Positions 1 through 64,000 of a stretch of 64,000 nucleotides of DNA are shown piece by piece (position 1 is the stretch's first letter; every line of letters starts with the position of its first letter). Source of the DNA: Blautia sp. Marseille-P3201T (GTDB taxonomy: Bacteria > Bacillota > Clostridia > Lachnospirales > Lachnospiraceae); the NCBI RefSeq assembly GCF_900120295.1, contig NZ_LT635469.1, forward strand, positions 496,001 to 560,000, given 5' to 3'. The position numbers were made by a program, and so were the translations under genes. Under the pieces are notes generated by a model that searched no databases, had not been told where the DNA came from, and saw only the letters and a list, made by a program, of their open reading frames with translations.

Positions 1-1
1 A

Positions 2-421
2 GAAGTTCGTAAAATTGCTGATGGTTTAATCGCTATGGCAGTTCGCGAAAAAGATAACTTCGAAACAGTAACAATTACAGCAAAAGTTGCTCGTAAAGAT
101 GCTGAAGGCAAGAGAGTAAAAGAAGTTGTAGATGGTAAAAAAGTTACTGTATACGATGAAGTACAGAAAGAAATCAAGAAGGATGCTCCTTCCAGATTAC
201 ATGCCAGAAGACAGATGTTAAAAGTTCTTTACCCAGTGAAAGAAGTTCCAACAGCTGCAGCTGGTAAAAAGAAAAACACAAAAGAAATCGACTTAACAGA
301 AAAATTATTTACAGAAATCGCACCAAAATACGCTGACCGTAATGGTGGTTATACAAGAATTATCAAAATCGGACCACGTAAAGGTGATGCTGCGATGGAA
401 GTAGTTCTGGAATTAGTATAA
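2..421 (+). CDS. rplQ: 50S ribosomal protein L17 (5' truncated by window edge)
   Basis: This is the C-terminal part of ribosomal protein L17 of the large subunit. The reading frame is open from base 2, with 11 codons ([11 protein letters not shown]) before the first internal ATG at 35, so the true start lies upstream of the window. The stretch [14 protein letters not shown] and the C-terminal [22 protein letters not shown] are recognisable L17 sequence. The middle carries a lysine-rich insertion of about 45 residues (roughly residues 25-70 of the visible part), as in Clostridia. It is followed by a hairpin terminator at 439, so it is probably the last gene of the ribosomal-protein operon, where rplQ usually sits after rpoA. 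Confidence 0.93.
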
Positions 422-438
422 TATCAGAATAATAAAAC

Positions 439-475
439 GAGCCAAGATGCAAAATGTGTCTTGGCTCATTTTATT
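439..475 (+). terminator. Rho-independent terminator after rplQ
   Basis: A perfect 9-bp stem (GAGCCAAGA at 439-447 with TCTTGGCTC at 459-467) has an 11-nt loop and is followed by ATTTTATTT. It ends the ribosomal-protein operon. Confidence 0.9.
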
Positions 476-498
476 TCGTACAGTCTAAGTCGTTTTGC

Positions 499-527
499 TT
501 GTTTAATTTGTTCAAAAGTAGTAAAAT
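499..527 (+). promoter_or_regulatory. Putative sigma-A promoter for the lipid kinase gene
   Basis: TTGTTT (499-504) and TAAAAT (522-527) are 17 bp apart, 33 bp upstream of the start codon and just downstream of the rplQ terminator. Confidence 0.5.
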
Positions 528-560
528 AATAAATCGAAGAAATGACAGGAGGACTGTGGT

Positions 561-1481
561 ATGGGAAAAAAAATGCTTTTTATATTTAATCCAAGATCAG
601 GAAAAGGAAGTATTAAAAACCGCCTGATGGATATTCTGGATATTTTCGTGAAAGGTGGATATGAAATTACCGTTCACCCTACACAGGCCTATATGGACGG
701 ATTAAAGGTAACAAAGAGGAAAGCGGGAAATTATGACATTGTAGTTGCCAGTGGCGGTGATGGGACTCTTGATGAGGTAGTTACCGGCATGCTCATAGGA
801 GGACATCAAGTCCCTATTGGCTATATTCCGGCAGGAAGTACCAATGATTTTGCCAATAGCCTTCATATATCAAAGAATATGCTGCAGGCAGCAACGGATA
901 TTGTAGAAGGAATTCCTCATGCTTTTGATGTAGGGGGATTTAATGACGATTATTTTGTATATATTGCAGCTTTTGGACTTTTTACAGATGTTTCCTATGA
1001 AACAAATCAGGATATGAAGAACATTTTGGGACATGCAGCTTATATATTAGAAGGAACACAGCGACTTTTTAATATTAAATCTTACAATCTTCATGTGACA
1101 AGTGATTATATGGATCTGTCAGGAGAATTTATTTTTGGTATGATAAGCAATTCTACTTCTGTAGGAGGATTTAAACGTCTTACAGGACCGGATGTTATGT
1201 TAGATGATGGGGTTTTTGAAGTTATGTTTATCCGAAGACCAAAAAATATTTTAGAATTAAATGAAATTATTGCGTCACTTGTCGGAACCAATGACTCAAA
1301 AATGATTGAAGTGTTTAAGACAACAGAGTTAACAATAGAATGTGAAGAAGAGATTTCATGGACATTGGATGGAGAGTTTGGAGGACAGCATAAAAATGTT
1401 CAGATTAAAAACCTGAAGCATGTAGTTCAGATTATGTTGGCGAAAAATGATCAGGTGCCATTAATCAATCCGCCGGAATAA
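561..1481 (+). CDS. YegS/DgkB-family lipid kinase (diacylglycerol kinase catalytic domain)
   Basis: Soluble lipid kinase of the DAGK catalytic-domain family, which phosphorylates diacylglycerol or a related lipid at the membrane; the exact substrate cannot be read from sequence. The N-terminus has the FNPRSGKGS nucleotide-binding loop (about residues 9-17). GGDGTLDEVV (about 65-74) is the family signature, and GYIPAGSTNDFA follows. The C-terminal half has the usual beta-sandwich with the WTLDGE motif. At 306 residues it has normal family length. The ATG at 561 is preceded by AGGAGG at 547-552 with 8-nt spacing. Recycling of diacylglycerol from lipoteichoic acid synthesis is a plausible role for DgkB-like members (inference). 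Confidence 0.9.
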   Translation: MGKKMLFIFNPRSGKGSIKNRLMDILDIFVKGGYEITVHPTQAYMDGLKVTKRKAGNYDIVVASGGDGTLDEVVTGMLIGGHQVPIGYIPAGSTNDFANSLHISKNMLQAATDIVEGIPHAFDVGGFNDDYFVYIAAFGLFTDVSYETNQDMKNILGHAAYILEGTQRLFNIKSYNLHVTSDYMDLSGEFIFGMISNSTSVGGFKRLTGPDVMLDDGVFEVMFIRRPKNILELNEIIASLVGTNDSKMIEVFKTTELTIECEEEISWTLDGEFGGQHKNVQIKNLKHVVQIMLAKNDQVPLINPPE

Positions 1482-1529
1482 AAACCTGTTCCTGATTTTG
1501 TCATATAATAATAAAAACAGGCAAAACAG

Positions 1530-2090
1530 GTGAATAACAGGATGGAAATGATAATCAAAGAAATAGTATTGATTTTTGTACTGACCACAGACTCTTTTGT
1601 GGTCAGTTTTGCTTATGGAATGAGAAGAGTAAAGATGCCTTTTAAAATTGTGGCAGGTATGAATGTGATTATGAGTGGATTGTTAGGAATTGCCTTGCTG
1701 ACAGGCAGTTTTCTTTCAGGTTTTTTTTCTGAAAATGTAACAACATATCTGGGGGCAATTCTTCTTACAGGAATTGGTTTATATCGAATTTTAAGTTTTT
1801 TCTTTCAAAAAGAAGAAAATCAGGAAATATATAAAGCGCTTACCACCGGAGAAGGATTTACACTGGCATTTTTGCTTTCTTTGGACAGTCTGGCTGTGGG
1901 AGTAGGAACCGGTTTGGTTCAGGCAGGGCAGTTATTTCTGGCAGCAGGAACTTTTATTGGTGGAATACTCATGATGGAACTGGGATGGAAATTGGGATGT
2001 GCTTTTCGTAAGACTGCACAGAGAGATTTATCATGGATAAGTGGAGTGTGTCTTTTGCTTTTGGCTATGGGCTTTTTGTGGAAAAGATAA
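1530..2090 (+). CDS. ytaF: YtaF/MntP-family membrane protein
   Basis: Small polytopic membrane protein of the MntP/YtaF group, which includes the manganese efflux pump MntP and the sporulation membrane protein YtaF. Two half-repeats are visible, each carrying an aspartate in a membrane helix: TTDSFVVSFAYG near residue 20 and SLDSLAVGVGTG near residue 118. About six hydrophobic segments fill the 186 residues. The longest reading starts at GTG 1530; ATG 1542 and ATG 1548 are alternatives, and 1548 has a CAGGA purine patch upstream, so the start is uncertain. It lies 48 bp after the lipid kinase and may be cotranscribed with it. Transport function is inferred from family only. Confidence 0.75.
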   Translation: MNNRMEMIIKEIVLIFVLTTDSFVVSFAYGMRRVKMPFKIVAGMNVIMSGLLGIALLTGSFLSGFFSENVTTYLGAILLTGIGLYRILSFFFQKEENQEIYKALTTGEGFTLAFLLSLDSLAVGVGTGLVQAGQLFLAAGTFIGGILMMELGWKLGCAFRKTAQRDLSWISGVCLLLLAMGFLWKR

Positions 2091-2097
2091 AAAATAC

Positions 2098-2126
2098 TTG
2101 CAATATAGCGGTTTTTGAGGTATCTT
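2098..2126 (+). promoter_or_regulatory. Putative promoter of the type III glutamine synthetase gene
   Basis: TTGCAA (2098-2103) and TATCTT (2121-2126) are separated by 17 bp, leaving a leader of about 65 nt before the start codon at 2197. Confidence 0.5.
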
Positions 2127-2196
2127 AAAAACAGTTTTACGACTAGAAATGGATTGGGGAGCAGTTTAAATTGCAATGAGAGGAAGGAACGAAAGA

Positions 2197-4311
2197 ATGA
2201 GCGAGTATATCGATGTATCAGAAATTTTTGGTGAGGACGTTTTTAATGATGTGGTTATGCAACAGCGTCTTCCTAAGAAAGTATATAAAGATTTGAAGCA
2301 GACAATTCTTGAAGGAAAAGAATTATCTCTGGAGATGGCTGATGTAATTGCCCACGAAATGAAGGAATGGGCTATTGAAAAAGGCGCAACTCACTATACC
2401 CATTGGTTTCAGCCTTTGACAGGAGTGACTGCTGAGAAACATGACTCATTTATTACAGCACCCCTTCCAAATGGAAAGGTATTGATGAGCTTTTCAGGTA
2501 AAGAGTTGATTAAAGGTGAGCCGGATGCCTCTTCTTTTCCGTCAGGAGGCCTGAGAGCTACTTTTGAAGCAAGAGGATATACTGCATGGGATTGTACTTC
2601 TCCGGCTTTTGTACGTCATGATGCAGCAGGAGCTACTCTGTGTATTCCAACAGCATTTTGTTCTTATACAGGAGAAGCCCTGGATCAGAAAACACCTTTG
2701 TTGAGATCTATGCAGGCAATTAATACACAGGCTCTTCGCTTAATCCGTTTGTTCGGCGATACTACTTCTAAAAAAGTAACACCATCTGTAGGGGCAGAAC
2801 AGGAGTACTTTTTAGTAAGTGATGAAAAATTCAGACAGAGAAAAGACCTGGTTTTTACAGGACGTACTTTATTTGGCGCTATGCCTCCAAAAGGACAGGA
2901 ATTGGATGACCATTATCTGGGAGCAATTCGTCAGAAGGTTTCTGCGTATATGAAACATGTCAATGAAGAACTCTGGAGACTTGGGGTAACTTCCAAGACA
3001 CAGCACAATGAAGCTGCTCCGGCACAGCATGAGTTGGCGCCTATTTATGCAGAAGCAAACGTAGAGGTTGACCACAATCAGATTGTTATGCAAACTTTGA
3101 AAAGAGTAGCTTCTCAGCATGGTATGAAATGCCTTCTTCATGAAAAGCCATTTGCAGGAGTGAATGGTTCAGGAAAGCACAATAACTGGTCTCTTACTAC
3201 AGATACGGGACATAATCTTTTGGAGCCGGGAATTACACCTCATGATAATATTCAGTTTCTTCTTGTGTTAAGCTGTATTTTGAAGGCAGTAGATGATCAT
3301 GCAGCTCTTTTAAGAGAGTCAGCTGCAGATGTGGGAAATGACCATCGTTTAGGTGCAAATGAAGCGCCGCCGGCAATTATTTCTGTATTCTTGGGAGACC
3401 AGCTTACGGATGTTATGAACCAGCTGATTACCACAGGTATGGCAAATCACAGTATTGGAATGGAAAAGCTGGAAACAGGTGTAAAGGCAATTCCTGAATT
3501 TATGCGTGATACAACGGACAGAAACAGAACCTCACCATTTGCATTTACAGGAAATAAATTTGAATTTCGTATGGTGGGATCCAGAGACTCCATTGCACCG
3601 GCAAATGTAGTGCTGAATACCATTGTAGCCCAGGCATTTAAAGAAGCCTGTGATGTTTTAGAAAGCGCAGAAGATTTTGATGTAGCAGTTCACGATTTAA
3701 TGAAAAAGAACTTCACAGAGCATCAGCGTATTGTATTTAACGGAAATGGTTATTCACAGGAATGGGTAGAAGAAGCTGAAAGAAGAGGACTTCCAAATCT
3801 TAGCTGTATGGTAGAAACGATTGAAACACTTACCAATGAAAAAACAGTGGAACTTTTTGAAGAATTTGGTGTGTTTACAAAAGCAGAATTAGAGTCCAGA
3901 AAAGAAATTAAATATGAAGCTTATGCAAAAGCAATAAATATTGAAGCAAGAACCATGCTGGATATTGCAGGAAAGCAGATTATTCCGACAGTTATCAAAT
4001 ATACAAAACAGTTAGCAGACTCTATTAATGCAGTGGTTGCAGCAGGTGTTTTAGAGGTGGAGGTACAGACAGATTTATTGAATGAAACTTCTGCACTTTT
4101 AAAAGAAACAAAAAATGCTCTTGGCCATTTGAAAGAAGTGACAGAAAAAGCAGCCGCTATGGAAGATGGTAAAGATAAGGCATTCTATTATCGTCAGCAG
4201 GTAATTCCGGCAATGGAGGCGCTGAGAAAACCGGTAGATGAACTGGAAATGATTGTGGATAAAGAAATCTGGCCAATGCCGTCTTATGGTGATTTATTAT
4301 TTGAAGTGTAA
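2197..4311 (+). CDS. glnN: Glutamine synthetase, type III
   Basis: Large glutamine synthetase of the GSIII class, making glutamine from glutamate, ammonia and ATP in the cytosol. The chosen ATG (2197) has AGGAAGG at 2181-2187 with 9-nt spacing; the in-frame ATG at 2176 lacks a ribosome binding site. The resulting 704 residues match the GSIII class and are far longer than GSI (about 450). Recognisable elements are [19 protein letters not shown] (about residues 110-130), [10 protein letters not shown] (about 205), the NEAAPAQHE and [12 protein letters not shown] active-site stretches (about 270 and 320), and FRMVGSRDS (about 460). The C-terminal helical extension is typical. It has its own likely promoter and is followed by a palindromic element. 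Confidence 0.97.
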
Positions 4312-4319
4312 ATGATAAG

Positions 4320-4467
4320 GGAGTTATTTCTACTAAGTGCGTATCGAGAACATTGATATATTTTACGCTCAGTCTGCGTTTCCTTTGAGCCTGTGGTCTC
4401 AAAGTGTACTCGACAAATTCGCTGAAAATATATCAATATCTCTAATACGCTTAGTGTAATAACTTCC
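4320..4467. repeat. Intergenic palindromic repeat, copy 1 (probable bidirectional terminator)
   Basis: An imperfect palindrome of about 148 bp between glnN and the MoxR-like gene. Outer arms pair GGAGTTATT (4320-4328) with AATAACTTCC (4458-4467), then CTAAGTGCGTAT with ATACGCTTAG, then TTGATATATTTT with GAAAATATATCAA. The centre has a small TTTGAG...CTCAAA hairpin. The core blocks ACGCTCAGTCTGCG (from 4365) and CGACAAATTCGCT (from 4411) recur at 18676 and 24240. The right end runs into TTTT, and a purine-rich left end gives a weaker T-run on the other strand. Termination is inferred from structure and 3' position. Confidence 0.85.
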
Positions 4468-4571
4468 TTTTGTATATGTGGAAGGTTTGGGATTTCTCCG
4501 GCAAATGTAGGGAGAGACTGAGAGAAAAAGGTTTGCAAAACAATGAGAAGATAGAAAGAGGAATTAGCAGT

Positions 4572-5492
4572 ATGAAGGAATTGGAGTTTTTAAGGGAACA
4601 GCAGGTGGATAAGGGACTGATAGAGGGAGTAGAGGAATTTCGCTGTAAGTATCCTGTGGAAGAAAGGGAACAGGGCAGGGTAAATTGTCCCGATATGTAT
4701 TTTTATGGCAGGGAAGTACTGGAAATGGGAATAGCTGCTTTGCTTCAGGGAGAAAATTTACTGCTTACAGGAGCAAAGGCAACGGGAAAAAATATTTTAG
4801 CAGAAAATTTGGCATGGATTTTCGGACGCCCTGTATATAATGTTTCTTTTCATGTAAATACAGACAGCGGTGACTTAATTGGAACGGATACTTTTGTGAA
4901 CAATGAAGTGCAGCTTCGGAAAGGAAGCATTTACCGATGCGCTCAGTATGGCGGCTTTGGAATTTTAGATGAAATCAATATGGCAAAGAATGATGCAGTA
5001 TCAGTACTTCATGCGTCTTTGGACTACAGAAGAAGCATTGATGTTCCGGGATATGATAAGATTGACATCCATGAAGCCGCCAGATTTATTGGAACTATGA
5101 ACTATGGATATGCGGGAACGAAAGAGTTAAATGAAGCGCTTGTTTCCCGTTTTATGGTAATTGATATGCCGCCTCAGGATGAAGAAACATTGGATTATAT
5201 TTTATCTTCTAAGTTTCCCACATTAAAGGAAAATGCAAAAAAACAGTGGATTGGACTTTTTATGGATTTACAGTTAAAAGCACAAAACAGCGAAATCAGT
5301 ACAAAAGCTCTGGACCTTCGAGGGATTTTAGGAGCATTAAAGACTATACAACAGGGGTTAAAGCCAAGGCTTGCCGTACAGATTGGTGTAGTTAATAAAT
5401 GCTTTGATGTTTTTGAAAAAGAAATTGTACAAGATGTAGTGCTTACCAGAATTCCTGACACATGGGATACACAGGATGTATTTGAGAAATAG
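4572..5492 (+). CDS. MoxR-like AAA+ ATPase (partner of adjacent VWA protein)
   Basis: AAA+ ATPase of the MoxR/CobS/NorQ type. Such ATPases act with a VWA-domain protein to remodel or metallate target proteins; the target here is unknown. The ATG at 4572 has AGAGGAA upstream; the open frame extends to 4470 but that stretch overlaps the palindrome end and lacks a good site. In the 307-residue product the P-loop is GAKATGKN (67-74), with Asn where Ser/Thr is usual. Walker B is GILDEINMAK (about 135), followed by sensor 1 GTMNYG and the arginine-containing LVSRF. It lies 8 bp upstream of the VWA gene and is surely cotranscribed with it. Confidence 0.85.
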   Translation: MKELEFLREQQVDKGLIEGVEEFRCKYPVEEREQGRVNCPDMYFYGREVLEMGIAALLQGENLLLTGAKATGKNILAENLAWIFGRPVYNVSFHVNTDSGDLIGTDTFVNNEVQLRKGSIYRCAQYGGFGILDEINMAKNDAVSVLHASLDYRRSIDVPGYDKIDIHEAARFIGTMNYGYAGTKELNEALVSRFMVIDMPPQDEETLDYILSSKFPTLKENAKKQWIGLFMDLQLKAQNSEISTKALDLRGILGALKTIQQGLKPRLAVQIGVVNKCFDVFEKEIVQDVVLTRIPDTWDTQDVFEK

Positions 5493-5500
5493 AGGGCATT

Positions 5501-7270
5501 ATGGAAGAATTTGAATTGGAATTGGAAAACAGAATAAAAAACCTCATGTGGACGGTCAGTGGTGACTATTCCCTGGAATTTAAACCGGATTTGGCAGCCT
5601 TTGCAAAATCAAAATACGTAGCGTTGTATGATGGAATTAAGCAGGGTGCCTTTGCCAGATATTTTGATAGAGAAGAATATTCTCTTTATTTGGTAAAGAA
5701 GATCTATCTTCATGCGATGGAAGCTCCTTTAATGGATTTAGCTCAATTGTGCATTGAATTTGCAGTTTCAGGGAAAATTATAGAGGAACGAGAAGGCGTT
5801 TCTAATATCAGAAGATGTGCCTGTGAGGATATTCTGGATATGGACTTTCATAAATTAACAGGAAATCCTGCAGGTAAATTAAAAGCAGCCCTTTTCCGTG
5901 AAATTTTAAGTGGGAAAGGAGCAGCAGAGGCAAGACAGCGGCATTTTATGGATATGGTGCAGGAGCTTTCCGAGGCAGAGGATACTATGGAGCTTATTCA
6001 GACTACAGATCAGTTATATAATGAACTGATTGATCCGTATTTTGAAAGAAATCAGGGAGATTTAGCCAGGGTGTTGTCTGTAACTTTAGAAGAACTGGCA
6101 GAATTTTCATGGGAGGACTTTTTGGAAGAAGAGGCTCTGGAAGATACCCTGGAAACTTATCTGGATAAAGTTACGGAAAATATGACAAATCTGGATACGC
6201 GGGATACAGAAATAAAAGAGGAACCAGACCAAAGAAAGGAAGAAAATTCCAAACATATTCTGGTAGTAGATGAAAAAGCTTTAGAGAAGATGTATTCCTA
6301 TGTGGAACGAAACTATGGAAAGACGTATTTGACCGAGAGTGAGGAAAAGAAAATCAATGCGCTTGTATGCAGAGGAATACATAGTGACTGCAGCCTTTAT
6401 TTTACAAAGGGAGTTTTAAAGGATCCGGTACTTCGCAATTATCAATATGAGTATGCCAGAAAACAAAAGGGAAAAAATCTTTATGAATATCACGATAATC
6501 ATAGAGTCGTAAAAAATAACATTCGTCTACTTACAGATATGCTTAAAAAAACTCTTACTATGAGAGATGAAAAAGAAGAAATTTTGTCAGACAGAGGTAA
6601 GCTATTGCCTTCCAGACTTTGGCGTATTGGAAGAACCGGCAATGCACAAGTCTTTAAAAGAGAACTCTATGAAGACAGCAGCAGCTTTGTGGTAGATGTT
6701 TTAATTGACGCCAGCGGCTCTCAACGGTCCAGACAGGGGCAGGTTGCCATTCAGGCATATATTTTAAGTGAAGCGTTAAGTAATGTGGGAATTCCTCATA
6801 GAGTAACTAGTTTTTGTACTTTTTGGGATTATACCGTATTACACAATTTTCGAGATTATGATGCAGACAGAACAGAGAACAGCAACATTTTTGAATATGT
6901 AACCTCTTCTAATAACAGAGATGGACTTGCGATTAAAGCTGTGGAATATGATTTGCTGCAAAGAGAAGAGGAACATAAAATCCTGATTGTTTTAAGTGAT
7001 GGAAGACCTTATGACGTAATCTTAAATCGCCCAAATGCCAGAAATCCAAAGCCTTATCATGGGGATTATGCTGTTAAAGATACAGGGTTTGCAGTGAGAA
7101 GACTTCGCAATCAAGGAGTATGTGTACTGGGAGTCTTTGCAGGAGAAGAAAAGGATTTACAGGCAGAAAAGAAAATTTTTGGAAAAGATTTTGCATATAT
7201 ACGGGATATTTCCGGATTTTCACCTGTTGTAGGCAGGTATTTAATGAAACAGTTGGAAAAAAATACTTGA
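5501..7270 (+). CDS. VWA-domain protein (CobT/NorD-like partner of MoxR ATPase)
   Basis: Cytosolic protein of 589 residues with a C-terminal von Willebrand factor A domain. The metal-binding (MIDAS) motif DASGS is at residues 403-407, and a second conserved stretch VLSDGRPYD is near 505-512. The N-terminal 250 residues are helical and acidic with no recognisable domain. A charged linker (about 235-250) precedes the segment leading into the VWA fold. No signal peptide or membrane segment is seen. The pairing with the MoxR-like ATPase immediately upstream is the classic MoxR-VWA arrangement, in which the VWA protein acts as adaptor or chaperone. Its cellular client is not evident from neighbours. 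Confidence 0.82.
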   Translation: MEEFELELENRIKNLMWTVSGDYSLEFKPDLAAFAKSKYVALYDGIKQGAFARYFDREEYSLYLVKKIYLHAMEAPLMDLAQLCIEFAVSGKIIEEREGVSNIRRCACEDILDMDFHKLTGNPAGKLKAALFREILSGKGAAEARQRHFMDMVQELSEAEDTMELIQTTDQLYNELIDPYFERNQGDLARVLSVTLEELAEFSWEDFLEEEALEDTLETYLDKVTENMTNLDTRDTEIKEEPDQRKEENSKHILVVDEKALEKMYSYVERNYGKTYLTESEEKKINALVCRGIHSDCSLYFTKGVLKDPVLRNYQYEYARKQKGKNLYEYHDNHRVVKNNIRLLTDMLKKTLTMRDEKEEILSDRGKLLPSRLWRIGRTGNAQVFKRELYEDSSSFVVDVLIDASGSQRSRQGQVAIQAYILSEALSNVGIPHRVTSFCTFWDYTVLHNFRDYDADRTENSNIFEYVTSSNNRDGLAIKAVEYDLLQREEEHKILIVLSDGRPYDVILNRPNARNPKPYHGDYAVKDTGFAVRRLRNQGVCVLGVFAGEEKDLQAEKKIFGKDFAYIRDISGFSPVVGRYLMKQLEKNT

Positions 7271-7273
7271 TAA

Positions 7274-7303
7274 TTGAAAAAACTTCTGCTATATTAGTAT
7301 AAT
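7274..7303 (+). promoter_or_regulatory. Putative promoter for the WecG/TagA-like gene
   Basis: TTGAAA (7274-7279) and TATAAT (7298-7303) are 18 bp apart, right after the VWA stop codon and 46 bp before the next start codon. Confidence 0.6.
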
Positions 7304-7349
7304 ATGTTTAAAAATACTGTATTCGGGATGAATTCCCCAGAGGATAGTA

Positions 7350-8036
7350 ATGAGCGAAAAAATAAAAATAATGGGAATTTCTGTTGAAAAGTGCTATGCT
7401 GAAGATGTTATAGAAAGTATTAATCAGCAGTGGTATCAGGAAACTTTGGCCACTTATGGAGTATTGACCATGAACCTTTTGCTGGCAGCTCAGCAGGATG
7501 AAGAATTAAAAGAATATATAGAAACCTTAGATAAAGCAGTGGCAGATGAGCCGGAAATCGTAAAGGCAGCGGGACTTGAAGATCAGAAGTGGGAAGATGA
7601 TATTTCAGAACACGGCTTTTTTGGAACGGTATTCTGGCTGCTGAACCACTATAAAAACGAAATTTTTCTTTTAGGAGAAAATGAGGAAGATACGGAAAAA
7701 TTATATGGGTATCTTCAGGAAAAATATCCGGACATAGTTATACTGGGCAGAGATTTTCTGATGGGAGAGGAAGCAGACCAGGTAGATAAGGTTATAAATG
7801 AAATTAATACCTGGAATCCTCAGGCAGTTTTAAGCTGTTCCAGAGTCTATGATTTGGAGAGATTTGTAAAAAGACATCGAAAAAAAATTAATACAAAGGT
7901 GTGGTTCAGCTTAGGCAGCTGCCTGGATATTTTTCGTGAGGGAAACAAAAAACCCAGCTGGCTTAATCGCTTTATAGAGAAGAACAGCTTCAAAAAAATG
8001 GTATCAAAATACAATGAAGACATGGAGAAAATGTGA
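7350..8036 (+). CDS. Divergent WecG/TagA/CpsF-like protein
   Basis: A 228-residue protein that resembles GT26 (WecG/TagA/CpsF) glycosyltransferases in outline. It has an N-terminal MGISVEKCYAEDVIESI element, a central VLTMNLLLAAQQDEEL stretch, and EIFLLGENEEDTEKLYGYL followed by YPDIVILG (about residues 106-135), which is the family's typical second half. The Asn in TMNLLL may correspond to the conserved Asn of the family, but the Gly-rich catalytic region is poorly kept and the C-terminus is basic. Catalytic activity is therefore doubtful; it could be a regulator or a relic. ATG 7350 follows AGAGGA. It stands alone behind its own likely promoter. Confidence 0.5.
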   Translation: MSEKIKIMGISVEKCYAEDVIESINQQWYQETLATYGVLTMNLLLAAQQDEELKEYIETLDKAVADEPEIVKAAGLEDQKWEDDISEHGFFGTVFWLLNHYKNEIFLLGENEEDTEKLYGYLQEKYPDIVILGRDFLMGEEADQVDKVINEINTWNPQAVLSCSRVYDLERFVKRHRKKINTKVWFSLGSCLDIFREGNKKPSWLNRFIEKNSFKKMVSKYNEDMEKM

Positions 8037-8178
8037 ATAAATTGTTACATTTTGAAAAAAAGATGTAATATATTGCATTTTCTCTTTCTTTTTTTTGGAT
8101 TTTGTATTAGTATATATAGTAGGGTTTTTATGGGAGATGCAATAATAAAATAACTATATGATGAAAGAAGGAGAAAAC

Positions 8179-9267
8179 ATGATATCAAACCAGATACTGC
8201 AAAATACATTGGATGGACTTAAGGGAATATCCAGAACAGATTTTTGTGTGACAGATATGGAAGGAAAAGTTTTGGCGTCTACTTTTTCCGGTAGTGTGTG
8301 CGGACAGGAAGAGGTAGCTGCGTTTGCCAATTCTCAGGCAGACAGCCAGGTAGTGAAAGGAAATCAGTACTTCAAAATATACGATGACCATCAATTAGAA
8401 TATGTTTTAGTGGTAAGCAGCGCAGGGGATGATGCTTATACATTAGGAAAACTGGTGGTATTCCAAATTCAGGGATTACTTACAGCATATAAGGAAAGAT
8501 TTAATAAGGATAATTTTATTAAAAATCTTTTGTTAGACAACCTGCTCTTGGTAGATATTCATAATCGTGCAAAGAAACTGCACATTGAAGTAGATGTACG
8601 CAGAGTTGTGTATATATTAGAGAGCAGTCAGGACAAAGATTATGGTTCTCTGGAAAATATTAAAAATCTTCTGGGAGGAAAGCCGGGGGATTTTGTTACA
8701 GCAGTAGATGAAAAAAATATTATTATTGTCAAAGAACTGGGAGCTTCTGACGGTTATCCTCAGCTGGAGAGAACAGCCAATAATATTTTATCTGTACTTG
8801 GTGTTGAAAAAGATGGAAAGACACATATTGCCTATGGAACCATTGTAAAAGAATTAAAAGAGGTTTCCCGCTCCTATAAAGAAGCGAAAATGGCTCTTGA
8901 TGTAGGTAAGATTTTCTTTGGAGAAAGAGAGATAATTGCATACAGCTCTCTTGGAATTGGAAGGCTTATTTATCAGCTTCCTATCCCTCTTTGTAAAATG
9001 TTTATTCGGGAAATTTTTGATACACATTCTCCTGATGACTTTGATGAAGAAACACTTACCACAATTAACAAATTCTTTGAAAACAGCTTAAATGTTTCCG
9101 AAACTTCCAGACAGCTGTATATTCATAGAAATACACTGGTATATCGTCTGGATAAACTGCAGAAGAGTACAGGCCTGGATTTGAGGGTTTTCGAAGATGC
9201 TATTACATTTAAGATTGCATTGATGGTAGTGAAGTATATGAAGTACATGGAAACACTTGATTACTAA
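8179..9267 (+). CDS. PucR/CdaR-type transcriptional regulator
   Basis: DNA-binding regulator of 362 residues with a C-terminal PucR-type helix-turn-helix. The stretch LNVSETSRQLYIHRNTLVYRLDKLQKSTG (about residues 308-336) is the recognisable family motif. The N-terminus (about 1-130) looks like a small-ligand sensor domain (DFCVTDMEGKVLAST). The middle contains a GGDEF-like but non-catalytic fold typical of CdaR regulators. ATG 8179 has AAGGAG at 8168-8173; the upstream in-frame ATG at 8158 overlaps that site and is less likely. It precedes ftsE by 24 bp and could be cotranscribed with it. The ligand and target are unknown; sugar diacids are the ligands of characterised CdaR proteins. Confidence 0.82.
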   Translation: MISNQILQNTLDGLKGISRTDFCVTDMEGKVLASTFSGSVCGQEEVAAFANSQADSQVVKGNQYFKIYDDHQLEYVLVVSSAGDDAYTLGKLVVFQIQGLLTAYKERFNKDNFIKNLLLDNLLLVDIHNRAKKLHIEVDVRRVVYILESSQDKDYGSLENIKNLLGGKPGDFVTAVDEKNIIIVKELGASDGYPQLERTANNILSVLGVEKDGKTHIAYGTIVKELKEVSRSYKEAKMALDVGKIFFGEREIIAYSSLGIGRLIYQLPIPLCKMFIREIFDTHSPDDFDEETLTTINKFFENSLNVSETSRQLYIHRNTLVYRLDKLQKSTGLDLRVFEDAITFKIALMVVKYMKYMETLDY

Positions 9268-9291
9268 GGAACAGGAAAACAGGAGGTTATT

Positions 9292-9978
9292 ATGATTGAT
9301 TTAAAAGGCGTGAGTAAATCATATAGCAAAGGTCAGCCGGCCATTGATAATATGACGCTTCACGTGGATAAGGGTGAATTCGTATTTATTGTAGGAAACA
9401 GTGGTTCCGGAAAATCAACTCTCATCAAACTGCTGTTGAAGGAACTGGATCCTACAAGTGGAACGATTACAGTCAACGGACAGGTCCTTAACAAGTTGAA
9501 ACGTAGAAAAGTAGCGAAGTATCGTAGAGGAATTGGAGTTGTATTTCAGGATTTCCGTCTTTTAAAAGACAGAAATGTATATGAAAATGTAGCTTTTGCT
9601 CAGCGTGTTATTCAGCGTCCTACTCGTATTATTAAAAAGCGGGTACCGGAAATGCTTACACTGGTAGGACTGGCAGAAAAGTATAAATCAAAGCCAGATC
9701 AGCTCTCCGGTGGAGAACAGCAGAGAGTTGCCCTTGCAAGAGCGCTGGTAAACAGACCAAATCTTTTGCTGGCAGATGAGCCTACAGGAAACTTAGACCC
9801 TAAGAACTCTTTTGAAATTATGAAACTTTTAGAGGAAATCAACGAAAGAGGTACAACAGTTCTGGTAGTTACACATAACAGAGAAATTGTCAATGCATTT
9901 AAAAAACGCGTAATTACCATGAAGAAAGGCGTCATTGTAAGTGATGAACAAGAAGGTGAATATCTGAATGAGAATTAG
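9292..9978 (+). CDS. ftsE: Cell division ATP-binding protein FtsE
   Basis: ATPase subunit of the FtsEX complex, which sits at the division septum and controls peptidoglycan hydrolases through the membrane. Visible motifs are Walker A GNSGSGKST (about residues 36-44), Q-loop VVFQDFRLL, signature LSGGEQQRVALARAL (about 138-152) and Walker B LLLADEPTGNLD. The 228-residue length is normal. ATG 9292 follows a clear AGGAGG. The 3' end overlaps ftsX by 11 bp, suggesting translational coupling. The downstream M23 and S41 genes complete a cell-wall operon. Confidence 0.97.
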   Translation: MIDLKGVSKSYSKGQPAIDNMTLHVDKGEFVFIVGNSGSGKSTLIKLLLKELDPTSGTITVNGQVLNKLKRRKVAKYRRGIGVVFQDFRLLKDRNVYENVAFAQRVIQRPTRIIKKRVPEMLTLVGLAEKYKSKPDQLSGGEQQRVALARALVNRPNLLLADEPTGNLDPKNSFEIMKLLEEINERGTTVLVVTHNREIVNAFKKRVITMKKGVIVSDEQEGEYLNEN

Positions 9979-10879
9979 TACGATTGCTTATGTATTAAAA
10001 CAGGGATTTAAAAATATATGGAGAAATCTGCGATTTTCTCTGGCATCCATTGCAACTATGTCAGCATGTATCTTTTTATTCGGATTGTTCCTTGCTATTA
10101 TTATGAACTTTCGCTATATCGTAGATACTGCGGAAGAAGGCGTTGCAGTTGTCGTTTACTTTGACAAAGGAATTAAACAGGAAGAAATTGACCAAATCGG
10201 AGCAGATATTAAGAAACAGCCGGAGGTTGCAAAGGTGGACTATATTTCTGCAGACGTAGCATGGGATGAATTTAGCGAAGTATACTTAGGTGGAGACGAG
10301 GATATGGCAGAAGGATTTAAGGATCAGGATAATCCGCTGGCGAATTCCGCACGCTTTGATGTATATCTGAAAGAAGTCGAAAGTCAGGCAGATCTGGTAA
10401 AGCATATTGAGGGACTGGAAGGTGTCCGGGAAGTAAAACAGTCAAAAGAAGCGGCAGATATGTTGTCTACTTTTAATAAACTGGTAGGATATGTGTCCAT
10501 TGTTATCATTTTAATTCTTCTGGCAGTGGCATTCTTCTTGATTAATAACACGATTACTATGGGTATCTCCATTCGACAGGAAGAAATTGGTATTATGAAA
10601 CTTATTGGAGCGACTGACTTCTTTGTCAGAGTACCGTTTGTCATTGAAGGTATTCTTCTGGGTACGATTGGTGCAGCCCTTCCAATGGGAATTTTATATA
10701 TGATTTATGAAAAAGCAGTAGAATATGTAATTACAAGATTTAACATTTTGGGAGGATTTCTTCAATTCCTGGATGTGTGGGAAGTATTCCGCTTCTTATT
10801 GCCAATCGGAGTAGGTCTTGGTATTGGTATTGGTTTAATCGGAAGTATTGTTTCCCTTAGAAAGCACTTAAAAGTATAA
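9968..10879 (+). CDS. ftsX: Cell division protein FtsX
   Basis: Membrane subunit of FtsEX, 303 residues. One membrane helix lies near residues 22-48, followed by an extracellular domain of about 110 residues, then three helices near 170-195, 220-245 and 270-295, which is the standard FtsX topology. The conserved NNTITMGISIRQEEIGIMKLIGAT segment after the second helix is typical. The start codon lies inside the ftsE 3' end. In Gram-positive bacteria the extracellular loop of FtsX contacts a coiled-coil murein hydrolase; the next gene encodes exactly such a protein. Confidence 0.96.
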   Translation: MRISTIAYVLKQGFKNIWRNLRFSLASIATMSACIFLFGLFLAIIMNFRYIVDTAEEGVAVVVYFDKGIKQEEIDQIGADIKKQPEVAKVDYISADVAWDEFSEVYLGGDEDMAEGFKDQDNPLANSARFDVYLKEVESQADLVKHIEGLEGVREVKQSKEAADMLSTFNKLVGYVSIVIILILLAVAFFLINNTITMGISIRQEEIGIMKLIGATDFFVRVPFVIEGILLGTIGAALPMGILYMIYEKAVEYVITRFNILGGFLQFLDVWEVFRFLLPIGVGLGIGIGLIGSIVSLRKHLKV

Positions 10880-10897
10880 AAAAAGTGGGAGGGACGC

Positions 10898-12154
10898 ATG
10901 AAGATAAAAAATAGAAAAACTGCCATATTATTAGCAGGCTGTCTGACAGTTTCTAATGTACTTTCTGTATTTGCGGCAAATGAAACAGAAGTAAATAAGA
11001 AAAAAGCAGAATTAGAAAGTCAGATAGCAGATAAAGAACAGCAGGTAAGCTCTTTGCAGCAGCAAAAAAATGATGTGCTGTCTGCGATTAAGAAATTAGA
11101 TGAAAAACATGCCAAAGCACAGGAAAATCTGGAGTCTTTAACAAAACAGATTGAAGAAAAAAATTCCGAAATTGAAAAAAACAGTGAAGAGTTAGAAAAG
11201 GCAAAAGAAAAAGAAGCAATCCAGTATGAAGATATGAAAAAGAGAATACAATATCTTTATGAGGCAGGAAATATTTCTATGATTTCTGTTATTCTGGGTG
11301 CAGACGATTTTGCAGAGGCGTTAAGCAGAACAGAAAATTTTCGACAGCTTACTTCTTATGACAGAAAGCAATTAGAAGAGTATAAGAAAACCTGTAAGAA
11401 AATTGAAAATCTGGAAAAAGATTTAAAAAAAGAAAAATCAGATTTAGAAAGTTATAAACAATCGGCTGAAGAAGAAAAGAGTAATATTGAAACTTCTATC
11501 AGTAAAAAGCAGGCAGAAATCAGTCAGTTTGAAGCCGGAATTGATGCTGCGGTTATGGCACAGTCTGATCTTGAAGGAGAGTTAGCTATTCAAAATGAGA
11601 TTTTGAAACAGTTAAAAGAAGAGGTACAAAATACAGCAGGCCAGGGCAGTTCTTCTTCCTCTTCAGGTGAAAGTACAAATTCCAATCAGAATAAGACAGA
11701 ACAGTCACAGCCAGAAACAAAGCCGGAAACAAAACCGGACAGCGGTCAGTCAGACAGTAGTGGTTCTGCACAATTTACATGGCCGTGTCCAGCTTCTCAT
11801 AATGTAACAAGTCCTTTTGGAGACAGGAATTCACCTACGGCGGGTGCATCCAGTAATCATAAAGGAATTGATATTGGGGCTGGCAGTGGTTCTTCTATTG
11901 TGGCTGCTGCATCAGGTACTGTAACAGTTTCTACATATTCTGAGTCGGCAGGAAACTATGTTACCATTGATCATGGAAATGGTTTCCATACAGTTTATAT
12001 GCACGCATCTGCGCTTTATGTGAAAGCCGGACAGAAGGTAAGTGCCGGTCAGCAGATTGCGGCAGTAGGTTCTACAGGATATTCAACAGGACCGCATCTT
12101 CATTTTGGTATTATGAAAAATGGAGTATATGTTAATCCTATGAATTATTTTTAA
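10898..12154 (+). CDS. Secreted coiled-coil M23 peptidoglycan hydrolase (PcsB/EnvC-like)
   Basis: Probable FtsEX-controlled murein hydrolase, 418 residues. An N-terminal signal peptide (MKIKNRKTAILLAGCLTVSN, cleavage probably after VFA-A near residue 26) leads into a long coiled coil (about 30-245) rich in Lys, Glu and Gln. A Ser/Gln/Pro low-complexity linker (about 250-290) follows. The C-terminal LytM domain has SNHKGIDIG and GPHLHFGI, carrying the HxxxD and HxH zinc ligands expected of M23 endopeptidases. The order ftsE-ftsX-coiled-coil hydrolase matches the known functional partnership in Gram-positives. It lies 18 bp downstream of ftsX. Confidence 0.93.
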   Translation: MKIKNRKTAILLAGCLTVSNVLSVFAANETEVNKKKAELESQIADKEQQVSSLQQQKNDVLSAIKKLDEKHAKAQENLESLTKQIEEKNSEIEKNSEELEKAKEKEAIQYEDMKKRIQYLYEAGNISMISVILGADDFAEALSRTENFRQLTSYDRKQLEEYKKTCKKIENLEKDLKKEKSDLESYKQSAEEEKSNIETSISKKQAEISQFEAGIDAAVMAQSDLEGELAIQNEILKQLKEEVQNTAGQGSSSSSSGESTNSNQNKTEQSQPETKPETKPDSGQSDSSGSAQFTWPCPASHNVTSPFGDRNSPTAGASSNHKGIDIGAGSGSSIVAAASGTVTVSTYSESAGNYVTIDHGNGFHTVYMHASALYVKAGQKVSAGQQIAAVGSTGYSTGPHLHFGIMKNGVYVNPMNYF

Positions 12155-12250
12155 GATAAGGGGGCTGTTATGCAGTCCTCTTTCTCTATTTCATAGGAGA
12201 TTGTGCTGTTGTGTAATCTTTTTTGAGAATAATATTTAAGGAGTAAGAAA

Positions 12251-13450
12251 ATGGAACGAAAAAAATTTATGAAGGGATTTCTTTTGGGAATTGTACTGAC
12301 ACTTCTTGTAGGTGGTGCAGGTTTAAAAATTTATGATTATACAGAGGAAAAAGGCAGAGAAGATGATGCTGTAAATAAAGACTTTGTGGAAAAAGCAAAG
12401 GTGCTGGAAGAAATCATTGATGATGAATTTACCGGTGAAATTGATAAAGACCTTATGGAAACCGGTATGTATAAGGGAATGATGGCAAGTCTTGGAGATC
12501 CTTATTCTGCATATTATACGAAGCAAGAATATGAGGAATTAAATACAGAAACCAGCGGATTATATAAAGGTATCGGAGTAGTTATGCAGATGCAGATGGA
12601 TACCGGTATGGTAAAACTGGTAAGATGCTACGAAGATGCACCGGGAGCAAAGGCAGGACTTTTGCCGGATGATATTCTTATAAAGGTGAATAATGAAGAT
12701 ATTACAGGTATGGAGCTTTCAGAGGTAGTAGAGAAAGTAAAAACATCAGAAGGAGAAGTTGCACATCTGACAATCGCAAGAGAAGGAGAGAGTGACTATC
12801 TGGAATTTGATGTTCCTTTGGAAGAAGTAAACATTCCTGTAGTAGAGCATGAAATGCTGGAAGATAATGTGGGATATATTTCATTATATGAATTTACAGA
12901 ACAGACAGAAAGCCAGTATTTAGAAGCACTTGAGGATTTGAAAAATCAGGGAATGGAACGTCTCATAGTAGATGTAAGAAATAATCCGGGAGGGCTGTTA
13001 ACATCTGTATGCGATATTTTAGATGATATATTACCGGAAGGGCTGATTGTATACACAGAGGATAAAGATGGAAAACGTCAGGAAGTTCATTCTGATGATG
13101 AAAGTAAGCTGGATATTCCTTTGGCAGTCCTGATAAATGGAAACAGCGCCAGTGCATCGGAAATTTTTGCAGGGGCAATACAGGATTATGGCGTGGGAAC
13201 AATTGTGGGAACTACAAGTTTTGGGAAAGGAATTGTGCAGAGTTTAATTCCTCTTACAGATGGAAGTGCAGTAAAAACAACTACAGCAAAATACTATACA
13301 CCAAACGGAAGATGTATTCATGGTACAGGAATTGAGCCGGATGTAGAAGTAGAATTATCAGAAGAATTACAAAAAAAGACAGTTCTGACATATGAGGAAG
13401 ACAGCCAGCTGCAGAAAGCAGTGGAACTGGTAAAAGAAATGGAAAAATAA
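12251..13450 (+). CDS. S41-family C-terminal processing peptidase (CtpA/CtpB-like)
   Basis: Membrane-anchored serine protease of 399 residues. One N-terminal membrane helix (about residues 8-28) is followed by an extracytoplasmic region. A PDZ domain spans about 90-185 (YKGIGVVMQ, GAKAGLLPDDILIKVN). The protease domain contains VDVRNNPGGLL (about 238), the catalytic serine motif NGNSASASE (297-304) and the general-base lysine K326 in FGKG. The order PDZ then S41 is standard. It lies 96 bp after the M23 gene, so it may share that operon. Targets are unknown; characterised homologues cleave secreted regulators or cell-wall enzymes. Confidence 0.92.
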   Translation: MERKKFMKGFLLGIVLTLLVGGAGLKIYDYTEEKGREDDAVNKDFVEKAKVLEEIIDDEFTGEIDKDLMETGMYKGMMASLGDPYSAYYTKQEYEELNTETSGLYKGIGVVMQMQMDTGMVKLVRCYEDAPGAKAGLLPDDILIKVNNEDITGMELSEVVEKVKTSEGEVAHLTIAREGESDYLEFDVPLEEVNIPVVEHEMLEDNVGYISLYEFTEQTESQYLEALEDLKNQGMERLIVDVRNNPGGLLTSVCDILDDILPEGLIVYTEDKDGKRQEVHSDDESKLDIPLAVLINGNSASASEIFAGAIQDYGVGTIVGTTSFGKGIVQSLIPLTDGSAVKTTTAKYYTPNGRCIHGTGIEPDVEVELSEELQKKTVLTYEEDSQLQKAVELVKEMEK

Positions 13451-13467
13451 TGCAGGGGAGAAAAACA

Positions 13468-13921
13468 ATGACAGAGAGAGAACGTATGGAAAAAGGAATT
13501 TTATATGATCCTGCAGATGAGGAAATTATGGCAGAGCAATTTCCTTATCTGGACGCTTTGAAGGAATTTAATGAACTTCCTTCCAGTGAAGTAGAAAAAA
13601 GGGAAAAACTGATGAAGGCAATGTTTGCCAAATGTGACCATTGCCACTGCGGCACATCCCGTTAGGCCGGATTTAAGACGCAGAGGTATACAGTTTAATC
13701 GTCCTGTTCATATTGGCGATAATGTTTGGATTGGAGCCGGAGCGATTGTTCTTCCCGGTGTCACCATTGGAGAAAATTCTGTTATCGGAGCAGGAAGTAT
13801 TGTCACAAAAGATATTCCGGCGAATGTAGTAGCTGTGGGAAATCCATGCAGAGTACTGAGAGAAATCGGAGAAAGAGATAACGAATACTTTTATAAAGAT
13901 TTAAAAATTGATATGGAATAG
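13468..13921 (+). pseudogene. Maltose O-acetyltransferase pseudogene (internal out-of-frame deletion)
   Basis: Two fragments of one acetyltransferase. From ATG 13468 the frame gives the N-terminal maltose acetyltransferase domain (MTERERMEKGILYDPADEE) up to KAMFAKC, then hits a stop at 13663-13665. The rest continues in another frame from about 13625: PNVTIATAAHP, then the left-handed beta-helix ending in IGAGSIVTKDIPANVVAVGNPCRVLREI, to 13921. Intact relatives are about 185-200 residues, so roughly 50-60 residues between the two halves are missing (estimate from memory of the family). The junction lies near 13625-13645. It starts just after the S41 gene. No function is expected, although the C-terminal piece alone is open. 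Confidence 0.85.
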
Positions 13922-13935
13922 AAAATTTTAAAAAC

Positions 13936-13990
13936 AATATAGCCTGAATTTACAATGTATGAAACTTGTAAATTCAGGCTATATTATTTT
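13936..13990 (+). terminator. Strong rho-independent terminator
   Basis: A perfect 20-bp stem (13936-13955 with 13966-13985) and a 10-nt loop are followed by ATTTTT. It ends the ftsEX-M23-S41 region and isolates the downstream sugar operon. Confidence 0.93.
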
Positions 13991-14181
13991 TAAGATACCA
14001 AGGTCAGAAGGGTATAAACCATGTTGTGCTGGCACAAAAGTGGTTTTATTCCTTTCTGACCTGCCCCTAAATGAGAATAAAAGTGAGACGTAAGTCACAC
14101 GATATTCGAATTTGGGGCAGAATTGTGAGAGTGCGAAGCACGAAACAATTCGTCAGGTATCTTTTGACTTTAAGATACCAA
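13991..14181 (+). repeat. Four-hairpin element flanked by an 11-bp direct repeat
   Basis: The sequence TAAGATACCAA occurs at 13991-14001 and again at 14171-14181. Between them are four successive hairpins. The first pairs AGGTCAGAAG (from 14001) with CTTTCTGACCT (to 14062). The second pairs GCCCCTAAAT (14063-14072) with ATTTGGGGC (14110-14118). The third pairs GAATTGT (14120-14126) with ACAATTC (14145-14151), with GTGC/GCAC inside. The fourth pairs GGTATCTT (14156-14163) with AAGATACC (14172-14179). It fills the gap before the GPH symporter and may be its 5' leader, an operator array or an inserted small element. I do not recognise it as a known riboswitch. Confidence 0.7.
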
Positions 14182-14201
14182 ATAAAATAAGGAGCAGAAT
14201 A

Positions 14202-15611
14202 ATGGGACGAATTGAAACAGAAAAGAATACGTTTGGAATAAAGGACAAAATCGGCTATATGTTTGGTGATTTTGGAAATGACTTTACTTTCCTTTTTGCC
14301 AGTGTATTCTTAATGGTGTTTTATACAAAAGTGTTGGGGATTAGCGCGGGTATGGTGGGAACTTTGTTTCTGGTTGCGCGGTGCGTAGATGCTTTTACAG
14401 ACATTACGATGGGAAGAATTGTAGACCGAAGCAAACCTTCAAAAGACGGAAGATTTCGTCCGTGGATTTTGAGAATGTGTGGTCCTGTGGCGCTTGCCAG
14501 TTTTTTAATGTATCAGGGAGGGATGAAAGATGCACCCCAAGGATTGAAAATTGCCTATATGTTTGTGACTTATATTTTATGGGGCAGTATTTTTTATACG
14601 GCAATTAACATTCCCTATGGCTCTATGGCATCTGTACTGAGTCCTGATGCAGATGACAGAGCTTCTCTTTCAACCTTTCGAAGTGTAGGCGCAGTACTGG
14701 CTCAGCTGATTGTAGGGGTGGGTGCGCCTTTGTTGGTATATACAACAGACGCTGCAGGAAATCAGGTGGTAAATGAGGAACGTTTTACCATAGTTGCAGG
14801 TGCTTTTTCTGTTGCTGCGATTATTTGCTATCTGTTGTGCTATTCGATGACTACGGAACGTGTAAAAATAGAAAGGCAGGAAATGAAGGAAGATACAGGA
14901 TTTCTAAATACAGTAAAAAGTCTGCTTTCTAACAGGGCTCTTTTGGGGATTATTCTTGCTGCATTATTTTTGCTGGTAGCGCAGATAATGACACAGTCTA
15001 TTAATCAGTATCTTTTTATTGACTATTTTAAGAATAAAGAAGCTCTTTCCATTATGACATTGGCAGGTGTTTTGCCATCCTTAGTTTTGGCACCTTTTGC
15101 AGTACCCATGTCTAAAAAATTCGGGAAAAAAGAAATCGGAATTTTTGGCTGTCTGTGCGGTGCTGTTTCCTGTTTTTTTCTCTTTTTTCTTCATACAAAA
15201 TCAGCGGCACTTTATATAGGAATTAATGTTCTGGGGTTTTTGGGATTTGGTATTTTTAATTTGATTTTATGGGCGTTTATTACAGATGTTATTGACGATC
15301 AGGAAGTACGGACAGGTAAGAGAGAAGATGGAACTATTTATGCAACCTATTCTTTTGCGCGAAAGATTGGACAGGCATTTGCAGGAGGTTTAGGAGGTTA
15401 TGCTTTGGGGATAATTGGGTTTGACTCAGGTAAGACCGTACAGAGTCAGGAAGTTCTGGATGGGATTTATAATATTGCAACGTTGCTTCCGGGAATTCTT
15501 TATCTGGGAGTTGCTATTAGCCTGCTCTTCCTCTATCCATTGAATAAAAAACAGGTAGAAGAAAATATAGCAGCGTTAAAACAAAAAAGAGAACAGGAGA
15601 GTGCAAGATGA
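14202..15611 (+). CDS. GPH-family sugar:cation symporter (MFS superfamily)
   Basis: Inner-membrane symporter of the glycoside-pentoside-hexuronide family, the MelB/UidB/LacS type. About twelve hydrophobic segments are visible in 469 residues. Family marks are GYMFGDFGNDFTF near the N-terminus, the DAFTDITMGRIVDR loop (about residues 58-71), GRFRPWI and INIPYGSMASVLSPDADDRASLSTFR. The ATG at 14202 has AAGGAG at 14189-14194; the open frame to 14112 runs through the hairpin leader and is unlikely to be translated. Its stop codon overlaps the GH2 start (ATGA), so uptake and hydrolysis are coupled. Substrate is probably a beta-galactoside or beta-glucuronide, inferred from the GH2 partner. Confidence 0.9.
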   Translation: MGRIETEKNTFGIKDKIGYMFGDFGNDFTFLFASVFLMVFYTKVLGISAGMVGTLFLVARCVDAFTDITMGRIVDRSKPSKDGRFRPWILRMCGPVALASFLMYQGGMKDAPQGLKIAYMFVTYILWGSIFYTAINIPYGSMASVLSPDADDRASLSTFRSVGAVLAQLIVGVGAPLLVYTTDAAGNQVVNEERFTIVAGAFSVAAIICYLLCYSMTTERVKIERQEMKEDTGFLNTVKSLLSNRALLGIILAALFLLVAQIMTQSINQYLFIDYFKNKEALSIMTLAGVLPSLVLAPFAVPMSKKFGKKEIGIFGCLCGAVSCFFLFFLHTKSAALYIGINVLGFLGFGIFNLILWAFITDVIDDQEVRTGKREDGTIYATYSFARKIGQAFAGGLGGYALGIIGFDSGKTVQSQEVLDGIYNIATLLPGILYLGVAISLLFLYPLNKKQVEENIAALKQKREQESAR

Positions 15612-17827
15612 GACAGGCAATCAGTATCAATGAAAAATGGGCATTTACCAAAGATACAGATGAAATTCCAGAAGAAATGCCGGAGAGATGGTGCTGGGTA
15701 CATTTGCCACATACATGGAATAACATAGATGGGCAGGATGGAAACAATGATTATTATCGTGGAACAGGGTATTATGCGAAGATGATTAAGAAAGCAGAAC
15801 TCCCACAGGCAGATAAATATTTTCTGGAAATTCTGGGAGCAAACTCTTCTGCAAAGGTATATATAGACGGAGAAAAACTGGCACATCATGACGGAGGATA
15901 TTCTGCCTGGCGTGTGGATATTACCAATGCATTAAAAGAAGAAAGTCTTTTAGTGATTACCGTAGATAACAGCAAAAATGATTGGGTATATCCCCAGCAG
16001 GCGGACTTTACCTTTTATGGCGGGCTGTATCGAGATGTAAATATTATAGCAGTTTCGGCCTCTCATTTTGATTTGGAATATTGTGGCGGAGAGGGTATTC
16101 AGGTAACACCTGTTCTGCAGGGAGAAGATGCAGAGATTACCATAGAGACATGGGTTACAGGAAAAAGAGAAGGACAAAATCTTGTATATAAAATTCGTGA
16201 CAGAAAAGGACAGATTGTGGCACAAAAAACCTGCTCTGTAAAAGACCGGAAAATTCAATTAAAAATAGAAAATGTTCATCGCTGGAATGGACGAAAAGAC
16301 CCGTATCTTTATTATGCGGAGGTTGAATTGATAGAGAATGGTGAAGTTTTGGATAATGTGTATACCAGATTTGGATGTCGTACTTTTGAAATTCATCCGG
16401 AAAAAGGATTTTTATTAAATGGGGAAAGCTATCCATTAAGAGGAGTATCAAGACATCAGGACAGATGGGGGATTGGAAATGCCCTGTTGCCAAAACATCA
16501 CAAAGAAGATATGGATTTAATCTGTGAACTGGGGGCAACAACCATACGTCTGGCACATTATCAGCACGACCGGTATTTTTATGATTTATGTGATGAGAGA
16601 GGAATGGTTGTATGGGCTGAAATTCCTTATATATCTGCACATTTACCAAATGGAAAAGAAAATACTATTTCTCAGATGAAAGAACTTATTATACAGAATT
16701 ATCATCATCCCAGTATTGTTGTCTGGGGACTTTCTAACGAAATTACCATGCAGGATGCAGATGAAAAAGAATTGTTGAAAAATCATGAAATTTTAAATGA
16801 TTTGTGTCATGAAATGGACAGCACAAGGCTGACTACTATGGCAGTGGTATCCATGTGCGATATTCATCATCCTTATATTCAAATTCCAGATGTGGTTTCT
16901 TATAATCATTATTTTGGATGGTATGGAGGAGATGTATCCATGAATGGCCCATGGCTGGATAACTTTCACAGAGAATTTCCTCAAATTCCTATTGGCGTCA
17001 GCGAGTACGGCTGTGAGGCGTTAAACTGGCATACTTCAGAACCGCAACAGGGAGATTATACAGAGGAATATCAGGCATATTACCATGAGGAATTGATTAA
17101 ACAGCTATTTACAAGGCCATATCTTTGGGCAACGCATGTCTGGAATATGTTTGATTTTGGAGCGGATGCCAGAAATGAGGGAGGAGAAAACGGACAAAAT
17201 CATAAAGGTCTGGTTACCTTTGACAGGAAATATAAGAAGGATGCTTTTTATGCATATAAGGCATGGCTTTCTAATGAACCTTTTGTGCATGTTTGTGGAA
17301 AACGTTATGTAAATAGAACGGAAGAGAAGACTAAGATAACAGTATATTCTAATTTTCCGGAGGTAACCCTGTATTTAAACGGACAGGAATATCAAAAACA
17401 AGTAAGTGATGAACATTTCTTTTATTTTACTGTTCCGAATAAGGGCGAAACGGTTATTACTGCAAAAGCAGGAGCTTGTAAAGATCAAAGTTTTATTCGA
17501 AAGACAGAGAAGTTTCATGAGGAATATCGTTTAAAAGAAAAGGGAGCAGTGTTAAACTGGTTTGATATTACAGAAATTAAGGGATATTATTCCTTAAATG
17601 ACAAAGTTTCGGAAATTTTAAAATCTTCACAGGGAAAAGAATTACTTAATCATATTTTAGAAAAAATTCTAAATAAAAAAGTGGAACAGCAAGGAATGAT
17701 GCAGATGCTGGGAGGCTTTACTATGCTTAGAATGATTAACACCATGGGAGCTATTGGTGGAAAAATGACAAAAGAAGAGTTATTAGAGTTTAATAGCAGA
17801 TTAAATCAAATTAAGAAAGAAAATTAA
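15608..17827 (+). CDS. Glycoside hydrolase family 2 (probable beta-galactosidase)
   Basis: Cytosolic GH2 enzyme of 739 residues without signal peptide. The jelly-roll sugar-binding domain occupies about 1-165, an immunoglobulin-like domain about 170-275 and the TIM barrel about 280-570. The acid/base glutamate is E378 in GLSNE and the nucleophile is E466 in VSEYG. An N-x-K-G stretch (NHKG, about 536-539) occurs in both beta-glucuronidases and many beta-galactosidases, so it does not settle specificity. After residue about 635 there is an extra helical module (SLNDKVSEIL through EELLEFNSRLNQI) of about 90 residues. It is translationally coupled to the upstream symporter. Confidence 0.88.
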   Translation: MRQAISINEKWAFTKDTDEIPEEMPERWCWVHLPHTWNNIDGQDGNNDYYRGTGYYAKMIKKAELPQADKYFLEILGANSSAKVYIDGEKLAHHDGGYSAWRVDITNALKEESLLVITVDNSKNDWVYPQQADFTFYGGLYRDVNIIAVSASHFDLEYCGGEGIQVTPVLQGEDAEITIETWVTGKREGQNLVYKIRDRKGQIVAQKTCSVKDRKIQLKIENVHRWNGRKDPYLYYAEVELIENGEVLDNVYTRFGCRTFEIHPEKGFLLNGESYPLRGVSRHQDRWGIGNALLPKHHKEDMDLICELGATTIRLAHYQHDRYFYDLCDERGMVVWAEIPYISAHLPNGKENTISQMKELIIQNYHHPSIVVWGLSNEITMQDADEKELLKNHEILNDLCHEMDSTRLTTMAVVSMCDIHHPYIQIPDVVSYNHYFGWYGGDVSMNGPWLDNFHREFPQIPIGVSEYGCEALNWHTSEPQQGDYTEEYQAYYHEELIKQLFTRPYLWATHVWNMFDFGADARNEGGENGQNHKGLVTFDRKYKKDAFYAYKAWLSNEPFVHVCGKRYVNRTEEKTKITVYSNFPEVTLYLNGQEYQKQVSDEHFFYFTVPNKGETVITAKAGACKDQSFIRKTEKFHEEYRLKEKGAVLNWFDITEIKGYYSLNDKVSEILKSSQGKELLNHILEKILNKKVEQQGMMQMLGGFTMLRMINTMGAIGGKMTKEELLEFNSRLNQIKKEN

Positions 17828-17853
17828 ATAAAACTAAATTATGGGAAGAATTA

Positions 17854-17882
17854 CTTGACATATGAAAAAAGTATGTACACAA
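17854..17882 (+). promoter_or_regulatory. Putative promoter for the amidase gene
   Basis: A consensus TTGACA (17854-17859) lies 17 bp before CACAAT (17877-17882), in the gap between the GH2 gene and the amidase start codon at 17933. Confidence 0.55.
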
Positions 17883-17932
17883 TGAAAAAGTAGCAGCTTG
17901 AGAAGAGTGTTTTAGTCAGGAGTGTACATAAG

Positions 17933-18676
17933 ATGATATTACAGAAAAAGAAAAAAGATGAGGAAGCTTTAGATTTTGAAAGCAGAAGGCAGCAGCGCAG
18001 AAAAAAGAGAATAAAACAGCGCAGGCGGAGAATTTTCTTGTTTTTGCTTTCTATTCTTACGGTTCTGCTGCTCTTTTTCCTTGCAGATAAAGTGAAAAGC
18101 AAAATAGAAGAACGCAGGCTTTTAAAAGCCAGAAATGAGTCGTTTGTAGGAGCGCCGCCTTTTGACGTAGATTTAATAGAACCAAATGAATATTCCAGAC
18201 CTGGGACACCTTTAGAAAAAATAAAGGGCATTGTCGTGCATTATACAGCAAATCCGGGAAGTACGGCAAAGAACAACAGAGACTATTTTGACGGATTAAA
18301 GGAAAGCCATGAGACAAAAGTCAGCAGTCATTTTGTTGTGGGGATTGATGGGAAAATCGTTCAGTGTATTCCAAGTACAGAGGTAGCTTATGCTTCAAAC
18401 TCCAGAAATGATGACACACTGTCCATTGAGTGCTGTCATATAGATGAGACCGGAGAGTTTACCGATGCGACTTATCTCTCCCTTGTTCGCTTGACAGGAT
18501 GGCTTTGTTATCGATTTAATCTTACAGAAGAAGATGTAATTCGCCATTATGATGTGACAGGAAAGATATGTCCGAAATATTATGTGGAAAACCCAAAGCA
18601 ATGGGAGAAGTTTAAAAAAGATGTAAAAACACAGATAAAAGAAGTAGAAAAAGAAGTAAAAGAAAGCGAAAAATAG
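17933..18676 (+). CDS. Membrane-anchored N-acetylmuramoyl-L-alanine amidase (Amidase_2)
   Basis: Peptidoglycan amidase of 247 residues. The N-terminus is very basic (residues 5-35), then a single membrane helix (about 35-52) anchors it with the catalytic domain outside. The Amidase_2 fold begins at GIVVHYTANPGST (about 99-111), where the His is the first zinc ligand. RHYDVTGKICPKYY (about 203-216) supplies the second His and the Cys ligand. The C-terminus is a short charged tail. A downstream palindrome overlaps its stop codon. The role is wall turnover or remodelling, inferred from family. Confidence 0.9.
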   Translation: MILQKKKKDEEALDFESRRQQRRKKRIKQRRRRIFLFLLSILTVLLLFFLADKVKSKIEERRLLKARNESFVGAPPFDVDLIEPNEYSRPGTPLEKIKGIVVHYTANPGSTAKNNRDYFDGLKESHETKVSSHFVVGIDGKIVQCIPSTEVAYASNSRNDDTLSIECCHIDETGEFTDATYLSLVRLTGWLCYRFNLTEEDVIRHYDVTGKICPKYYVENPKQWEKFKKDVKTQIKEVEKEVKESEK

Positions 18677-18838
18677 GGAACTGAAGCTTTCACGATAAGT
18701 GCATATTCCCGATATTTATACATTCTACGCTCAGTCTGCGCTCACTTTGAGCTTACAATCTTAAAGTGTGCTCGACAAATTCGCTAAGAATGCATAAATA
18801 TATGGGAATAATGTTTTAAAGTGACAGCCACAGTTCCC
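18676..18838. repeat. Intergenic palindromic repeat, copy 2 (between convergent genes)
   Basis: About 163 bp. Outer arms GGGAACTG (18676-18683) and CAGTTCCC (18831-18838) pair, and an inner arm ending CATTCTACG pairs with the segment starting AAGAATG. The core shared with the copy at 4320 includes CTACGCTCAGTCTGCG (from 18725) and GTGCTCGACAAATTCGCTAA (from 18769). The right end is followed by TTTTTA, and the left end is preceded by AAAAATA, so both strands have a T-run after the stem. It separates the amidase gene from the convergent ABC permease gene, consistent with a two-way terminator. Confidence 0.88.
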
Positions 18839-18870
18839 TTTTTACCAGTATAGAGGTATAAATATTTTGT

Positions 18871-19701
18871 TTAGTCCAGATTTAATTTTTTTGTAAGAAT
18901 ATATCGGCTTCCCATAAAGAAGATGACGGAAAAGAGAATATTCCATACAAGGGTGAAAATCATCAGTCTGCCACTGTAAACAGAGAGATTGTCCTGTGTG
19001 AGATTTGCCTGCATAAATGGGCTTAATCCGGGGATAATAAGAGTTATCATGGTATTGAGCAAGCCCAGTATAATATTCAAACCAAAGAAAGAGAGGATGG
19101 TTCCCAAAACTTTATGGCTTTTAAACAGGTTTCCCAGACACATAGAAAACAGAAGGAGCAAAGGATAAAATCCAAAATGTTGTATTATGCCATCTAAAAC
19201 AGCAACAATTTTTGCTAACTGGTCTGTGACTCCAAAGCTTCCGGATAAAATTTGAAAAACAGTAGAAGTATTTTCTAAAAGTATGGGTAGAGTCTCTTTG
19301 TAGGAAATTAAAAGTAATACAGAGAGCACAACACAAATAAAATCAATAATACTCCATGTCCAGATGACAAAAACTTTTGACCAGAGAAGCTGAGTTGGTG
19401 TAACTGGCAGAGTATGCGTCAAATAGCCTTCATCAGAAAAAAGATTTTTCTGAATACGAATTCCCAAATATACCACGGTTCCAATGATGATGGCAAAAAT
19501 AAATAATGCGTAGCCCAGAAAATAGAAACTAATTGCAATACCCCAAAGATTTGAAACTTCAAAAGTTTGGAGAGTCTCGCCGCCTTTTAGGAGAGAAAAT
19601 CCTATGCGTCCCACCAGACTATAGACAAGCAGTACAGCATGTAAAATCACCAGCAGCAAGGAAACCGATTTTAAGTCGTATTTATATAATTTTTTTAACA
19701 T
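18871..19701 (-). CDS. ABC-2 type transporter permease
   Basis: Integral membrane protein of 276 residues with about six hydrophobic segments and no ATPase motif. The start MLKKLYKYDLKSV and the segment NLFSDEGYLTHTLPVT (about residues 88-103) are typical of bacitracin/multidrug-type permeases paired with YtrB-like ATPases. Its 5' end overlaps the ATPase gene by 7 bp, and it is the last gene of a three-gene operon with a GntR regulator. The transported substrate is unknown; YtrA-linked systems often respond to cell-envelope stress (family knowledge). Confidence 0.85.
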   Translation of the reverse strand: MLKKLYKYDLKSVSLLLVILHAVLLVYSLVGRIGFSLLKGGETLQTFEVSNLWGIAISFYFLGYALFIFAIIIGTVVYLGIRIQKNLFSDEGYLTHTLPVTPTQLLWSKVFVIWTWSIIDFICVVLSVLLLISYKETLPILLENTSTVFQILSGSFGVTDQLAKIVAVLDGIIQHFGFYPLLLLFSMCLGNLFKSHKVLGTILSFFGLNIILGLLNTMITLIIPGLSPFMQANLTQDNLSVYSGRLMIFTLVWNILFSVIFFMGSRYILTKKLNLD

Positions 19702-20396
19702 TTGAATACCTCCCTAAATAAAGAGTCTACGGATTTTCCCTGATTAAAACGAATGTTATCTACACTGTCAGAAAGGCGTATCTGACCATTTTGTATAAAT
19801 ACTACGTCATCTAAAATATTTTCCACATCTGAAATTAAATGTGTAGAAATAATAATGCTTGCGTTTTCATCATAATTATTCAGTATAGTAGAAAGAATAT
19901 AATCTCTGGCAGCAGGGTCGACTCCGGCGATTGGTTCGTCCAGACAATACAGGCTCGCTCTGCGGCTCATAACCAGAATAAGTTGGATTTTTTCTTTTGT
20001 TCCCTTTGACATTGTGCGTAAACGGTCCATTGGATTGATGTTTAGATGCTTTAACATATCGTAAGCGCGGCTTCTGTCAAAGTCACTGTAAAAATCAGCA
20101 AAATAGTTAATAATTTCAGAAACTCGCATATGCATGGAGAGGTAGGTACGCTCAGGAAGATAGGAAACAATCTTTTTTGTCTCTATTCCGGGTGTATGTC
20201 CATCTACGAAAATAGAACCTTCTGTAGGAACAAGAAGTCCGTTTAACAACTTAATCAGTGTGGTTTTTCCACTTCCGTTGGGACCTAAAAGTCCGATGAT
20301 TTTTCCTCGTTCTAAGGAAAGATTTATTTTATTCAGAGCAATTTTATTGTCATAACATTTTGTAAGATTTCGACATTCTAAAATAGGGTTCATCAT
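19695..20396 (-). CDS. ABC transporter ATP-binding protein
   Basis: ATPase of 233 residues partnering the downstream permease. Walker A is GPNGSGKTT (about residues 38-46), and Walker B is YCLDEPIAGVDPAARDY (about 150-166). The signature loop is degenerate, TMSKGTKEKIQLIL, with SKG in place of SGG, as is common in YtrB/BcrA-type ATPases. A strong AAGGAGG precedes two adjacent ATG codons (20396 and 20393), and either could be used. The start overlaps the GntR stop by 4 bp. Confidence 0.9.
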   Translation of the reverse strand: MMNPILECRNLTKCYDNKIALNKINLSLERGKIIGLLGPNGSGKTTLIKLLNGLLVPTEGSIFVDGHTPGIETKKIVSYLPERTYLSMHMRVSEIINYFADFYSDFDRSRAYDMLKHLNINPMDRLRTMSKGTKEKIQLILVMSRRASLYCLDEPIAGVDPAARDYILSTILNNYDENASIIISTHLISDVENILDDVVFIQNGQIRLSDSVDNIRFNQGKSVDSLFREVFKC

Positions 20397-20764
20397 TCTT
20401 CCTCCTTAACCTGAATTTTTTCAATAAGCTGGATAATGGTTTGCTTACTGTAACCCAGATGTTCCATTTTTTGAAGAAACTCTTTCACCTGCTGGGATGC
20501 AATTTGTGTTTTAACCTGTTCAATCATAGACAAATCCTCCGTAATAAATCGGCCACTGGTTCTCTGACTGTATAAAAGTCCTGTATGTTCCAGTTCGGAA
20601 AGGGCTTTTTGCATGGTATTGGGATTAACACCGGCAGTTTGAGCCAATTCACGAACAGAGGGAAGCTTTGAACCGGGAGCATAATTTCCTGATATAATAT
20701 CAGAAGTGATGTGTTCCATAATCTGAGTATAAATAGGATACTCAGGATTTAAGTTCCAAGACAT
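20393..20764 (-). CDS. GntR-family regulator, YtrA subfamily
   Basis: Repressor of 123 residues with a GntR winged helix (about residues 10-75: YTQIMEHITSDIISGNYAPGSKLPSVRELAQTAGVNPNTMQKAL shortened here to its recognisable start) and a short C-terminal helical tail instead of a ligand-binding domain, which defines the YtrA subfamily. First gene of the operon with the ABC ATPase and permease. The promoter upstream carries an inverted repeat overlapping the -10 element, so autoregulation is likely. The ATG at 20764 is preceded by AGGAGG on the minus strand. Confidence 0.9.
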   Translation of the reverse strand: MSWNLNPEYPIYTQIMEHITSDIISGNYAPGSKLPSVRELAQTAGVNPNTMQKALSELEHTGLLYSQRTSGRFITEDLSMIEQVKTQIASQQVKEFLQKMEHLGYSKQTIIQLIEKIQVKEEE

Positions 20765-20802
20765 CTGTCAACACCTCCTGTAAAAGCAGTAAATTGTACT
20801 AC

Positions 20803-20851
20803 TGTATTATTTGATTAGTACAATAATACAAAGATTGTAAGAATTTGTCAA
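20803..20851 (-). promoter_or_regulatory. GntR operon promoter with overlapping operator
   Basis: On the minus strand TTGACA (20846-20851) and TATTAT (20823-20828) are 17 bp apart. An 8-bp perfect inverted repeat, TGTATTAT (20803-20810) and ATAATACA (20823-20830) with a 12-bp spacer, covers the -10 hexamer. This is the likely operator of the YtrA-type repressor, 39 bp upstream of its start codon. Confidence 0.75.
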
Positions 20852-20873
20852 CAGAAATTTTAGAAAAAAATTA

Positions 20874-20901
20874 TTGCATTTCAAAATTTATATGTTACAA
20901 T
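20874..20901 (+). promoter_or_regulatory. Putative promoter of the nitroreductase gene
   Basis: TTGCAT (20874-20879) and TACAAT (20896-20901) are 16 bp apart and 29 bp before the start codon. It is divergent from, and close to, the GntR operon promoter. Confidence 0.5.
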
Positions 20902-20930
20902 ATTGTTACATAGAGATTAAGGGTGAGAAT

Positions 20931-21695
20931 ATGAATTTATATGAAGCAATTTTTTTAAGAAAATCCGTACGAAGTTATGAAATGGAACCCATATCTCCTG
21001 AGATATTACAAGAGATACAGGAGTTTTATTTACAAATTGAAGGGTTAAACCCAGGTATTCGTACAGAGATTTCTATTATTGATAATACAAAGGGACAAAA
21101 TAAAAGGATGCACTTTTTAGGAGTAAAAGCACCATATTATATTGTATTTTATTCAGAGGAGAAAGATTTGGCTCAGATGAATGCAGGATATATTATGGAA
21201 CAGCTTGCTTTATTCTTGTGTACAAAAGGTCTGGGAACCTGTTTTTTAGGAAATGTAAAACCTAAACTGGGAAATCCTCACAAGGGTGATTTAAAATTCA
21301 TGATTACGATGGCATTTGGAAAAAGCAAAGGCAGTTATACAAGAAAGCCGGTGGATGCAAAACGCATGGATTTGAAAGAACTTTGTGTATATAAGGAAGT
21401 GCCGAGACAATGGATGAAGCAGCTTTTGGAAGCGGCGCGGCTTGCACCTTCCAGTTATAACAGCCAGCCATGGCGGTTTGTAGTGTATGATAATCGTATC
21501 CATGTGTTTGCAAAGAAACATAATTTGAACCATCTGGGAAAATATGAGGAGATGAATTTCGGCGTGATGTTTTCTCATTTAATGGTGGTAGCGGAGGAAC
21601 TTTGGTTGGATGTGGATTTAATCCGTCTAGAAGATATTACGCATAAAAACTTTCCAAATAATCAGTATGTGCTTAGTGCAATTTTACGTACCTGA
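20931..21695 (+). CDS. Nitroreductase-family protein
   Basis: FMN-dependent oxidoreductase-like protein of 254 residues. The start MNLYEAIFLRKSVRSYEMEPI is classic for the nitroreductase fold. LLEAARLAPSSYNSQPWRFVVY (about residues 165-186) is the second conserved element, with Asn-Ser-Gln-Pro-Trp contacting the flavin phosphate in relatives. The two halves resemble the single-chain (TM1586-like) subgroup in which a tandem arrangement replaces the usual homodimer. ATG 20931 follows GGGTGAG; the open frame to 20874 overlaps the promoter and is not used. The electron donor and acceptor cannot be told from sequence. Confidence 0.85.
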   Translation: MNLYEAIFLRKSVRSYEMEPISPEILQEIQEFYLQIEGLNPGIRTEISIIDNTKGQNKRMHFLGVKAPYYIVFYSEEKDLAQMNAGYIMEQLALFLCTKGLGTCFLGNVKPKLGNPHKGDLKFMITMAFGKSKGSYTRKPVDAKRMDLKELCVYKEVPRQWMKQLLEAARLAPSSYNSQPWRFVVYDNRIHVFAKKHNLNHLGKYEEMNFGVMFSHLMVVAEELWLDVDLIRLEDITHKNFPNNQYVLSAILRT

Positions 21696-21721
21696 GAAAA
21701 ATAAAAAAATTAAAAAAAGTA

Positions 21722-21750
21722 TTGACAGATATGGAAACATATAGTATATT
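21722..21750 (+). promoter_or_regulatory. tRNA-Gly promoter
   Basis: TTGACA (21722-21727), 17-bp spacer, TATATT (21745-21750), 35 bp upstream of the mature tRNA 5' end. It is one of the best promoter matches in the window. Confidence 0.8.
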
Positions 21751-21785
21751 ATACTTCGTGCTTGAGAGATATTTCAACACGATAT

Positions 21786-21858
21786 GCGCGAGTGGCTCAG
21801 TTGGTGGAGCGCGACCTTGCCAAGGTCGAGGCCGCGGGTTCGAGTCCCGTCTCGCGCT
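21786..21858 (+). tRNA. tRNA-Gly (anticodon GCC)
   Basis: A full cloverleaf can be drawn. The acceptor stem pairs GCGCGAG (21786-21792) with CTCGCGC (21851-21857), followed by discriminator T. The D arm is GGCTCAGTTGGTGGAGC. The anticodon stem-loop GACCTTGCCAAGGTC carries GCC. The T arm is CGGGTTCGAGTCCCG. CCA is not encoded. It reads GGC and GGU glycine codons. Confidence 0.97.
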
Positions 21859-21886
21859 TTTTTTATTTCTTAAAAAATAAGAAAAC

Positions 21887-21922
21887 GCAGGACATTTCTT
21901 AGGAAGTGTCCTGCATTTTTTC
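21887..21922. terminator. Bidirectional terminator between tRNA-Gly and the minus-strand small ORF
   Basis: The stem GCAGGACA (21887-21894) pairs with TGTCCTGC (21907-21914), extended inward by TTTC/GGAA pairs. ATTTTTTCT follows on the plus strand, and GTTTTCTTATTTTTT follows on the minus strand. Confidence 0.88.
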
Positions 21923-21924
21923 TG

Positions 21925-22023
21925 TCAGATTTTCTTTAACATAGAAGCATATTTTTCTTGTTCATCTTTTGGTGTTTTAAGCAGAAGCATAGCCTGTTCA
22001 GCATCTATTTTCAAAGAGTCCAT
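21925..22023 (-). CDS. Candidate 32-residue microprotein
   Basis: A short minus-strand frame starts at ATG 22023 and reads MDSLKIDAEQAMLLLKTP, ending EKYASMLKKI. The composition is amphipathic helical. Support comes from context: a minus-strand promoter (TTGTAC, 17 bp, TATACT), an AAGGAGGT site at 22038-22045, and a terminator directly after the stop. The 14-nt gap from that site to the ATG is longer than ideal. The frame stays open upstream to 22344, but that part overlaps the PPC gene start and is not convincing. I recall similar short acidic/helical proteins in Lachnospiraceae, without known function. Confidence 0.5.
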   Translation of the reverse strand: MDSLKIDAEQAMLLLKTPKDEQEKYASMLKKI

Positions 22024-22056
22024 GAGATTTGAGAGATACCTCCTTGTCTTAAACTT

Positions 22057-22085
22057 AGTATAAGACAGCCCATACAGAAGTACAA
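22057..22085 (-). promoter_or_regulatory. Putative promoter of the microprotein gene
   Basis: On the minus strand TTGTAC (22080-22085) and TATACT (22057-22062) are exactly 17 bp apart, about 12 bp upstream of the ribosome binding site. Confidence 0.6.
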
Positions 22086-22164
22086 GGGGAAAACAGAAAA
22101 AGAGCATGACGGATAACCTTGTGAATGGTATAATCATCAATAACAAAAACAGGAGGTTGTGCTT

Positions 22165-22587
22165 ATGGAATACAGAAAATTTCAAAATAAAATTATTGTA
22201 AGAATGGACAAGGGTGAGGAAATTTTGGAAAAAGTCCGTGAGGTAGCAGAAAAAGAAAAGATTAAATTGGCAGACATCAGCGCACTGGGAGCTGTCAGGG
22301 AATTTACTGTAGGTGTTTTTGACACGGAAGCGAAAGAATATCATGCAAATGAATTTAAAGGAAGTTTCGAAATTGTTTCTTTAACAGGAACCATTAACAC
22401 CATGAATGATGAATTTTACTGCCATCTTCATATGAGCGCAGGAAATGAAAAAGGACAGGTGTTCGGAGGTCATTTAAACAGGGCTATTATCAGTGCAACG
22501 TGTGAAATGATTATTACGTTAATTGACGGAAGAGTAGACAGACGATTTGAAGAAGAAGTAGGATTAAATCTGTTTCAATTTCAGTAA
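22165..22587 (+). CDS. PPC/DUF296-domain protein (putative DNA-binding)
   Basis: A 140-residue single-domain protein of the PPC (plants and prokaryotes conserved, DUF296) family. Typical parts are the start RMDKGEEILEKVREVAEKEKI, ALGAVREFTVGVFD (about residues 39-52), SLTGTINTMNDEFYCHLHMSAGN (about 72-94, containing the family's HLH metal-ligand pattern) and GGHLNRAIISATCEMII. In archaea and bacteria these trimeric proteins have no well-defined role, although DNA binding is claimed for plant members. ATG 22165 follows AGGAGG at 22151-22156. It is followed by a c-di-AMP receptor gene. Confidence 0.85.
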   Translation: MEYRKFQNKIIVRMDKGEEILEKVREVAEKEKIKLADISALGAVREFTVGVFDTEAKEYHANEFKGSFEIVSLTGTINTMNDEFYCHLHMSAGNEKGQVFGGHLNRAIISATCEMIITLIDGRVDRRFEEEVGLNLFQFQ

Positions 22588-22660
22588 ATGTGGAAATATT
22601 TTTAAAACTGTGGTACAATATGTGCATAAAAGGACTCAATGTTAAGGAGGTAATTGCTTT

Positions 22661-22999
22661 ATGAAAATGATTTTTGCGATTGTACGAAAAGAAGATGAGG
22701 GATTTGTAATAGAGCGATTAAATAAAGAGAAAATCAGTGTGACAAAGCTTTCCAGTACAGGTGGATTTTTACGTAAAGGAAATGCAACATTGATGATTGG
22801 TACAGAGGATGAACAGGTAGATACGGTACTTCAGATTATTAAAGAAGAATGTTCCAGACGTCAGGAAGTCATGATGAACCCTGCTTATTCTGCCGGCACA
22901 AAAGGTCCTGTTATGGGATATGCAGCTCCGCCGGTAACCATTGAAGTAGGCGGTGCAACGGTATTTATTGTAAATGTAGAACAATTTATTAAATTATAG
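22661..22999 (+). CDS. darA: Cyclic-di-AMP receptor (DarA/PstA, PII-like)
   Basis: A PII-like signal protein of 112 residues that binds cyclic di-AMP as a trimer. Recognisable parts are MKMIFAIVRKEDEGFVIERL, the nucleotide-contacting KLSSTGGFLRKGNATLMIG (about residues 29-47), the flexible loop with the SRRQE segment (about 66-70), and VEVGGATVFIVNVEQFIKL at the C-terminus (here IEVGGATV). Length and order match the family closely. It starts at ATG 22661 after AAGGAGG; a TACAAT at 22614-22619 may be its -10 element. Its downstream partner is not known in the family. Confidence 0.93.
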   Translation: MKMIFAIVRKEDEGFVIERLNKEKISVTKLSSTGGFLRKGNATLMIGTEDEQVDTVLQIIKEECSRRQEVMMNPAYSAGTKGPVMGYAAPPVTIEVGGATVFIVNVEQFIKL

Positions 23000-23033
23000 A
23001 GAAACCTGATAGGGCATAGGAGAGTGAAAAAAT

Positions 23034-23486
23034 ATGTTAGAGATCGGAAGCAAAGCACCGGATTTTTCATTGCCGGATCAGAATGGAGAAATGCATAGTT
23101 TGGAAGAATATAAAGGGAAAAAAGTAGTTTTATATTTTTATCCAAGGGATAATACTGCCGGATGTACGAAGCAGGCATGTGGTTTTGCACAGCTATACCC
23201 TCAGTTTTTAGAAAAAGATGTTGTGGTTTTAGGTGTCAGCAAGGACAGCGTGGCATCACACAAAAAATTTGAGGAAAAATATGAGCTTCCTTTTACATTA
23301 CTGTCTGATACGGAATTATCCTGTATTCAGGCTTATGATGTGTGGAAAGAGAAAAATAATTACGGAAAGAAGACTATGGGTGTGGTTCGTACCACATATT
23401 TGATTGACGAACAGGGAATAATCGTAAAAGCTTTCGGAAAAGTAAAAGCAGCAGATAATCCCGCACAGATGTTAGAGGAATTATAG
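23034..23486 (+). CDS. bcp: Thioredoxin-dependent peroxiredoxin Bcp
   Basis: A peroxiredoxin of the BCP/PrxQ class, 150 residues, reducing hydrogen and organic peroxides with electrons from thioredoxin. The peroxidatic cysteine is C44 in YPRDNTAGCT and a likely resolving cysteine is C49, five residues on, which is the PrxQ pattern. The remaining family sequence (FSLPDQNGE, LGVSKDSVASHKKF, FTLLSDTE, TTYLIDEQG) is well kept. It sits 34 bp after the c-di-AMP receptor and 8 bp before yaaA, forming a small oxidative-stress unit. Confidence 0.95.
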   Translation: MLEIGSKAPDFSLPDQNGEMHSLEEYKGKKVVLYFYPRDNTAGCTKQACGFAQLYPQFLEKDVVVLGVSKDSVASHKKFEEKYELPFTLLSDTELSCIQAYDVWKEKNNYGKKTMGVVRTTYLIDEQGIIVKAFGKVKAADNPAQMLEEL

Positions 23487-23494
23487 GGATATTT

Positions 23495-24235
23495 ATGAAG
23501 ATTATTATTTCACCGGCGAAGAAAATGAATGTAGATACAGACTGTCTGTCGGTAAAAGGTTTACCCCAATTTTTACCGGAGGCAGAAAGATTATGCGAGG
23601 AAATCAGAGGATATACTTACGAGGAACAGAAAACATTGTGGAAATGCAATGACAAAATTGCAAGATTAAATGCAGAGCGTTTCCGTGATATGAATTTGAA
23701 AACAGGTCTTACACCGGCAATTCTGTCCTATGAAGGACTGCAGTACCAGCACATAGCGCCACAGGTTTTTACAGTGAAAGAGCTACAATACATTCAGGAG
23801 CATTTGTGTATTTTATCAGGATTTTACGGGGTATTAAAGCCTTTTGACGGAGTGACACCTTATCGTTTGGAAATGGGAACCAAGATGGAGATAGAAGGGT
23901 GCAGAGATTTGTATGAATTCTGGGGAGATAAATTGTATCAGTCTGTAACAGATGAAGATGGAATAATTATTAATCTGGCATCTAAAGAATATTCTCAAAG
24001 CATTTCTAAATATATTTTACCTAAAGACCGCTTTATTACCATTGAATTCGGAGAAATCCATAATGGAAAAGTGAAACAGAAGGGGATTTTTTCAAAAATG
24101 GCAAGAGGTGAAATGGTTCGTTATATGGCAGAAAACCAGATAGAAGATATAGAGAAAATAAAAGAGTTCCACGCTATGGGACTGCAGTATGCGGAAGAGT
24201 TTTCCGATGCAAATAAAATTGTATTTACAATATGA
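23495..24235 (+). CDS. yaaA: YaaA-family peroxide stress protein
   Basis: A 246-residue protein of the YaaA/DUF328 family. In E. coli YaaA lowers free iron and limits Fenton damage during peroxide stress. The N-terminus MKIIISPAKKMN is the family hallmark. LSYEGLQYQHIAP (about residues 78-90), LSGFYGVLKPFDGVTPYRLEMG (about 109-130) and LINLASKEYS-like INLASKEYS (about 162-170) are conserved. The gene follows bcp with an 8-bp gap, which agrees with a peroxide-defence role. A palindromic repeat follows directly. Confidence 0.95.
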   Translation: MKIIISPAKKMNVDTDCLSVKGLPQFLPEAERLCEEIRGYTYEEQKTLWKCNDKIARLNAERFRDMNLKTGLTPAILSYEGLQYQHIAPQVFTVKELQYIQEHLCILSGFYGVLKPFDGVTPYRLEMGTKMEIEGCRDLYEFWGDKLYQSVTDEDGIIINLASKEYSQSISKYILPKDRFITIEFGEIHNGKVKQKGIFSKMARGEMVRYMAENQIEDIEKIKEFHAMGLQYAEEFSDANKIVFTI

Positions 24236-24239
24236 AAAA

Positions 24240-24389
24240 CAGGGCTATTGCATCAAGTGCATATCGAGAATATTTATCTATTTTACGTTCAGTTTGCGCT
24301 CACTTTGAGCTTGTAATCTCAAAGCGTGCTCAACAAATTCACTAAAAATAGATAAATATTCCGAAACGCTACTTAATGTAATAGTCCTG
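24240..24389. repeat. Intergenic palindromic repeat, copy 3 (between convergent genes)
   Basis: About 150 bp. Outer arms CAGGGCTATT (24240-24249) and AATAGTCCTG (24380-24389) pair with G-U allowance, and ATATTTATCTATTTT pairs with AAAAATAGATAAATAT. The core shared with the copies at 4320 and 18676 includes TTTTACGTTCAGTTTGCGCT (from 24281) and GTGCTCAACAAATTCACTAA (from 24326). TTTTG follows the right end, and the left end is preceded by AAAAA, so T-runs follow the stem on both strands. It lies between yaaA and the convergent ilvE. Confidence 0.88.
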
Positions 24390-24411
24390 TTTTGTGTAAT
24401 ATAAAAGGATA

Positions 24412-25437
24412 CTATTCAATTACGTAAATCCAGTCTTTTGGGGCTTCAATAGTTCCCATCTGAATTCCTGTAAGGGTATCGTATAACTGTTTTGTTACTT
24501 CGCCCATGGAGTCCATGCCGCTTGGGAAACAAATTTCTTTTCCGTGGTCTACGATTTTACCTACCGGAGAGATTACAGCGGCAGTTCCACAAAGACCGCA
24601 CTCTGCAAAGTCCTGCAGCTCATCCAGGTAAACTTCTCTTTCTTCCGCTTCCAGTCCCAGATAATCTTTTGCAACCTGAAGGAGAGAACGGCGTGTGATA
24701 GAAGGAAGAATACTGTTGGATTTTGGGGTTACAACTTTTTTATCCTTAGTGATAAAGATAAAATTAGCACCTCCTGTTTCTTCTACTTTTGTTCTTGTGG
24801 CAGCATCTAAATACAGATTTTCATCATAGCCTTCATTATGTGCATCTACGATGGCGTGCATACTCATGGCATAGTTCAGTCCTGCTTTAATATGTCCTGT
24901 TCCACATGGAGCAGCTCTGTCGAAATCGCTAATTCTTAATGTTAACGGTTTTATACCGCCTTTAAAATATGGACCTACCGGTGTGGTAAAAACACGGAAC
25001 TGATATTCATCAGCAGGCTTTACACCGATAACGGGATTTGTTCCAAACATATATGGACGGATATACAGAGAAGCACCGGAGCCATAAGGAGGAACAAAGG
25101 CAGCGTTGGCTTTTACCGTCTTTGTTACTGCGTCAAGAAATTTTTCTACAGGAAATATGGGCATTTCCAGTCGCTTTGCAGAGTCTACCATACGCTGTGC
25201 ATTTAAATCGGGACGGAAAGTTACAATTTTTCCATCTTTTGTAGTGTATGCTTTCAATCCTTCAAAGACAGTCTGTGCGTATTGCAGCACACCTGCACAT
25301 TCATTAATGACTACAGTGGCATCTGTTGTCAGATAGCCTTCATCCCATTTTCCCTCTTTGAAATTGGATACGTAGCGGTAGTCTGTCTGCATATAACCAA
25401 ATCCAAGATTTTTCCAGTCAATATTCTTTTTATCCAT
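24412..25437 (-). CDS. ilvE: Branched-chain amino acid aminotransferase
   Basis: PLP enzyme (fold type IV) that transaminates the keto-acid precursors of leucine, isoleucine and valine with glutamate. The 341-residue length fits the BCAT2-like class. Recognisable parts are VFEGLKAYTTKDGKI, FRPDLNAQRM, the YIRPYMFGT stretch, and GHIKAGLNYA, in which the lysine binds PLP. VEETGGANFIFI and SILPSITRRSLL follow. The start is set at 25437 because GGAGG at 25444-25448 leaves 6 nt to this ATG but touches the ATG at 25443. No T-box or leucine leader peptide is seen in the 180-bp divergent gap. Confidence 0.95.
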   Translation of the reverse strand: MDKKNIDWKNLGFGYMQTDYRYVSNFKEGKWDEGYLTTDATVVINECAGVLQYAQTVFEGLKAYTTKDGKIVTFRPDLNAQRMVDSAKRLEMPIFPVEKFLDAVTKTVKANAAFVPPYGSGASLYIRPYMFGTNPVIGVKPADEYQFRVFTTPVGPYFKGGIKPLTLRISDFDRAAPCGTGHIKAGLNYAMSMHAIVDAHNEGYDENLYLDAATRTKVEETGGANFIFITKDKKVVTPKSNSILPSITRRSLLQVAKDYLGLEAEEREVYLDELQDFAECGLCGTAAVISPVGKIVDHGKEICFPSGMDSMGEVTKQLYDTLTGIQMGTIEAPKDWIYVIE

Positions 25438-25623
25438 TTTCATCCTCCATTCTGCTGCATAGCTGAGCGAAAACAGCTTTTGTGTAATTTTTTAACATTA
25501 TAAAACTTTAACGTGTGAATTGCAAGAGAAGTTCCGTTGCTTTTTTATAATCTTTCATATATAATTTAAGGAAACAGTAATCACAGGTTGGTAAATTGGA
25601 TTGTTAGAATAGGAGTGAACGAC

Positions 25624-26817
25624 ATGCCGGTGAATGATTGGAATAATCTGGGGAGAGATGTAAAAGATATTGTGCAGCATGCAATCAACAGTGGGGATTT
25701 CAGTGCATTAAACAGAGATTTAGGAGCAACACTGGATAGCGCCCTGGGAAATGTAGCGCAGAGTATGAAAAGAGCAGGGAATGCTTACAGTAATAACTGC
25801 AGTTACAGACCTTTTGGAGGATATCGAAGTCCTTCACAAAAAGCACGAATGAAAGAGGCCAGAGAGGAATTTGCATTATTCGTCAATACAAACGGGGCAA
25901 AGGCATTGGGACTTCTTTTTACTACATTGGGAATTGCCCTTACCATTATGTTTGGTGTAACAGCAGGAATTTTAGGGATTTTATCTCTTTTTATAGGAAG
26001 TATTGCTTCTAAGATTGGCACAGTAATGATGATTTTCCTGCCAGCTATGGGACTTAGCGCAATTATGGGGATTTGCGGAAACCGATTGCGAAAGAAAATC
26101 AAGAGATTTCGTTCTTATGTAAAGACCTTAAATGGAAAACCTTATGCCAATGTAAAAGATTTGGCGAAAAGTGTAAGAAAATCAGAAAAATTTGTACGCA
26201 AAGATTTAAAGAAAATGATTGAGAAAAGAATGTTTTTAGAAGGGCATTTAGATAAAAACGGTGTGTGTTTTATGGCGACAGACGATGCTTATGAGCAGTA
26301 TATAGAGACTGAACGAAACATGGAGGAAAGAAAAGCAGAAGAAGCAAGAAAACCGAAAACACAGCTTTCTGAGGATGTAAAAAAAGTAATTGAGGAAGGC
26401 AATCGTTATATCGAAGAAATCAGAAGAAGTAATGATGCTATTCCGGGAGTGGAGATTTCCAACAAAATGTACCATCTGGAAAATGTAATCCGAAGAATTT
26501 TCCAGAGAGTAGAAAACCATCCGGAGCTTATTAATGATTTACATAAGTTTATGGATTATTATCTTCCGACTACAATGAAACTTTTGAATGCTTATGAGGA
26601 ATTAGATAAGCAGGACATGCAGGGAGAAAATATTAAAACTGCAAAATTGGAAATCGAAAATACATTAGATACGATTAACGTTGCTTTTGAAAATCTGCTG
26701 GACAGCTTTTATAAAGAAACTGCATGGGATGTGTCATCAGATATATCTGTTTTAAAGACGATGTTTGCCCAGGAGGGACTTACAGAGAAAAATGATTTTC
26801 AGGGAAAGGAAAAATAA
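25624..26817 (+). CDS. xpaC: XpaC-like 5-bromo-4-chloroindolyl phosphate hydrolysis protein
   Basis: A 397-residue protein of the XpaC family (named from a Bacillus phenotype; true function unknown). The N-terminal 75 residues are Asn/Gly-rich and start MPVNDWNNLGRDVKDIV. Two membrane helices follow (about 98-150). The cytosolic part begins RKKIKRFRSYVKTLNGKPYANVKDLA and continues as a long helical region of charged residues, with the family's VEISNKMYHLENVIRRIF and YYLPTTMKLL (about 310-325). ATG 25624 follows AGGAGTGA. It lies 3 bp before telA, and XpaC-TelA pairs recur in Firmicutes. Confidence 0.85.
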   Translation: MPVNDWNNLGRDVKDIVQHAINSGDFSALNRDLGATLDSALGNVAQSMKRAGNAYSNNCSYRPFGGYRSPSQKARMKEAREEFALFVNTNGAKALGLLFTTLGIALTIMFGVTAGILGILSLFIGSIASKIGTVMMIFLPAMGLSAIMGICGNRLRKKIKRFRSYVKTLNGKPYANVKDLAKSVRKSEKFVRKDLKKMIEKRMFLEGHLDKNGVCFMATDDAYEQYIETERNMEERKAEEARKPKTQLSEDVKKVIEEGNRYIEEIRRSNDAIPGVEISNKMYHLENVIRRIFQRVENHPELINDLHKFMDYYLPTTMKLLNAYEELDKQDMQGENIKTAKLEIENTLDTINVAFENLLDSFYKETAWDVSSDISVLKTMFAQEGLTEKNDFQGKEK

Positions 26818-26820
26818 GTT

Positions 26821-27963
26821 ATGAGTGATGAATTAAAGGATTTTACAGTAACACCTACACTTACATTTGAACCTTTACAGGAACAGGCTCCTGTGGCAGA
26901 GGTTAAGAAAGAAGAGCCGGCAAAATCAGAGATGGATGACAGCATTTTATCTGAGGAAGAAAGAAAGATTGTTGATGATTTTGCCCGCCAGATTGACATT
27001 AGAAATTCTGCGGCAATTTTACAATATGGAGCAGGAACACAGAAGAAAATGGCAGATTTCTCAGAAGATGCCCTTGATAAAGTACGCACTAAGGATTTGG
27101 GCGAAGTAGGCGATTTACTGGAAGATGTAGTGACAGAATTAAAAAATTTCGATGCAGAAGAAGAGCGTAAAGGAATTATGGGCTTTTTCAAAAAAGGCGC
27201 GAACAAGCTGGAAGCTATGAAAAATAAATATACCAAGGCAGAGGCAAATGTAAATAAAATTGTGGAAACATTGGAAAAACATCAGATACAGCTGATGAAG
27301 GATGCAGCAATTATGGATAAAATGTATGCATTAAATCTGAATTATTTTAAAGAGCTGTCTATGTATATTTTAGCGGGAAAGAAGAAACTGGAAGAAATTC
27401 GCGCAACAGAGCTGCCTCAGCTTATGAGCAAAGCGCAGGCAACAGGTCTTCCGGAAGACGCGCAGGCTGCAAAAGATTTGGACTCATTGTGTGAGCGTTT
27501 TGAAAAGAAAATCCATGATTTGGAGCTGACACGTATGATTGCAGTACAAACAGCGCCACAAATCCGTCTGGTACAGGGAAATGATACTTTAATGGCGGAA
27601 AAAATCCAGTCTACCATTGTCAATACCATTCCTCTTTGGAAGAGCCAGATGGTGATTGCTCTTGGAGTAGCGCATTCCACAGAAGCTGCAAAGGCACAGC
27701 GAGAAGTAACAGATATGACAAATGCTCTTTTACAAAAGAATGCACAGACTTTAAAAATGGCTACTGTCGAAGCAGCGAAAGAGTCTGAAAGAGGAATTGT
27801 GGATATTGAGACGTTACAGAAAACCAACGAGTCTCTTATCAGTACCTTTGATGAGGTTATGAATATTCAGCGGGAAGGCAGAGAAAAGAGACGTGCTGCA
27901 GAGGCGGAGATGTATCGTCTGGAAGGTGAACTGAAACAGAAACTTTTGCAGATTAATCACTAA
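26821..27963 (+). CDS. telA: TelA-family toxic anion resistance protein
   Basis: A 380-residue soluble coiled-coil protein of the TelA family, linked to tellurite and lantibiotic resistance in other Firmicutes. Key stretches are VDDFARQIDIRNSAAILQYGAGTQKKMADFSE (about residues 56-87, shown for position only in part: YGAGTQKKM), LKNFDAEEERKGIMGFFKKG, and the C-terminal LWKSQMVIALGV and ETLQKTNESLI. Nearly all is predicted helix. It is 3 bp behind xpaC and 14 bp ahead of ispG, so the four genes to polC form one probable transcript. A membrane- or wall-stress role is inferred from family. Confidence 0.9.
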   Translation: MSDELKDFTVTPTLTFEPLQEQAPVAEVKKEEPAKSEMDDSILSEEERKIVDDFARQIDIRNSAAILQYGAGTQKKMADFSEDALDKVRTKDLGEVGDLLEDVVTELKNFDAEEERKGIMGFFKKGANKLEAMKNKYTKAEANVNKIVETLEKHQIQLMKDAAIMDKMYALNLNYFKELSMYILAGKKKLEEIRATELPQLMSKAQATGLPEDAQAAKDLDSLCERFEKKIHDLELTRMIAVQTAPQIRLVQGNDTLMAEKIQSTIVNTIPLWKSQMVIALGVAHSTEAAKAQREVTDMTNALLQKNAQTLKMATVEAAKESERGIVDIETLQKTNESLISTFDEVMNIQREGREKRRAAEAEMYRLEGELKQKLLQINH

Positions 27964-27977
27964 TTGGAGGTGGATTT

Positions 27978-29030
27978 ATGTATCGTGAGCATACAAGGGT
28001 TGTGCAGATTGGAGATAGAAAAATCGGTGGGGGAAATCCCATTTTAATACAGTCCATGACCAATACAAGGACAGAAGATGTTGAAGCAACTGTGGAGCAG
28101 ATACTGGCGTTAGAAGCAGCAGGATGTGAGATTGTCAGATGTACTGTGCCTACCTTAGAGGCAGCAGAGGCTTTAAAAGAGATTAAAAAAAGAATTCATA
28201 TTCCGCTGGTGGCAGACATCCATTTTGATTATAAAATGGCCATTGCTGCCATGGAAAACGGAGCGGATAAAATCCGTATTAATCCGGGTAACATTGGCAG
28301 CATTGAGAAAATAAAAGCAGTGGTAGACGTTGCGAAAGAGAGAAATATTCCCATTCGTGTAGGTGTAAACAGTGGTTCTTTAGAGAAAGAACTGGTGGAA
28401 AAATACCATGGAGTGACAGCTGAAGGTCTGGTGGAAAGCGCTCTTGATAAAGTGAAAATTATTGAAGATTTAGGCTATGATAATCTTGTAATCAGCATTA
28501 AATCTTCTGACGTAATGATGTGTGTAAAGGCACATGAATTACTGGCAGAGCAGACCAATTATCCTCTGCATGTAGGCATTACGGAGGCAGGGACTTTATA
28601 TTCCGGAAATATTAAATCAGCAGTAGGATTGGGGATTATCTTATATCAGGGAATTGGCGATACCATTCGTGTGTCCTTAACCGGTGACCCGGTAGAGGAA
28701 ATCAAATCAGCAAAGAGAATTTTAAAGACTTTAAACCTCAGAAAAGGTGGAATTGAAGTAGTGTCCTGTCCAACCTGCGGAAGAACGAAGATTGATTTAA
28801 TCGGACTGGCAAATCAGGTGGAGACTATGGTACAGGAGTTTCCTCTGGATATCAAAGTTGCTGTTATGGGCTGTGTAGTGAATGGTCCGGGAGAAGCAAA
28901 AGAAGCAGATATCGGTATTGCCGGAGGCAAAGGGGAAGGTCTTCTGATTAAAAAAGGTGAAATTGTAAAAAAAGTTCCTGAGGCAGAACTGTTGTCAGTT
29001 CTTCGGGAAGAACTTGCAAACTGGAAATAA
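27978..29030 (+). CDS. ispG: 4-hydroxy-3-methylbut-2-en-1-yl diphosphate synthase
   Basis: IspG (GcpE) of the methylerythritol-phosphate isoprenoid pathway, a [4Fe-4S] enzyme that converts methylerythritol cyclodiphosphate to HMBPP. The 350-residue product has the TIM-barrel part (IQSMTNTRTEDV, VADIHFDYKMA, INPGNIGS) and the C-terminal iron-sulfur domain. There the cluster cysteines are in SCPTCGRT (about residues 259-266) and MGCVVNGPGE (about 296-305). The AGGAGG-type site (TTGGAGGTGG) precedes ATG 27978. It lies 18 bp upstream of polC. Confidence 0.97.
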   Translation: MYREHTRVVQIGDRKIGGGNPILIQSMTNTRTEDVEATVEQILALEAAGCEIVRCTVPTLEAAEALKEIKKRIHIPLVADIHFDYKMAIAAMENGADKIRINPGNIGSIEKIKAVVDVAKERNIPIRVGVNSGSLEKELVEKYHGVTAEGLVESALDKVKIIEDLGYDNLVISIKSSDVMMCVKAHELLAEQTNYPLHVGITEAGTLYSGNIKSAVGLGIILYQGIGDTIRVSLTGDPVEEIKSAKRILKTLNLRKGGIEVVSCPTCGRTKIDLIGLANQVETMVQEFPLDIKVAVMGCVVNGPGEAKEADIGIAGGKGEGLLIKKGEIVKKVPEAELLSVLREELANWK

Positions 29031-29048
29031 GTATGGAGGCATTGTTTC

Positions 29049-32000
29049 ATGGAGAAAGAATTTCTAGATGTGTTTCGAAATCTGGAAGTAGGAGAAGAAC
29101 TTGGTGCACTTTTAAGGGAAGTAGCAGTTACGAAAGTCGCCGTAAATCCACAGAAGGATCATATCCGAATTTATATCCGAAGCCGCCAATGGATACATAA
29201 AAAGTATATTTATACACTGGAAAGAGCTATTTCACAACAGTGCTTTCCGGGGGTGAGCATGGAGGTAAAAGTGCTGGAAAAGTTTACACTTTCCAGCCAG
29301 TATACCCCTCAGTTATTTTTTGAGGCGTATCAATCTTCTATGGCTCTGGAGCTTAAAAATTACAGCATTCTGGTCTTTAATATGTTCCGGAATGCTGTAA
29401 TTACGTTTCCACAGACAGATACTATGCATATACTTTTACAATCCACAGTGCTGGCAAAGAGTAAAGAAGATGAACTGGTACAATATATAGAAAAAATCTT
29501 TTGTGAAAGATGTGAGTTTTCTTTAAAAGTAGAGACAGAATATGAAGAAATAAAGGAAAGTAAATTCCGTAAAAACAGTGATATTCGTATTGCACAGGAA
29601 GCAGCTCATATTGTAGAAATGTCCTCTCTCGGAAAAGAAAAAGAAGAGGTTGAGGAAGTAAAAGAAGAGCCGAAGAAAGCTCCTGCAAAACAAAAGGAAA
29701 AAGAAAAGACGAAAATAGAGAAGAAAGAAGCTCCTGCAAAACGTGGATTTTCTGACTTTAAACGCAGTGTAAAACGCTCCGACAATCCTGACGTACTGTA
29801 TGGAAGGGACTTTGATGATGAAGTAATTCCATTGGAAAACGTGCAGACAGAAATGGGAGAGGTCTGCGTCAGAGGGAAGATTATGTCTCTGGAAAAGAGA
29901 GAAATTCGAAACGAAAAGACGATTATTATTTTTTCCATTACAGATTTTACAGACTCTATTACCGTAAAGATGTTTGCCAGAAATGACCAGGTGGAGGAGA
30001 TTACAGAAGGCGTTAAGGAAAAGGCATTTGTAAAGCTGAAAGGTATTACTACCATTGACCGATACGACAGTGAACTTACCATAGGTTCTGTGGTGGGAAT
30101 TAAGAAAATTGCCAGTTTTGAAAACAGCCGTTCTGATAATTATCCGGAGAAACGCGTGGAACTTCACTGCCATACCAAAATGAGCGATATGGATGGAGTA
30201 TCTGATGCAAAAGCTCTCATTAAACGTGCTTATGAGTGGGGACATAAAGCTATTGCCATTACAGACCATGGGGTTGTGCAGGCGTTTCCTGAGGCAAATC
30301 ACTGTTTTGATGCATGGGGTGGTGTCGTGCCGCCAGAAGCGGATTTTAAAGTGATTTACGGTGTAGAGGCTTACCTTGTAGATGATTTAAAAGGGATTGT
30401 GCAGAACAGTAAAGGGCAGAGTTTACATGCGCCTTATGTGGTATTTGACATAGAAACAACAGGATTTTCCGCTTTAAAAGATAAGATTATTGAAATCGGT
30501 GCGGTAAAGGTGGAAAACGGAAGAATTACAGAGCGTTTTTCAGAATTTGTAAATCCGCAAATTCCCATACCATTCCGGATTGAGGAACTGACCAGTATTA
30601 ATGACAATATGGTGGCAGATGCGCCTACTATCGATGTTATTTTGCCCAAATTTGAAAAGTTCTGTGAGGGATGTGTTATGGTAGCCCATAATGCAGAGTT
30701 TGATATGAGTTTTATCAGGAAGAATTATGAGGATTTAGGTATTGAGCGAGAAGATACGGTGGTTGATACTGTGGGGATGGCAAGATTTCTTCTTCCGCAG
30801 CTTAACCGTTTTAAACTGGATACAGTGGCAAAAGCAGTAGGAGTTTCACTGGAACATCACCACAGAGCAGTGGATGATGCTTCCTGTACAGCCGATATTT
30901 TTGTGAAATTTATTGAAATGTGTGCAGAAAGGGATATTTTCAATCTGGATGAGCTGAATGAAAAGGGAACAGTTTCTGTTCATTCCATACAGAAAATGCC
31001 TACTTATCATGCCATTATTCTGGCAAAAAATGATGTGGGAAGAGTAAATCTATACCATTTGATTTCAGACTCTCATTTGATTTATTATCACAGACGTCCC
31101 CGTATTCCCAAGAGCCTGTTTTTGAAATATCAGGAGGGACTTCTTATTGGTTCTGCCTGCGAAGCAGGAGAGCTTTATCAGGCTGTTTTAAATGGAAGAC
31201 CGGAACAGGAAATTTCCCGTCTGGTGAATTTTTATGATTATCTGGAAATCCAGCCTCTTGGCAATAATGCTTTTATGTTAAAGAATGAAGACCGTTCGGA
31301 TATTACCTCATGGGAGGACTTGCAGGAAATCAATAAGAAGATTGTAAAGCTGGGTGAGGCATTTAATAAGCCGGTTGTGGGAACCTGTGATGTGCATTTT
31401 TTAGACCCGGAGGATGAGGTGTATCGAAGGATTATTATGGCAGGAAAAGGCTTTGATGATGCAGACGACCAAGCGCCTTTATACCTTCGTACAACTGAGG
31501 AAATGCTAAAGGAATTTTCTTATCTGGGAAGGGAAAAAGCAGAGGAAATCGTCATTACCAATCCAAATAAAATCGCAGATATGGTAGAGAAAATATCGCC
31601 TATTCACAAGGGAAAATGTCCTCCTGTTATTGAAAACTCCGATGCCATGTTAAGGGAAATCTGTTACAGTAAAGCCCATGAAATCTATGGAGAAAACCTG
31701 CCGGAAATGGTAGAAGCACGCTTGGAAAGAGAGCTGAATTCCATTATTTCCAATGGGTATGCCGTTATGTATATGATTGCCCAGAAGCTGGTTTGGAAGA
31801 GTAACAGTGACGGATATTTAGTAGGTTCCCGTGGTTCTGTTGGTTCTTCCTTTGCGGCTACCATGTCGGGAATTACAGAGGTAAATCCTCTAAGTCCCCA
31901 CTACTATTGTGCAAAATGTCACTACGCAGATTTCGACTCAGAGGAGGTACGGGCATATTCCGGAAGGGCAGGATGTGATATGCCAGATAAGAAGTGTCCC

Positions 32001-33512
32001 GTATGTGGAGAGCCTCTGGTCAAAGAAGGATTTGACATTCCTTTTGAAACATTCCTTGGATTTAAAGGGGATAAAGAGCCTGATATTGACTTGAACTTTT
32101 CCGGTGATTATCAGGGAAAAGCGCACCGTTACGTTGAGGTTATCTTCGGTGCAGGGCAGACATTTAAGGCAGGAACAATCGGTACGCTGGCAGAAAAAAC
32201 AGCTTTTGGTTATGTCAAGAATTACTATGAGGAACGTGGACAGAGAAAGAGATATTGCGAAATTAACAGAATTGTGCAGGGCTGTACAGGGGTAAGACGT
32301 ACCACAGGACAGCATCCGGGAGGAATTATTGTACTTCCTATCGGATGGGATATTGAGGAATTTACGCCGGTTCAGCACCCGGCAAATGATATGAACAGCG
32401 ATATTATTACTACGCATTTTGATTATCACTCCATTGACTCCAACCTTTTGAAACTGGATATTCTGGGGCACGATGATCCTACCATGATTCGTATGCTGGA
32501 AGACCTTACCGGTATCAACGCCAGAGAAATTCCGCTGGACTCTAAAGAGGTTATGTCCTTGTTTAAAAATACAGATGCGCTGGGAATTACACCGGATGAT
32601 ATTCGCGGCTGTCCTTTGGGCTGCCTTGGTATTCCTGAGTTTGGTACAGATTTTGCCATGCAGATGTTAATTGACGCCAATCCCACTTCTTTTTCTGACT
32701 TGGTTCGTATTTCCGGTCTGTCTCACGGAACAGACGTGTGGCTGGGAAATGCACAGGATTTGATTAAATCAGGAACAGCAACTATCACTACCTGTATCTG
32801 TACCCGAGACGATATTATGATTTATCTGATTAATAAAGGTCTGGAGCATGGACAGGCATTTACCATTATGGAAAGTGTGCGAAAAGGTAAGGGATTAAAG
32901 CCGGAATGGATTGAAGAAATGAAAAAACATGATGTTCCCGACTGGTATATTGAGTCCTGTAAAAAGATCAAATATATGTTCCCGAAGGCCCATGCGGCAG
33001 CGTATGTTATGATGGGTTGGCGAATTGCCTATTGTAAAATTTTTCATCCGCTGGCGTATTATGCAGCATATTTCAGTATTCGTGCAACGGCGTTTTCTTA
33101 TGAGTTGATGTGTCAGGGAAAAGATAAACTGGAATATTTTATGGATGACTATGAAAAGCGAAAAGATACCTTGAGCAAAAAAGAGCAGGATACTTACAAA
33201 GATATGCGAATTGTTCAGGAGATGTATGCAAGAGGCTTTGACTTTGTTCCCATTGATATTTATAAGGCCAATGCACATACGTTCCAGATTATAGACGGAA
33301 AACTGATGCCTGCCTTAGATACCATAGAAGGACTGGGAGACAGGGCAGCCGATGCCGTGGTAGCAGCGGCAGAGGAAGGAAACTTCCTGTCACTGGACGA
33401 TTTCAGAAATCGAACAAAGGTTACGTCATCTACCATTGATTTGATGAATGATTTGGGATTGTTTGGAAAATTGCCGAAGTCTAATCAGATGTCGTTGTTT
33501 GACTACCAATAA
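29049..33512 (+). CDS. polC: DNA polymerase III PolC-type alpha subunit
   Basis: The Gram-positive replicative DNA polymerase, 1487 residues. An N-terminal region with a Lys/Glu-rich linker (about 195-235) is followed by an OB-fold (about 255-345). The PHP domain starts at ELHCHT (371-376). It is interrupted by the 3'-5' exonuclease, with motif DIETTG at 467-472 and HNAEFD near 550. The polymerase has zinc-finger cysteines (YYCAKC and CPVCGEP, about 955-990), PDIDLNFSGDYQ (catalytic aspartates, about 1012-1023) and a C-terminal helix-hairpin-helix region. It ends QMSLFDYQ, a C-terminal beta-clamp-binding-type motif. It closes the xpaC-telA-ispG-polC series. Confidence 0.97.
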   Translation: MEKEFLDVFRNLEVGEELGALLREVAVTKVAVNPQKDHIRIYIRSRQWIHKKYIYTLERAISQQCFPGVSMEVKVLEKFTLSSQYTPQLFFEAYQSSMALELKNYSILVFNMFRNAVITFPQTDTMHILLQSTVLAKSKEDELVQYIEKIFCERCEFSLKVETEYEEIKESKFRKNSDIRIAQEAAHIVEMSSLGKEKEEVEEVKEEPKKAPAKQKEKEKTKIEKKEAPAKRGFSDFKRSVKRSDNPDVLYGRDFDDEVIPLENVQTEMGEVCVRGKIMSLEKREIRNEKTIIIFSITDFTDSITVKMFARNDQVEEITEGVKEKAFVKLKGITTIDRYDSELTIGSVVGIKKIASFENSRSDNYPEKRVELHCHTKMSDMDGVSDAKALIKRAYEWGHKAIAITDHGVVQAFPEANHCFDAWGGVVPPEADFKVIYGVEAYLVDDLKGIVQNSKGQSLHAPYVVFDIETTGFSALKDKIIEIGAVKVENGRITERFSEFVNPQIPIPFRIEELTSINDNMVADAPTIDVILPKFEKFCEGCVMVAHNAEFDMSFIRKNYEDLGIEREDTVVDTVGMARFLLPQLNRFKLDTVAKAVGVSLEHHHRAVDDASCTADIFVKFIEMCAERDIFNLDELNEKGTVSVHSIQKMPTYHAIILAKNDVGRVNLYHLISDSHLIYYHRRPRIPKSLFLKYQEGLLIGSACEAGELYQAVLNGRPEQEISRLVNFYDYLEIQPLGNNAFMLKNEDRSDITSWEDLQEINKKIVKLGEAFNKPVVGTCDVHFLDPEDEVYRRIIMAGKGFDDADDQAPLYLRTTEEMLKEFSYLGREKAEEIVITNPNKIADMVEKISPIHKGKCPPVIENSDAMLREICYSKAHEIYGENLPEMVEARLERELNSIISNGYAVMYMIAQKLVWKSNSDGYLVGSRGSVGSSFAATMSGITEVNPLSPHYYCAKCHYADFDSEEVRAYSGRAGCDMPDKKCPVCGEPLVKEGFDIPFETFLGFKGDKEPDIDLNFSGDYQGKAHRYVEVIFGAGQTFKAGTIGTLAEKTAFGYVKNYYEERGQRKRYCEINRIVQGCTGVRRTTGQHPGGIIVLPIGWDIEEFTPVQHPANDMNSDIITTHFDYHSIDSNLLKLDILGHDDPTMIRMLEDLTGINAREIPLDSKEVMSLFKNTDALGITPDDIRGCPLGCLGIPEFGTDFAMQMLIDANPTSFSDLVRISGLSHGTDVWLGNAQDLIKSGTATITTCICTRDDIMIYLINKGLEHGQAFTIMESVRKGKGLKPEWIEEMKKHDVPDWYIESCKKIKYMFPKAHAAAYVMMGWRIAYCKIFHPLAYYAAYFSIRATAFSYELMCQGKDKLEYFMDDYEKRKDTLSKKEQDTYKDMRIVQEMYARGFDFVPIDIYKANAHTFQIIDGKLMPALDTIEGLGDRAADAVVAAAEEGNFLSLDDFRNRTKVTSSTIDLMNDLGLFGKLPKSNQMSLFDYQ

Positions 33513-33525
33513 TTCTATTTTATAC

Positions 33526-33570
33526 AAATATGGATACATTTTTAGCTGAGCGTAAAATGTATCCATATTT
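33526..33570. terminator. Terminator related to the palindromic repeat family (internally deleted form)
   Basis: A perfect 17-bp stem (33526-33542 with 33554-33570) has an 11-nt loop and ends in TTTTCG. It lies between convergent polC and the MFS gene. Read on the minus strand, the loop region is ATTTTACGCTCAGCTAAAAATG, which joins the left core (TTTTACGCTCAG) and the right core (CTAAAAAT) of the long palindromes with the middle 50 or so bases missing. Confidence 0.8.
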
Positions 33571-33588
33571 TCGATTGATGTAGCAACC

Positions 33589-34836
33589 TTATTTTTCATA
33601 AAGACCGGAATATACTTTCTTGTCCAGCCTTAAATAAATACTGTATAAAATCATCACAAATAAACCGATTATCGCTATCATTACCCATACGGTACGGAAA
33701 GGGTAATAGTCGATAAGTGTTCCTATTACATAATTACTTAAAACTCCGATTAATCCGGCGAAGCTGTTTGTAATGCTTAATACTCTTCCACGATGTGTTT
33801 CCGGTATTCTCTTTGTAAGATAAGGTGTTTTTGATATGGAACCGAATATTTCACCTATGGTAAACAGTATCATCCCAATAATCGCAATGATAAAATAATG
33901 ATTTACAAAGATAAAGAAGGCAAGTCCTAATGACTCTAATAGCTGTCCCAAATACATAATCCTGATATCAATTACTCCGGAAAGCTTTTTGGTGAATATG
34001 GGCGTGCCGATTACTACGACAACAGCATTGATACTTGTTAAAATTCCAAATTTAAAAGCTCCTGAGCCGTGGAAGGCTTCCTCCATATGTAAAGGCATCA
34101 AAAAGTTAAATTGATTATAAATCAGCGCAGCTATGCCGGAAATAACAAATAACAGAAAAAATAATTTTCGTTCAGAAAAAACTTTGAATATGGAGCCTGT
34201 TTCACCTTTTTCATATTCGTTCCTTGCTTCGTTATCCTGGTCAGCAGCTTTTACATTCTTAATAAAAATTAAAAGCAGCAGCGTACTGCTTATATCTGCC
34301 AGACCGTTAATGAAAAAAGACAGGCTGAGATAATGATTAAATAAAATACCGCCGATAGTCGGCGCCAAAACTAATCCTAAATTCATCGAAAGGTAATTCA
34401 GGGAATAGGCTCTTTCCCTATCTTTGTAGGTTGTCAAGTCAGCAATCAGAGCATCATAAGCCGGCTGTTCCATTGCCTGAAATAAGGAAGCAATCGCTAA
34501 TAAATACAGCGTTGTCATGGACATTGGTAATACAGCGCAAACGAAATAGAGGCTGTTTCCAATTAAGTCAAAGGTAACGATGATATGCTTTTTATTGTAT
34601 TTGTCAGCCATCTTACCTCCTAGTAAGTAAAATGGTCCCATAAACATAGAAAATATCATCATATACAGGCCAATCGTCTGTCCGTTCAGCCCCAGCTTTT
34701 CACTCATGATTAAGGTAAGCATGGGCCATATTAAAGCTCCCATACTTGTCATGACTTTACCAAAAGCCAATACATAGATTTCTTTTGGCAAATGGCTGTA
34801 CATTGAGAAATGCTTTTTTAGAAATTTCATAGGCAT
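33589..34836 (-). CDS. MFS transporter (multidrug-efflux-like)
   Basis: A twelve-helix major facilitator protein of 415 residues. The loop between helices 2 and 3 reads GPFYLLGGKMADKYNKKHII (about residues 66-85), the A-like MFS signature with G, D and basic residues. FQAMEQPAYDALIADL (about 118-133) and GLVLAPTIGGILF (about 153-165) fit drug-efflux MFS proteins. No partner gene for a sugar or amino acid is adjacent. Two close start codons (34836 and 34830) follow AAAGGA on the minus strand. The substrate is unknown. Confidence 0.82.
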   Translation of the reverse strand: MPMKFLKKHFSMYSHLPKEIYVLAFGKVMTSMGALIWPMLTLIMSEKLGLNGQTIGLYMMIFSMFMGPFYLLGGKMADKYNKKHIIVTFDLIGNSLYFVCAVLPMSMTTLYLLAIASLFQAMEQPAYDALIADLTTYKDRERAYSLNYLSMNLGLVLAPTIGGILFNHYLSLSFFINGLADISSTLLLLIFIKNVKAADQDNEARNEYEKGETGSIFKVFSERKLFFLLFVISGIAALIYNQFNFLMPLHMEEAFHGSGAFKFGILTSINAVVVVIGTPIFTKKLSGVIDIRIMYLGQLLESLGLAFFIFVNHYFIIAIIGMILFTIGEIFGSISKTPYLTKRIPETHRGRVLSITNSFAGLIGVLSNYVIGTLIDYYPFRTVWVMIAIIGLFVMILYSIYLRLDKKVYSGLYEK

Positions 34837-34877
34837 TATTTCCTTTACGTTCTGACAATTTTTTGCGAGTAGCCTAT

Positions 34878-34932
34878 ATAAAAAAAGAGTTGTCGCATTA
34901 AATATTTATGAGAATACTTAATGTGACAACTC
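34878..34932 (-). terminator. Terminator of purC
   Basis: On the minus strand GAGTTGTCACATTAA (34918-34932) pairs with TTAATGCGACAACTC (34887-34901) with one mismatch/wobble, followed by TTTTTTTATAT. It lies 12 bp after the purC stop codon. Confidence 0.92.
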
Positions 34933-34944
34933 CGGTTATGAAAA

Positions 34945-35814
34945 TTAGAATTTCTCTCCTGAGAGTAATTCGTAAGCTTCTACATATTTTTCAACTGTTT
35001 TGTTGATTACTTCTTCTGGAAGGAGGAAGTCGCTTTCTGGATTTGCTTTCAGCCAGTCACGAACGTACTGTTTGTCAAAGGATGGCTGTCCCTGTCCTGG
35101 TTTGTAGCCTTCTAATGGCCAAAATCTGGAGCTGTCCGGTGTAAGCATTTCATCGCCGAGGACTACATCTCCGTTTTCATCTAACCCAAATTCAAATTTT
35201 GTATCTGCAATGATAATATTTTTTGTAAGTGCATATTCAGCACATTTTTTATACAATGCAATTGTGTAATCACGAATTTTTTCTGCATATTCCTGTCCGC
35301 GTCCAGGATATAATTTTTCTAAAGTTTCAACAGTCTCTTCAAAGGAAACATGTTCATCGTGGTCACCGATTTCTGCTTTTGTAGTTGGTGTGTAAATTGG
35401 TTCAGGCAGTTTATCAGACTCCTGTAATCCTTCCGGAAGCTTAATGCCGCATACAGTACCGTTTTTCTGGTAGCTTTCCCAACCGCTTCCTGTAATATAT
35501 CCACGCACGATGCACTCAACAGGGAGCATTTCCAGTTTCTGGCAAAGCATGGTATGTCCTTCGAATTCCGGCTGCTGGAAGAATTCCGGCATATCCTTTA
35601 CATCTGTAGAAATCATGTGGTTTGGAACAATATCCTTTGTAAAATCAAACCAGAATTTTGACATTTTTGTAAGGACAACACCTTTATTTGTAACTGTGTT
35701 TTTAAGAATGTAGTCAAATGCGGAAATTCTGTCTGTTGCATAAATAACTAATTCTTCTCCAATGTCATAAACCTGACGTACTTTTCCTTCTTTAAATGGT
35801 TTGTACTCCTGCAT
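34945..35814 (-). CDS. purC: Phosphoribosylaminoimidazole-succinocarboxamide synthase
   Basis: SAICAR synthetase, the purine-pathway step joining CAIR and aspartate with ATP. The 289-residue length is that of the longer, eukaryote-like class. Parts seen are KEGKVRQVYDIGEELVIYATDRISAFD shown here only by its start KEGKVRQVYD (about residues 6-15), LPVECIVRGYITGSGW (about 95-110), and IIADTKFEFGLDENG (about 198-212). LGDEMLTPDSSRFW carries a conserved DE pair. ATG 35814 has AAAGGTG upstream. It stands as a single-gene unit with a terminator; the matching pathway gene purB is 7 kb away. Confidence 0.96.
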   Translation of the reverse strand: MQEYKPFKEGKVRQVYDIGEELVIYATDRISAFDYILKNTVTNKGVVLTKMSKFWFDFTKDIVPNHMISTDVKDMPEFFQQPEFEGHTMLCQKLEMLPVECIVRGYITGSGWESYQKNGTVCGIKLPEGLQESDKLPEPIYTPTTKAEIGDHDEHVSFEETVETLEKLYPGRGQEYAEKIRDYTIALYKKCAEYALTKNIIIADTKFEFGLDENGDVVLGDEMLTPDSSRFWPLEGYKPGQGQPSFDKQYVRDWLKANPESDFLLPEEVINKTVEKYVEAYELLSGEKF

Positions 35815-35917
35815 GTGTTTTCACCTTTCCTCTTATATAATTATAGTTTGAACCGCTTTTATTGTAACAAATTTTTGAAAAAAAGAAATAGTATTTCCAA
35901 AAAAAGTATAAAATCTT

Positions 35918-37021
35918 TTAAACTTCTCCCAGAATTTCAGAAAGAGCCTGTAAAAGTTCATTATTTTTTTCAGGACTCATCATGCAGAAACGGATGAAGG
36001 AACTGTCCAGAAATGGAAAAGTGGAGCAGTCACGTATCATAAGTCCTCTGCGGATGCAATAGTCAAAGACCTGTTCGGAGGTGACGTCTTCCTTTAAAAT
36101 TTTCACAAGAAGGAAGTTGGAACAGGAAGGATATACCTTTACACTTTTCCAGGAGGATAAGATTTGGAAAAGCCGTTCCCTCTCTCCGGAAATTAAAGCT
36201 CTTGTTTTGTCAATATATTCTTTATCAGAGAACATAATACAGCCTGCAATTTCTGCCAGACTGTTAATTGTCCAAGGGTTTTTCTTTGTATTAATATATT
36301 TTAAAAGGTCTGGATTGCCTGTTACCGCATATCCCAGACGCAGACCGGGAGCTGCAAAAAACTTGGAAATACCACGCAGAACAATGAGATTATTGTAGTT
36401 ATTGGTAAGAGGAATAGAAGAAATTTTACTGTCTAAAGGAGCAAATTCTTCATAAGTTTCATCTACCATAACACAGGTTCCATACTGCATACAGGTATCT
36501 AAAATTTTGCGCATATCCTTTCTGGTAATTGCTGTAGATGTAGGATTATTAGGATTACAAAGTACCAGTAAATCAATGCTGTCATTTAAGTGTGAGCAAA
36601 AATCAGAGATATTGATTTGAAAATTATCTTCTTCCAAAAGTGGATAGTAAAGAGTCTGACCGCCCTTTAATGCGATTTCACGCTCATATTCCGAATAGGT
36701 AGGTCCTAAAATTAAGGCTTTTTTTGGATTGGTTGTCTGGATAAACAGAGAAATCAGTTCTGTGGAACCGTTTCCCACAATGATATTTTCAAACTGAGCG
36801 CCCGTATAGTCGCAGATGCTTTTGCGGAGTTTTGTATAATCTCTGTCAGGGTAATTTGTAATGGCATCAATGTGAGTTGAGAGCGTATCTCTTAGCAGAG
36901 GAGAGATGCCAAGGGGATTTACATTGGCAGAAAAGCTGGTAATATCCTCTTTTTTTATGTGATAAATTTCTTCTATTTTTTCCAAATCGCTTCCGTGAAA
37001 GTGGTCTTTATGTTTCAGCAT
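35918..37021 (-). CDS. PLP-dependent aminotransferase, HisC/CobD-like
   Basis: Class I/II (fold type I) aminotransferase of 367 residues. The start HGSDLEKIEEIY and SFSANVNPLGISPLL resemble threonine-phosphate decarboxylase CobD and histidinol-phosphate aminotransferase. NPNNPTSTAITR (about residues 156-167), VDETYEEF (about 187-194) and the PLP lysine in LRGISKFFAAPGLRLGYA (about 217-234) are all in place. Neither cobalamin nor histidine genes are nearby, so the substrate is undecided. ATG 37021 has AGGGAGG on the minus strand. It is divergent from the DUF5717 operon. Confidence 0.85.
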   Translation of the reverse strand: MLKHKDHFHGSDLEKIEEIYHIKKEDITSFSANVNPLGISPLLRDTLSTHIDAITNYPDRDYTKLRKSICDYTGAQFENIIVGNGSTELISLFIQTTNPKKALILGPTYSEYEREIALKGGQTLYYPLLEEDNFQINISDFCSHLNDSIDLLVLCNPNNPTSTAITRKDMRKILDTCMQYGTCVMVDETYEEFAPLDSKISSIPLTNNYNNLIVLRGISKFFAAPGLRLGYAVTGNPDLLKYINTKKNPWTINSLAEIAGCIMFSDKEYIDKTRALISGERERLFQILSSWKSVKVYPSCSNFLLVKILKEDVTSEQVFDYCIRRGLMIRDCSTFPFLDSSFIRFCMMSPEKNNELLQALSEILGEV

Positions 37022-37048
37022 GAAATAGCCTCCCTTTTTGTATTAAAG

Positions 37049-37077
37049 TTGCACAGCAATTCATTGTAGTGTATAAT
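37049..37077 (+). promoter_or_regulatory. Putative promoter of the DUF5717-DUF5716 operon
   Basis: TTGCAC (37049-37054), 17-bp spacer, TATAAT (37072-37077), 60 bp upstream of the TTG start codon. Confidence 0.65.
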
Positions 37078-37137
37078 TCATAGTAGCAGAATATTGTTAA
37101 TTGTTCAATAAAAAGAAGACGGAGTAAAGGTGATATT

Positions 37138-40100
37138 TTGAAAACACGAATGGACCAACTGATAAATGGAAGATTTGAATACGATGTACCGGAGCTTACT
37201 TTATCAACAGAAAAAATTGTATTAAAAACAATGCCGGAAGAAAAGCTCAGGGGTGAATTAGAATTTGCAGCAGAAGATAAACGAAAAATAAAAGGAATGG
37301 CATACTCTACACACAGACGGTTCCTTTTAGGTAAGGAAAAATTTGCAGGAGAAAAAATCATTCTGCCATATGGAATAGATGCTAAAGGACTGAAAAGTGC
37401 AGACAAAATAGAAGGAGAGATTGTTTTAAGCACCAGTATAGGAGAATACAGGGTGCCTTTTTCTATTGAAGTAAGGAAAACACAGGTGCGGACTTCTCAG
37501 GGAACTGTGGGAACATTGGAAGAATTTGTTGCCCTTGCAAAGGAGGATTTCCGAGAGGCATATCAGCTCTTTGTGGAAAAATCTTTTCCACAGCTTTTGA
37601 AAGGGAGAGAAGAGTTACTGCCTTATTATGAAGCAATGGTAAAAATGCCTGCTCCTTATCAGAATTTAGAAGAATTTTTAATTAAAGCAGGATTAAAAGA
37701 ACCTGTTTCCTTAAGTCTTGAAAAGGAAAAACTGGAGCTTTATGAAGTACAGAGTTCTTTAAAAGATACATTGCGTATAAGAAGGAATGGCTGGGGATTT
37801 TTAAGAGCGGAGATTACAGTTTCAGGAGATTTCCTGGAAGTAGAAAAACAGGTTATACATGACGGGCACTTTATCGGAAGTGTATATGATTTAGAATATA
37901 TTATTCGAAAAGAATATTTGGGCAAAGGGAAAAACTTTGGCAGAATTTCCATTAAAACCGTGTATGAAACCATTACTTATGAGATTATGGTTTCAAAAAG
38001 CAATCGAATACAGGTGGATGTAACTGCTTATGAGAAGAAAAAGAAGCTGGAAGCAGCGAAATCTCTTTTAGAACTTCAACTGGGAAAAGTGACTGTTTCA
38101 GAATGGTGTGATAATACAAAGGCGCTTTTAGATGAATTAAAAGAAAATGGTTATTATTCTACAGAATGTCAGCTTTTTGAAGCTTATATGTGGGTTTTAA
38201 AAGGACAGGAAGATGAGGCAAGACGACTTTTAGACTCTTTGGAAAACAATCAGAGAGTGAAGAAAGAAGAAATTTTAGAAGGGGCATTTCTGTATCTTGA
38301 TGAAATATCTCACAGAAGTACACAGTTAAAAGAAAAGACAGCTGTGCGTTTACAGCAGTTATATCAAAGACGTGTGGACAGCTGCCTGCTTCTATATATG
38401 ATTTTTGAAATGGATGAAGAGGCACTTAGAACGCAATCCAGAAAGATGTTCTTCTTAGAGGAACAGTATCGAACCGGCTGTAGAAGTCCATTTTTATATT
38501 TAATGGCATGTAAGTTAGGCGCGGAAGATGGTTCTGTTTTCCGAAAAATGAACCATTTTACTATACAGGTATACCGCTTTGCCCGGAAATATGGAATGCT
38601 TACAGAGGAAATGGCGTTTCGTGCAGTGGATTTAGCAGGTCAGTTAAAGCGTTTTTCAAAACCAGTGTATGAAATTTTATCTTATATCTATGAAAAGTAT
38701 CCTTCTGCATTGGTAATAAAAGGAATTTGCCAGTTTGTAATGAAGGGAGAACCGAGAAAACAGGAATACTTTAAATGGTATGATTTGGCTGTTCGGGCGG
38801 AATTGAAAATTACAGGTTTGTATGAATATTATATTGAAACTATGAGCAGGAATTATCAGAAAGTCCTGCCAAAGGTTATCCGCCTGTATTTCGGATATAA
38901 CAATACATTAAGTGACCAGAGAAGGGCGTTTATCTATAGTAACATTATTCGAAATAAAGAAATTGATAAGGAAACTTATCAGGCTTATAAACAAAACATG
39001 GAAGTTTTTGCCTGTGACAAAATTAAGGAAGGCAGAATGAATGAAGATTTTGCAGTGGTGTATCAGGAATTTTGCGTAAATTCCGAAGATGAGAACGTAC
39101 GTGCAGCTTTGGCAAAGGTTTTATTTACTTACAGGCTTTATTGTGATGATCCTAAAATCTGTAAAGTAATTGTCCGCCATACTGCAATGAAAGAAGAGCA
39201 GGTGTATCTGTGTACAGACAGAACAGCCTATATTTCTCTCTATACACAGGATGCGGCAATTTTATTTGAGGACAGCAGCAAGCGCCGATATGCAGGTACC
39301 GTAGACTATAATCTTCATAAACTTTTAGATATTGAAGAATTGTCAGGAAAGCTGGCAAAAGATGGGCAAAGATATGCAGGAATGCTGCTGCATACCTGTG
39401 GGGAATTAAAACATGAAAATTCCATTACAGAAGAGAATATTTCCAGCTTCGAAGCTGTTTTAAAACAGGATATCTTTGAGGAAGATTATCGACAGGAAAT
39501 CCGTAAACGTCTGCTTCTCTACTATGAGTCACAAATGGACAATAGGAATTTAAGAGAGTCTTTAAAGGAGATGGATTTTAAAGCATTTGCAAAAGTAAAT
39601 AAAAGCCTTCTGGTTACGATTTTAGTGAAACAGGATATGTTTGTAGGGGCTTATGATTTAATCTGCGAATACGGATATGAAGATGTGGAGATGTCCATTC
39701 TTTTAAGAATGTGCAGCAGAATGATTTTGAATTTAGAGTTTGAATATGAGGAAGAATTGCTGTTGCTGGCAGGCTATATTGTAAAATCGGGTATTTATGA
39801 TGAAATTCTTTTAAAATATATGGCATCACATTTTGAAGGCCCTGTATGGGAGATGACAGAACTGTGGAAGCGTGTCAGAGGTTTTTCTCTGGACTGTTAT
39901 GCTTTGGAAGAAAGAATTCTTCGGTACAGCATGTTCACCAGAATTTATTCTGAGCAGGGGCTGGAGGTTCTGAAAGATTATATACAGCAGGGAGGAAATG
40001 AGCATGTTATTTTGGCTTACCTGACTTTTGAGTCTTACGGCTATTTTGTAGGAGGAAAAGAAACAGGGGAAATCCTCTTTGATGGGTTGGAAAGTCTTAT

Positions 40101-40677
40101 GGATAAGGAGTGGGAATGTGATATTATCTGTAGACTGGCTCTTTTAAAACATGATACAGAGCAGAAGAAATGGGATAGTAAGAAGCGGCAGAGAGCACAG
40201 AAAATTTTGGAAGAGTGTAGAAGAGAGCGTCTGAAATTTGAATTTTTCCAAGAGATGCCAAGAGAGCTTTTGCAGGCATGCCAGATGGAAGATAAGATGT
40301 TTGTAGAGTGCAAGGCGGGACCGGGAGCAAAGGTCACGCTTTACTATCAGGTAGAGAGAGAAAATGTGATTTCTGAAGAAAAAACAGAGCCGCTGAAGGA
40401 ACGATATCAGGGGATTTATAATAAAGAATTTATCCTGTTTTACGGAGAAAAGCTTTTATATCGTTTTGTAATAGAAAGAAACGGACAGACATGGGAAATC
40501 CCACAGCAGATTTTACAGGTAGAAGATGCGGAAATTTACGGACACAGTAAATATCAGCTGTTAAATCGAATGCTGAAGCTTTTGGAAGAAGGAAAGAAAG
40601 ATGAACTTTCTGCTATGGAGCAAGCTTATTTGCAACAGGAAAGACAGGTGGCACAATTATTTGAATTGCTGGATTAA
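37138..40677 (+). CDS. DUF5717-family large protein, function unknown
   Basis: A 1179-residue protein I recognise only as DUF5717, a family seen in Lachnospiraceae. It has no signal peptide or membrane segment and is likely cytosolic. The N-terminal 110 residues are beta-rich (LSTEKIVLKTMPEEKLRGELEF). A second beta domain follows near 190-300 (TLRIRRNGWGFLRAEITVSG). From about 300 to 960 it is almost all helix with a solenoid-like rhythm, possibly TPR-type. A final beta-rich part (about 1060-1130: GPGAKVTLYYQVER) ends before a helical tail. The TTG start at 37138 follows AAGGTGAT; ATG 37150 is the alternative. The next gene starts 12 bp downstream. Confidence 0.8.
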   Translation: MKTRMDQLINGRFEYDVPELTLSTEKIVLKTMPEEKLRGELEFAAEDKRKIKGMAYSTHRRFLLGKEKFAGEKIILPYGIDAKGLKSADKIEGEIVLSTSIGEYRVPFSIEVRKTQVRTSQGTVGTLEEFVALAKEDFREAYQLFVEKSFPQLLKGREELLPYYEAMVKMPAPYQNLEEFLIKAGLKEPVSLSLEKEKLELYEVQSSLKDTLRIRRNGWGFLRAEITVSGDFLEVEKQVIHDGHFIGSVYDLEYIIRKEYLGKGKNFGRISIKTVYETITYEIMVSKSNRIQVDVTAYEKKKKLEAAKSLLELQLGKVTVSEWCDNTKALLDELKENGYYSTECQLFEAYMWVLKGQEDEARRLLDSLENNQRVKKEEILEGAFLYLDEISHRSTQLKEKTAVRLQQLYQRRVDSCLLLYMIFEMDEEALRTQSRKMFFLEEQYRTGCRSPFLYLMACKLGAEDGSVFRKMNHFTIQVYRFARKYGMLTEEMAFRAVDLAGQLKRFSKPVYEILSYIYEKYPSALVIKGICQFVMKGEPRKQEYFKWYDLAVRAELKITGLYEYYIETMSRNYQKVLPKVIRLYFGYNNTLSDQRRAFIYSNIIRNKEIDKETYQAYKQNMEVFACDKIKEGRMNEDFAVVYQEFCVNSEDENVRAALAKVLFTYRLYCDDPKICKVIVRHTAMKEEQVYLCTDRTAYISLYTQDAAILFEDSSKRRYAGTVDYNLHKLLDIEELSGKLAKDGQRYAGMLLHTCGELKHENSITEENISSFEAVLKQDIFEEDYRQEIRKRLLLYYESQMDNRNLRESLKEMDFKAFAKVNKSLLVTILVKQDMFVGAYDLICEYGYEDVEMSILLRMCSRMILNLEFEYEEELLLLAGYIVKSGIYDEILLKYMASHFEGPVWEMTELWKRVRGFSLDCYALEERILRYSMFTRIYSEQGLEVLKDYIQQGGNEHVILAYLTFESYGYFVGGKETGEILFDGLESLMDKEWECDIICRLALLKHDTEQKKWDSKKRQRAQKILEECRRERLKFEFFQEMPRELLQACQMEDKMFVECKAGPGAKVTLYYQVERENVISEEKTEPLKERYQGIYNKEFILFYGEKLLYRFVIERNGQTWEIPQQILQVEDAEIYGHSKYQLLNRMLKLLEEGKKDELSAMEQAYLQQERQVAQLFELLD

Positions 40678-40689
40678 GGGGTGAAAGAA

Positions 40690-41937
40690 ATGAACGAAAC
40701 GAGAAACATTATAGTAGGGCTGGAAATCGGAAAGCTTCAATCACAGCTTTGTTATTACGACAGGAAAGAGAAAGAACCCATTTCTGTTTCTGTAAAGGCA
40801 GGGAGTAATCAGTATCTTTTTCCCACCTTGTTATCCGTAAATCCGGAAAAGGAAGTCTGGCATTATGGGCTGGAAGCGGAATATTTTTCAGCCAATGAAG
40901 GGGAAATTGCAGTAAACGGGCTTTTAGGTATATGGGGAGAAGGAAGTAGTGTTCATATCGGAGAAAAAGATTATGAGCCTGCTAAACTTATGGAAGCTTA
41001 TTTAAAAGGTGCGTTGTCTCTTTTAGGAGTGGGAGAACCTGTAAGGCAGATAAAAGGATTGATGATCACTGTGCCCAAGCTTTCAGCTTCCATGGTTAAA
41101 GTTATTTATGAGGCGGTTGAGATTATGGGATTTTCCAGAAACCAGATCTTTTTGCAGGATTATGACGAGAGCTTTTATTATTATGTAATGAACCACAGGA
41201 AGGATAATTGTACAAGAAAAATCGGGTGGTTTTTGTTTGAAGGTAATCAGGTGTCTTTTGCAAGGCTGGTTATGGACAATCAAAAAAGACCGGCAATGGC
41301 ATGTATTGAGCATGGAATTACAGCAGAGTTATCCACAGATCCGGTGAAGAGGGACGAGGATTTCTATCGTTTAATTGACCGCTCCTGTGGAAAAGATCCT
41401 TATTCCAGTATTTATATAGTGGGAGAAGGGTTTGAACAGGATTGGGCGGTACGTTCTATTCCATTCTTATGCAGAAATCAGAGACATGTTTTTTATGGCA
41501 ATAATCTTTATGTAAAAGGCGCCTGTTATGGAGCCAGAGAAAAATGTGATGAGGGAAATTTAAAAGGATATTTGTACCTGAGTCCTTCTTTGGTACGGAA
41601 TAATGTGGCAATGGAAATGCTGGTGAATGGTTCTCCAAAGACTTACTCCCTTGTGGAAGCAGGTAAGAACTGGTATGAAATTCATACAGAGCTGGAATTG
41701 ATTTTAGATGAAAAAGAGGATTTGGAATTTGTGGTAACACCTATGGAGGGAGGAAGTAAGACAAGATTTAGTATGAAGCTTCCGGGACTTCCGAAAAGAC
41801 CGAATAAAACTACGCGATTGAAGATTTGTATATCATACGAAAATAGTGAAACCTGTGTAATTGTTGTGGAAGATATGGGATTTGGAGAGATGTTTCCTTC
41901 TAATGGAAATGTATGGACAGAGAAAGTGTCATGGTAA
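40690..41937 (+). CDS. DUF5716-family protein, possible Hsp70/actin-fold (ASKHA)
   Basis: A 415-residue cytosolic protein assigned to DUF5716. The N-terminus NIIVGLEIGKLQSQLCYYD looks like the phosphate-1 loop of Hsp70/actin folds, with Glu where Asp is usual. KGLMITVPKLSASMVKVIYEAVEIMGF (about residues 120-146) mirrors the Hsp70 stretch AVITVPAYF...AGL, and SIYIVGEGFEQDW (about 236-248) is placed like the adenosine motif. The Hsp70 substrate-binding domain is missing; a beta-rich C-terminus replaces it. ATG 40690 follows AAGGGGTGA with 6-nt spacing. It is sandwiched between DUF5717 and a TPR protein, and the three probably work together. The fold assignment is inference. Confidence 0.7.
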   Translation: MNETRNIIVGLEIGKLQSQLCYYDRKEKEPISVSVKAGSNQYLFPTLLSVNPEKEVWHYGLEAEYFSANEGEIAVNGLLGIWGEGSSVHIGEKDYEPAKLMEAYLKGALSLLGVGEPVRQIKGLMITVPKLSASMVKVIYEAVEIMGFSRNQIFLQDYDESFYYYVMNHRKDNCTRKIGWFLFEGNQVSFARLVMDNQKRPAMACIEHGITAELSTDPVKRDEDFYRLIDRSCGKDPYSSIYIVGEGFEQDWAVRSIPFLCRNQRHVFYGNNLYVKGACYGAREKCDEGNLKGYLYLSPSLVRNNVAMEMLVNGSPKTYSLVEAGKNWYEIHTELELILDEKEDLEFVVTPMEGGSKTRFSMKLPGLPKRPNKTTRLKICISYENSETCVIVVEDMGFGEMFPSNGNVWTEKVSW

Positions 41938-41949
41938 AGGAGGACAGGA

Positions 41950-42726
41950 ATGAGCGGATATATTTTATGTCAGTTAAAGAGAGCAGAAATTCCCTATTAT
42001 ATCGAGAATATCAGCACGAACATTTATAGTATTGAGGAACTGTGCTATTATTTTTACCATAATATTTATCTTCTGGATGAAAGTATTTTAAATGAGCATC
42101 TCTGTGACTGGATCCGAAAGGAATTTGGTCTGGAGAAACTATATCGCCGTCTTTATAAAGTGTTGGAAGAAGATATGGGAACAGGAGAATTTATTCTCGC
42201 CGTGTTTAAAGAAATCAATTATCTGACACATCAGGAATTTAAGGAGTTAAATGAACAGATTTCTCTGTTGGAGCAGCAGCCAAAAGTTCTTCGAGAGAAG
42301 AAAAAGGGGGATTATCTGGTAGAAAACAAAATGTATGTAAATGCTGTGAAGATTTATGAAAATGCTCTTTTGAAGGAAGACAAGGAAGGTCTGGGAGAAC
42401 AGTTTCGTGGTGGCATTTATCACAATATGGGATGTGCTTATCTGCATTTATTTCAATTTGAAGAAGCAGCGGAGTGCTTTTTGAAAGCATATCAGTTTTT
42501 GCATACAAAACAGGTACTCTCGCATTATCTTATGGCGTGCTGCATGGGAAATCAGGAGGAGTTTCCGGGAGTATGCAACCGTATGGGAGTTTCTCCTCAA
42601 ATGCAGGAGGAAATAAAAGAAAAACTGAAAAATGCCGGTGAAGCTGTGGAAAAACCGGAAAATCAAGAACCGGGAAAATGTTTAGAAGGATTTATCAGGG
42701 ATTATCACAGGAGCACAGGATTTTAG
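41950..42726 (+). CDS. TPR-like protein of the DUF5717-DUF5716 operon
   Basis: A 258-residue helical protein without recognised name. The N-terminal part (MSGYILCQLKRAEIPYYIE) is followed by KKKGDYLVENKMYVNAVKIYENALL (about residues 117-141) and GGIYHNMGCAYLHLFQFEEAAECFLKAY (about 153-180), which read as two tetratricopeptide repeats. The C-terminus is Glu/Lys/Pro-rich and ends in a basic RDYHRSTGF. It starts 12 bp after the DUF5716 stop, with AAAGGAGG upstream. TPRs suggest a scaffold or adaptor for its two neighbours. Confidence 0.75.
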   Translation: MSGYILCQLKRAEIPYYIENISTNIYSIEELCYYFYHNIYLLDESILNEHLCDWIRKEFGLEKLYRRLYKVLEEDMGTGEFILAVFKEINYLTHQEFKELNEQISLLEQQPKVLREKKKGDYLVENKMYVNAVKIYENALLKEDKEGLGEQFRGGIYHNMGCAYLHLFQFEEAAECFLKAYQFLHTKQVLSHYLMACCMGNQEEFPGVCNRMGVSPQMQEEIKEKLKNAGEAVEKPENQEPGKCLEGFIRDYHRSTGF

Positions 42727-42753
42727 GAAAGGCTTTATATGAGTATTTTCGGC

Positions 42754-42782
42754 TTGTGTTTTTAAAGTTAATGAGATATAAT
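42754..42782 (+). promoter_or_regulatory. Putative purB promoter
   Basis: TTGTGT (42754-42759), 17-bp spacer, TATAAT (42777-42782), 48 bp before the start codon. No PurR box or purine riboswitch was recognised. Confidence 0.6.
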
Positions 42783-42830
42783 CCAGATGTATTACACTGA
42801 GTAAGATAAGAAAGCAGAGGTAAGAAGAAT

Positions 42831-44264
42831 ATGAGTACAGACAGATATGTAAGCCCATTATCTGAGCGCTATGCAAGCAAAGAAATGCAGTATATTTTTT
42901 CTCCGGATATGAAATTCCGTACATGGAGAAAATTGTGGATTGCTTTGGCTGAAACAGAAAAGGAATTAGGTTTAAATATTACCCAGGAGCAGATTGACGA
43001 ATTAAAAGCTAACGCAGACAACATTAACTATGATGTGGCAAAGGAAAGAGAAAAACAGGTTCGTCATGATGTTATGTCCCATGTTTATGCTTATGGGGTA
43101 CAGTGCCCAAAAGCAAAGGGAATTATTCATTTAGGTGCGACAAGCTGTTACGTAGGTGACAATACAGATATTATTGTTATGACTGAGGCATTAAAACTGG
43201 TTCGTAAAAAACTGGTGAATGTTATTGCAGAACTGGCAAAATTCGCAGAGGAACATAAAGCTCTGCCAACACTTGCATTTACTCATTTTCAGCCTGCACA
43301 GCCTACAACCGTAGGAAAGAGAGCAACTCTTTGGATGCAGGAATTCTTATTAGATTTAGAAGATTTAGACTTTGTACTTAGTACAATGAAACTGTTAGGC
43401 TCTAAAGGAACAACAGGAACACAGGCAAGCTTTTTAGAATTATTTGACGGAGATCAGGAAACCATTGATAAAATTGATCCGATGATCGCGCAGAAAATGG
43501 GATTTAAGGAATGTTATCCTGTTTCCGGACAGACTTATTCTCGTAAAGTAGATACAAGAGTTTTAAATGTGCTGGCAGGAATTGCTGCAAGTGCGCATAA
43601 ATTCTCTAATGACATTCGTCTGCTTCAGCACTTAAAAGAAGTAGAAGAACCATTTGAAAAGAGCCAGATCGGTTCCTCTGCTATGGCATATAAGAGAAAC
43701 CCAATGAGAAGTGAAAGAATTGCATCCTTGTCCAGATTTGTTATGGTAGATGCTTTAAATCCTGCCATTACATCTGCAACACAATGGTTTGAAAGAACGC
43801 TGGATGACTCTGCAAACAAACGTCTTTCTGTTCCGGAAGGCTTCCTTGCCATTGATGGTATTTTAGATCTTTGCTTAAATGTGGTAGATGGCCTGGTTGT
43901 ATATCCAAAAGTTATTGAAAAACGTTTAAGAAGTGAACTTCCATTTATGGCTACAGAAAATATTATGATGGATGCTGTAAAAGCAGGGGGAGACCGTCAG
44001 GAGTTACATGAAAGAATTCGTGAGCTTTCCATGGAAGCAGGAAGAAATGTAAAAGTAGAAGGTAAAGACAATAATCTTCTGGAACTGATTGCTGCGGATC
44101 CGGCATTTAACATGACACTGGAAGATCTGCAGAAAACTATGGATCCTGCAAAATATACAGGACGTGCGGCCGTTCAGGTAGACAACTTCCTGAAAAAAGT
44201 AGTTAATCCTGTTTTGGAAGCAAATAAAGAGCTTCTGGGTATGACAGCAGAGATTAATGTGTAA
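42831..44264 (+). CDS. purB: Adenylosuccinate lyase
   Basis: Fumarase/aspartase-superfamily enzyme, 477 residues, acting twice in purine synthesis (SAICAR to AICAR; adenylosuccinate to AMP). The start MSTDRYVSPLSERYASKEMQ is typical. HDVMSHVYAYG, the THFQPAQPTTVGKRA stretch (about residues 147-161) and the signature IGSSAMAYKRNPMRSE (about 277-292), containing the flexible catalytic-serine loop, are complete. It has its own likely promoter and is 26 bp upstream of the NhaC gene. Confidence 0.97.
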   Translation: MSTDRYVSPLSERYASKEMQYIFSPDMKFRTWRKLWIALAETEKELGLNITQEQIDELKANADNINYDVAKEREKQVRHDVMSHVYAYGVQCPKAKGIIHLGATSCYVGDNTDIIVMTEALKLVRKKLVNVIAELAKFAEEHKALPTLAFTHFQPAQPTTVGKRATLWMQEFLLDLEDLDFVLSTMKLLGSKGTTGTQASFLELFDGDQETIDKIDPMIAQKMGFKECYPVSGQTYSRKVDTRVLNVLAGIAASAHKFSNDIRLLQHLKEVEEPFEKSQIGSSAMAYKRNPMRSERIASLSRFVMVDALNPAITSATQWFERTLDDSANKRLSVPEGFLAIDGILDLCLNVVDGLVVYPKVIEKRLRSELPFMATENIMMDAVKAGGDRQELHERIRELSMEAGRNVKVEGKDNNLLELIAADPAFNMTLEDLQKTMDPAKYTGRAAVQVDNFLKKVVNPVLEANKELLGMTAEINV

Positions 44265-44290
44265 AAACAACAGAAATGAGAGGACATGAT

Positions 44291-45577
44291 ATGAAAGAGG
44301 AAAAGAAGGGGAGAGCTTCAGCGCTTTTGCCTATTGGAATATTTCTTGTCATCTTTATCGGTGCGGGAATTATTTCTAATGACTTTTATACAATGCCGGC
44401 CATTGTAGGATTTTTGATTGCTTTGGTTGTAGCATTTTTACAGAACCCCAGAGTGCGTTTTCACGATAAAATTTCTATTATTTCTAAAGGTATCGGAGAA
44501 GAAAATATCGTGACAATGTGTCTGATTTTTCTTGCTGCAGGTGCTTTTTCCGGCACGATTAAGGCGGCAGGGGGAGTAGAAAGTACCGTAAATTTAGGAC
44601 TTTCTATTATGCCTTCATCTATTGCAGTAGTAGGGCTGTTTATTATCGGCTGCTTTATTTCCGTATCTATGGGAACATCTGTAGGAACGATTACAGCGAT
44701 GGCTCCTATTGGTGTGGGAATTGCAGAAAAAACAGGAATTTCTATGCCGATTTGTATGGGCGCTATTGTATGTGGGGCTATGTTCGGTGACAATTTATCT
44801 ATGATTTCAGATACAACTATTGCAGCTGTTAGAACTCAAGGCTGTGAAATGAAAGATAAATTTAAGGAAAATTTCCTCATTGTATTGCCGGCGGCAATTA
44901 TAACAGCAGTTATTTTCTTCTTTATTGCCAGCGGAAATGCAGGAAAAATTGATGAAGAATTGAATTATCAGGTAGTTAAAGTTGTACCATATCTGGTAGT
45001 GTTAATCGGAGCTTTAATTGGAATTAATGTGTTTATTGTTTTAATTGCAGGAACAGTATTATCTGCTATTGTAGGTGTGGGAACAGGAGCTTTTGCCATT
45101 GGAGAAGTATTCCAGAAAATGGGTGAAGGAATTACCAGCATGTATGACATTACCGTTATTTCCATTATTGTGGCTGCCATTGTAGCTTTAGTGAAGGAAT
45201 ACGGTGGAATTGAGTTTATTTTGAATTTGATTAAGAAAAGAATTAACGGGCCAAGAGGGGGAGAATTTGGTATCTCAATTTTGGCATTGCTGGTAGACTG
45301 CTGTACAGCAAATAATACAGTGGCAATCGTTATGTCAGGTCCTATTGCAAAGGAAATCAGTGAGGAATTTGGTGTATCACCAAGAAGAAGCGCTTCTTTA
45401 TTGGATATTTTTGCATCAGTAGGACAGGGTATTATCCCTTACGGAGCACAGCTTTTGACAGCAGCAGGACTTTCTGCATTGTCTCCGGTACAGATTATGC
45501 CATATCTGTTTTATCCGATTTTGATGGGTGTCAGTGCGATTTTATTTATTCTGTTTAGAAGAAGAACTACAAAATAA
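44291..45577 (+). CDS. NhaC-family Na+/H+ antiporter
   Basis: Ion transporter superfamily membrane protein of 428 residues with about eleven hydrophobic segments. The conserved stretches are SMGTSVGTITAMAPIGVGIAEKTGI shown by its core GTSVGTITAMAPIG (about residues 132-145), CGAMFGDNLSMISDTTIAA (about 157-175, acidic residues in the membrane), and the C-terminal half DCCTANNTVAIVMSGPIA. The last part (ASVGQGIIPYGAQLL) is also family-typical. ATG 44291 follows GAGAGGA; the in-frame ATG 15 bp upstream overlaps that site. It ends at a bidirectional terminator. Its substrate could be Na+ or an organic ion. Confidence 0.88.
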   Translation: MKEEKKGRASALLPIGIFLVIFIGAGIISNDFYTMPAIVGFLIALVVAFLQNPRVRFHDKISIISKGIGEENIVTMCLIFLAAGAFSGTIKAAGGVESTVNLGLSIMPSSIAVVGLFIIGCFISVSMGTSVGTITAMAPIGVGIAEKTGISMPICMGAIVCGAMFGDNLSMISDTTIAAVRTQGCEMKDKFKENFLIVLPAAIITAVIFFFIASGNAGKIDEELNYQVVKVVPYLVVLIGALIGINVFIVLIAGTVLSAIVGVGTGAFAIGEVFQKMGEGITSMYDITVISIIVAAIVALVKEYGGIEFILNLIKKRINGPRGGEFGISILALLVDCCTANNTVAIVMSGPIAKEISEEFGVSPRRSASLLDIFASVGQGIIPYGAQLLTAAGLSALSPVQIMPYLFYPILMGVSAILFILFRRRTTK

Positions 45578-45616
45578 AAAACAGCAATAGGTTATGTGGC
45601 CTATTGCTGTTTTTTA
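45576..45616. terminator. Bidirectional terminator between convergent genes
   Basis: The stem AAAAAACAGCAATAGG (45576-45591) pairs with CCTATTGCTGTTTTTT (45600-45615) across an 8-nt loop, giving T-runs on both strands. The HAD gene stop codon lies in its right edge. Confidence 0.93.
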
Positions 45617-46447
45617 TTTTACTCCGAAATCCAATAATTGTCGAACTGCATTTTTCTTGCCTGTAAAATGAACTGCATGGAAGCCAAGTGCACGTGCTTC
45701 AGCGACATTGTCCATTAAATCATCAATAAATACAGCTTTCTGTGGAATGATTTTAAAATCTGTAATCAGTTTTTGATAAATTTCCGGTTCAGGCTTTATG
45801 TAGTGTATTTGCCAGGACATATATCCTCCATCTACAAGATTTAGAAAGTCCAGCTCGTTTATGCACCGGTCATAGACGGGTTTTGCAAAGTTGGATAAAA
45901 TATAAATCTTATAGCCTCGTTTTTTCAAATAACTAAGCCAGTCTTTGGTGTAAGGATAGGTGGAAATCGTTTTTCCAACAGCATCAAAGGTTTCACGAAT
46001 TTCTTTTTCGTAGCTGGGTGCATTGGAAATAAAGGTCTGTAAAAGTTCTTCTTCTGACAGAGTTCCACGGTCAGCTTCAGCCCATTCCTTGCTGAGAAAA
46101 ACGGCTTTGGCTACAGCAGTTCCCGTTTTTTCATCATATCCTAATTCTTTTAAGAGTTTCTTCCAGTCATATTTTGCAAGCACATTGCCAATATCAAAAA
46201 TCAGCGTATCGATTTCGGAAGTTTCCGCAGAGATTTTTGGTATTTCTTCATTTTTGGGATGTGTCCATTTGTATACCAGCATAAAGGCATACAAGAGAAT
46301 AGGTATCACCACAGTAGCATAAAGAGATGCCATGAGCATACTGCCTGTCTTAGAATGGTCTGTTAGAGATAGAATAAAAGTCAACACGTACATACCTACT
46401 AAAAGACCGACTCCAATGATTGCAAGAAGTCGTTTCATGTTTTTCAC
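45614..46447 (-). CDS. HAD-family hydrolase with N-terminal membrane domain
   Basis: A 277-residue fusion. Two membrane helices (about residues 7-27 and 38-60) precede a cytosolic HAD phosphatase of the YihX-like subgroup. Motif I is FDIGNVL (about 87-93), where the second Asp of the DxD pair is Gly, as in YihX-like enzymes. Motif II is ILSNFA, and motif III/IV is KPEPEIYQKL followed by FIDDLMDNV. YihX itself is a soluble sugar-phosphate phosphatase, so the membrane anchor is unusual. The start is either GTG 46447 (after GGGAG) or ATG 46438. Substrate is unknown. Confidence 0.82.
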   Translation of the reverse strand: MKNMKRLLAIIGVGLLVGMYVLTFILSLTDHSKTGSMLMASLYATVVIPILLYAFMLVYKWTHPKNEEIPKISAETSEIDTLIFDIGNVLAKYDWKKLLKELGYDEKTGTAVAKAVFLSKEWAEADRGTLSEEELLQTFISNAPSYEKEIRETFDAVGKTISTYPYTKDWLSYLKKRGYKIYILSNFAKPVYDRCINELDFLNLVDGGYMSWQIHYIKPEPEIYQKLITDFKIIPQKAVFIDDLMDNVAEARALGFHAVHFTGKKNAVRQLLDFGVK

Positions 46448-46511
46448 TTCTTAATCTCCCTTTTTTAGAATATCTATTGTACTATTATAATAATTTTCGA
46501 GGGTATCGTCA

Positions 46512-47399
46512 ATGTATAATGACAGAATTTTACTATATGAGTATGAAACCATGGAAAAAGAATTGAGAAATCTGCTGTATCAATATCAGGAAAAACTTTG
46601 GATTGACAGTCTGGGAAAGAGTTTTGATGACAGAGAAATTTACAGGATAATCGTGGGAAATAAAAACGCAGGAAGAAAGTTGTTATTTACAGGAACCATT
46701 CATGGGAGAGAATATATGACAGCAAAGCTTCTGGTAAAACAGACGGAGCATTTTCTTCAGTATATGTGCAAAAGGGGGAATAAGGATTTTGATGTGGCAG
46801 TACATGTAATTCCTATGGTCAATCCTGACGGAGCAGCGCTGTGTCATAGGGGCATAGAGGGAATTAGGAAAAAAGAATTAAAAGAAAAGCTTTTGAAAAT
46901 AAAGGAAAAGAAAGATTTTGTCAGGTGGAAATCCAACGCAAGAGGCGTGGATTTAAACAGAAATTTTGATGCTTTTTGGAAGGAATATTCCTGTGAAAAA
47001 CAAAAACCTTCTGTGGAAAAATATAAAGGCGCATATCCGGAGTCAGAGGTGGAAACAAAAGCGCTTACAAAGCTTACAAGAAAGGAAAAATTTCAGGCAA
47101 CCATAAGCTATCATTCCTCAGGAGAGGTGATTTACTGGGATTTCGGACAGCAGGGAAAATTAAGGGAAGACACCAAGAAGCTGGCAAAAGTGATAGGAGA
47201 CACAACGGGATACGAGATAATAGACGGGTGGGATAAAATAGCACCGGCGGGATACAAGGACTGGGCGCTTCTGGAAATGAAAATACCCAGTATTACCATA
47301 GAAATCGGAAAAGGGGACTCCCCGCTTTCGGAAAACGAATTTCCTGAAATATGGGAGAAAAATAAAGATGTCTGGAAGAATATTCTTCGTATTATGTAG
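46512..47399 (+). CDS. M14-family zinc carboxypeptidase
   Basis: Metallocarboxypeptidase-fold enzyme of 295 residues. The zinc motif HxxE is GTIHGREY (about residues 61-68). The third ligand His is in ISYHSSG (about 199-205). VNPDGAALCHRGIEG and GVDLNRNFDAFW (about 150-161) carry the substrate-binding Asn-Arg. The catalytic Glu is in ITIEIGKG (about 263-270). No signal peptide is visible, so it may act in the cytosol, for example on muropeptides, as with gamma-D-glutamyl-diaminopimelate peptidases. ATG 46512 follows GAGGG. Confidence 0.9.
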   Translation: MYNDRILLYEYETMEKELRNLLYQYQEKLWIDSLGKSFDDREIYRIIVGNKNAGRKLLFTGTIHGREYMTAKLLVKQTEHFLQYMCKRGNKDFDVAVHVIPMVNPDGAALCHRGIEGIRKKELKEKLLKIKEKKDFVRWKSNARGVDLNRNFDAFWKEYSCEKQKPSVEKYKGAYPESEVETKALTKLTRKEKFQATISYHSSGEVIYWDFGQQGKLREDTKKLAKVIGDTTGYEIIDGWDKIAPAGYKDWALLEMKIPSITIEIGKGDSPLSENEFPEIWEKNKDVWKNILRIM

Positions 47400-47785
47400 G
47401 AGAATGAGGGTGCTTGCAAACACCCTCAAAAAGGGGAGGATAAAGTATTTCTACTTTTTCTTTTGTTGTCTGCAGGGAGGGATGCGTCTTTGTATCATCT
47501 CCCTGTGGACTATTTGTAGTATAGACAGAAATTGAAAAGTTATACAAAAATAAAAAGAAAATAAAAAAAGAAATTTTACTTTACTCTCTTGCAGGTTTCT
47601 TATATACTGTATCCTAAATAAATTATAAGAGAAGGGAGTAAGACACTGCACAATGGATGAAGATGACTGTACCAATAAGGAAAATCCTTCTGTACATCTG
47701 ATGTTGCGCTGGATAGGCGTAAGCCTGTATTTGCGGGAATGAGAAAAAAGCAATCAGATATCAGATTATTTAAGGAGGAAAGAAA
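47400..47785 (+). other. 386-bp leader region with candidate structured RNA
   Basis: Gap before the CNNM/CorC-like gene. It opens with the hairpin GAGGGTG...CACCCTC (47407-47428) without a T-run, then an A-rich stretch near 47535-47580. From about 47640 the sequence is compact and structured. AGATGAC-TGTAC pairs with GTACA-TCT around an inner AAGGA/TCCTT hairpin, and AGGC-GTAA-GCCT follows. It then ends in AAGGAGG before the TTG start. It does not match a riboswitch class I know, and there is no clear terminator. Confidence 0.45.
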
Positions 47786-49117
47786 TTGGGAAGTACAATT
47801 ATTTTTATGATTTTATTACAGGTAGTATTGATTTTATTAAATGCGGTTTTTGCATGTGCAGAAATTGCAGTGATTTCCATGAACGATAATAAAATGGAAA
47901 AGATGGCGGAAGAAGGAGACAAAAGGGCGAAGAGGCTTGTAAAGCTTACAAGTCAGCCGGCACGTTTTCTGGCAACTATTCAGGTGGCGATTACCTTGTC
48001 CGGTTTTCTGGGCAGTGCTTTTGCAGCAGAGAACTTTTCCGATGTGCTGGTAAAAGGTATTCAGGGATTGGGAATTGCTATTCCGGTTCAGGTTTTAGAG
48101 TCTGTTTCCGTTATTTTAATTACCATTGTGTTGTCTTATTTTACACTTGTGTTTGGAGAGCTTGTTCCAAAGCAGATTGCCATGCGAAAGGCAGAGCCCT
48201 TTGCTCTTGGGATTTCAGCTTTGATTGACGGAATTTCAAAGATTTTTTCACCGCTGGTGAGCTTTTTGACATTTTCCACAAATTCTGTTTTAAAGCTTTT
48301 AGGCATTGATACAGACAAAGAGGAAGAACAGGTCAGCGAAGAGGAAATTCGCATGATGGTTGATGTGGGAACAGAAAAGGGCACCATTGATTGTGAAGAA
48401 AGAGAATTTATACAAAATGTATTTGAATTTGACGATTTATCCGCAGAGGAGATTGTGACACACAGAACCGATGTGGTGATGCTGGATATGGAAGATGACA
48501 TGGAAACATGGAGAGAAACTATTTACCATACCAGATATACCATGTATCCTATCTGTGAAGAAACAGCGGACAAAATTATCGGTGTGTTAAATGTAAAAGA
48601 ATACTTCCGTTTGGAAGATAAAAGCCGCAGCGTTGTTATGGAACATGCAGTAAGTCAGCCATATTTTGTACCGGATACGGTAAAAGCAGACGTGCTGTTT
48701 CGAAATATGAAAAAGAAAAAATGCTCTATGGCAATCGTACTGGATGAATACGGCGGAATGACGGGAATTGTAACCTTAAATGATTTAATCGAACAGTTGG
48801 TAGGGGAATTGGAAGAGGATACCTTTCCTGAGCTTGAGCCTTTAGAAAACGGGGCATGGAAGGTGAGAGGAACGGCATTGCTGGAGGAAATGTCTGAAAT
48901 GCTGGCAATCCCGCTTCCAAGTGAGGAATATGATACCTTTAACGGTCTTGTATTTCATGCGTTGGGGAGTATTCCGCAGGACGGCACAGAGATGTCTTTA
49001 GAAATTGACAGATTGTGTATCACAGATATGAAAATTCACAATCATAAAGTCGAGAGCGCAGTTGTTACCATAAAAGAGACCTCTGACATGGAACAATCCG
49101 AAGAGGAAAGAAAGTAA
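47786..49117 (+). CDS. CNNM/CorC-like membrane protein (DUF21, CBS pair, CorC_HlyC)
   Basis: A 443-residue hemolysin-family protein. A DUF21 transmembrane domain of about four helices (residues 1-150) contains IAVISMNDNKMEKMAEEG and LSYFTLVFGELVPKQIA. Two CBS domains follow (about 215-340), with FVPDTVKADVLFRNM and IVLDEYGGMTGIVTLNDLIEQLVGE, which is the family signature (about 315-337). The C-terminus is a CorC_HlyC domain. Relatives are involved in magnesium or sodium/magnesium transport. The TTG start is set by AAGGAGG at 47772-47778 with 7-nt spacing. The long leader upstream may regulate it. Confidence 0.9.
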   Translation: MGSTIIFMILLQVVLILLNAVFACAEIAVISMNDNKMEKMAEEGDKRAKRLVKLTSQPARFLATIQVAITLSGFLGSAFAAENFSDVLVKGIQGLGIAIPVQVLESVSVILITIVLSYFTLVFGELVPKQIAMRKAEPFALGISALIDGISKIFSPLVSFLTFSTNSVLKLLGIDTDKEEEQVSEEEIRMMVDVGTEKGTIDCEEREFIQNVFEFDDLSAEEIVTHRTDVVMLDMEDDMETWRETIYHTRYTMYPICEETADKIIGVLNVKEYFRLEDKSRSVVMEHAVSQPYFVPDTVKADVLFRNMKKKKCSMAIVLDEYGGMTGIVTLNDLIEQLVGELEEDTFPELEPLENGAWKVRGTALLEEMSEMLAIPLPSEEYDTFNGLVFHALGSIPQDGTEMSLEIDRLCITDMKIHNHKVESAVVTIKETSDMEQSEEERK

Positions 49118-49207
49118 GGATTGAAAAAAAGCTGATTTTCGTATATACTGTATCTGTTGAACCAAATGGTGAAATATGAAAATAAAAACAAAAGGCAGGT
49201 AAGATAC

Positions 49208-49711
49208 ATGGCATTATTACAGGAATGGAGAGATATGGCATACTCTCAGCAGGCTGACAGAGCACAGCTGCAGAAATTCTGGACAGAGTACTTTTTAATT
49301 GAAAAGGGAATTTACGAAAAACTTCTCAGCAATCCAAATGAAGTTGTAAAAGGTACAGTAAAAGAACTGGCAGAAAAATTCGATGTAGAATTGATGTCTA
49401 TGGTAGGTTTCCTTGACGGTATTAACGACAGCTTGAAAATTCAGAACCCAATCGAAGAAATGGATGAAAATACAGAGGTAAATTTAGGATATGATTTAGA
49501 AACTCTGTATAAAAACATGGTAGACGCAAAAGCAGACTGGTTATACGAGCTTCCACAGTGGAACAGCATTTTCTCAGAAGAAAAGAGAAAAGAACTGTAC
49601 TTAGAGCAGAAAAAATCCGGTACTGTTGTAAAAGGTCCTAAAATCGGACGTAACGACCCATGTCCATGCGGAAGCGGCAAGAAATATAAACATTGCTGCG
49701 GAAGAAAATAA
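49208..49711 (+). CDS. SEC-C motif zinc-binding protein
   Basis: A 167-residue cytosolic protein whose C-terminus [21 protein letters not shown] (shown by position: last 21 residues; core [13 protein letters not shown]) is a SEC-C zinc motif, as at the end of SecA. The rest ([18 protein letters not shown] onward) is helical and matches a small Firmicutes family with unknown function. ATG 49208 follows AGGTAAG; the open frame to 49157 has no site. The codon choice is notably regular, hinting at good expression (impression only). It has its own terminator. A role at the ribosome or Sec machinery would be guesswork. Confidence 0.85.
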
Positions 49712-49723
49712 ATAGGTGATAAA

Positions 49724-49783
49724 AGAACAGAATTTTTTATCAGATACAGGGAAGGCTGTAGGGTAAAAGGTTCTGTTTTTTTA
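49724..49783 (+). terminator. Terminator after the SEC-C gene
   Basis: AGAACAGAA (49724-49732) pairs with TTCTGTT (49771-49777), extended inward by TTTTTA/TAAAAG, and is followed by TTTTTTTAC. Confidence 0.8.
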
Positions 49784-49789
49784 CGCAAG

Positions 49790-50013
49790 AAAAAATTTTA
49801 TTTGATATAGACTCAGCTGCTTCATTTGCAAATACGGGCATTTTCTGGTTTTTCTGCGCCGCTTATAGATGCTTTTTCAGCCAAATTCGTGCTGAAGCAC
49901 TCAAACACGGCTTTCAAAATATCACTATAGAAAATATTCCGAATTATTTGTCAAAGGAGCGATGGCATTTTATATTCAAAAACAGAACATTTTCAATATA
50001 AGGAGCATAAAGA
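49790..50013 (+). other. 224-bp intergenic region, partly palindromic, no gene seen
   Basis: No supported frame or RNA. It holds short inverted repeats (ATTTGCAAAT near 49828; GTGCT-GA-AGCAC near 49891) and ends with AAGGAGC before the YdcF start. Its CAAATTCG resembles part of the long palindrome core, but arms and order do not match. Confidence 0.4.
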
Positions 50014-50766
50014 ATGGCGGGTATTTGTTTTCTTTTAGGAGTTGCCAGTGTTTTGTATTTTCTGGGGATTTGGAGAATTGCGGGATTGTCTTCTAAATTT
50101 CCGCTGATATGGCTGCTGACTGGCGGCGGATTTTTTCTGGCAGGGAGTTGTATTTATTTTGAAATAGAAATTCCGGTATGGTTAAGTGTTTTAACAGGAA
50201 TTTTTGTAGGGGGATTTTTGCTGTTATTGGTGTTTACGGAGTATTTTATTATAAGTGCCATGCATCAAAAGGAAGTGAAAAATCTGAATTATATTGTGGT
50301 GCTGGGAGCGCAGGTGAATGGAAAGATACCCAGTAAATCTTTGCAGTACCGCATTGACAGGGCAGAGAAATATTTACGTGAAAATGAAAAAACCAAGGCT
50401 GTTCTTTCCGGAGGAAAAGGGGAGGATGAGGAAATTTCAGAAGCCCAATGTATGGCAAAGGAACTTGATAAAAAGGGAATTGTGTCCGGGCGTCTGCTTT
50501 TGGAGGCGAAATCCAGAAACACAGAGCAGAATATTGCGTTTACCATACCGATTATTCAGCAGGACAGTGAAAAAGATTTAAAAGAGCTGAAAATCGGAAT
50601 TGTGACTAATGGGTTTCATGTCTATCGAGGCAGCAAGATTGCTCAAAAGAAAATGCAGTGCAGGGTTTATGGAATTCCTGCAAAGAATTCTCGATTTTTA
50701 CAGGCAAATTACTTGCTGCGGGAATTTTTTGGTGTGGTAAAAGACAGGATTGAGGGGAATTTATAG
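50014..50766 (+). CDS. YdcF/SanA-family membrane protein (DUF218)
   Basis: A 250-residue protein with three N-terminal membrane helices (about residues 3-23, 30-50, 57-80) and a soluble DUF218 domain. Family marks are YIVVLGAQVNGKIPSKSLQYRIDRAEKYL (core VLGAQVNG near 94-101), AVLSGGKGEDEEISEAQCM (about 131-149), LLEAKSRNTEQNI (about 164-176) and GIVTNGFHVYRGSKIA. Members such as SanA and ElyC affect envelope integrity; a link to lipid-carrier or peptidoglycan metabolism is inferred from them. ATG 50014 follows AAGGAGC. Confidence 0.88.
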   Translation: MAGICFLLGVASVLYFLGIWRIAGLSSKFPLIWLLTGGGFFLAGSCIYFEIEIPVWLSVLTGIFVGGFLLLLVFTEYFIISAMHQKEVKNLNYIVVLGAQVNGKIPSKSLQYRIDRAEKYLRENEKTKAVLSGGKGEDEEISEAQCMAKELDKKGIVSGRLLLEAKSRNTEQNIAFTIPIIQQDSEKDLKELKIGIVTNGFHVYRGSKIAQKKMQCRVYGIPAKNSRFLQANYLLREFFGVVKDRIEGNL

Positions 50767-50775
50767 AAAAAGAGG

Positions 50776-51068
50776 TTGACAAATAAAAGATATAGGATAT
50801 ATTATGTGGATAGAAAGAGAACACGTTGACGAGACGAGTAAAATGTGGAAGGTCACAGAGAGGAGTGTGTATGCTGAAAGCACTCTGTCACGGAAGCATT
50901 TGAAAACTACCTCTGAGTGGCCCCAATCCGGTCCGGTGATTCCGTTATCATCAAATGAAGTGGTTAGTAAAGCATTCGCTTTTAACAAAAAGGGTGGAAC
51001 CGCGGATAATTGTGAGAATAATCCGTCCCTTGCAGTCAGAAACAGGCAGCAGGGGACGGAGTTTTTTT
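50776..51068 (+). ncRNA. T-box leader controlling thrS, with promoter and terminator
   Basis: Promoter TTGACA (50776-50781) and TATATT (50798-50803) give a transcript from about 50810. The T-box consensus AGGGTGGAACCGCG is at 50991-51004. Upstream, stem I carries GACGAGTAAAATG (loop-E AGTA) and, on its 3' side, GAAAACTACC, where ACC at 50909-50911 is the probable threonine specifier. The terminator pairs TCCGTCCCT (51022-51030) with AGGGGACGGA (51051-51060), followed by seven Ts. Uncharged tRNA-Thr would stabilise the antiterminator and turn on thrS. Confidence 0.95.
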
Positions 51069-51117
51069 ATACATTTTATCACTCCTTTCCTGCAAAAAGA
51101 AAGAGAGGAGAATAGAA

Positions 51118-53094
51118 ATGATTGTTACATTAAAAGATGGTTCAAAAAAAGAGTACGCTGAAAGCAAGTCTGTATACGAAATTGCACTGGATATCAGTGA
51201 AGGTCTCGCAAGAGCAGCCTGTGCAGGTGAAGTAAACGGAGAAGTAGTGGATTTAAGAACACAGGTGTCAGAAGACTGTGAGCTGAATATTTTAACAGCA
51301 AATGATGAAAAAGGTCTGGCAGCTCTTCGTCATACAGCATCTCATGTATTGGCTGAGGCTGTGAAAAATTTATATCCAGAAGCAAAACTGGCAATTGGAC
51401 CTTCTATTGACACAGGATTTTACTATGACTTTGATCATGAGTCTTTCAGCCGTGAGGAATTAGATGCACTGGAAAAAGAAATGAAGAAAATCATCAAAAA
51501 AGGTGCAAAGATTGAGCGCTATACAATGCCAAGAGAAGAAGCCATTAAATTCATGGAAGAAAAAGGCGAAGATTATAAAGTAGAGCTGATTAAAGATTTA
51601 CCGGAAGGAGAAGAAATTTCCTTCTATTCTCAGGGAGATTTTGTAGATTTATGTGCAGGACCTCACTTAATGAGTACAAAAGGCGTAAAAGCATTTAAAC
51701 TGATTTCTTCTTCAGGAGCTTACTGGAGAGGTGATGAAAAGAATAAAATGCTTTCCCGTATTTATGGTACTGCTTTTGGCAAAAAAGATGAATTAAACGA
51801 ATATTTAGAGCAGTTAGAAGAAGCGAAAAAGAGAGATCACAATAAATTAGGACGTGAAATGGGCTTGTTCACAACGGTTGATGTTATCGGACAGGGACTG
51901 CCTCTTTTAATGCCAAAAGGTGTAATTATGCTGAAAGAACTTCAGAGATGGATTGAAGATCTGGAAGACAATGAATGGGGTTATGTTCGTACAAAAACAC
52001 CATTGATGGCAAAAAGTGATTTGTATAAAATTTCAGGTCATTGGGATCATTATAAAGAAGGTATGTTTGTACTGGGAGATGAAGAAAAGGATAAAGAAGT
52101 ATTTGCCCTGCGTCCAATGACTTGTCCATTCCAGTATTATGTATACAAAGCAAACCAGCATTCTTACAGAGAACTGCCTATCCGTTACGGTGAAACTTCT
52201 ACTTTATTCAGAAACGAAGACTCCGGTGAAATGCATGGACTTACAAGAGTTCGCCAGTTTACAATTTCAGAAGGTCATTTAGTTGTAAGACCGGATCAGA
52301 TGGTAGAAGAATTTAAAGGCTGTCTTGCATTGGCAAAACATTGTCTGGAAACCTTAGGCGTAGAGGAAGATGTTACTTACCATTTATCAAAATGGGATCC
52401 GGAAAATAAAGAAAAATATATTGGAGAGCCGGAAGTTTGGGAAGAAACAGAAGGTCACATCAGAAACGTTCTGACAGAACTGGGTATTCCTTTTGTGGAA
52501 GATGTAGGAGAAGCAGCTTTCTACGGACCAAAGGTAGACATCAACGCAAAGAACGTATATGGAAAAGAAGATACTATGATTACCATTCAGTGGGATGCAC
52601 TTTTGGCAGAGCAGTTTGATATGTATTACATTGATGAAAACGGTGATAAGAAACGCCCATGTATTATCCACAGAACTGCAATGGGATGCTATGAAAGAAC
52701 ACTGGCATGGCTGATTGAAAAATATGCCGGATTATTCCCAACATGGCTGTGCCCGGAACAGGTTCGTGTACTTCCTATTTCTGAAAAATACGGAGATTAT
52801 GCAAATGAAGTTCAGAAACAGTTAAAAGCTAACGGAATTCGTTCCAGCGTGGATAATCGTTCTGAAAAAATCGGTTATAAAATCAGAGAAGCACGTCTTG
52901 AAAAAGTTCCTTATATGCTGGTTGTGGGAGCAAAAGAGGAAGAGGATAAAGTTGTTTCTGTAAGAAGCCGCTATTTAGGAGATGAGGGACAGAAACCATT
53001 ATCTGAATTTATTGATGCAATCTGCAAGGAAATCCGTACAAAGGAAATCCGTAAAATCGAAGTAGATGCTCAGGGGAACAGAATTGAAAAATAG
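51118..53094 (+). CDS. thrS: Threonyl-tRNA synthetase
   Basis: Class II aminoacyl-tRNA synthetase, 658 residues. The N-terminal TGS domain (about 1-62) is followed by the editing domain with HTASHVLAEAVKNL (about 74-87) and FVDLCAGPHL (about 178-187). The catalytic core carries motif 2 (LPIRYGETSTLFRNEDSGEMHGLTRVRQF, core FRNE near 363-366), the zinc-ligand Cys in RPMTCPFQ (about 340), and motif 3 GCYERTLAWLIE. The anticodon-binding domain starts near PEQVRVLPIS (about 548). Expression is set by the T-box upstream. ATG 51118 follows GAGAGGAG. Confidence 0.98.
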   Translation: MIVTLKDGSKKEYAESKSVYEIALDISEGLARAACAGEVNGEVVDLRTQVSEDCELNILTANDEKGLAALRHTASHVLAEAVKNLYPEAKLAIGPSIDTGFYYDFDHESFSREELDALEKEMKKIIKKGAKIERYTMPREEAIKFMEEKGEDYKVELIKDLPEGEEISFYSQGDFVDLCAGPHLMSTKGVKAFKLISSSGAYWRGDEKNKMLSRIYGTAFGKKDELNEYLEQLEEAKKRDHNKLGREMGLFTTVDVIGQGLPLLMPKGVIMLKELQRWIEDLEDNEWGYVRTKTPLMAKSDLYKISGHWDHYKEGMFVLGDEEKDKEVFALRPMTCPFQYYVYKANQHSYRELPIRYGETSTLFRNEDSGEMHGLTRVRQFTISEGHLVVRPDQMVEEFKGCLALAKHCLETLGVEEDVTYHLSKWDPENKEKYIGEPEVWEETEGHIRNVLTELGIPFVEDVGEAAFYGPKVDINAKNVYGKEDTMITIQWDALLAEQFDMYYIDENGDKKRPCIIHRTAMGCYERTLAWLIEKYAGLFPTWLCPEQVRVLPISEKYGDYANEVQKQLKANGIRSSVDNRSEKIGYKIREARLEKVPYMLVVGAKEEEDKVVSVRSRYLGDEGQKPLSEFIDAICKEIRTKEIRKIEVDAQGNRIEK

Positions 53095-53157
53095 AGTATA
53101 GAATTGCAGAAAAGGAAAATACTATCACTGATAAATTAAAATTCAGGAGGTAGTAAG

Positions 53158-53475
53158 ATGCCATTATTAAATTGTACTGTTAGAAATTGTATGTATAATA
53201 AGGACGAGTATTGTGCAAAAGGTGATATTCTGGTAGATGGAAGAACTGCAAAAAAATCTGAAGGAACATCTTGTAAAAGCTTTGTGGAAAGAAGAGAAAG
53301 TGCAAGTAACAGCTGTGGATGCGGCAGCGCAACTCCACACATTCAGGTAGAATGTAAAGCTTGTGAATGTACCTTTAACAAAGAAGAAAGATGTGATGCA
53401 GAGGAAATTACTATTGCGGGAAGAAATGCATGTAAATGTTCCGATACAGAATGTGGAAGCTTTTCTGTAAAATAA
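53158..53475 (+). CDS. Small protein with two DUF1540 cysteine motifs
   Basis: A 105-residue protein built of two DUF1540 repeats. The first (about residues 5-43) has cysteines in NCTVRNCMYNKDEYC and SCKSF; the second (about 64-103) has ECKACECTFNKEERC and ECGSF. The linker is Ser/Gly-rich (ASNSCGCGSA). The C-x4/5-C-x6/7-C pattern suggests metal binding, but no function is established for the family. ATG 53158 follows AGGAGGTAG. It stands alone between thrS and rho with its own terminator. Confidence 0.9.
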   Translation: MPLLNCTVRNCMYNKDEYCAKGDILVDGRTAKKSEGTSCKSFVERRESASNSCGCGSATPHIQVECKACECTFNKEERCDAEEITIAGRNACKCSDTECGSFSVK

Positions 53476-53497
53476 TTGTATAGGATTTAACCTTTTT

Positions 53498-53539
53498 AAA
53501 GTCGGTACAGATTTGAAAAATCTTGTATCGACTTTTTTT
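53498..53539 (+). terminator. Terminator after the DUF1540 gene
   Basis: AAAGTCGGTACAG (53498-53510) pairs with CTTGTATCGACTTT (53522-53535) with wobble, followed by TTTTTC. Confidence 0.85.
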
Positions 53540-53553
53540 CGCCAACAAACACT

Positions 53554-53581
53554 TTGCAAAACAGAAAAAATGTGTTATGCT
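53554..53581 (+). promoter_or_regulatory. Putative rho promoter
   Basis: TTGCAA (53554-53559), 16-bp spacer, TATGCT (53576-53581). The leader to the start codon at 53698 is about 110 nt, long enough for autogenous attenuation as described for E. coli rho (inference). Confidence 0.5.
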
Positions 53582-53697
53582 GTTAAAGTATTAATACAGG
53601 TTTAGGATAATTCAGGATGTTAACTCGTGTCAATTCAGACAAAATATTTCCATTAGACAATAATTGAAAAAGGTATAAATTCGGAAAGGAATGCAGA

Positions 53698-55053
53698 ATG
53701 AGAGAAAAATATGAATCCCTGTCACTTGGAGCATTAAAAGAAGTGGCAAAAGCCAGAGGCTTAAAAGGAATTTCAACATTAAAGAAAAGTGAATTGGTGG
53801 AGCGTATGGTGGAAGAAGATCAGAAAGAGAAAAGCGTGGAAAATAAACAGGTTGAAGCAAAAGGTACAGAGAACAAAAATGAGGAAATAAAAGGTTCCAG
53901 GGCACCGATGGAACAGTCTGAATTAGACAGTGGCATTACTGTAAAGGGAATTTTAGAAGTATTGCCTGACGGGTATGGGTTTATCCGAAGTGATAATTAT
54001 TTACCAGGAGAAAACGATGTATATGTATCTCCATCCCAAATCCGTCGTTTTAATCTGAAAACAGGAGATATTTTAAAAGGAAATACCAGAGTTAAAAGTC
54101 AGAATGAGAAATTTTCAGCTCTTTTATATGTTACTTATATTAATGATATAAAGGCAAATGAAATGCATCGTATGAATTTTGAAGATATGACACCAATTTT
54201 TCCAAATAAGCGTCTGCATTTAGAACGTCCGGGTGGAAGCATGGCTATGCGTATTACAGATTTGGTGAGTCCTATCGGTAAAGGTCAGAGAGGAATGATT
54301 GTATCTCCGCCGAAAGCGGGTAAAACAACTCTTTTAAAAGATGCAGCAAAATCTATTTTAAAGAATAATCCGGAAATGCATTTGATTATTCTTCTGATTG
54401 ATGAACGTCCGGAGGAAGTTACGGACATCAAAGAGGCAATTCAGGGGAAAAACGTGGAGATTATCTATTCAACCTTTGATGAACTTCCGGAGCATCATAA
54501 GCGTGTTTCTGAGATGACCATTGAAAGAGCAAAACGTCTGGTAGAACATAAAAAGGATGTTACGATTTTTATAGACAGTATTACCAGACTTGCAAGGGCG
54601 TATAACCTTACCGTTCCACCAAGTGGACGTACTTTGTCCGGTGGTCTCGATCCGGCAGCTCTGCACATGCCAAAGAGATTTTTTGGCGCAGCCAGAAATA
54701 TGAGAGAGGGCGGAAGTCTTACTATTCTTGCAACAGCTCTTGTAGATACAGGAAGCAAGATGGATGATGTTGTATATGAAGAATTTAAAGGAACCGGCAA
54801 CATGGAATTGGTTCTGGATAGAAAACTTCAGGAAAAGAGAGTCTTCCCGGCGATAGATATTGCTAAATCCGGGACAAGACGAGAAGATTTGCTTTTAAGT
54901 CCTGAAGAACAGGAAGCAGTGGATATTATGCGTAAAGCATTAAATGGAATGAAGAGCGAAGAAGCCACAGAGAATATCTTAAATATGTTTGCAAGAACAA
55001 AAGATAACGCAGAATTTGTTCAGACGATTAAGAAACAGAGAATTCTTTCATAA
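53698..55053 (+). CDS. rho: Transcription termination factor Rho
   Basis: Hexameric RNA helicase/ATPase, 451 residues. The N-terminal helical Rho_N region ([29 protein letters not shown], core [12 protein letters not shown] near 13-24) is followed by a short acidic linker (about 40-75). The cold-shock-like RNA-binding domain is about 80-155 ([15 protein letters not shown]). The ATPase has Walker [11 protein letters not shown] (about 204-213), Walker [15 protein letters not shown] (about 288-301) and the Q- and R-loops [11 protein letters not shown]. Length and order match low-GC Firmicutes Rho. ATG 53698 follows AAAGGA. Confidence 0.98.
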
Positions 55054-55079
55054 AGAATAGAGGTTTTAGGGAATAACAC

Positions 55080-55108
55080 TTGCAATTATTATGAGAATAT
55101 GGTATACT
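55080..55108 (+). promoter_or_regulatory. Putative rpmE promoter
   Basis: TTGCAA (55080-55085), 17-bp spacer, TATACT (55103-55108), 71 bp before the start codon. Confidence 0.65.
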
Positions 55109-55179
55109 GCAAAAGCTGTTTGAATTTGAAAACGCAATAAAACAATATAAATAATAAAAATATATAAGAGGTGAATAAA

Positions 55180-55383
55180 ATGAGAGAAGGAATCCATCCA
55201 AATTATCAGGAATGTACAGTAACATGCAACTGTGGAAATACATTTAAGACAGGTTCTACAAAGTCTGAGCTCCGCGTGGAAGTTTGCTCTAAATGTCATC
55301 CTTTCTATACAGGACAGCAGAAAGCTGCACAGGCTCGTGGACGTATTGATAAATTTAATAAGAAATACGGCATGAATAAATAA
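55180..55383 (+). CDS. rpmE: 50S ribosomal protein L31, zinc-binding type
   Basis: Ribosomal protein L31, 67 residues, at the central protuberance. It carries the cysteines TCNCGN and [11 protein letters not shown], so it is the zinc-dependent (C+) form rather than the zinc-independent YtjA/RpmE2 type. ATG 55180 follows GAGGTGA. It has its own promoter and a following hairpin. Confidence 0.97.
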
Positions 55384-55392
55384 GAGGTAGGA

Positions 55393-55430
55393 GAGGCTGA
55401 GGTTTTACAACTTCAGCCTCTTATTGTGTT
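55393..55430 (+). terminator. Weak terminator or attenuator after rpmE
   Basis: GAGGCTGAGG (55393-55402) pairs with ACTTCAGCCTC (55410-55420), followed by TTATTGTGTTT. The T-run is imperfect, so read-through into yqhQ is likely. Confidence 0.7.
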
Positions 55431-55441
55431 TGGAGGAAAAC

Positions 55442-56419
55442 ATGAAATCATCAAATATTGGCGGACAGGCTGTAATGGAAGGAATTATGATGCGCCATAA
55501 GGATGTATACTCTGTTGCAGTCAGAAAGCCGGATAAAGAAATAGAAGTAAAGGTTGAAGATTATAAAAGCGTTGTGAAATGCAAGAGCCTTCAGAAGCTT
55601 CCTATTCTGCGAGGCGTCTTTAACTTTATCGACTCTCTGGTGGTAGGAACAAAGTGCCTGATGTATTCTGCCACTTTTTTTGAAGATGAGGAAGATTTAA
55701 AGAAGAGAGAGCAGTTAGAAGGCGAGGAAAAGGAAAAAGAGCTGGCCAGGAAAGAGAAAGCAGATAAAGCAATGATGACAGGAACAGTTATTTTGTCGGT
55801 GGTGCTGTCTGTTGGATTATTTATCGTTTTACCTTATCTGTTGGCAAGTCTTCTCAGAAACGTAGGCGTTTCTGAAACGGGGATAACACTGGCAGAAGCA
55901 GCTGTACGAATTATCCTATTTTTATCTTACATGCTGCTGATTTCGAAAATGCAGGATATTCAAAGAGTATTTATGTATCATGGTGCAGAGCATAAATGTA
56001 TTAACTGTGTAGAGCATGGTCTTCCCTTAACTGTAGAAAATGTTATGAAAAGCTCAAGATTTCATAAAAGATGTGGAACCAGCTTTTTATTTTTTGTAAT
56101 CATTATCAGTATTATTTTCTTTTTGGGATTTTTCGCGGTAGTTCCGGTAAAAACCATGTGGCTTCGCGTGCTGGTGCGAATATTGTTAGTTCCTGTAATT
56201 GCAGGAATATCCTATGAAGTTATTCGTCTAGCGGGAAACAGTGATAATGCAGTAGTAGCATTTTTCTCAAAGCCGGGAATGGGACTTCAAAAGCTTACAA
56301 CAAAAGAACCTACACCAGATATGGCAGAAGTAGCAATTGAAGCAGTTGAAGCAGTGTTTGACTGGAAAGCGTATCTGAAAGAGAATTTTCCAAATGTAAA
56401 GATAGACGGGGAATGTTGA
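55442..56419 (+). CDS. yqhQ: YqhQ-like DUF1385 membrane protein
   Basis: A 325-residue membrane protein of the DUF1385 family. The start MKSSNIGGQAVMEGIMMRHKDVYSVAVRKPD (core GGQAVMEGIMMR, residues 7-18) is its hallmark. After a charged loop (about 85-110) come about four hydrophobic helices. Between them lies YHGAEHKCINCVEHG (about 179-193), with conserved His and Cys residues that could bind metal. KSSRFHKRCGTSFLF follows. ATG 55442 follows GGAGGA. Its stop overlaps the prmC start. The gene is often found next to prmC and prfA in Firmicutes; its function is unknown. Confidence 0.9.
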   Translation: MKSSNIGGQAVMEGIMMRHKDVYSVAVRKPDKEIEVKVEDYKSVVKCKSLQKLPILRGVFNFIDSLVVGTKCLMYSATFFEDEEDLKKREQLEGEEKEKELARKEKADKAMMTGTVILSVVLSVGLFIVLPYLLASLLRNVGVSETGITLAEAAVRIILFLSYMLLISKMQDIQRVFMYHGAEHKCINCVEHGLPLTVENVMKSSRFHKRCGTSFLFFVIIISIIFFLGFFAVVPVKTMWLRVLVRILLVPVIAGISYEVIRLAGNSDNAVVAFFSKPGMGLQKLTTKEPTPDMAEVAIEAVEAVFDWKAYLKENFPNVKIDGEC

Positions 56420-57276
56420 TGAAAACATACAAGGATGTTTTAGAGTATGGGAAAAAGAAACTTCTGGGATGTGAAATAGAAGATGCACAACTTGATGCAT
56501 GGCTTCTTTTAGAACATGTATCTGGGATATCCAGAAGCTGGTATTTTGTACATGAAAACGAAGAAATCAGTCAGGATTGTATAGAAAAATATCAAATACT
56601 GATTGAACAGCGGGGAAAACATATTCCTCTGCAGCAGCTTACAAAAGAAGCTTATTTCTACGGAATGAAGTTTTTTGTAAATGAAAATGTACTAATTCCC
56701 AGACAGGATACAGAAATTCTGGTAGAACAGGTTCTGAATTTATCAAAAGGAAAAGAAAATCTGAAGCTTCTGGATATGTGTACGGGAAGCGGCTGTATTT
56801 TATTAGCATTGTTGTCAAATTTAAAGCAGGCGTCAGGAACAGGGGTAGATTTGTCTGAAAAAGCTCTTGAGGTAGCACAGCGAAATGGCAGGGAACTGGG
56901 GATAGAAGTTTCCTGGATACAGAGCAATTTATTTGACAAAGTGTCTGGAAGTTATGATATAATCGTTTCAAATCCGCCGTATATTGAGACTTCTGTTATT
57001 GAAGGTCTGATGGATGAAGTAAAGTTGTATGAACCCCGCATGGCGCTGGATGGAACAGAAGATGGTCTGTTTTTTTACAGGAAAATTACAGCGCAGGCAG
57101 GAGAATATCTGAACAACAATGGGATATTGGCTTTTGAAATCGGTTACAATCAGGGAGAAGCAGTATCAGGATTTATGAAAGAGAATGGATACAAGGAAGT
57201 TCAGGTTTTGCAGGATTTGGCAGGACTTGACAGAGTAGTCACAGGAAGAATTAAGAAGGAGGAACAACATGTTTGA
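56419..57276 (+). CDS. prmC: Release factor glutamine methyltransferase PrmC
   Basis: SAM-dependent enzyme that N5-methylates the glutamine of the GGQ motif in release factors, in the cytosol. The product from ATG 56419 is 285 residues. The N-terminal helical domain binds the release factor ([13 protein letters not shown]). The catalytic part has [13 protein letters not shown] (about residues 94-106), the SAM loop [15 protein letters not shown] (about 116-130) and the signature VSNPPYI (about 183-189). The start overlaps the yqhQ stop (TGATG), and the end overlaps prfA by 8 bp, so modifier and target are made together. Confidence 0.96.
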
Positions 57277-58345
57277 TAAATTAGAGGACATCTTAGTCCG
57301 CCTTGAAGAAATTTTAAATGAGTTAAATGAGCCTACAGTGGCAAACGATACAACAAGATTTCAGAAGCTTATGAAAGAGCAGAGCGAGCTTCAGCCTATT
57401 GCAGATGCTTATACAGAGTATAAAAACTGCAAGGAAACCGTAGAGGACAGCTTGATGATGCTTGATGAAGAGTCTGATGAAGAAATGCGCGAAATGTTAA
57501 AAGAAGAGCTTTCTGATGCAAAAAAACGTATTGAAGAATTAGAACAGGAACTGAAAATTCTTCTTTTACCGAAAGACCCAAATGATGATAAAAACGTTAT
57601 CGTGGAAATTCGTGCAGGAGCAGGCGGTGATGAAGCAGCTTTGTTTGCAGCTGAGATTTACAGAATGTATGTAAAATATGCAGAGTCTCAGAACTGGAGA
57701 ACAGAGATGTTAAGCTTAAATGAAAACGGAATTGGCGGTTTCAAGGAAGTTACCTTTATGATTAACGGACAGGGCGCTTATTCCAAACTGAAATATGAAA
57801 GTGGTGTACATCGTGTACAGCGTGTGCCGGAAACAGAAAGCGGCGGACGTATTCATACTTCTACCATTACTGTTGCAATTATGCCGGAAGCAGAGGAAAT
57901 TGACTTTGAACTGGACTTAAATGACTGTAAGTTTGATGTTTTCAGGGCATCCGGAAATGGTGGTCAGTGTGTCAATACCACAGACTCCGCAGTGCGTCTG
58001 ACACATATTCCTACGGGAATTGTAATTTCCTGTCAGGATGAGAAATCACAGTTAAAGAATAAGGATAAAGCCTTAAAGGTACTGCGTTCCCGTTTGTATG
58101 ATATGGAGCTTCAGAAACGTCATGATGCAGAAGCAGAGGCAAGAAGAAGTCAGGTAGGGACAGGCGACCGTTCTGAAAAAATCAGAACTTATAACTTCCC
58201 GCAGGGACGTGTGACAGACCATAGAATTAAGCTGACACTTCATAAGCTGGACAGTATTATGAATGGAGATATTCAGGAGATTATTGATAACCTGATTGCG
58301 GCGGACCAGGCTATACGCTTAAGCGGCTTAGAAAAAGATGCCTAA
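57269..58345 (+). CDS. prfA: Peptide chain release factor 1
   Basis: Class I release factor for UAA and UAG, 358 residues. The anticodon-like tripeptide region lies in [15 protein letters not shown] (about 188-202). The GGQ motif, target of PrmC, is residues 231-233 in [11 protein letters not shown]-terminal coiled-coil helices (about 1-100) and the C-terminal [25 protein letters not shown] (core [13 protein letters not shown]) are complete. It overlaps prmC by 8 bp. A terminator follows 79 bp downstream, after which the accessory region begins. Confidence 0.98.
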
Positions 58346-58423
58346 AACTCCTAGTTTTACGCTGATAAGGAAGTATTCACAACAACTTATCACTAACGCT
58401 GACAGACAGGGTGCAAACAGAAA

Positions 58424-58467
58424 CAGAGGGCTAATCACTTTCAATGGTGGTCGGCTCTCTGTTTTTC
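58424..58467 (+). terminator. Terminator of the yqhQ-prmC-prfA operon
   Basis: CAGAGGGCTAATCAC (58424-58438) pairs with GGTGGTCGGCTCTCTG (58446-58461) with one mismatch and several wobbles, followed by TTTTTC. Confidence 0.85.
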
Positions 58468-58479
58468 TATCTTCACTTT

Positions 58480-58592
58480 GTTACGCAATAGAACGTCATT
58501 TTTGAGGGTAGGAAGTATAAAATATCGTCTAAGCGTTTTACACATTCTGCAAGCCGCATAAATCAAGCGTTTTTTACCCTCTACTGCGTAAC
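58480..58592. repeat. 113-bp imperfect palindrome, no gene
   Basis: GTTACGCA (58480-58487) pairs with TGCGTAAC (58585-58592), and GAGGGTA (58504-58510) with TACCCTC (58575-58581). Inside is a direct repeat of AAGCGTTTT (58531 and 58566). It marks the left edge of the mobile-element debris and might be an end of a lost element. No function is assigned. Confidence 0.55.
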
Positions 58593-58639
58593 ATATCTAT
58601 CCCCAAATCAGCAGTTTTATAAAGCGGGTGGATTAGACC

Positions 58640-58880
58640 GTTTTTGAATATTGCATAACTTCCGTTGTTGGATTATCCGATATTGGATTATCCGATACCA
58701 GGTTATCCGACATCGGAAAATCCAACGCAATTAAATAAAAATATAAATAACTAAAGAAATACCAAATACGGATTTAATCAAATACCCATTCCCTTCCTAT
58801 CCTTTCCCTAACCCCTTTCCTTTGGTCAAGACAAAGCGGCAGAGCCGCCGGAATGGAAAGGAATGGAACGGAAACGGCAA
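58640..58880 (+). pseudogene. Remnant of a mobile-element replication protein (RepA/DnaD-like tail)
   Basis: From 58668 one frame reads LDYPILDYPIPGYPTSENPTQLNKN before a stop, then other stops follow (58759, 58807). Such YP-rich tails followed by SENPTQ-LN and then a basic, Pro-rich stretch are familiar from replication initiators of Firmicutes conjugative elements (from memory). At DNA level it is a 15-bp unit, TTGGATTATCCGATA, present exactly at 58668-58682 and 58683-58697 and degenerate at 58698-58712. No start codon or domain remains. Confidence 0.4.
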
Positions 58881-59065
58881 TATAAAAATATCGTTTGTTA
58901 GTCAAAACGGAATTGCAGGATAGCTTTGATAAGCTGTGCTTTCAAACGGCCTTGAATATCGTCGTTAATATGCCCACGATAGGTAGACAGATATTTAATC
59001 TGCGCTGTGTAATGCAGAATTTCGACAACAGCATGAAACAAAATAAATGTGAAAGGGGGAAGAAG

Positions 59066-59188
59066 ATGCAAGTTGTTATCGAGATATCCAAAGAAGTATT
59101 GTACGATACAAAGCAAACGATAGAACAAGCAACAGACTTTGCAAAAAGTGTAACTGCATTAGGATTTTATAAGCAATATGGGGTATAG
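59066..59188 (+). pseudogene. Truncated UPF0175-like small protein
   Basis: A 40-residue frame from ATG 59066, with the strong site AAAGGGGG at 59053-59059 (approximately). It reads MQVVIEISKEVLYDTKQTIE, then ATDFAKSVTALGFYKQYGV and a stop. UPF0175-type proteins of mobile elements (often antitoxin-like) continue at this point with a SIGYCAEIAGM-type helix-turn-helix, which is absent here, so the gene is cut by the stop at 59186-59188. The open frame upstream (to 58895) has no recognisable content. Family assignment is from memory and moderate. Confidence 0.45.
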
Positions 59189-59261
59189 AAAAAATCTAAA
59201 ATGCTGACAGATACATAAAAAATGAGGGATGCACATAGAATAAAACAGGTATGATTTGTCC

Positions 59262-59290
59262 TTGACAAAGGAGTTTGTTGAGGATATACT
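59262..59290 (+). promoter_or_regulatory. Near-consensus promoter of the Abi ncRNA/abi unit
   Basis: TTGACA (59262-59267), exactly 17 bp, TATACT (59285-59290). Transcription should start near 59297, giving a structured RNA before the abi start codon. It is as strong by sequence as any promoter in the window. Confidence 0.85.
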
Positions 59291-59296
59291 GTACCT

Positions 59297-59368
59297 AGTG
59301 ATCGCACTACGGAAACTTGAGAAGCCCGTAGTCCGGAAGGCTCCTGCGGGGGCCTTTCGTTATTTTCA
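59297..59368 (+). ncRNA. Structured ncRNA upstream of abi (abiF-RNA-like)
   Basis: Hairpin 1 pairs ACTACGG (59306-59312) with CCGTAGT (59326-59332) around a 13-nt purine-rich loop. Hairpin 2 pairs AAGGCTCC (59337-59344) with GGGGCCTT (59349-59356) and ends in TCGTTATTTT, resembling an intrinsic terminator. The CGCA at 59303-59306 could pair with the TGCG loop (59345-59348) as a pseudoknot. It lies directly before an Abi_2 gene and has its own promoter, which is the arrangement of the abiF RNA motif described from comparative genomics. I assign it by context and shape; the covariance model was not run. Confidence 0.7.
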
Positions 59369-59392
59369 GGGAAGTACAAAGGCGGCGGGAAA

Positions 59393-60334
59393 ATGAAGAA
59401 AAAAGGATTTTTAACATATGATGAGCAGATTGCCTTTTTAAAAGAGGAAAAGAATCTGGAAATACAGGATGAAGAATATGCTAAAAAGATATTGTTTAAA
59501 ACAGGATATTTCCCGTTGATCAATGGATATAAAGAGGCATATAAGAATCCAGTAACGAACCAATTTCAAGATGGTATTACTTTTGAAGATATTTATGAAC
59601 TGTATCAATTTGACAATGATTTGCGAAGTATTTTCATAAAGTATATTTTAATGGTGGAGAGGAATATCAAGTCTTCCTTATCGTATCATTTTTGCCTTAC
59701 ATATGGTGATATGCAGGATGATTATCTGGACATTAACCATTATGATTATTCAGGCAAGAAAAAGATAGTGATTCAAAATATGTTGAAAATCATGAAAGGC
59801 CAGCTTAGAAACGATAGTGACTATGTGTACATCCGTCATTATATGAAAAAATATAAGTATGTACCATTGTGGGTGCTGTTTAATGTATTAACAATTGGAC
59901 AGTTATCGAAAATATATAGCTGCCAGAAAGGCCGGGTACAGATACAGGTTTGTCAGGATTTTGGACCGATTAAGATCAATGAGATGATCAAAATGTTAGC
60001 AGTTATGACAAAGTTCAGAAATGTGTGTGCTCATAATGATCGTCTGTTTGACTTTCGTACCAAGGATGCTTTATGTGATATGAAAATTCATGAAAGACTT
60101 TCCCTACCAAGAGAGTATGGACGATATGTGTATGGAAAAAATGACTTGTTCGCACAGTTGATTATCTTGAAACTTTTATTGCCGGAAGACGAGTTTAAAA
60201 CGCTTTTCCATGAATTAAAAGTGTGCTTCCGAAAACATCCAGTACATAAAGAAGTCTTGGGGAAAATGGGATTTCCAACGAAATGGGAGAAAATCGGAAG
60301 AATAAAAAAATTTACGAAAACAGAGTTAAAATAA
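59393..60334 (+). CDS. Abi_2 (AbiD/AbiF-type) abortive-infection HEPN protein
   Basis: A 313-residue cytosolic protein of the Abi_2 family, phage-defence proteins with a HEPN-type nuclease fold. Typical elements are KGFLTYDEQIAFL at the N-terminus, ILFKTGYFPLINGY (about residues 33-46), FEDIYELYQFDNDLRSIF (core about 64-80), the MVERNIKSSLSYHF helix (about 87-100) and YVPLWVLFNVLTIGQLSK (about 156-173). The HEPN motif R-x4-H is R209-NVCA-H214 in KFRNVCAHNDR. It is intact, with promoter and structured RNA upstream and a terminator downstream. RNase activity restrained by the RNA is the likely mechanism (inference from the AbiF family). Confidence 0.9.
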   Translation: MKKKGFLTYDEQIAFLKEEKNLEIQDEEYAKKILFKTGYFPLINGYKEAYKNPVTNQFQDGITFEDIYELYQFDNDLRSIFIKYILMVERNIKSSLSYHFCLTYGDMQDDYLDINHYDYSGKKKIVIQNMLKIMKGQLRNDSDYVYIRHYMKKYKYVPLWVLFNVLTIGQLSKIYSCQKGRVQIQVCQDFGPIKINEMIKMLAVMTKFRNVCAHNDRLFDFRTKDALCDMKIHERLSLPREYGRYVYGKNDLFAQLIILKLLLPEDEFKTLFHELKVCFRKHPVHKEVLGKMGFPTKWEKIGRIKKFTKTELK

Positions 60335-60372
60335 TAAAGAAGATATGAACATCAGGCAGGATATGTTCCCAT

Positions 60373-60398
60373 AAAAAGGCAGGTATCCTGCCTTTTTT
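60373..60398 (+). terminator. Terminator after the abi gene
   Basis: A perfect 11-bp stem (AAAAAGGCAGG 60373-60383 with CCTGCCTTTTT 60387-60397) has a 3-nt loop and a T-run that forms part of the stem. It closes the abi unit at 60398, just before the metK fragment. Confidence 0.9.
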
Positions 60399-60420
60399 GC
60401 ATGAAAGAGAGGAAATTCAT

Positions 60421-60750
60421 ATGAGAAAATTTTATACAGCAGAAGCAGTAACAGAAGGACATCCGGACAAATTGTGCGACCAGATCGCAGATACAATCTT
60501 GGATGTGTGTCTGAAGAATGATGAAAATTCCAGAGTAGCCTGCGAGGTACTTGCTACAAAAGGGAATATCATTGTGGCAGGAGAAATCACCAGTACCTAT
60601 GAACCGGATGTGTTTGGGGTGGTAAGAAAAGTATTGTCCGAGGTGGGAGTTTCCAGTAAGGAAATTCATATGGATACCTTTGTCCATCAGCAGAGTCCGG
60701 ATATTGCAGAGGCAGAGGAAAATTCCAAAGAGAAACGAGAAGGCTTGTGA
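60421..60750 (+). pseudogene. metK: 5' fragment of S-adenosylmethionine synthetase gene
   Basis: From ATG 60421 (AGAGGAA upstream) the frame gives MRKFYTAEAVTEGHPDKLCD, then QIADTILDVCLKN and so on to HQQSPDIAEAEENSKEKREG, and stops at 60748-60750. This is the N-terminal quarter of MetK (109 residues of about 390), with the EGHPDK motif. The substrate loop, central and C-terminal domains are missing, so it cannot be active. The next bases belong to a different gene (FtsX-like), so the junction near 60740 is a recombination scar. A complete metK must exist elsewhere if the cell uses it. Confidence 0.85.
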
Positions 60751-61589
60751 AGGATTTAAAAGCCATTGACGGTGTAACAGAAGTGAAAATCGGGAAGCAA
60801 TTATATGCTTATGACGAAAAGGGAGAACTTCATTCTATTGCTGTTTTAGACCGTAAGCTTTTTGAAAAAGAAAGGAAAGGATCAGGCGTATTAGGGACAG
60901 TAGATTATGACAGAGCATCAAAAAACAATGCAATTTTTCATGGTTGGTCACACTTTATTGCAGATACCGGATATGAAATCGGAGATACTGTTTCCTTTCA
61001 GTTAGGAGGAAAGCAGGGAGAAATTTCTTATCAAGGAGAATTGCAGGGAGCTTTCGGTTCAATAAACGGTGATTGGGGAATTACAGAAGATACTTATAAA
61101 AATCTTGGATTTGCTGATGCAGAGGAAAACATCGGAACAATCTGGGTAGATTGCAAGAAATCAGAGCGTAAAAATGTAGAAGCCGCCATAAAAGAGCTTT
61201 TGGAAAACAAAGACCATTATGAATTAAGTAGCTTTGAAGGGGAAGTGGAGTCTCTCGACTCAATGATGGCAATAATGAAAACCATGGGTTACAGCTTCCT
61301 GCTGTTAATCGGAATGATTACTTTTATGAATATGGCAAACACCATGATTTTAAATGTCATTACAAGAAAGAGAGAGTTGGGTGTGCTGCAGGCAGTGGGA
61401 ATTCCGGCAGGATACGGACTTTTCCTGTATGGTAAGAAAGCAGGATTAACAGGATTTGATGTTTATCACTTCCCTAGTGTGGAAATTTTAGTAATGATTT
61501 TCATTTTGGCAGTTCTTCAGATTGGCTTGTCCTTTATGCTCAGCAGAAATGTGAAAAAGGAGTCACTGATTGACAGAATTCGATATTAA
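60747..61589 (+). pseudogene. 3' fragment of an FtsX-like ABC permease, with internal deletion
   Basis: An open frame of 280 codons from GTG 60747, but clearly the tail of a much longer MacB/FtsX-type permease (usually 700-850 residues). KDLKAIDGVTEVKIGKQLYAYD and GVLGTVDYDRASKNNA are extracytoplasmic domain. MNMANTMILNVITRKRELGVLQAVG begins the last membrane block. Then QAVG is joined directly to IPAGYGLFLYGKK; about 30 residues expected here, including part of a helix, are missing in frame (estimate from relatives). The end SRNVKKESLIDRIRY is normal. It overlaps the convergent AraC gene by 27 bp. Confidence 0.8.
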
Positions 61590-62477
61590 GTTACTCTGGA
61601 ATTTTGCAGAAGTACGGAAGTCAGAAGGTGTACAATGTTTATAGTGCTTAAATTGACGTACAAAATAACTGATGTTTTCGTATCCATTATTGAGTGCAAC
61701 TTCCGTAATAGGTGCAGTAGTTTTTAGAAGCTGAGCAGCAGCTTGATTAATACGATATTCATTTAAGTAGGCAAATGGTGTTTTGCCTACTTTTTCTTTG
61801 AAAAATTTGCAGAAATAATTTTTATTCAGAGGAATACATTCTGCAAGAGCTTCCAGTGTTACAGGCTCCATATAATGCTTTTCTATATAGGAAAACACAG
61901 ATTTTAAAGAATGATTTTCAAAATCTTTTTCAGCTTCATGCTTTTGGGCAGAAGAAAAGGCGTGTTCCTGAAATAGAATTTCCAATATCTGCAAGAGTAT
62001 AATTTTTATGGAAAGTGCAGTATTGGCAGAGGTGTCTTCTAAATAGAGTCTGGCTGCCTTTGATATCAAAGAACCAATTTGCAGGCTGATTTCCAAAGAG
62101 AGAGAACTTCCTTCAGGAAACAGCAGTTTTTTTGACAGTAAAGGAGTAAGAAGCTCATTTTGACAAATATCATATTGAGAAAAACTTAAAAAGGACATGG
62201 GAAATAAAAGAGCATAATGGTGGGAAACTTCACTATGACCGAAAATTCCATGAACCATACCGGGATTGATAAAATATACATTTCCCTCTGTTAAAAGCTG
62301 AGAGTTGGTTTCTGTGCGAAGCATCAGGCTTCCTTTGGTGATATATATAAATTCTGTTTCTTCATGCCAGTGGTAAGGGGCGAAGTATTGTCCGCAAAAA
62401 TCTTCCTGAGACAGAGCCTGGAAAGGAAAGTAAGGTGTTCCGTGTGGATTTTCTTCCTGAATGTTAATTTTATACAT
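61563..62477 (-). CDS. AraC-family transcriptional regulator (cupin sensor)
   Basis: Regulator of 304 residues. The N-terminal cupin-like sugar-sensing domain (about 1-120) has YHWHEETEFIYITKGSLML (about 35-53) and VYFINPGMVHGIFG. The C-terminal AraC/XylS double helix-turn-helix (about 195-295) has LEALAECIPLNKNYFCKFFKEKVGKTPFAYLNEYRINQAA (core NYFCKFFKEKVGKTP) and ISYFVRQFKHYKHCTPSDFR. ATG 62477 has AGGGCG upstream on the minus strand; the open frame up to 62543 lacks a site. It is divergent from the oligo-1,6-glucosidase gene, which it probably controls in response to an alpha-glucoside (inference). Confidence 0.92.
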   Translation of the reverse strand: MYKINIQEENPHGTPYFPFQALSQEDFCGQYFAPYHWHEETEFIYITKGSLMLRTETNSQLLTEGNVYFINPGMVHGIFGHSEVSHHYALLFPMSFLSFSQYDICQNELLTPLLSKKLLFPEGSSLSLEISLQIGSLISKAARLYLEDTSANTALSIKIILLQILEILFQEHAFSSAQKHEAEKDFENHSLKSVFSYIEKHYMEPVTLEALAECIPLNKNYFCKFFKEKVGKTPFAYLNEYRINQAAAQLLKTTAPITEVALNNGYENISYFVRQFKHYKHCTPSDFRTSAKFQSNLISNSVNQ

Positions 62478-62520
62478 AATAATTTCGCCCTTTCTTGTAA
62501 TTACATAAATAAAAGTGAAT

Positions 62521-62550
62521 ATAGTACAAATAAAGAGTAACATATTGCAA
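62521..62550 (-). promoter_or_regulatory. Putative araC promoter
   Basis: On the minus strand TTGCAA (62545-62550) and TACTAT (62521-62526) are 18 bp apart. The divergent gene has a TATACT (62572-62577) but no good -35, as expected for an activator-dependent promoter. Confidence 0.5.
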
Positions 62551-62611
62551 GAATTTAAGAAAGAGTTTTTTTATACTGAAAGTAACGAAAAAGAACTGTG
62601 AGGTACATACT

Positions 62612-64000
62612 ATGAATAAAACATGGTGGAAAAATAGTGTAATTTATCAAATTTATCCAAGGAGTTTTGCAGATAGCAATGGAGACGGAATTGGAGATAT
62701 TAAGGGAATTACTCAACATCTCGATTATTTAAAGGAACTGGGCGTAGATGTTATCTGGCTGTCTCCTGTTTATCAGTCTCCTAATGATGATAATGGATAT
62801 GATATTTCCGATTATCAGGCAATTATGGAAGATTTTGGAACAATGGAAGATTTTGATGAAATGCTTTCAGAGATGCATAAAAGAGGAATAAAGCTGGTTA
62901 TGGATTTGGTAGTGAACCATACTTCTGATGAACATCCGTGGTTTGTAGAAAGCAGAAAGTCAAAAGATAATCCTTATCGTGATTACTACATCTGGAAAGA
63001 AGGAAAAGATGGGAAAGAGCCAAATAACTGGGGAGCATGTTTTGGCGGTTCTGCATGGGAATATGATAAGGAAACAGAAATGTACTATTTACATTGCTTT
63101 TCTAAGAAACAGCCTGATTTAAACTGGGAAAATGAAAAAGTCAGAAAAGAAGTTTTTGATATGATGACATGGTGGTGTGAGAAAGGTGTAGATGGATTTC
63201 GTATGGACGTTATCAGCATGATTTCTAAAGATCCTGCCTATCCTGACGGAGTTTCTCATAATGGCTTATATGGTGATTTTGGCCCTTTTGTCTGCAATGG
63301 TCCTCATGTTCATGAGTATTTACAGGAAATGAACCAAAAAGTGCTTTCTAAGTATGATTTGATTACGGTTGGTGAAGCGTCTGGCGTTACTGTAGAAGAA
63401 GCAAAAAAATATGCTAATTTAGACGGAACTGAGCTAAACATGGTATTCCAGTTTGAACATACAGACATTACATCTGGAAAGAATGGAAAATGGACAGACG
63501 AGAGATTTAAACTCAGAGATTTGAGAAAAATATTGAATAAATGGCAGACAGAGTTGGAGGGAAAAGCATGGAACAGTCTTTATTGGGATAACCACGACCA
63601 GCCAAGAGCTGTGTCTCGCTTTGGAAATGACGGACCAATGTATCGTGAACTTTCAGCTAAAATGCTGGCAACCTGTCTTCATTTGATGAAGGGAACACCT
63701 TATATTTATCAGGGTGAAGAAATTGGTATGACAAATGCTTATTTTAACAAACTGGAAGATTATCGTGACATTGAAAGTATTCATGCTTTTGAAGAGCTGA
63801 CAGAAAATGGTCTTCTTACAGAGGAAGAAATGATGAGCGCTTTAAAGGCAATCAGCCGTGATAATGCCAGAACTCCTATGCAGTGGGACGATAGTGAAAA
63901 TGCAGGATTTACCACAGGCACACCATGGATTAAAGTAAATCCTAATTATTTACAGATTAATGCAAAGGCGGCTTTGGAAGATAAAGACAGCGTGTTCTAT
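62612..64000 (+). CDS. GH13 oligo-1,6-glucosidase (3' truncated by window edge)
   Basis: Alpha-glucosidase of the GH13 oligo-1,6-glucosidase subfamily; 463 codons are visible of about 550. The start MNKTWWKNSVIYQIYPRSF and the calcium-loop DSNGDGIGDIKGI are typical. The catalytic nucleophile is D199 in GFRMDV, the acid/base E255 in VGEASG, and the third acid D329 in WDNHDQPR. These are the same numbers as in Bacillus cereus oligo-1,6-glucosidase. Residue 200 is Val, which in this family goes with alpha-1,6 (isomaltose-type) preference. No signal peptide, so it acts inside the cell. It is divergent from an AraC regulator. Confidence 0.95.
   Translation, partial: MNKTWWKNSVIYQIYPRSFADSNGDGIGDIKGITQHLDYLKELGVDVIWLSPVYQSPNDDNGYDISDYQAIMEDFGTMEDFDEMLSEMHKRGIKLVMDLVVNHTSDEHPWFVESRKSKDNPYRDYYIWKEGKDGKEPNNWGACFGGSAWEYDKETEMYYLHCFSKKQPDLNWENEKVRKEVFDMMTWWCEKGVDGFRMDVISMISKDPAYPDGVSHNGLYGDFGPFVCNGPHVHEYLQEMNQKVLSKYDLITVGEASGVTVEEAKKYANLDGTELNMVFQFEHTDITSGKNGKWTDERFKLRDLRKILNKWQTELEGKAWNSLYWDNHDQPRAVSRFGNDGPMYRELSAKMLATCLHLMKGTPYIYQGEEIGMTNAYFNKLEDYRDIESIHAFEELTENGLLTEEEMMSALKAISRDNARTPMQWDDSENAGFTTGTPWIKVNPNYLQINAKAALEDKDSVFY

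What the first reader, a model, noticed from the sequence alone, without database searches (positions are those of the whole stretch)
59262..60398. Intact AbiF-type HEPN gene with its own promoter and a structured, terminator-ended RNA
Seen: consensus-like promoter (TTGACA-17-TATACT), a two-hairpin RNA of about 70 nt ending in an intrinsic-terminator-like stem, then an Abi_2 protein with R209-x4-H214, then a clean terminator. The unit is complete although everything around it is broken, which suggests it is maintained. Known: abiF-associated RNAs were found by comparative genomics, and HEPN-ncRNA pairs of this type have been proposed as relatives of the ancestor of Cas13 (from memory). Inference: an RNA-antitoxin/HEPN-toxin defence module in a gut Lachnospiraceae.
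Basis: partly seen in the sequence, partly recalled or inferred. Interest (0 to 1): 0.85.

Follow-up and report, generated by a model that had tools for sequence, protein, structure and literature searches.

The report
AbiF toxin, RNA antitoxin, phage copies
A gut bacterium carries a self-poisoning anti-virus gene that is probably controlled by a small folded RNA of a kind missing from the public RNA catalogue, and similar RNAs, without the poison gene, turn up in virus genomes, often right beside their transfer-RNA genes, which suggests that viruses use them as an antidote.

Summary
Confirmed: an intact AbiF/AbiD (Abi_2, HEPN) gene follows a promoter and a two-hairpin RNA. But the RNA is real: in 36 AbiF-linked copies the first stem is paired in every sequence, with compensatory changes in 5 of 7 pairs. 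It is a separate class ('R1') tied to one AbiF branch. Promoter, RNA, gene and terminator align to two relatives as one unit with different flanks. Best reading: a type III-like toxin-antitoxin module, as others showed for C. difficile AbiF/RCd22 and PbAbiF.

Beyond the finding: the RNA also occurs without the toxin. Of 25 viral loci with R1, 18 have no Abi_2 in their record; 8 of these 18 lie within 20 nt of a tRNA gene (0 of the 7 with AbiF; 0 of 60 bacterial loci even within 300 nt). The canonical abiF RNA behaves alike: 8 of 8 named phages opened and 80 of 80 viral records lack Abi_2, and 20 of 80 loci have a tRNA within 20 nt (random positions 1.2%). I infer phage-borne RNA mimics of the antitoxin. 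No experiment was done; toxin control here and phage function are inference.

The parts
59199..60394 (+). whole cassette: the only stretch of 57000-64000 that aligns to the two nearest relatives
   Evidence: blastn: 88% identity to L036 (59199-60243) and L037 (59211-60394), no flank aligned
59262..59290 (+). promoter TTGACA-17-TATACT
   Evidence: promoter-like pair before the RNA in 34 of 36 loci, window included
59296..59367 (+). RNA of class R1 (72 model positions, 85.8 bits; the window is one of the 36 rows of the model)
59306..59312 (+). P1 stem, 5' side (pairs with 59326-59332)
   Evidence: 100% of cells paired in 36 sequences, 5 of 7 pairs with compensatory changes
59313..59325 (+). 13-nt P1 loop with several invariant bases, likely the protein-recognised part (inference)
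   Evidence: the rows were found with a loop motif
59326..59332 (+). P1 stem, 3' side
59334..59359 (+). P2 stem-loop, terminator-like
   Evidence: 89.9% of cells paired
59393..60334 (+). abiF/abiD gene, 313 aa, Abi_2 family
60017..60034 (+). HEPN motif R209-NVCA-H214
   Evidence: R209, N210, H214 invariant in 53 sequences
60373..60398 (+). terminator-like hairpin after the gene
   Evidence: seen in the sequence; not listed by the scan

Best explanation
A type III-like toxin-antitoxin cassette. One promoter makes the R1 RNA; most transcripts stop at its second hairpin (P2), and a few read through to make AbiF, a dimeric HEPN RNase. The R1 RNA binds AbiF through the P1 loop and keeps it silent. 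Phage infection or stress upsets the balance, AbiF cuts cellular RNA, and growth stops. Phages answer by carrying the antitoxin RNA without the toxin, often placed against a tRNA gene so that it can be made and trimmed with the tRNA. Shown here: gene, conserved RNA structure, pairing of RNA class with one protein branch, the cassette in different surroundings, toxin-less viral copies and their place beside tRNAs. Shown by others for relatives: toxicity, R/H dependence, RNA binding and neutralisation. Inferred: read-through control here, defence, and the phage antidote role.
For: Protein; AlphaFold2 pLDDT 95.4 and 8VZ6 'PbAbiF dimer bound to ncRNA' as the only PDB match at E <= 0.001. RNA: P1 100% paired, 5 of 7 pairs compensatory, 0 of 500 shuffles reach the covariation score; promoter-like pair in 34 of 36. 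R1-type AbiF needs one change on the tree, 34 rows, support 82/90. R. torques ATCC 27756 keeps the RNA (84.7 bits) while its abiF aligns only in separated pieces, as expected if the RNA is the harmless half. Viral copies; controls. C. difficile precedent: PMC12373285.
Against: No experiment on this gene or RNA. The promoter-like pair and terminator are of common kinds. Two of the five covariation measures are not beyond shuffles (pairs with a change on both sides 14 against mean 12.0, reached by 51 of 500; further pair types reached by 41 of 500), the whole structure counted. R1 and RF03085 do not match each other, so transfer of the C. difficile and PbAbiF RNA results is by analogy. Many bacterial R1 RNAs have lost AbiF (48 of 69 entries opened had no long AbiF frame, 10 of them weak hits, 12 with AbiF remnants), so RNA without toxin can also be mere decay. 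Hosts are unknown for the metagenome contigs, and viral records may be fragments.
Confidence: 0.8

Rival explanations
1. The RNA is only a cis-acting leader: a transcription attenuator of abiF that senses some signal, and it does not neutralise the protein in trans.
For: P2 looks like a terminator between promoter and gene; folding changes when the downstream 26 nt are added; a riboswitch-like role in cis is described for RCd22.
Against: Invariant bases lie mostly in the P1 loop and leader rather than in P2 (though the rows were found with a loop motif). Copies occur with no abiF in the record in viruses. RCd22 acts in trans and binds AbiFCd (PMC12373285).
Confidence: 0.12
2. The viral copies are relics or hitch-hikers of lost AbiF modules and have no function.
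For: Bacterial loci show many toxin-less R1 RNAs, 12 of 48 with AbiF remnants; some viral copies sit where prophages may carry cargo (L160, L193, L173/L174; my reading of the ORFs). In the stand-alone copies two of five covariation measures are not beyond shuffles (82 and 19 of 500).
Against: P1 is paired in all 105 cells of 15 stand-alone copies, with compensatory changes in 3 of 7 pairs (alignment fitted to the model). Canonical copies pair at two free column pairs in 37 of 37 and 36 of 37 distinct sequences. Placement 4-6 nt before varied tRNA genes recurs. None of 60 bacterial R1 loci has a tRNA within 300 nt, nor any of the 7 viral loci with AbiF a tRNA in the locus.
Confidence: 0.2
3. 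The RNA guides AbiF to targets, as a crRNA guides Cas13.
For: AbiF is proposed as the ancestor of Cas13 (a review; PMC12165695).
Against: No variable guide-like segment: loop bases are conserved and the stem varies in ways that keep pairing. The review describes the AbiF RNA as an antitoxin.
Confidence: 0.03

Closest known systems
AbiFCd / RCd22 of C. difficile prophage phi027 (PMC12373285; abstract, outline, passages, sections 7 and 11, and part 1 of 2 of section 13 seen)
   Same: SigA-type promoter, small RNA with terminator, then an Abi_2 HEPN gene with R-x4-H; the short RNA is the main transcript
   Different: RCd22 is 88-132 nt with two RF03085 motifs; here one R1-class element of about 70 nt and no RF03085 match
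PbAbiF-AbiFr, PDB 8VZ6 (Zilberzwige-Tal et al. not read; known through)
   Same: Same fold (TM 0.77/0.81); PbAbiF R210/H215 align with R209/H214 (with the residue numbers given)
   Different: About 20% identity; the RNA of that structure was not compared here
Rfam abiF RNA RF03085
   Same: Small hairpin RNA next to Abi_2 genes; also stand-alone in phages beside tRNAs
   Different: No cross-match: RF03085 on 17 R1 loci, R1 on 8 phage loci with RF03085
Phage PhiTE pseudo-ToxI (PMC3475682; outline and abstract seen)
   Same: Phage RNA that copies a type III antitoxin RNA and rescues the phage
   Different: ToxI/ToxN system; escape came by repeat expansion or recombination; the abstract names no tRNA cluster
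RNA anti-CRISPRs, Racr (PMC10651486; passages seen)
   Same: Solitary viral copies of an RNA that a host defence complex binds
   Different: Copies CRISPR repeats, not an antitoxin
abiF sRNA noted in cyanophage S-CREM1 (PMC9964418; passages and section 3.5 seen)
   Same: The same phage RNA as analysed here
   Different: The parts seen list it as a small RNA, with no antidote role and no mention of the tRNA genes beside it

Membership tests
Abi_2 / AbiD-AbiF protein family | Match to PF07751 above the curated cut-off | tested here: met
   162.3 bits, cut-off 25.6; PADLOC AbiD E 3.5e-64
Abi_2 / AbiD-AbiF protein family | HEPN R-x4-H motif intact | tested here: met
   R209, N210, H214 invariant in 53 sequences
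Abi_2 / AbiD-AbiF protein family | AbiF fold | tested here: met
   Model pLDDT 95.4; 8VZ6 E 1.6e-10
Rfam abiF RNA (RF03085) | Covariance-model match | tested here: not met
   No match at E <= 10, none in the genome, none in 17 R1-type loci at E <= 1. The model does match 5 of 20 sister AbiF loci at E <= 1, one over its cut-off
Type III toxin-antitoxin system | RNA gene directly before the toxin gene, shared promoter | tested here: met
   (sequence level only; transcription not tested)
Type III toxin-antitoxin system | RNA binds and neutralises the toxin protein | not testable with these tools
   shown for RCd22-AbiFCd in PMC12373285
Type III toxin-antitoxin system | Tandem repeats in the RNA, as in ToxI (recalled) | tested here: not met
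   One R1 element in the window; a tandem pair occurs in G084:C44. So I say 'type III-like'
Phage defence (abortive infection) system | Reduces phage yield or plaques | not testable with these tools
   -

The most novel reading that the evidence does not exclude
Phages of many kinds carry stand-alone AbiF antitoxin RNAs of at least two classes that do not match each other (R1 and RF03085) as RNA antidotes, and often build them into tRNA clusters, typically 4-6 nt before a tRNA, so that tRNA processing by RNase P releases the antidote together with spare tRNAs. This would be a widespread RNA-based counter-defence against the kin of Cas13's ancestor.
Probability: 0.55. Interest if true: 0.92.

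Novelty: new variant of a known kind. Interest (0 to 1): 0.8.

Why it matters
AbiF is held to be the ancestor of Cas13, and its RNA the forerunner of crRNA. A second RNA class tied to one AbiF branch suggests that the RNA partner was replaced or reinvented, which bears on how a guide RNA could arise. The toxin-less copies in named phages (for example S-CREM1, S-SZBM1, T7-Ah) make it directly testable whether phages fight AbiF with RNA mimics, and give a further possible reason for tRNA clusters in phages.

Tried and rejected
Rfam abiF as the family of the RNA: rejected. Rfam hit STnc540 (31.6 bits, under its cut-off 38): it covers the hairpin after the gene, not the RNA; rejected. Loss of the terminator T run in tRNA-cluster copies as a sign of altered function: counted and dropped (bacterial median 6 T in 10 nt, five phage copies 4-6). 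Orphan R1 RNAs as control elements of other toxin-antitoxin genes: some lie before such genes, but relics are common, so I do not claim it. Of 51 viral loci brought by the R1 patterns (one search added none), 26 had no R1 match of 33 bits or more and were dropped; by rough arithmetic of mine (note) a short pattern of that kind can hit about that often by chance, so only R1-scored loci count. Identity of neighbour proteins between the two tRNA-cluster phages as a yardstick: 76%, 36% and 83% by a crude global alignment, not relied on. Host naming of the tRNA-cluster phages: only distant matches to a terminase-like protein, 25 Bacillus phage records and one Microcystis phage. Weinberg et al. 2017 not held; Zilberzwige-Tal et al. 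2025 not looked up, so I cannot exclude that its RNA models (named) cover the R1 class or phage copies.

Full report
CHECK OF THE OBSERVATION. A TTGACA-17-TATACT pair lies at 59262-59290, a two-hairpin RNA at 59296-59367, and an uninterrupted 313-aa gene at 59393-60334 that matches Abi_2 with 162.3 bits and PADLOC AbiD with E 3.5e-64. R209, N210 and H214 of the R-x4-H motif are invariant in an alignment of 53 sequences. The RNA folds better than most shuffles (z -2.70), though less so when the next 26 nt are included (z -1.64). Taken alone, the promoter is weak evidence, since the region has fewer promoter-like sites than its shuffles.

THE NAMED TEST FAILS, BUT THE RNA IS REAL. No Rfam family reaches its cut-off at the RNA, and abiF (RF03085) does not appear at E 10 in 59000-60600 or in the 2.94-Mb genome (150 of 757 first-look candidates scored). 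That is not a dead search: the model matched 5 of 20 other AbiF loci at E <= 1, one over its cut-off, and none of 17 window-type loci. I then took DNA before AbiF relatives, mostly from 299 genomes of the same family (67 have a match at E <= 1e-10). Of 71 distinct upstream stretches listed (one further locus, L003/L043, was dropped because my script found no start), 36 carry the same RNA, found with a loop-and-leader motif. In all 36 the 7-bp first stem is fully paired, 5 of 7 pairs have compensatory changes, and none of 500 shuffles reached the covariation score; two of the five measures were reached by 51 and 41 of 500 shuffles. Loop conservation is partly built in by the motif; stem pairing was not asked for. 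A promoter-like pair precedes 34 of 36. The covariance model built from them is called R1.

ONE RNA CLASS, ONE PROTEIN BRANCH. On a tree of 64 AbiF proteins the 34 with R1 RNA form one side of a branch (support 82/90), needing one change where shuffled labels need 21.5 on average. One of the 34 (L030) has its R1 RNA after the gene, not before. My label for the canonical class in that tree was a loose text pattern, so only the R1 group should be read from it. By eye, at least three other kinds of RNA-like element precede AbiF genes of other branches in the same host family; of nine such loci the eight scanned gave no Rfam match there.

A CASSETTE IN DIFFERENT SURROUNDINGS. Of 57000-64000 only 59199-60394 aligns to the two nearest relatives (88% identity), which were fetched with 4 kb on either side. 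R. torques ATCC 27756 keeps the RNA (84.7 bits) while its abiF aligns only in pieces, with extra DNA right after the RNA and an internal stretch missing. The home genome has five Abi_2 genes and six R1 matches: one match has no AbiF behind it, one is weak and degenerate, and one Abi_2 gene showed no R1 match in its locus (L005, L044).

STRUCTURE. The AlphaFold2 model is confident (pLDDT 95.4, pTM 0.91). The only PDB match at E <= 0.001 is 8VZ6, 'PbAbiF dimer bound to ncRNA' (TM 0.77/0.81).

RNA WITHOUT TOXIN IN BACTERIA. A scan of the 299 genomes found R1 in 65 at E <= 0.001. In a spread of 398 genomes of the phylum, the matches outside the family were all under 36 bits. Of 69 R1 entries opened with their flanks (weak ones and repeats included), 48 had no long AbiF frame behind the RNA; 10 of those 48 are weak hits, 12 carry AbiF remnants (among them L088 and L105 with long but split or cut pieces), and two contigs end within 300 nt after the RNA. 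Toxin loss with the RNA left behind is therefore common.

RNA WITHOUT TOXIN IN PHAGES. Pattern scans of IMG/VR gave 51 loci; a further pattern added none. R1 scores 33 bits or more in 25 of them (14, 11). Seven carry AbiF (five, two). In the records of the other 18 no Abi_2 was found at E <= 0.01, including records of 170 kb and 163.5 kb; records may be fragments. Eight of the 18 lie within 20 nt of a tRNA gene: L189, L192, L194, L195, L198, L200, L161, L177 (L173 and L174 checked). By flank similarity these are 4 of 12 clusters. In L189, L192, L194, L195 and L198 the RNA fills the gap between tRNA-Met and tRNA-Arg. A terminase-like gene lies nearby in L194 (Pfam match under its cut-off). Controls: none of the 7 viral loci with AbiF has a tRNA in the locus, and none of 60 bacterial R1 loci has one within 300 nt (9 of the 69 entries, eight weak hits and a repeat, were left out). 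In 15 stand-alone copies (three near-copies left out) all 105 P1 cells pair and 3 of 7 pairs show compensatory changes; two of five measures were reached by 82 and 19 of 500 shuffles, and the alignment was fitted to the model. L161 and L177 score lowest of the eight (37.5 and 33 bits).

THE CANONICAL abiF RNA BEHAVES ALIKE. The S-CREM1 paper lists an abiF small RNA (PMC9964418, passages and section 3.5). In the record it lies between tRNA-Asn and tRNA-Gly. A search with it listed 15 records of 10 phages, of which I opened 8 phages. All 8 pass the Rfam cut-off (44.4-55.7 bits, cut-off 37) and 0 of 8 whole genomes has Abi_2. None of these 80 records has Abi_2 at E <= 0.01. Twenty of 80 loci have a tRNA within 20 nt, against 190 of 16,000 random positions in the same loci; in 18 of the 20 a tRNA starts 4-6 nt after the RNA. 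The 80 form 38 flank clusters, 9 of which show tRNA adjacency, with different tRNAs. In 391 bacterial genomes of the window's class a slightly relaxed form of the pattern occurs once, directly before an AbiF gene. The first two column pairs not fixed by the pattern pair in 37 of 37 and 36 of 37 distinct sequences; with a less regular third, 101 of 111 cells pair, 44 when slid by one.

HOW IT MOST LIKELY WORKS. By homology to AbiFCd/RCd22, where the RNA binds the toxin, works in trans, and R202/H207 are needed for toxicity (PMC12373285), the window cassette is a toxin with an RNA antitoxin. The phage copies keep the conserved part of the RNA, lack the toxin, and often sit where small RNAs are made and trimmed. 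The simplest reading is an antidote that neutralises host AbiF. Precedents in kind are PhiTE pseudo-ToxI (PMC3475682, abstract) and RNA anti-CRISPRs (PMC10651486, passages). Phage tRNAs as a counter to tRNA-cutting defences are also described (PMC10264068, search listing only; PMC13096335, abstract). Relic status and an unknown other role are not excluded.

NOVELTY. The cassette is a new variant of a known kind. I saw no paper on the R1 class or on stand-alone AbiF RNAs as phage antidotes in the listings of searches. The library lacks most subscription journals, and I have not read Zilberzwige-Tal et al. or Weinberg et al.

Noticed in passing
G000:C10:1026994-1027065 (L123): Degenerate R1-like RNA (29 bits) directly before a MazF/PemK-type gene in the window's own genome.
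   Followed up: partly
L109 and L133: R1 RNA without AbiF, followed in two genomes by the same small ORF and a Zeta-toxin-like kinase (Pfam run on the L109 copy only).
   Followed up: partly
L124, L173, L174: R1 RNA without AbiF before a 72-aa Phd/YefM-like ORF, beside what look like phage tail genes (my reading). Pfam match under its cut-off, run on L124 only.
   Followed up: partly
L131, L134: R1 RNA without AbiF before a nucleotidyltransferase plus substrate-binding pair (L131) and a DUF3990 gene (L134).
   Followed up: no
L050, L051, L070; L054, L055; L067, L069, L072, L075: Three further kinds of RNA-like element before AbiF genes of other branches, unlike R1 by eye; the eight scanned (all but L067) gave no Rfam match there.
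   Followed up: no
L077:1928-1964: A second RF03085 RNA lies downstream of an AbiF gene.
   Followed up: no
G084:C44:247-386: Two R1 RNAs in tandem before an AbiF gene, recalling the double motif of RCd22.
   Followed up: no
upstream of R1 promoters in L008, L011, L013, L039, L049: A recurring GCATATACT about 20-25 nt before the -35 box, a possible regulator site (by eye).
   Followed up: no
window 13993-14162, 50817-51033, 21786-21858: Clostridiales-1 RNA, a T-box leader and a tRNA.
   Followed up: no
window 60421-60750 and 60747-61589: Truncated S-AdoMet synthetase N-terminus followed by a weak FtsX-like fragment: a decayed stretch after the cassette.
   Followed up: no
L206, L209, L210: In three T7-like Aeromonas phages the abiF RNA sits between the connector and scaffold genes, just after a T7-type promoter-like string (promoter recognised from memory).
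   Followed up: no
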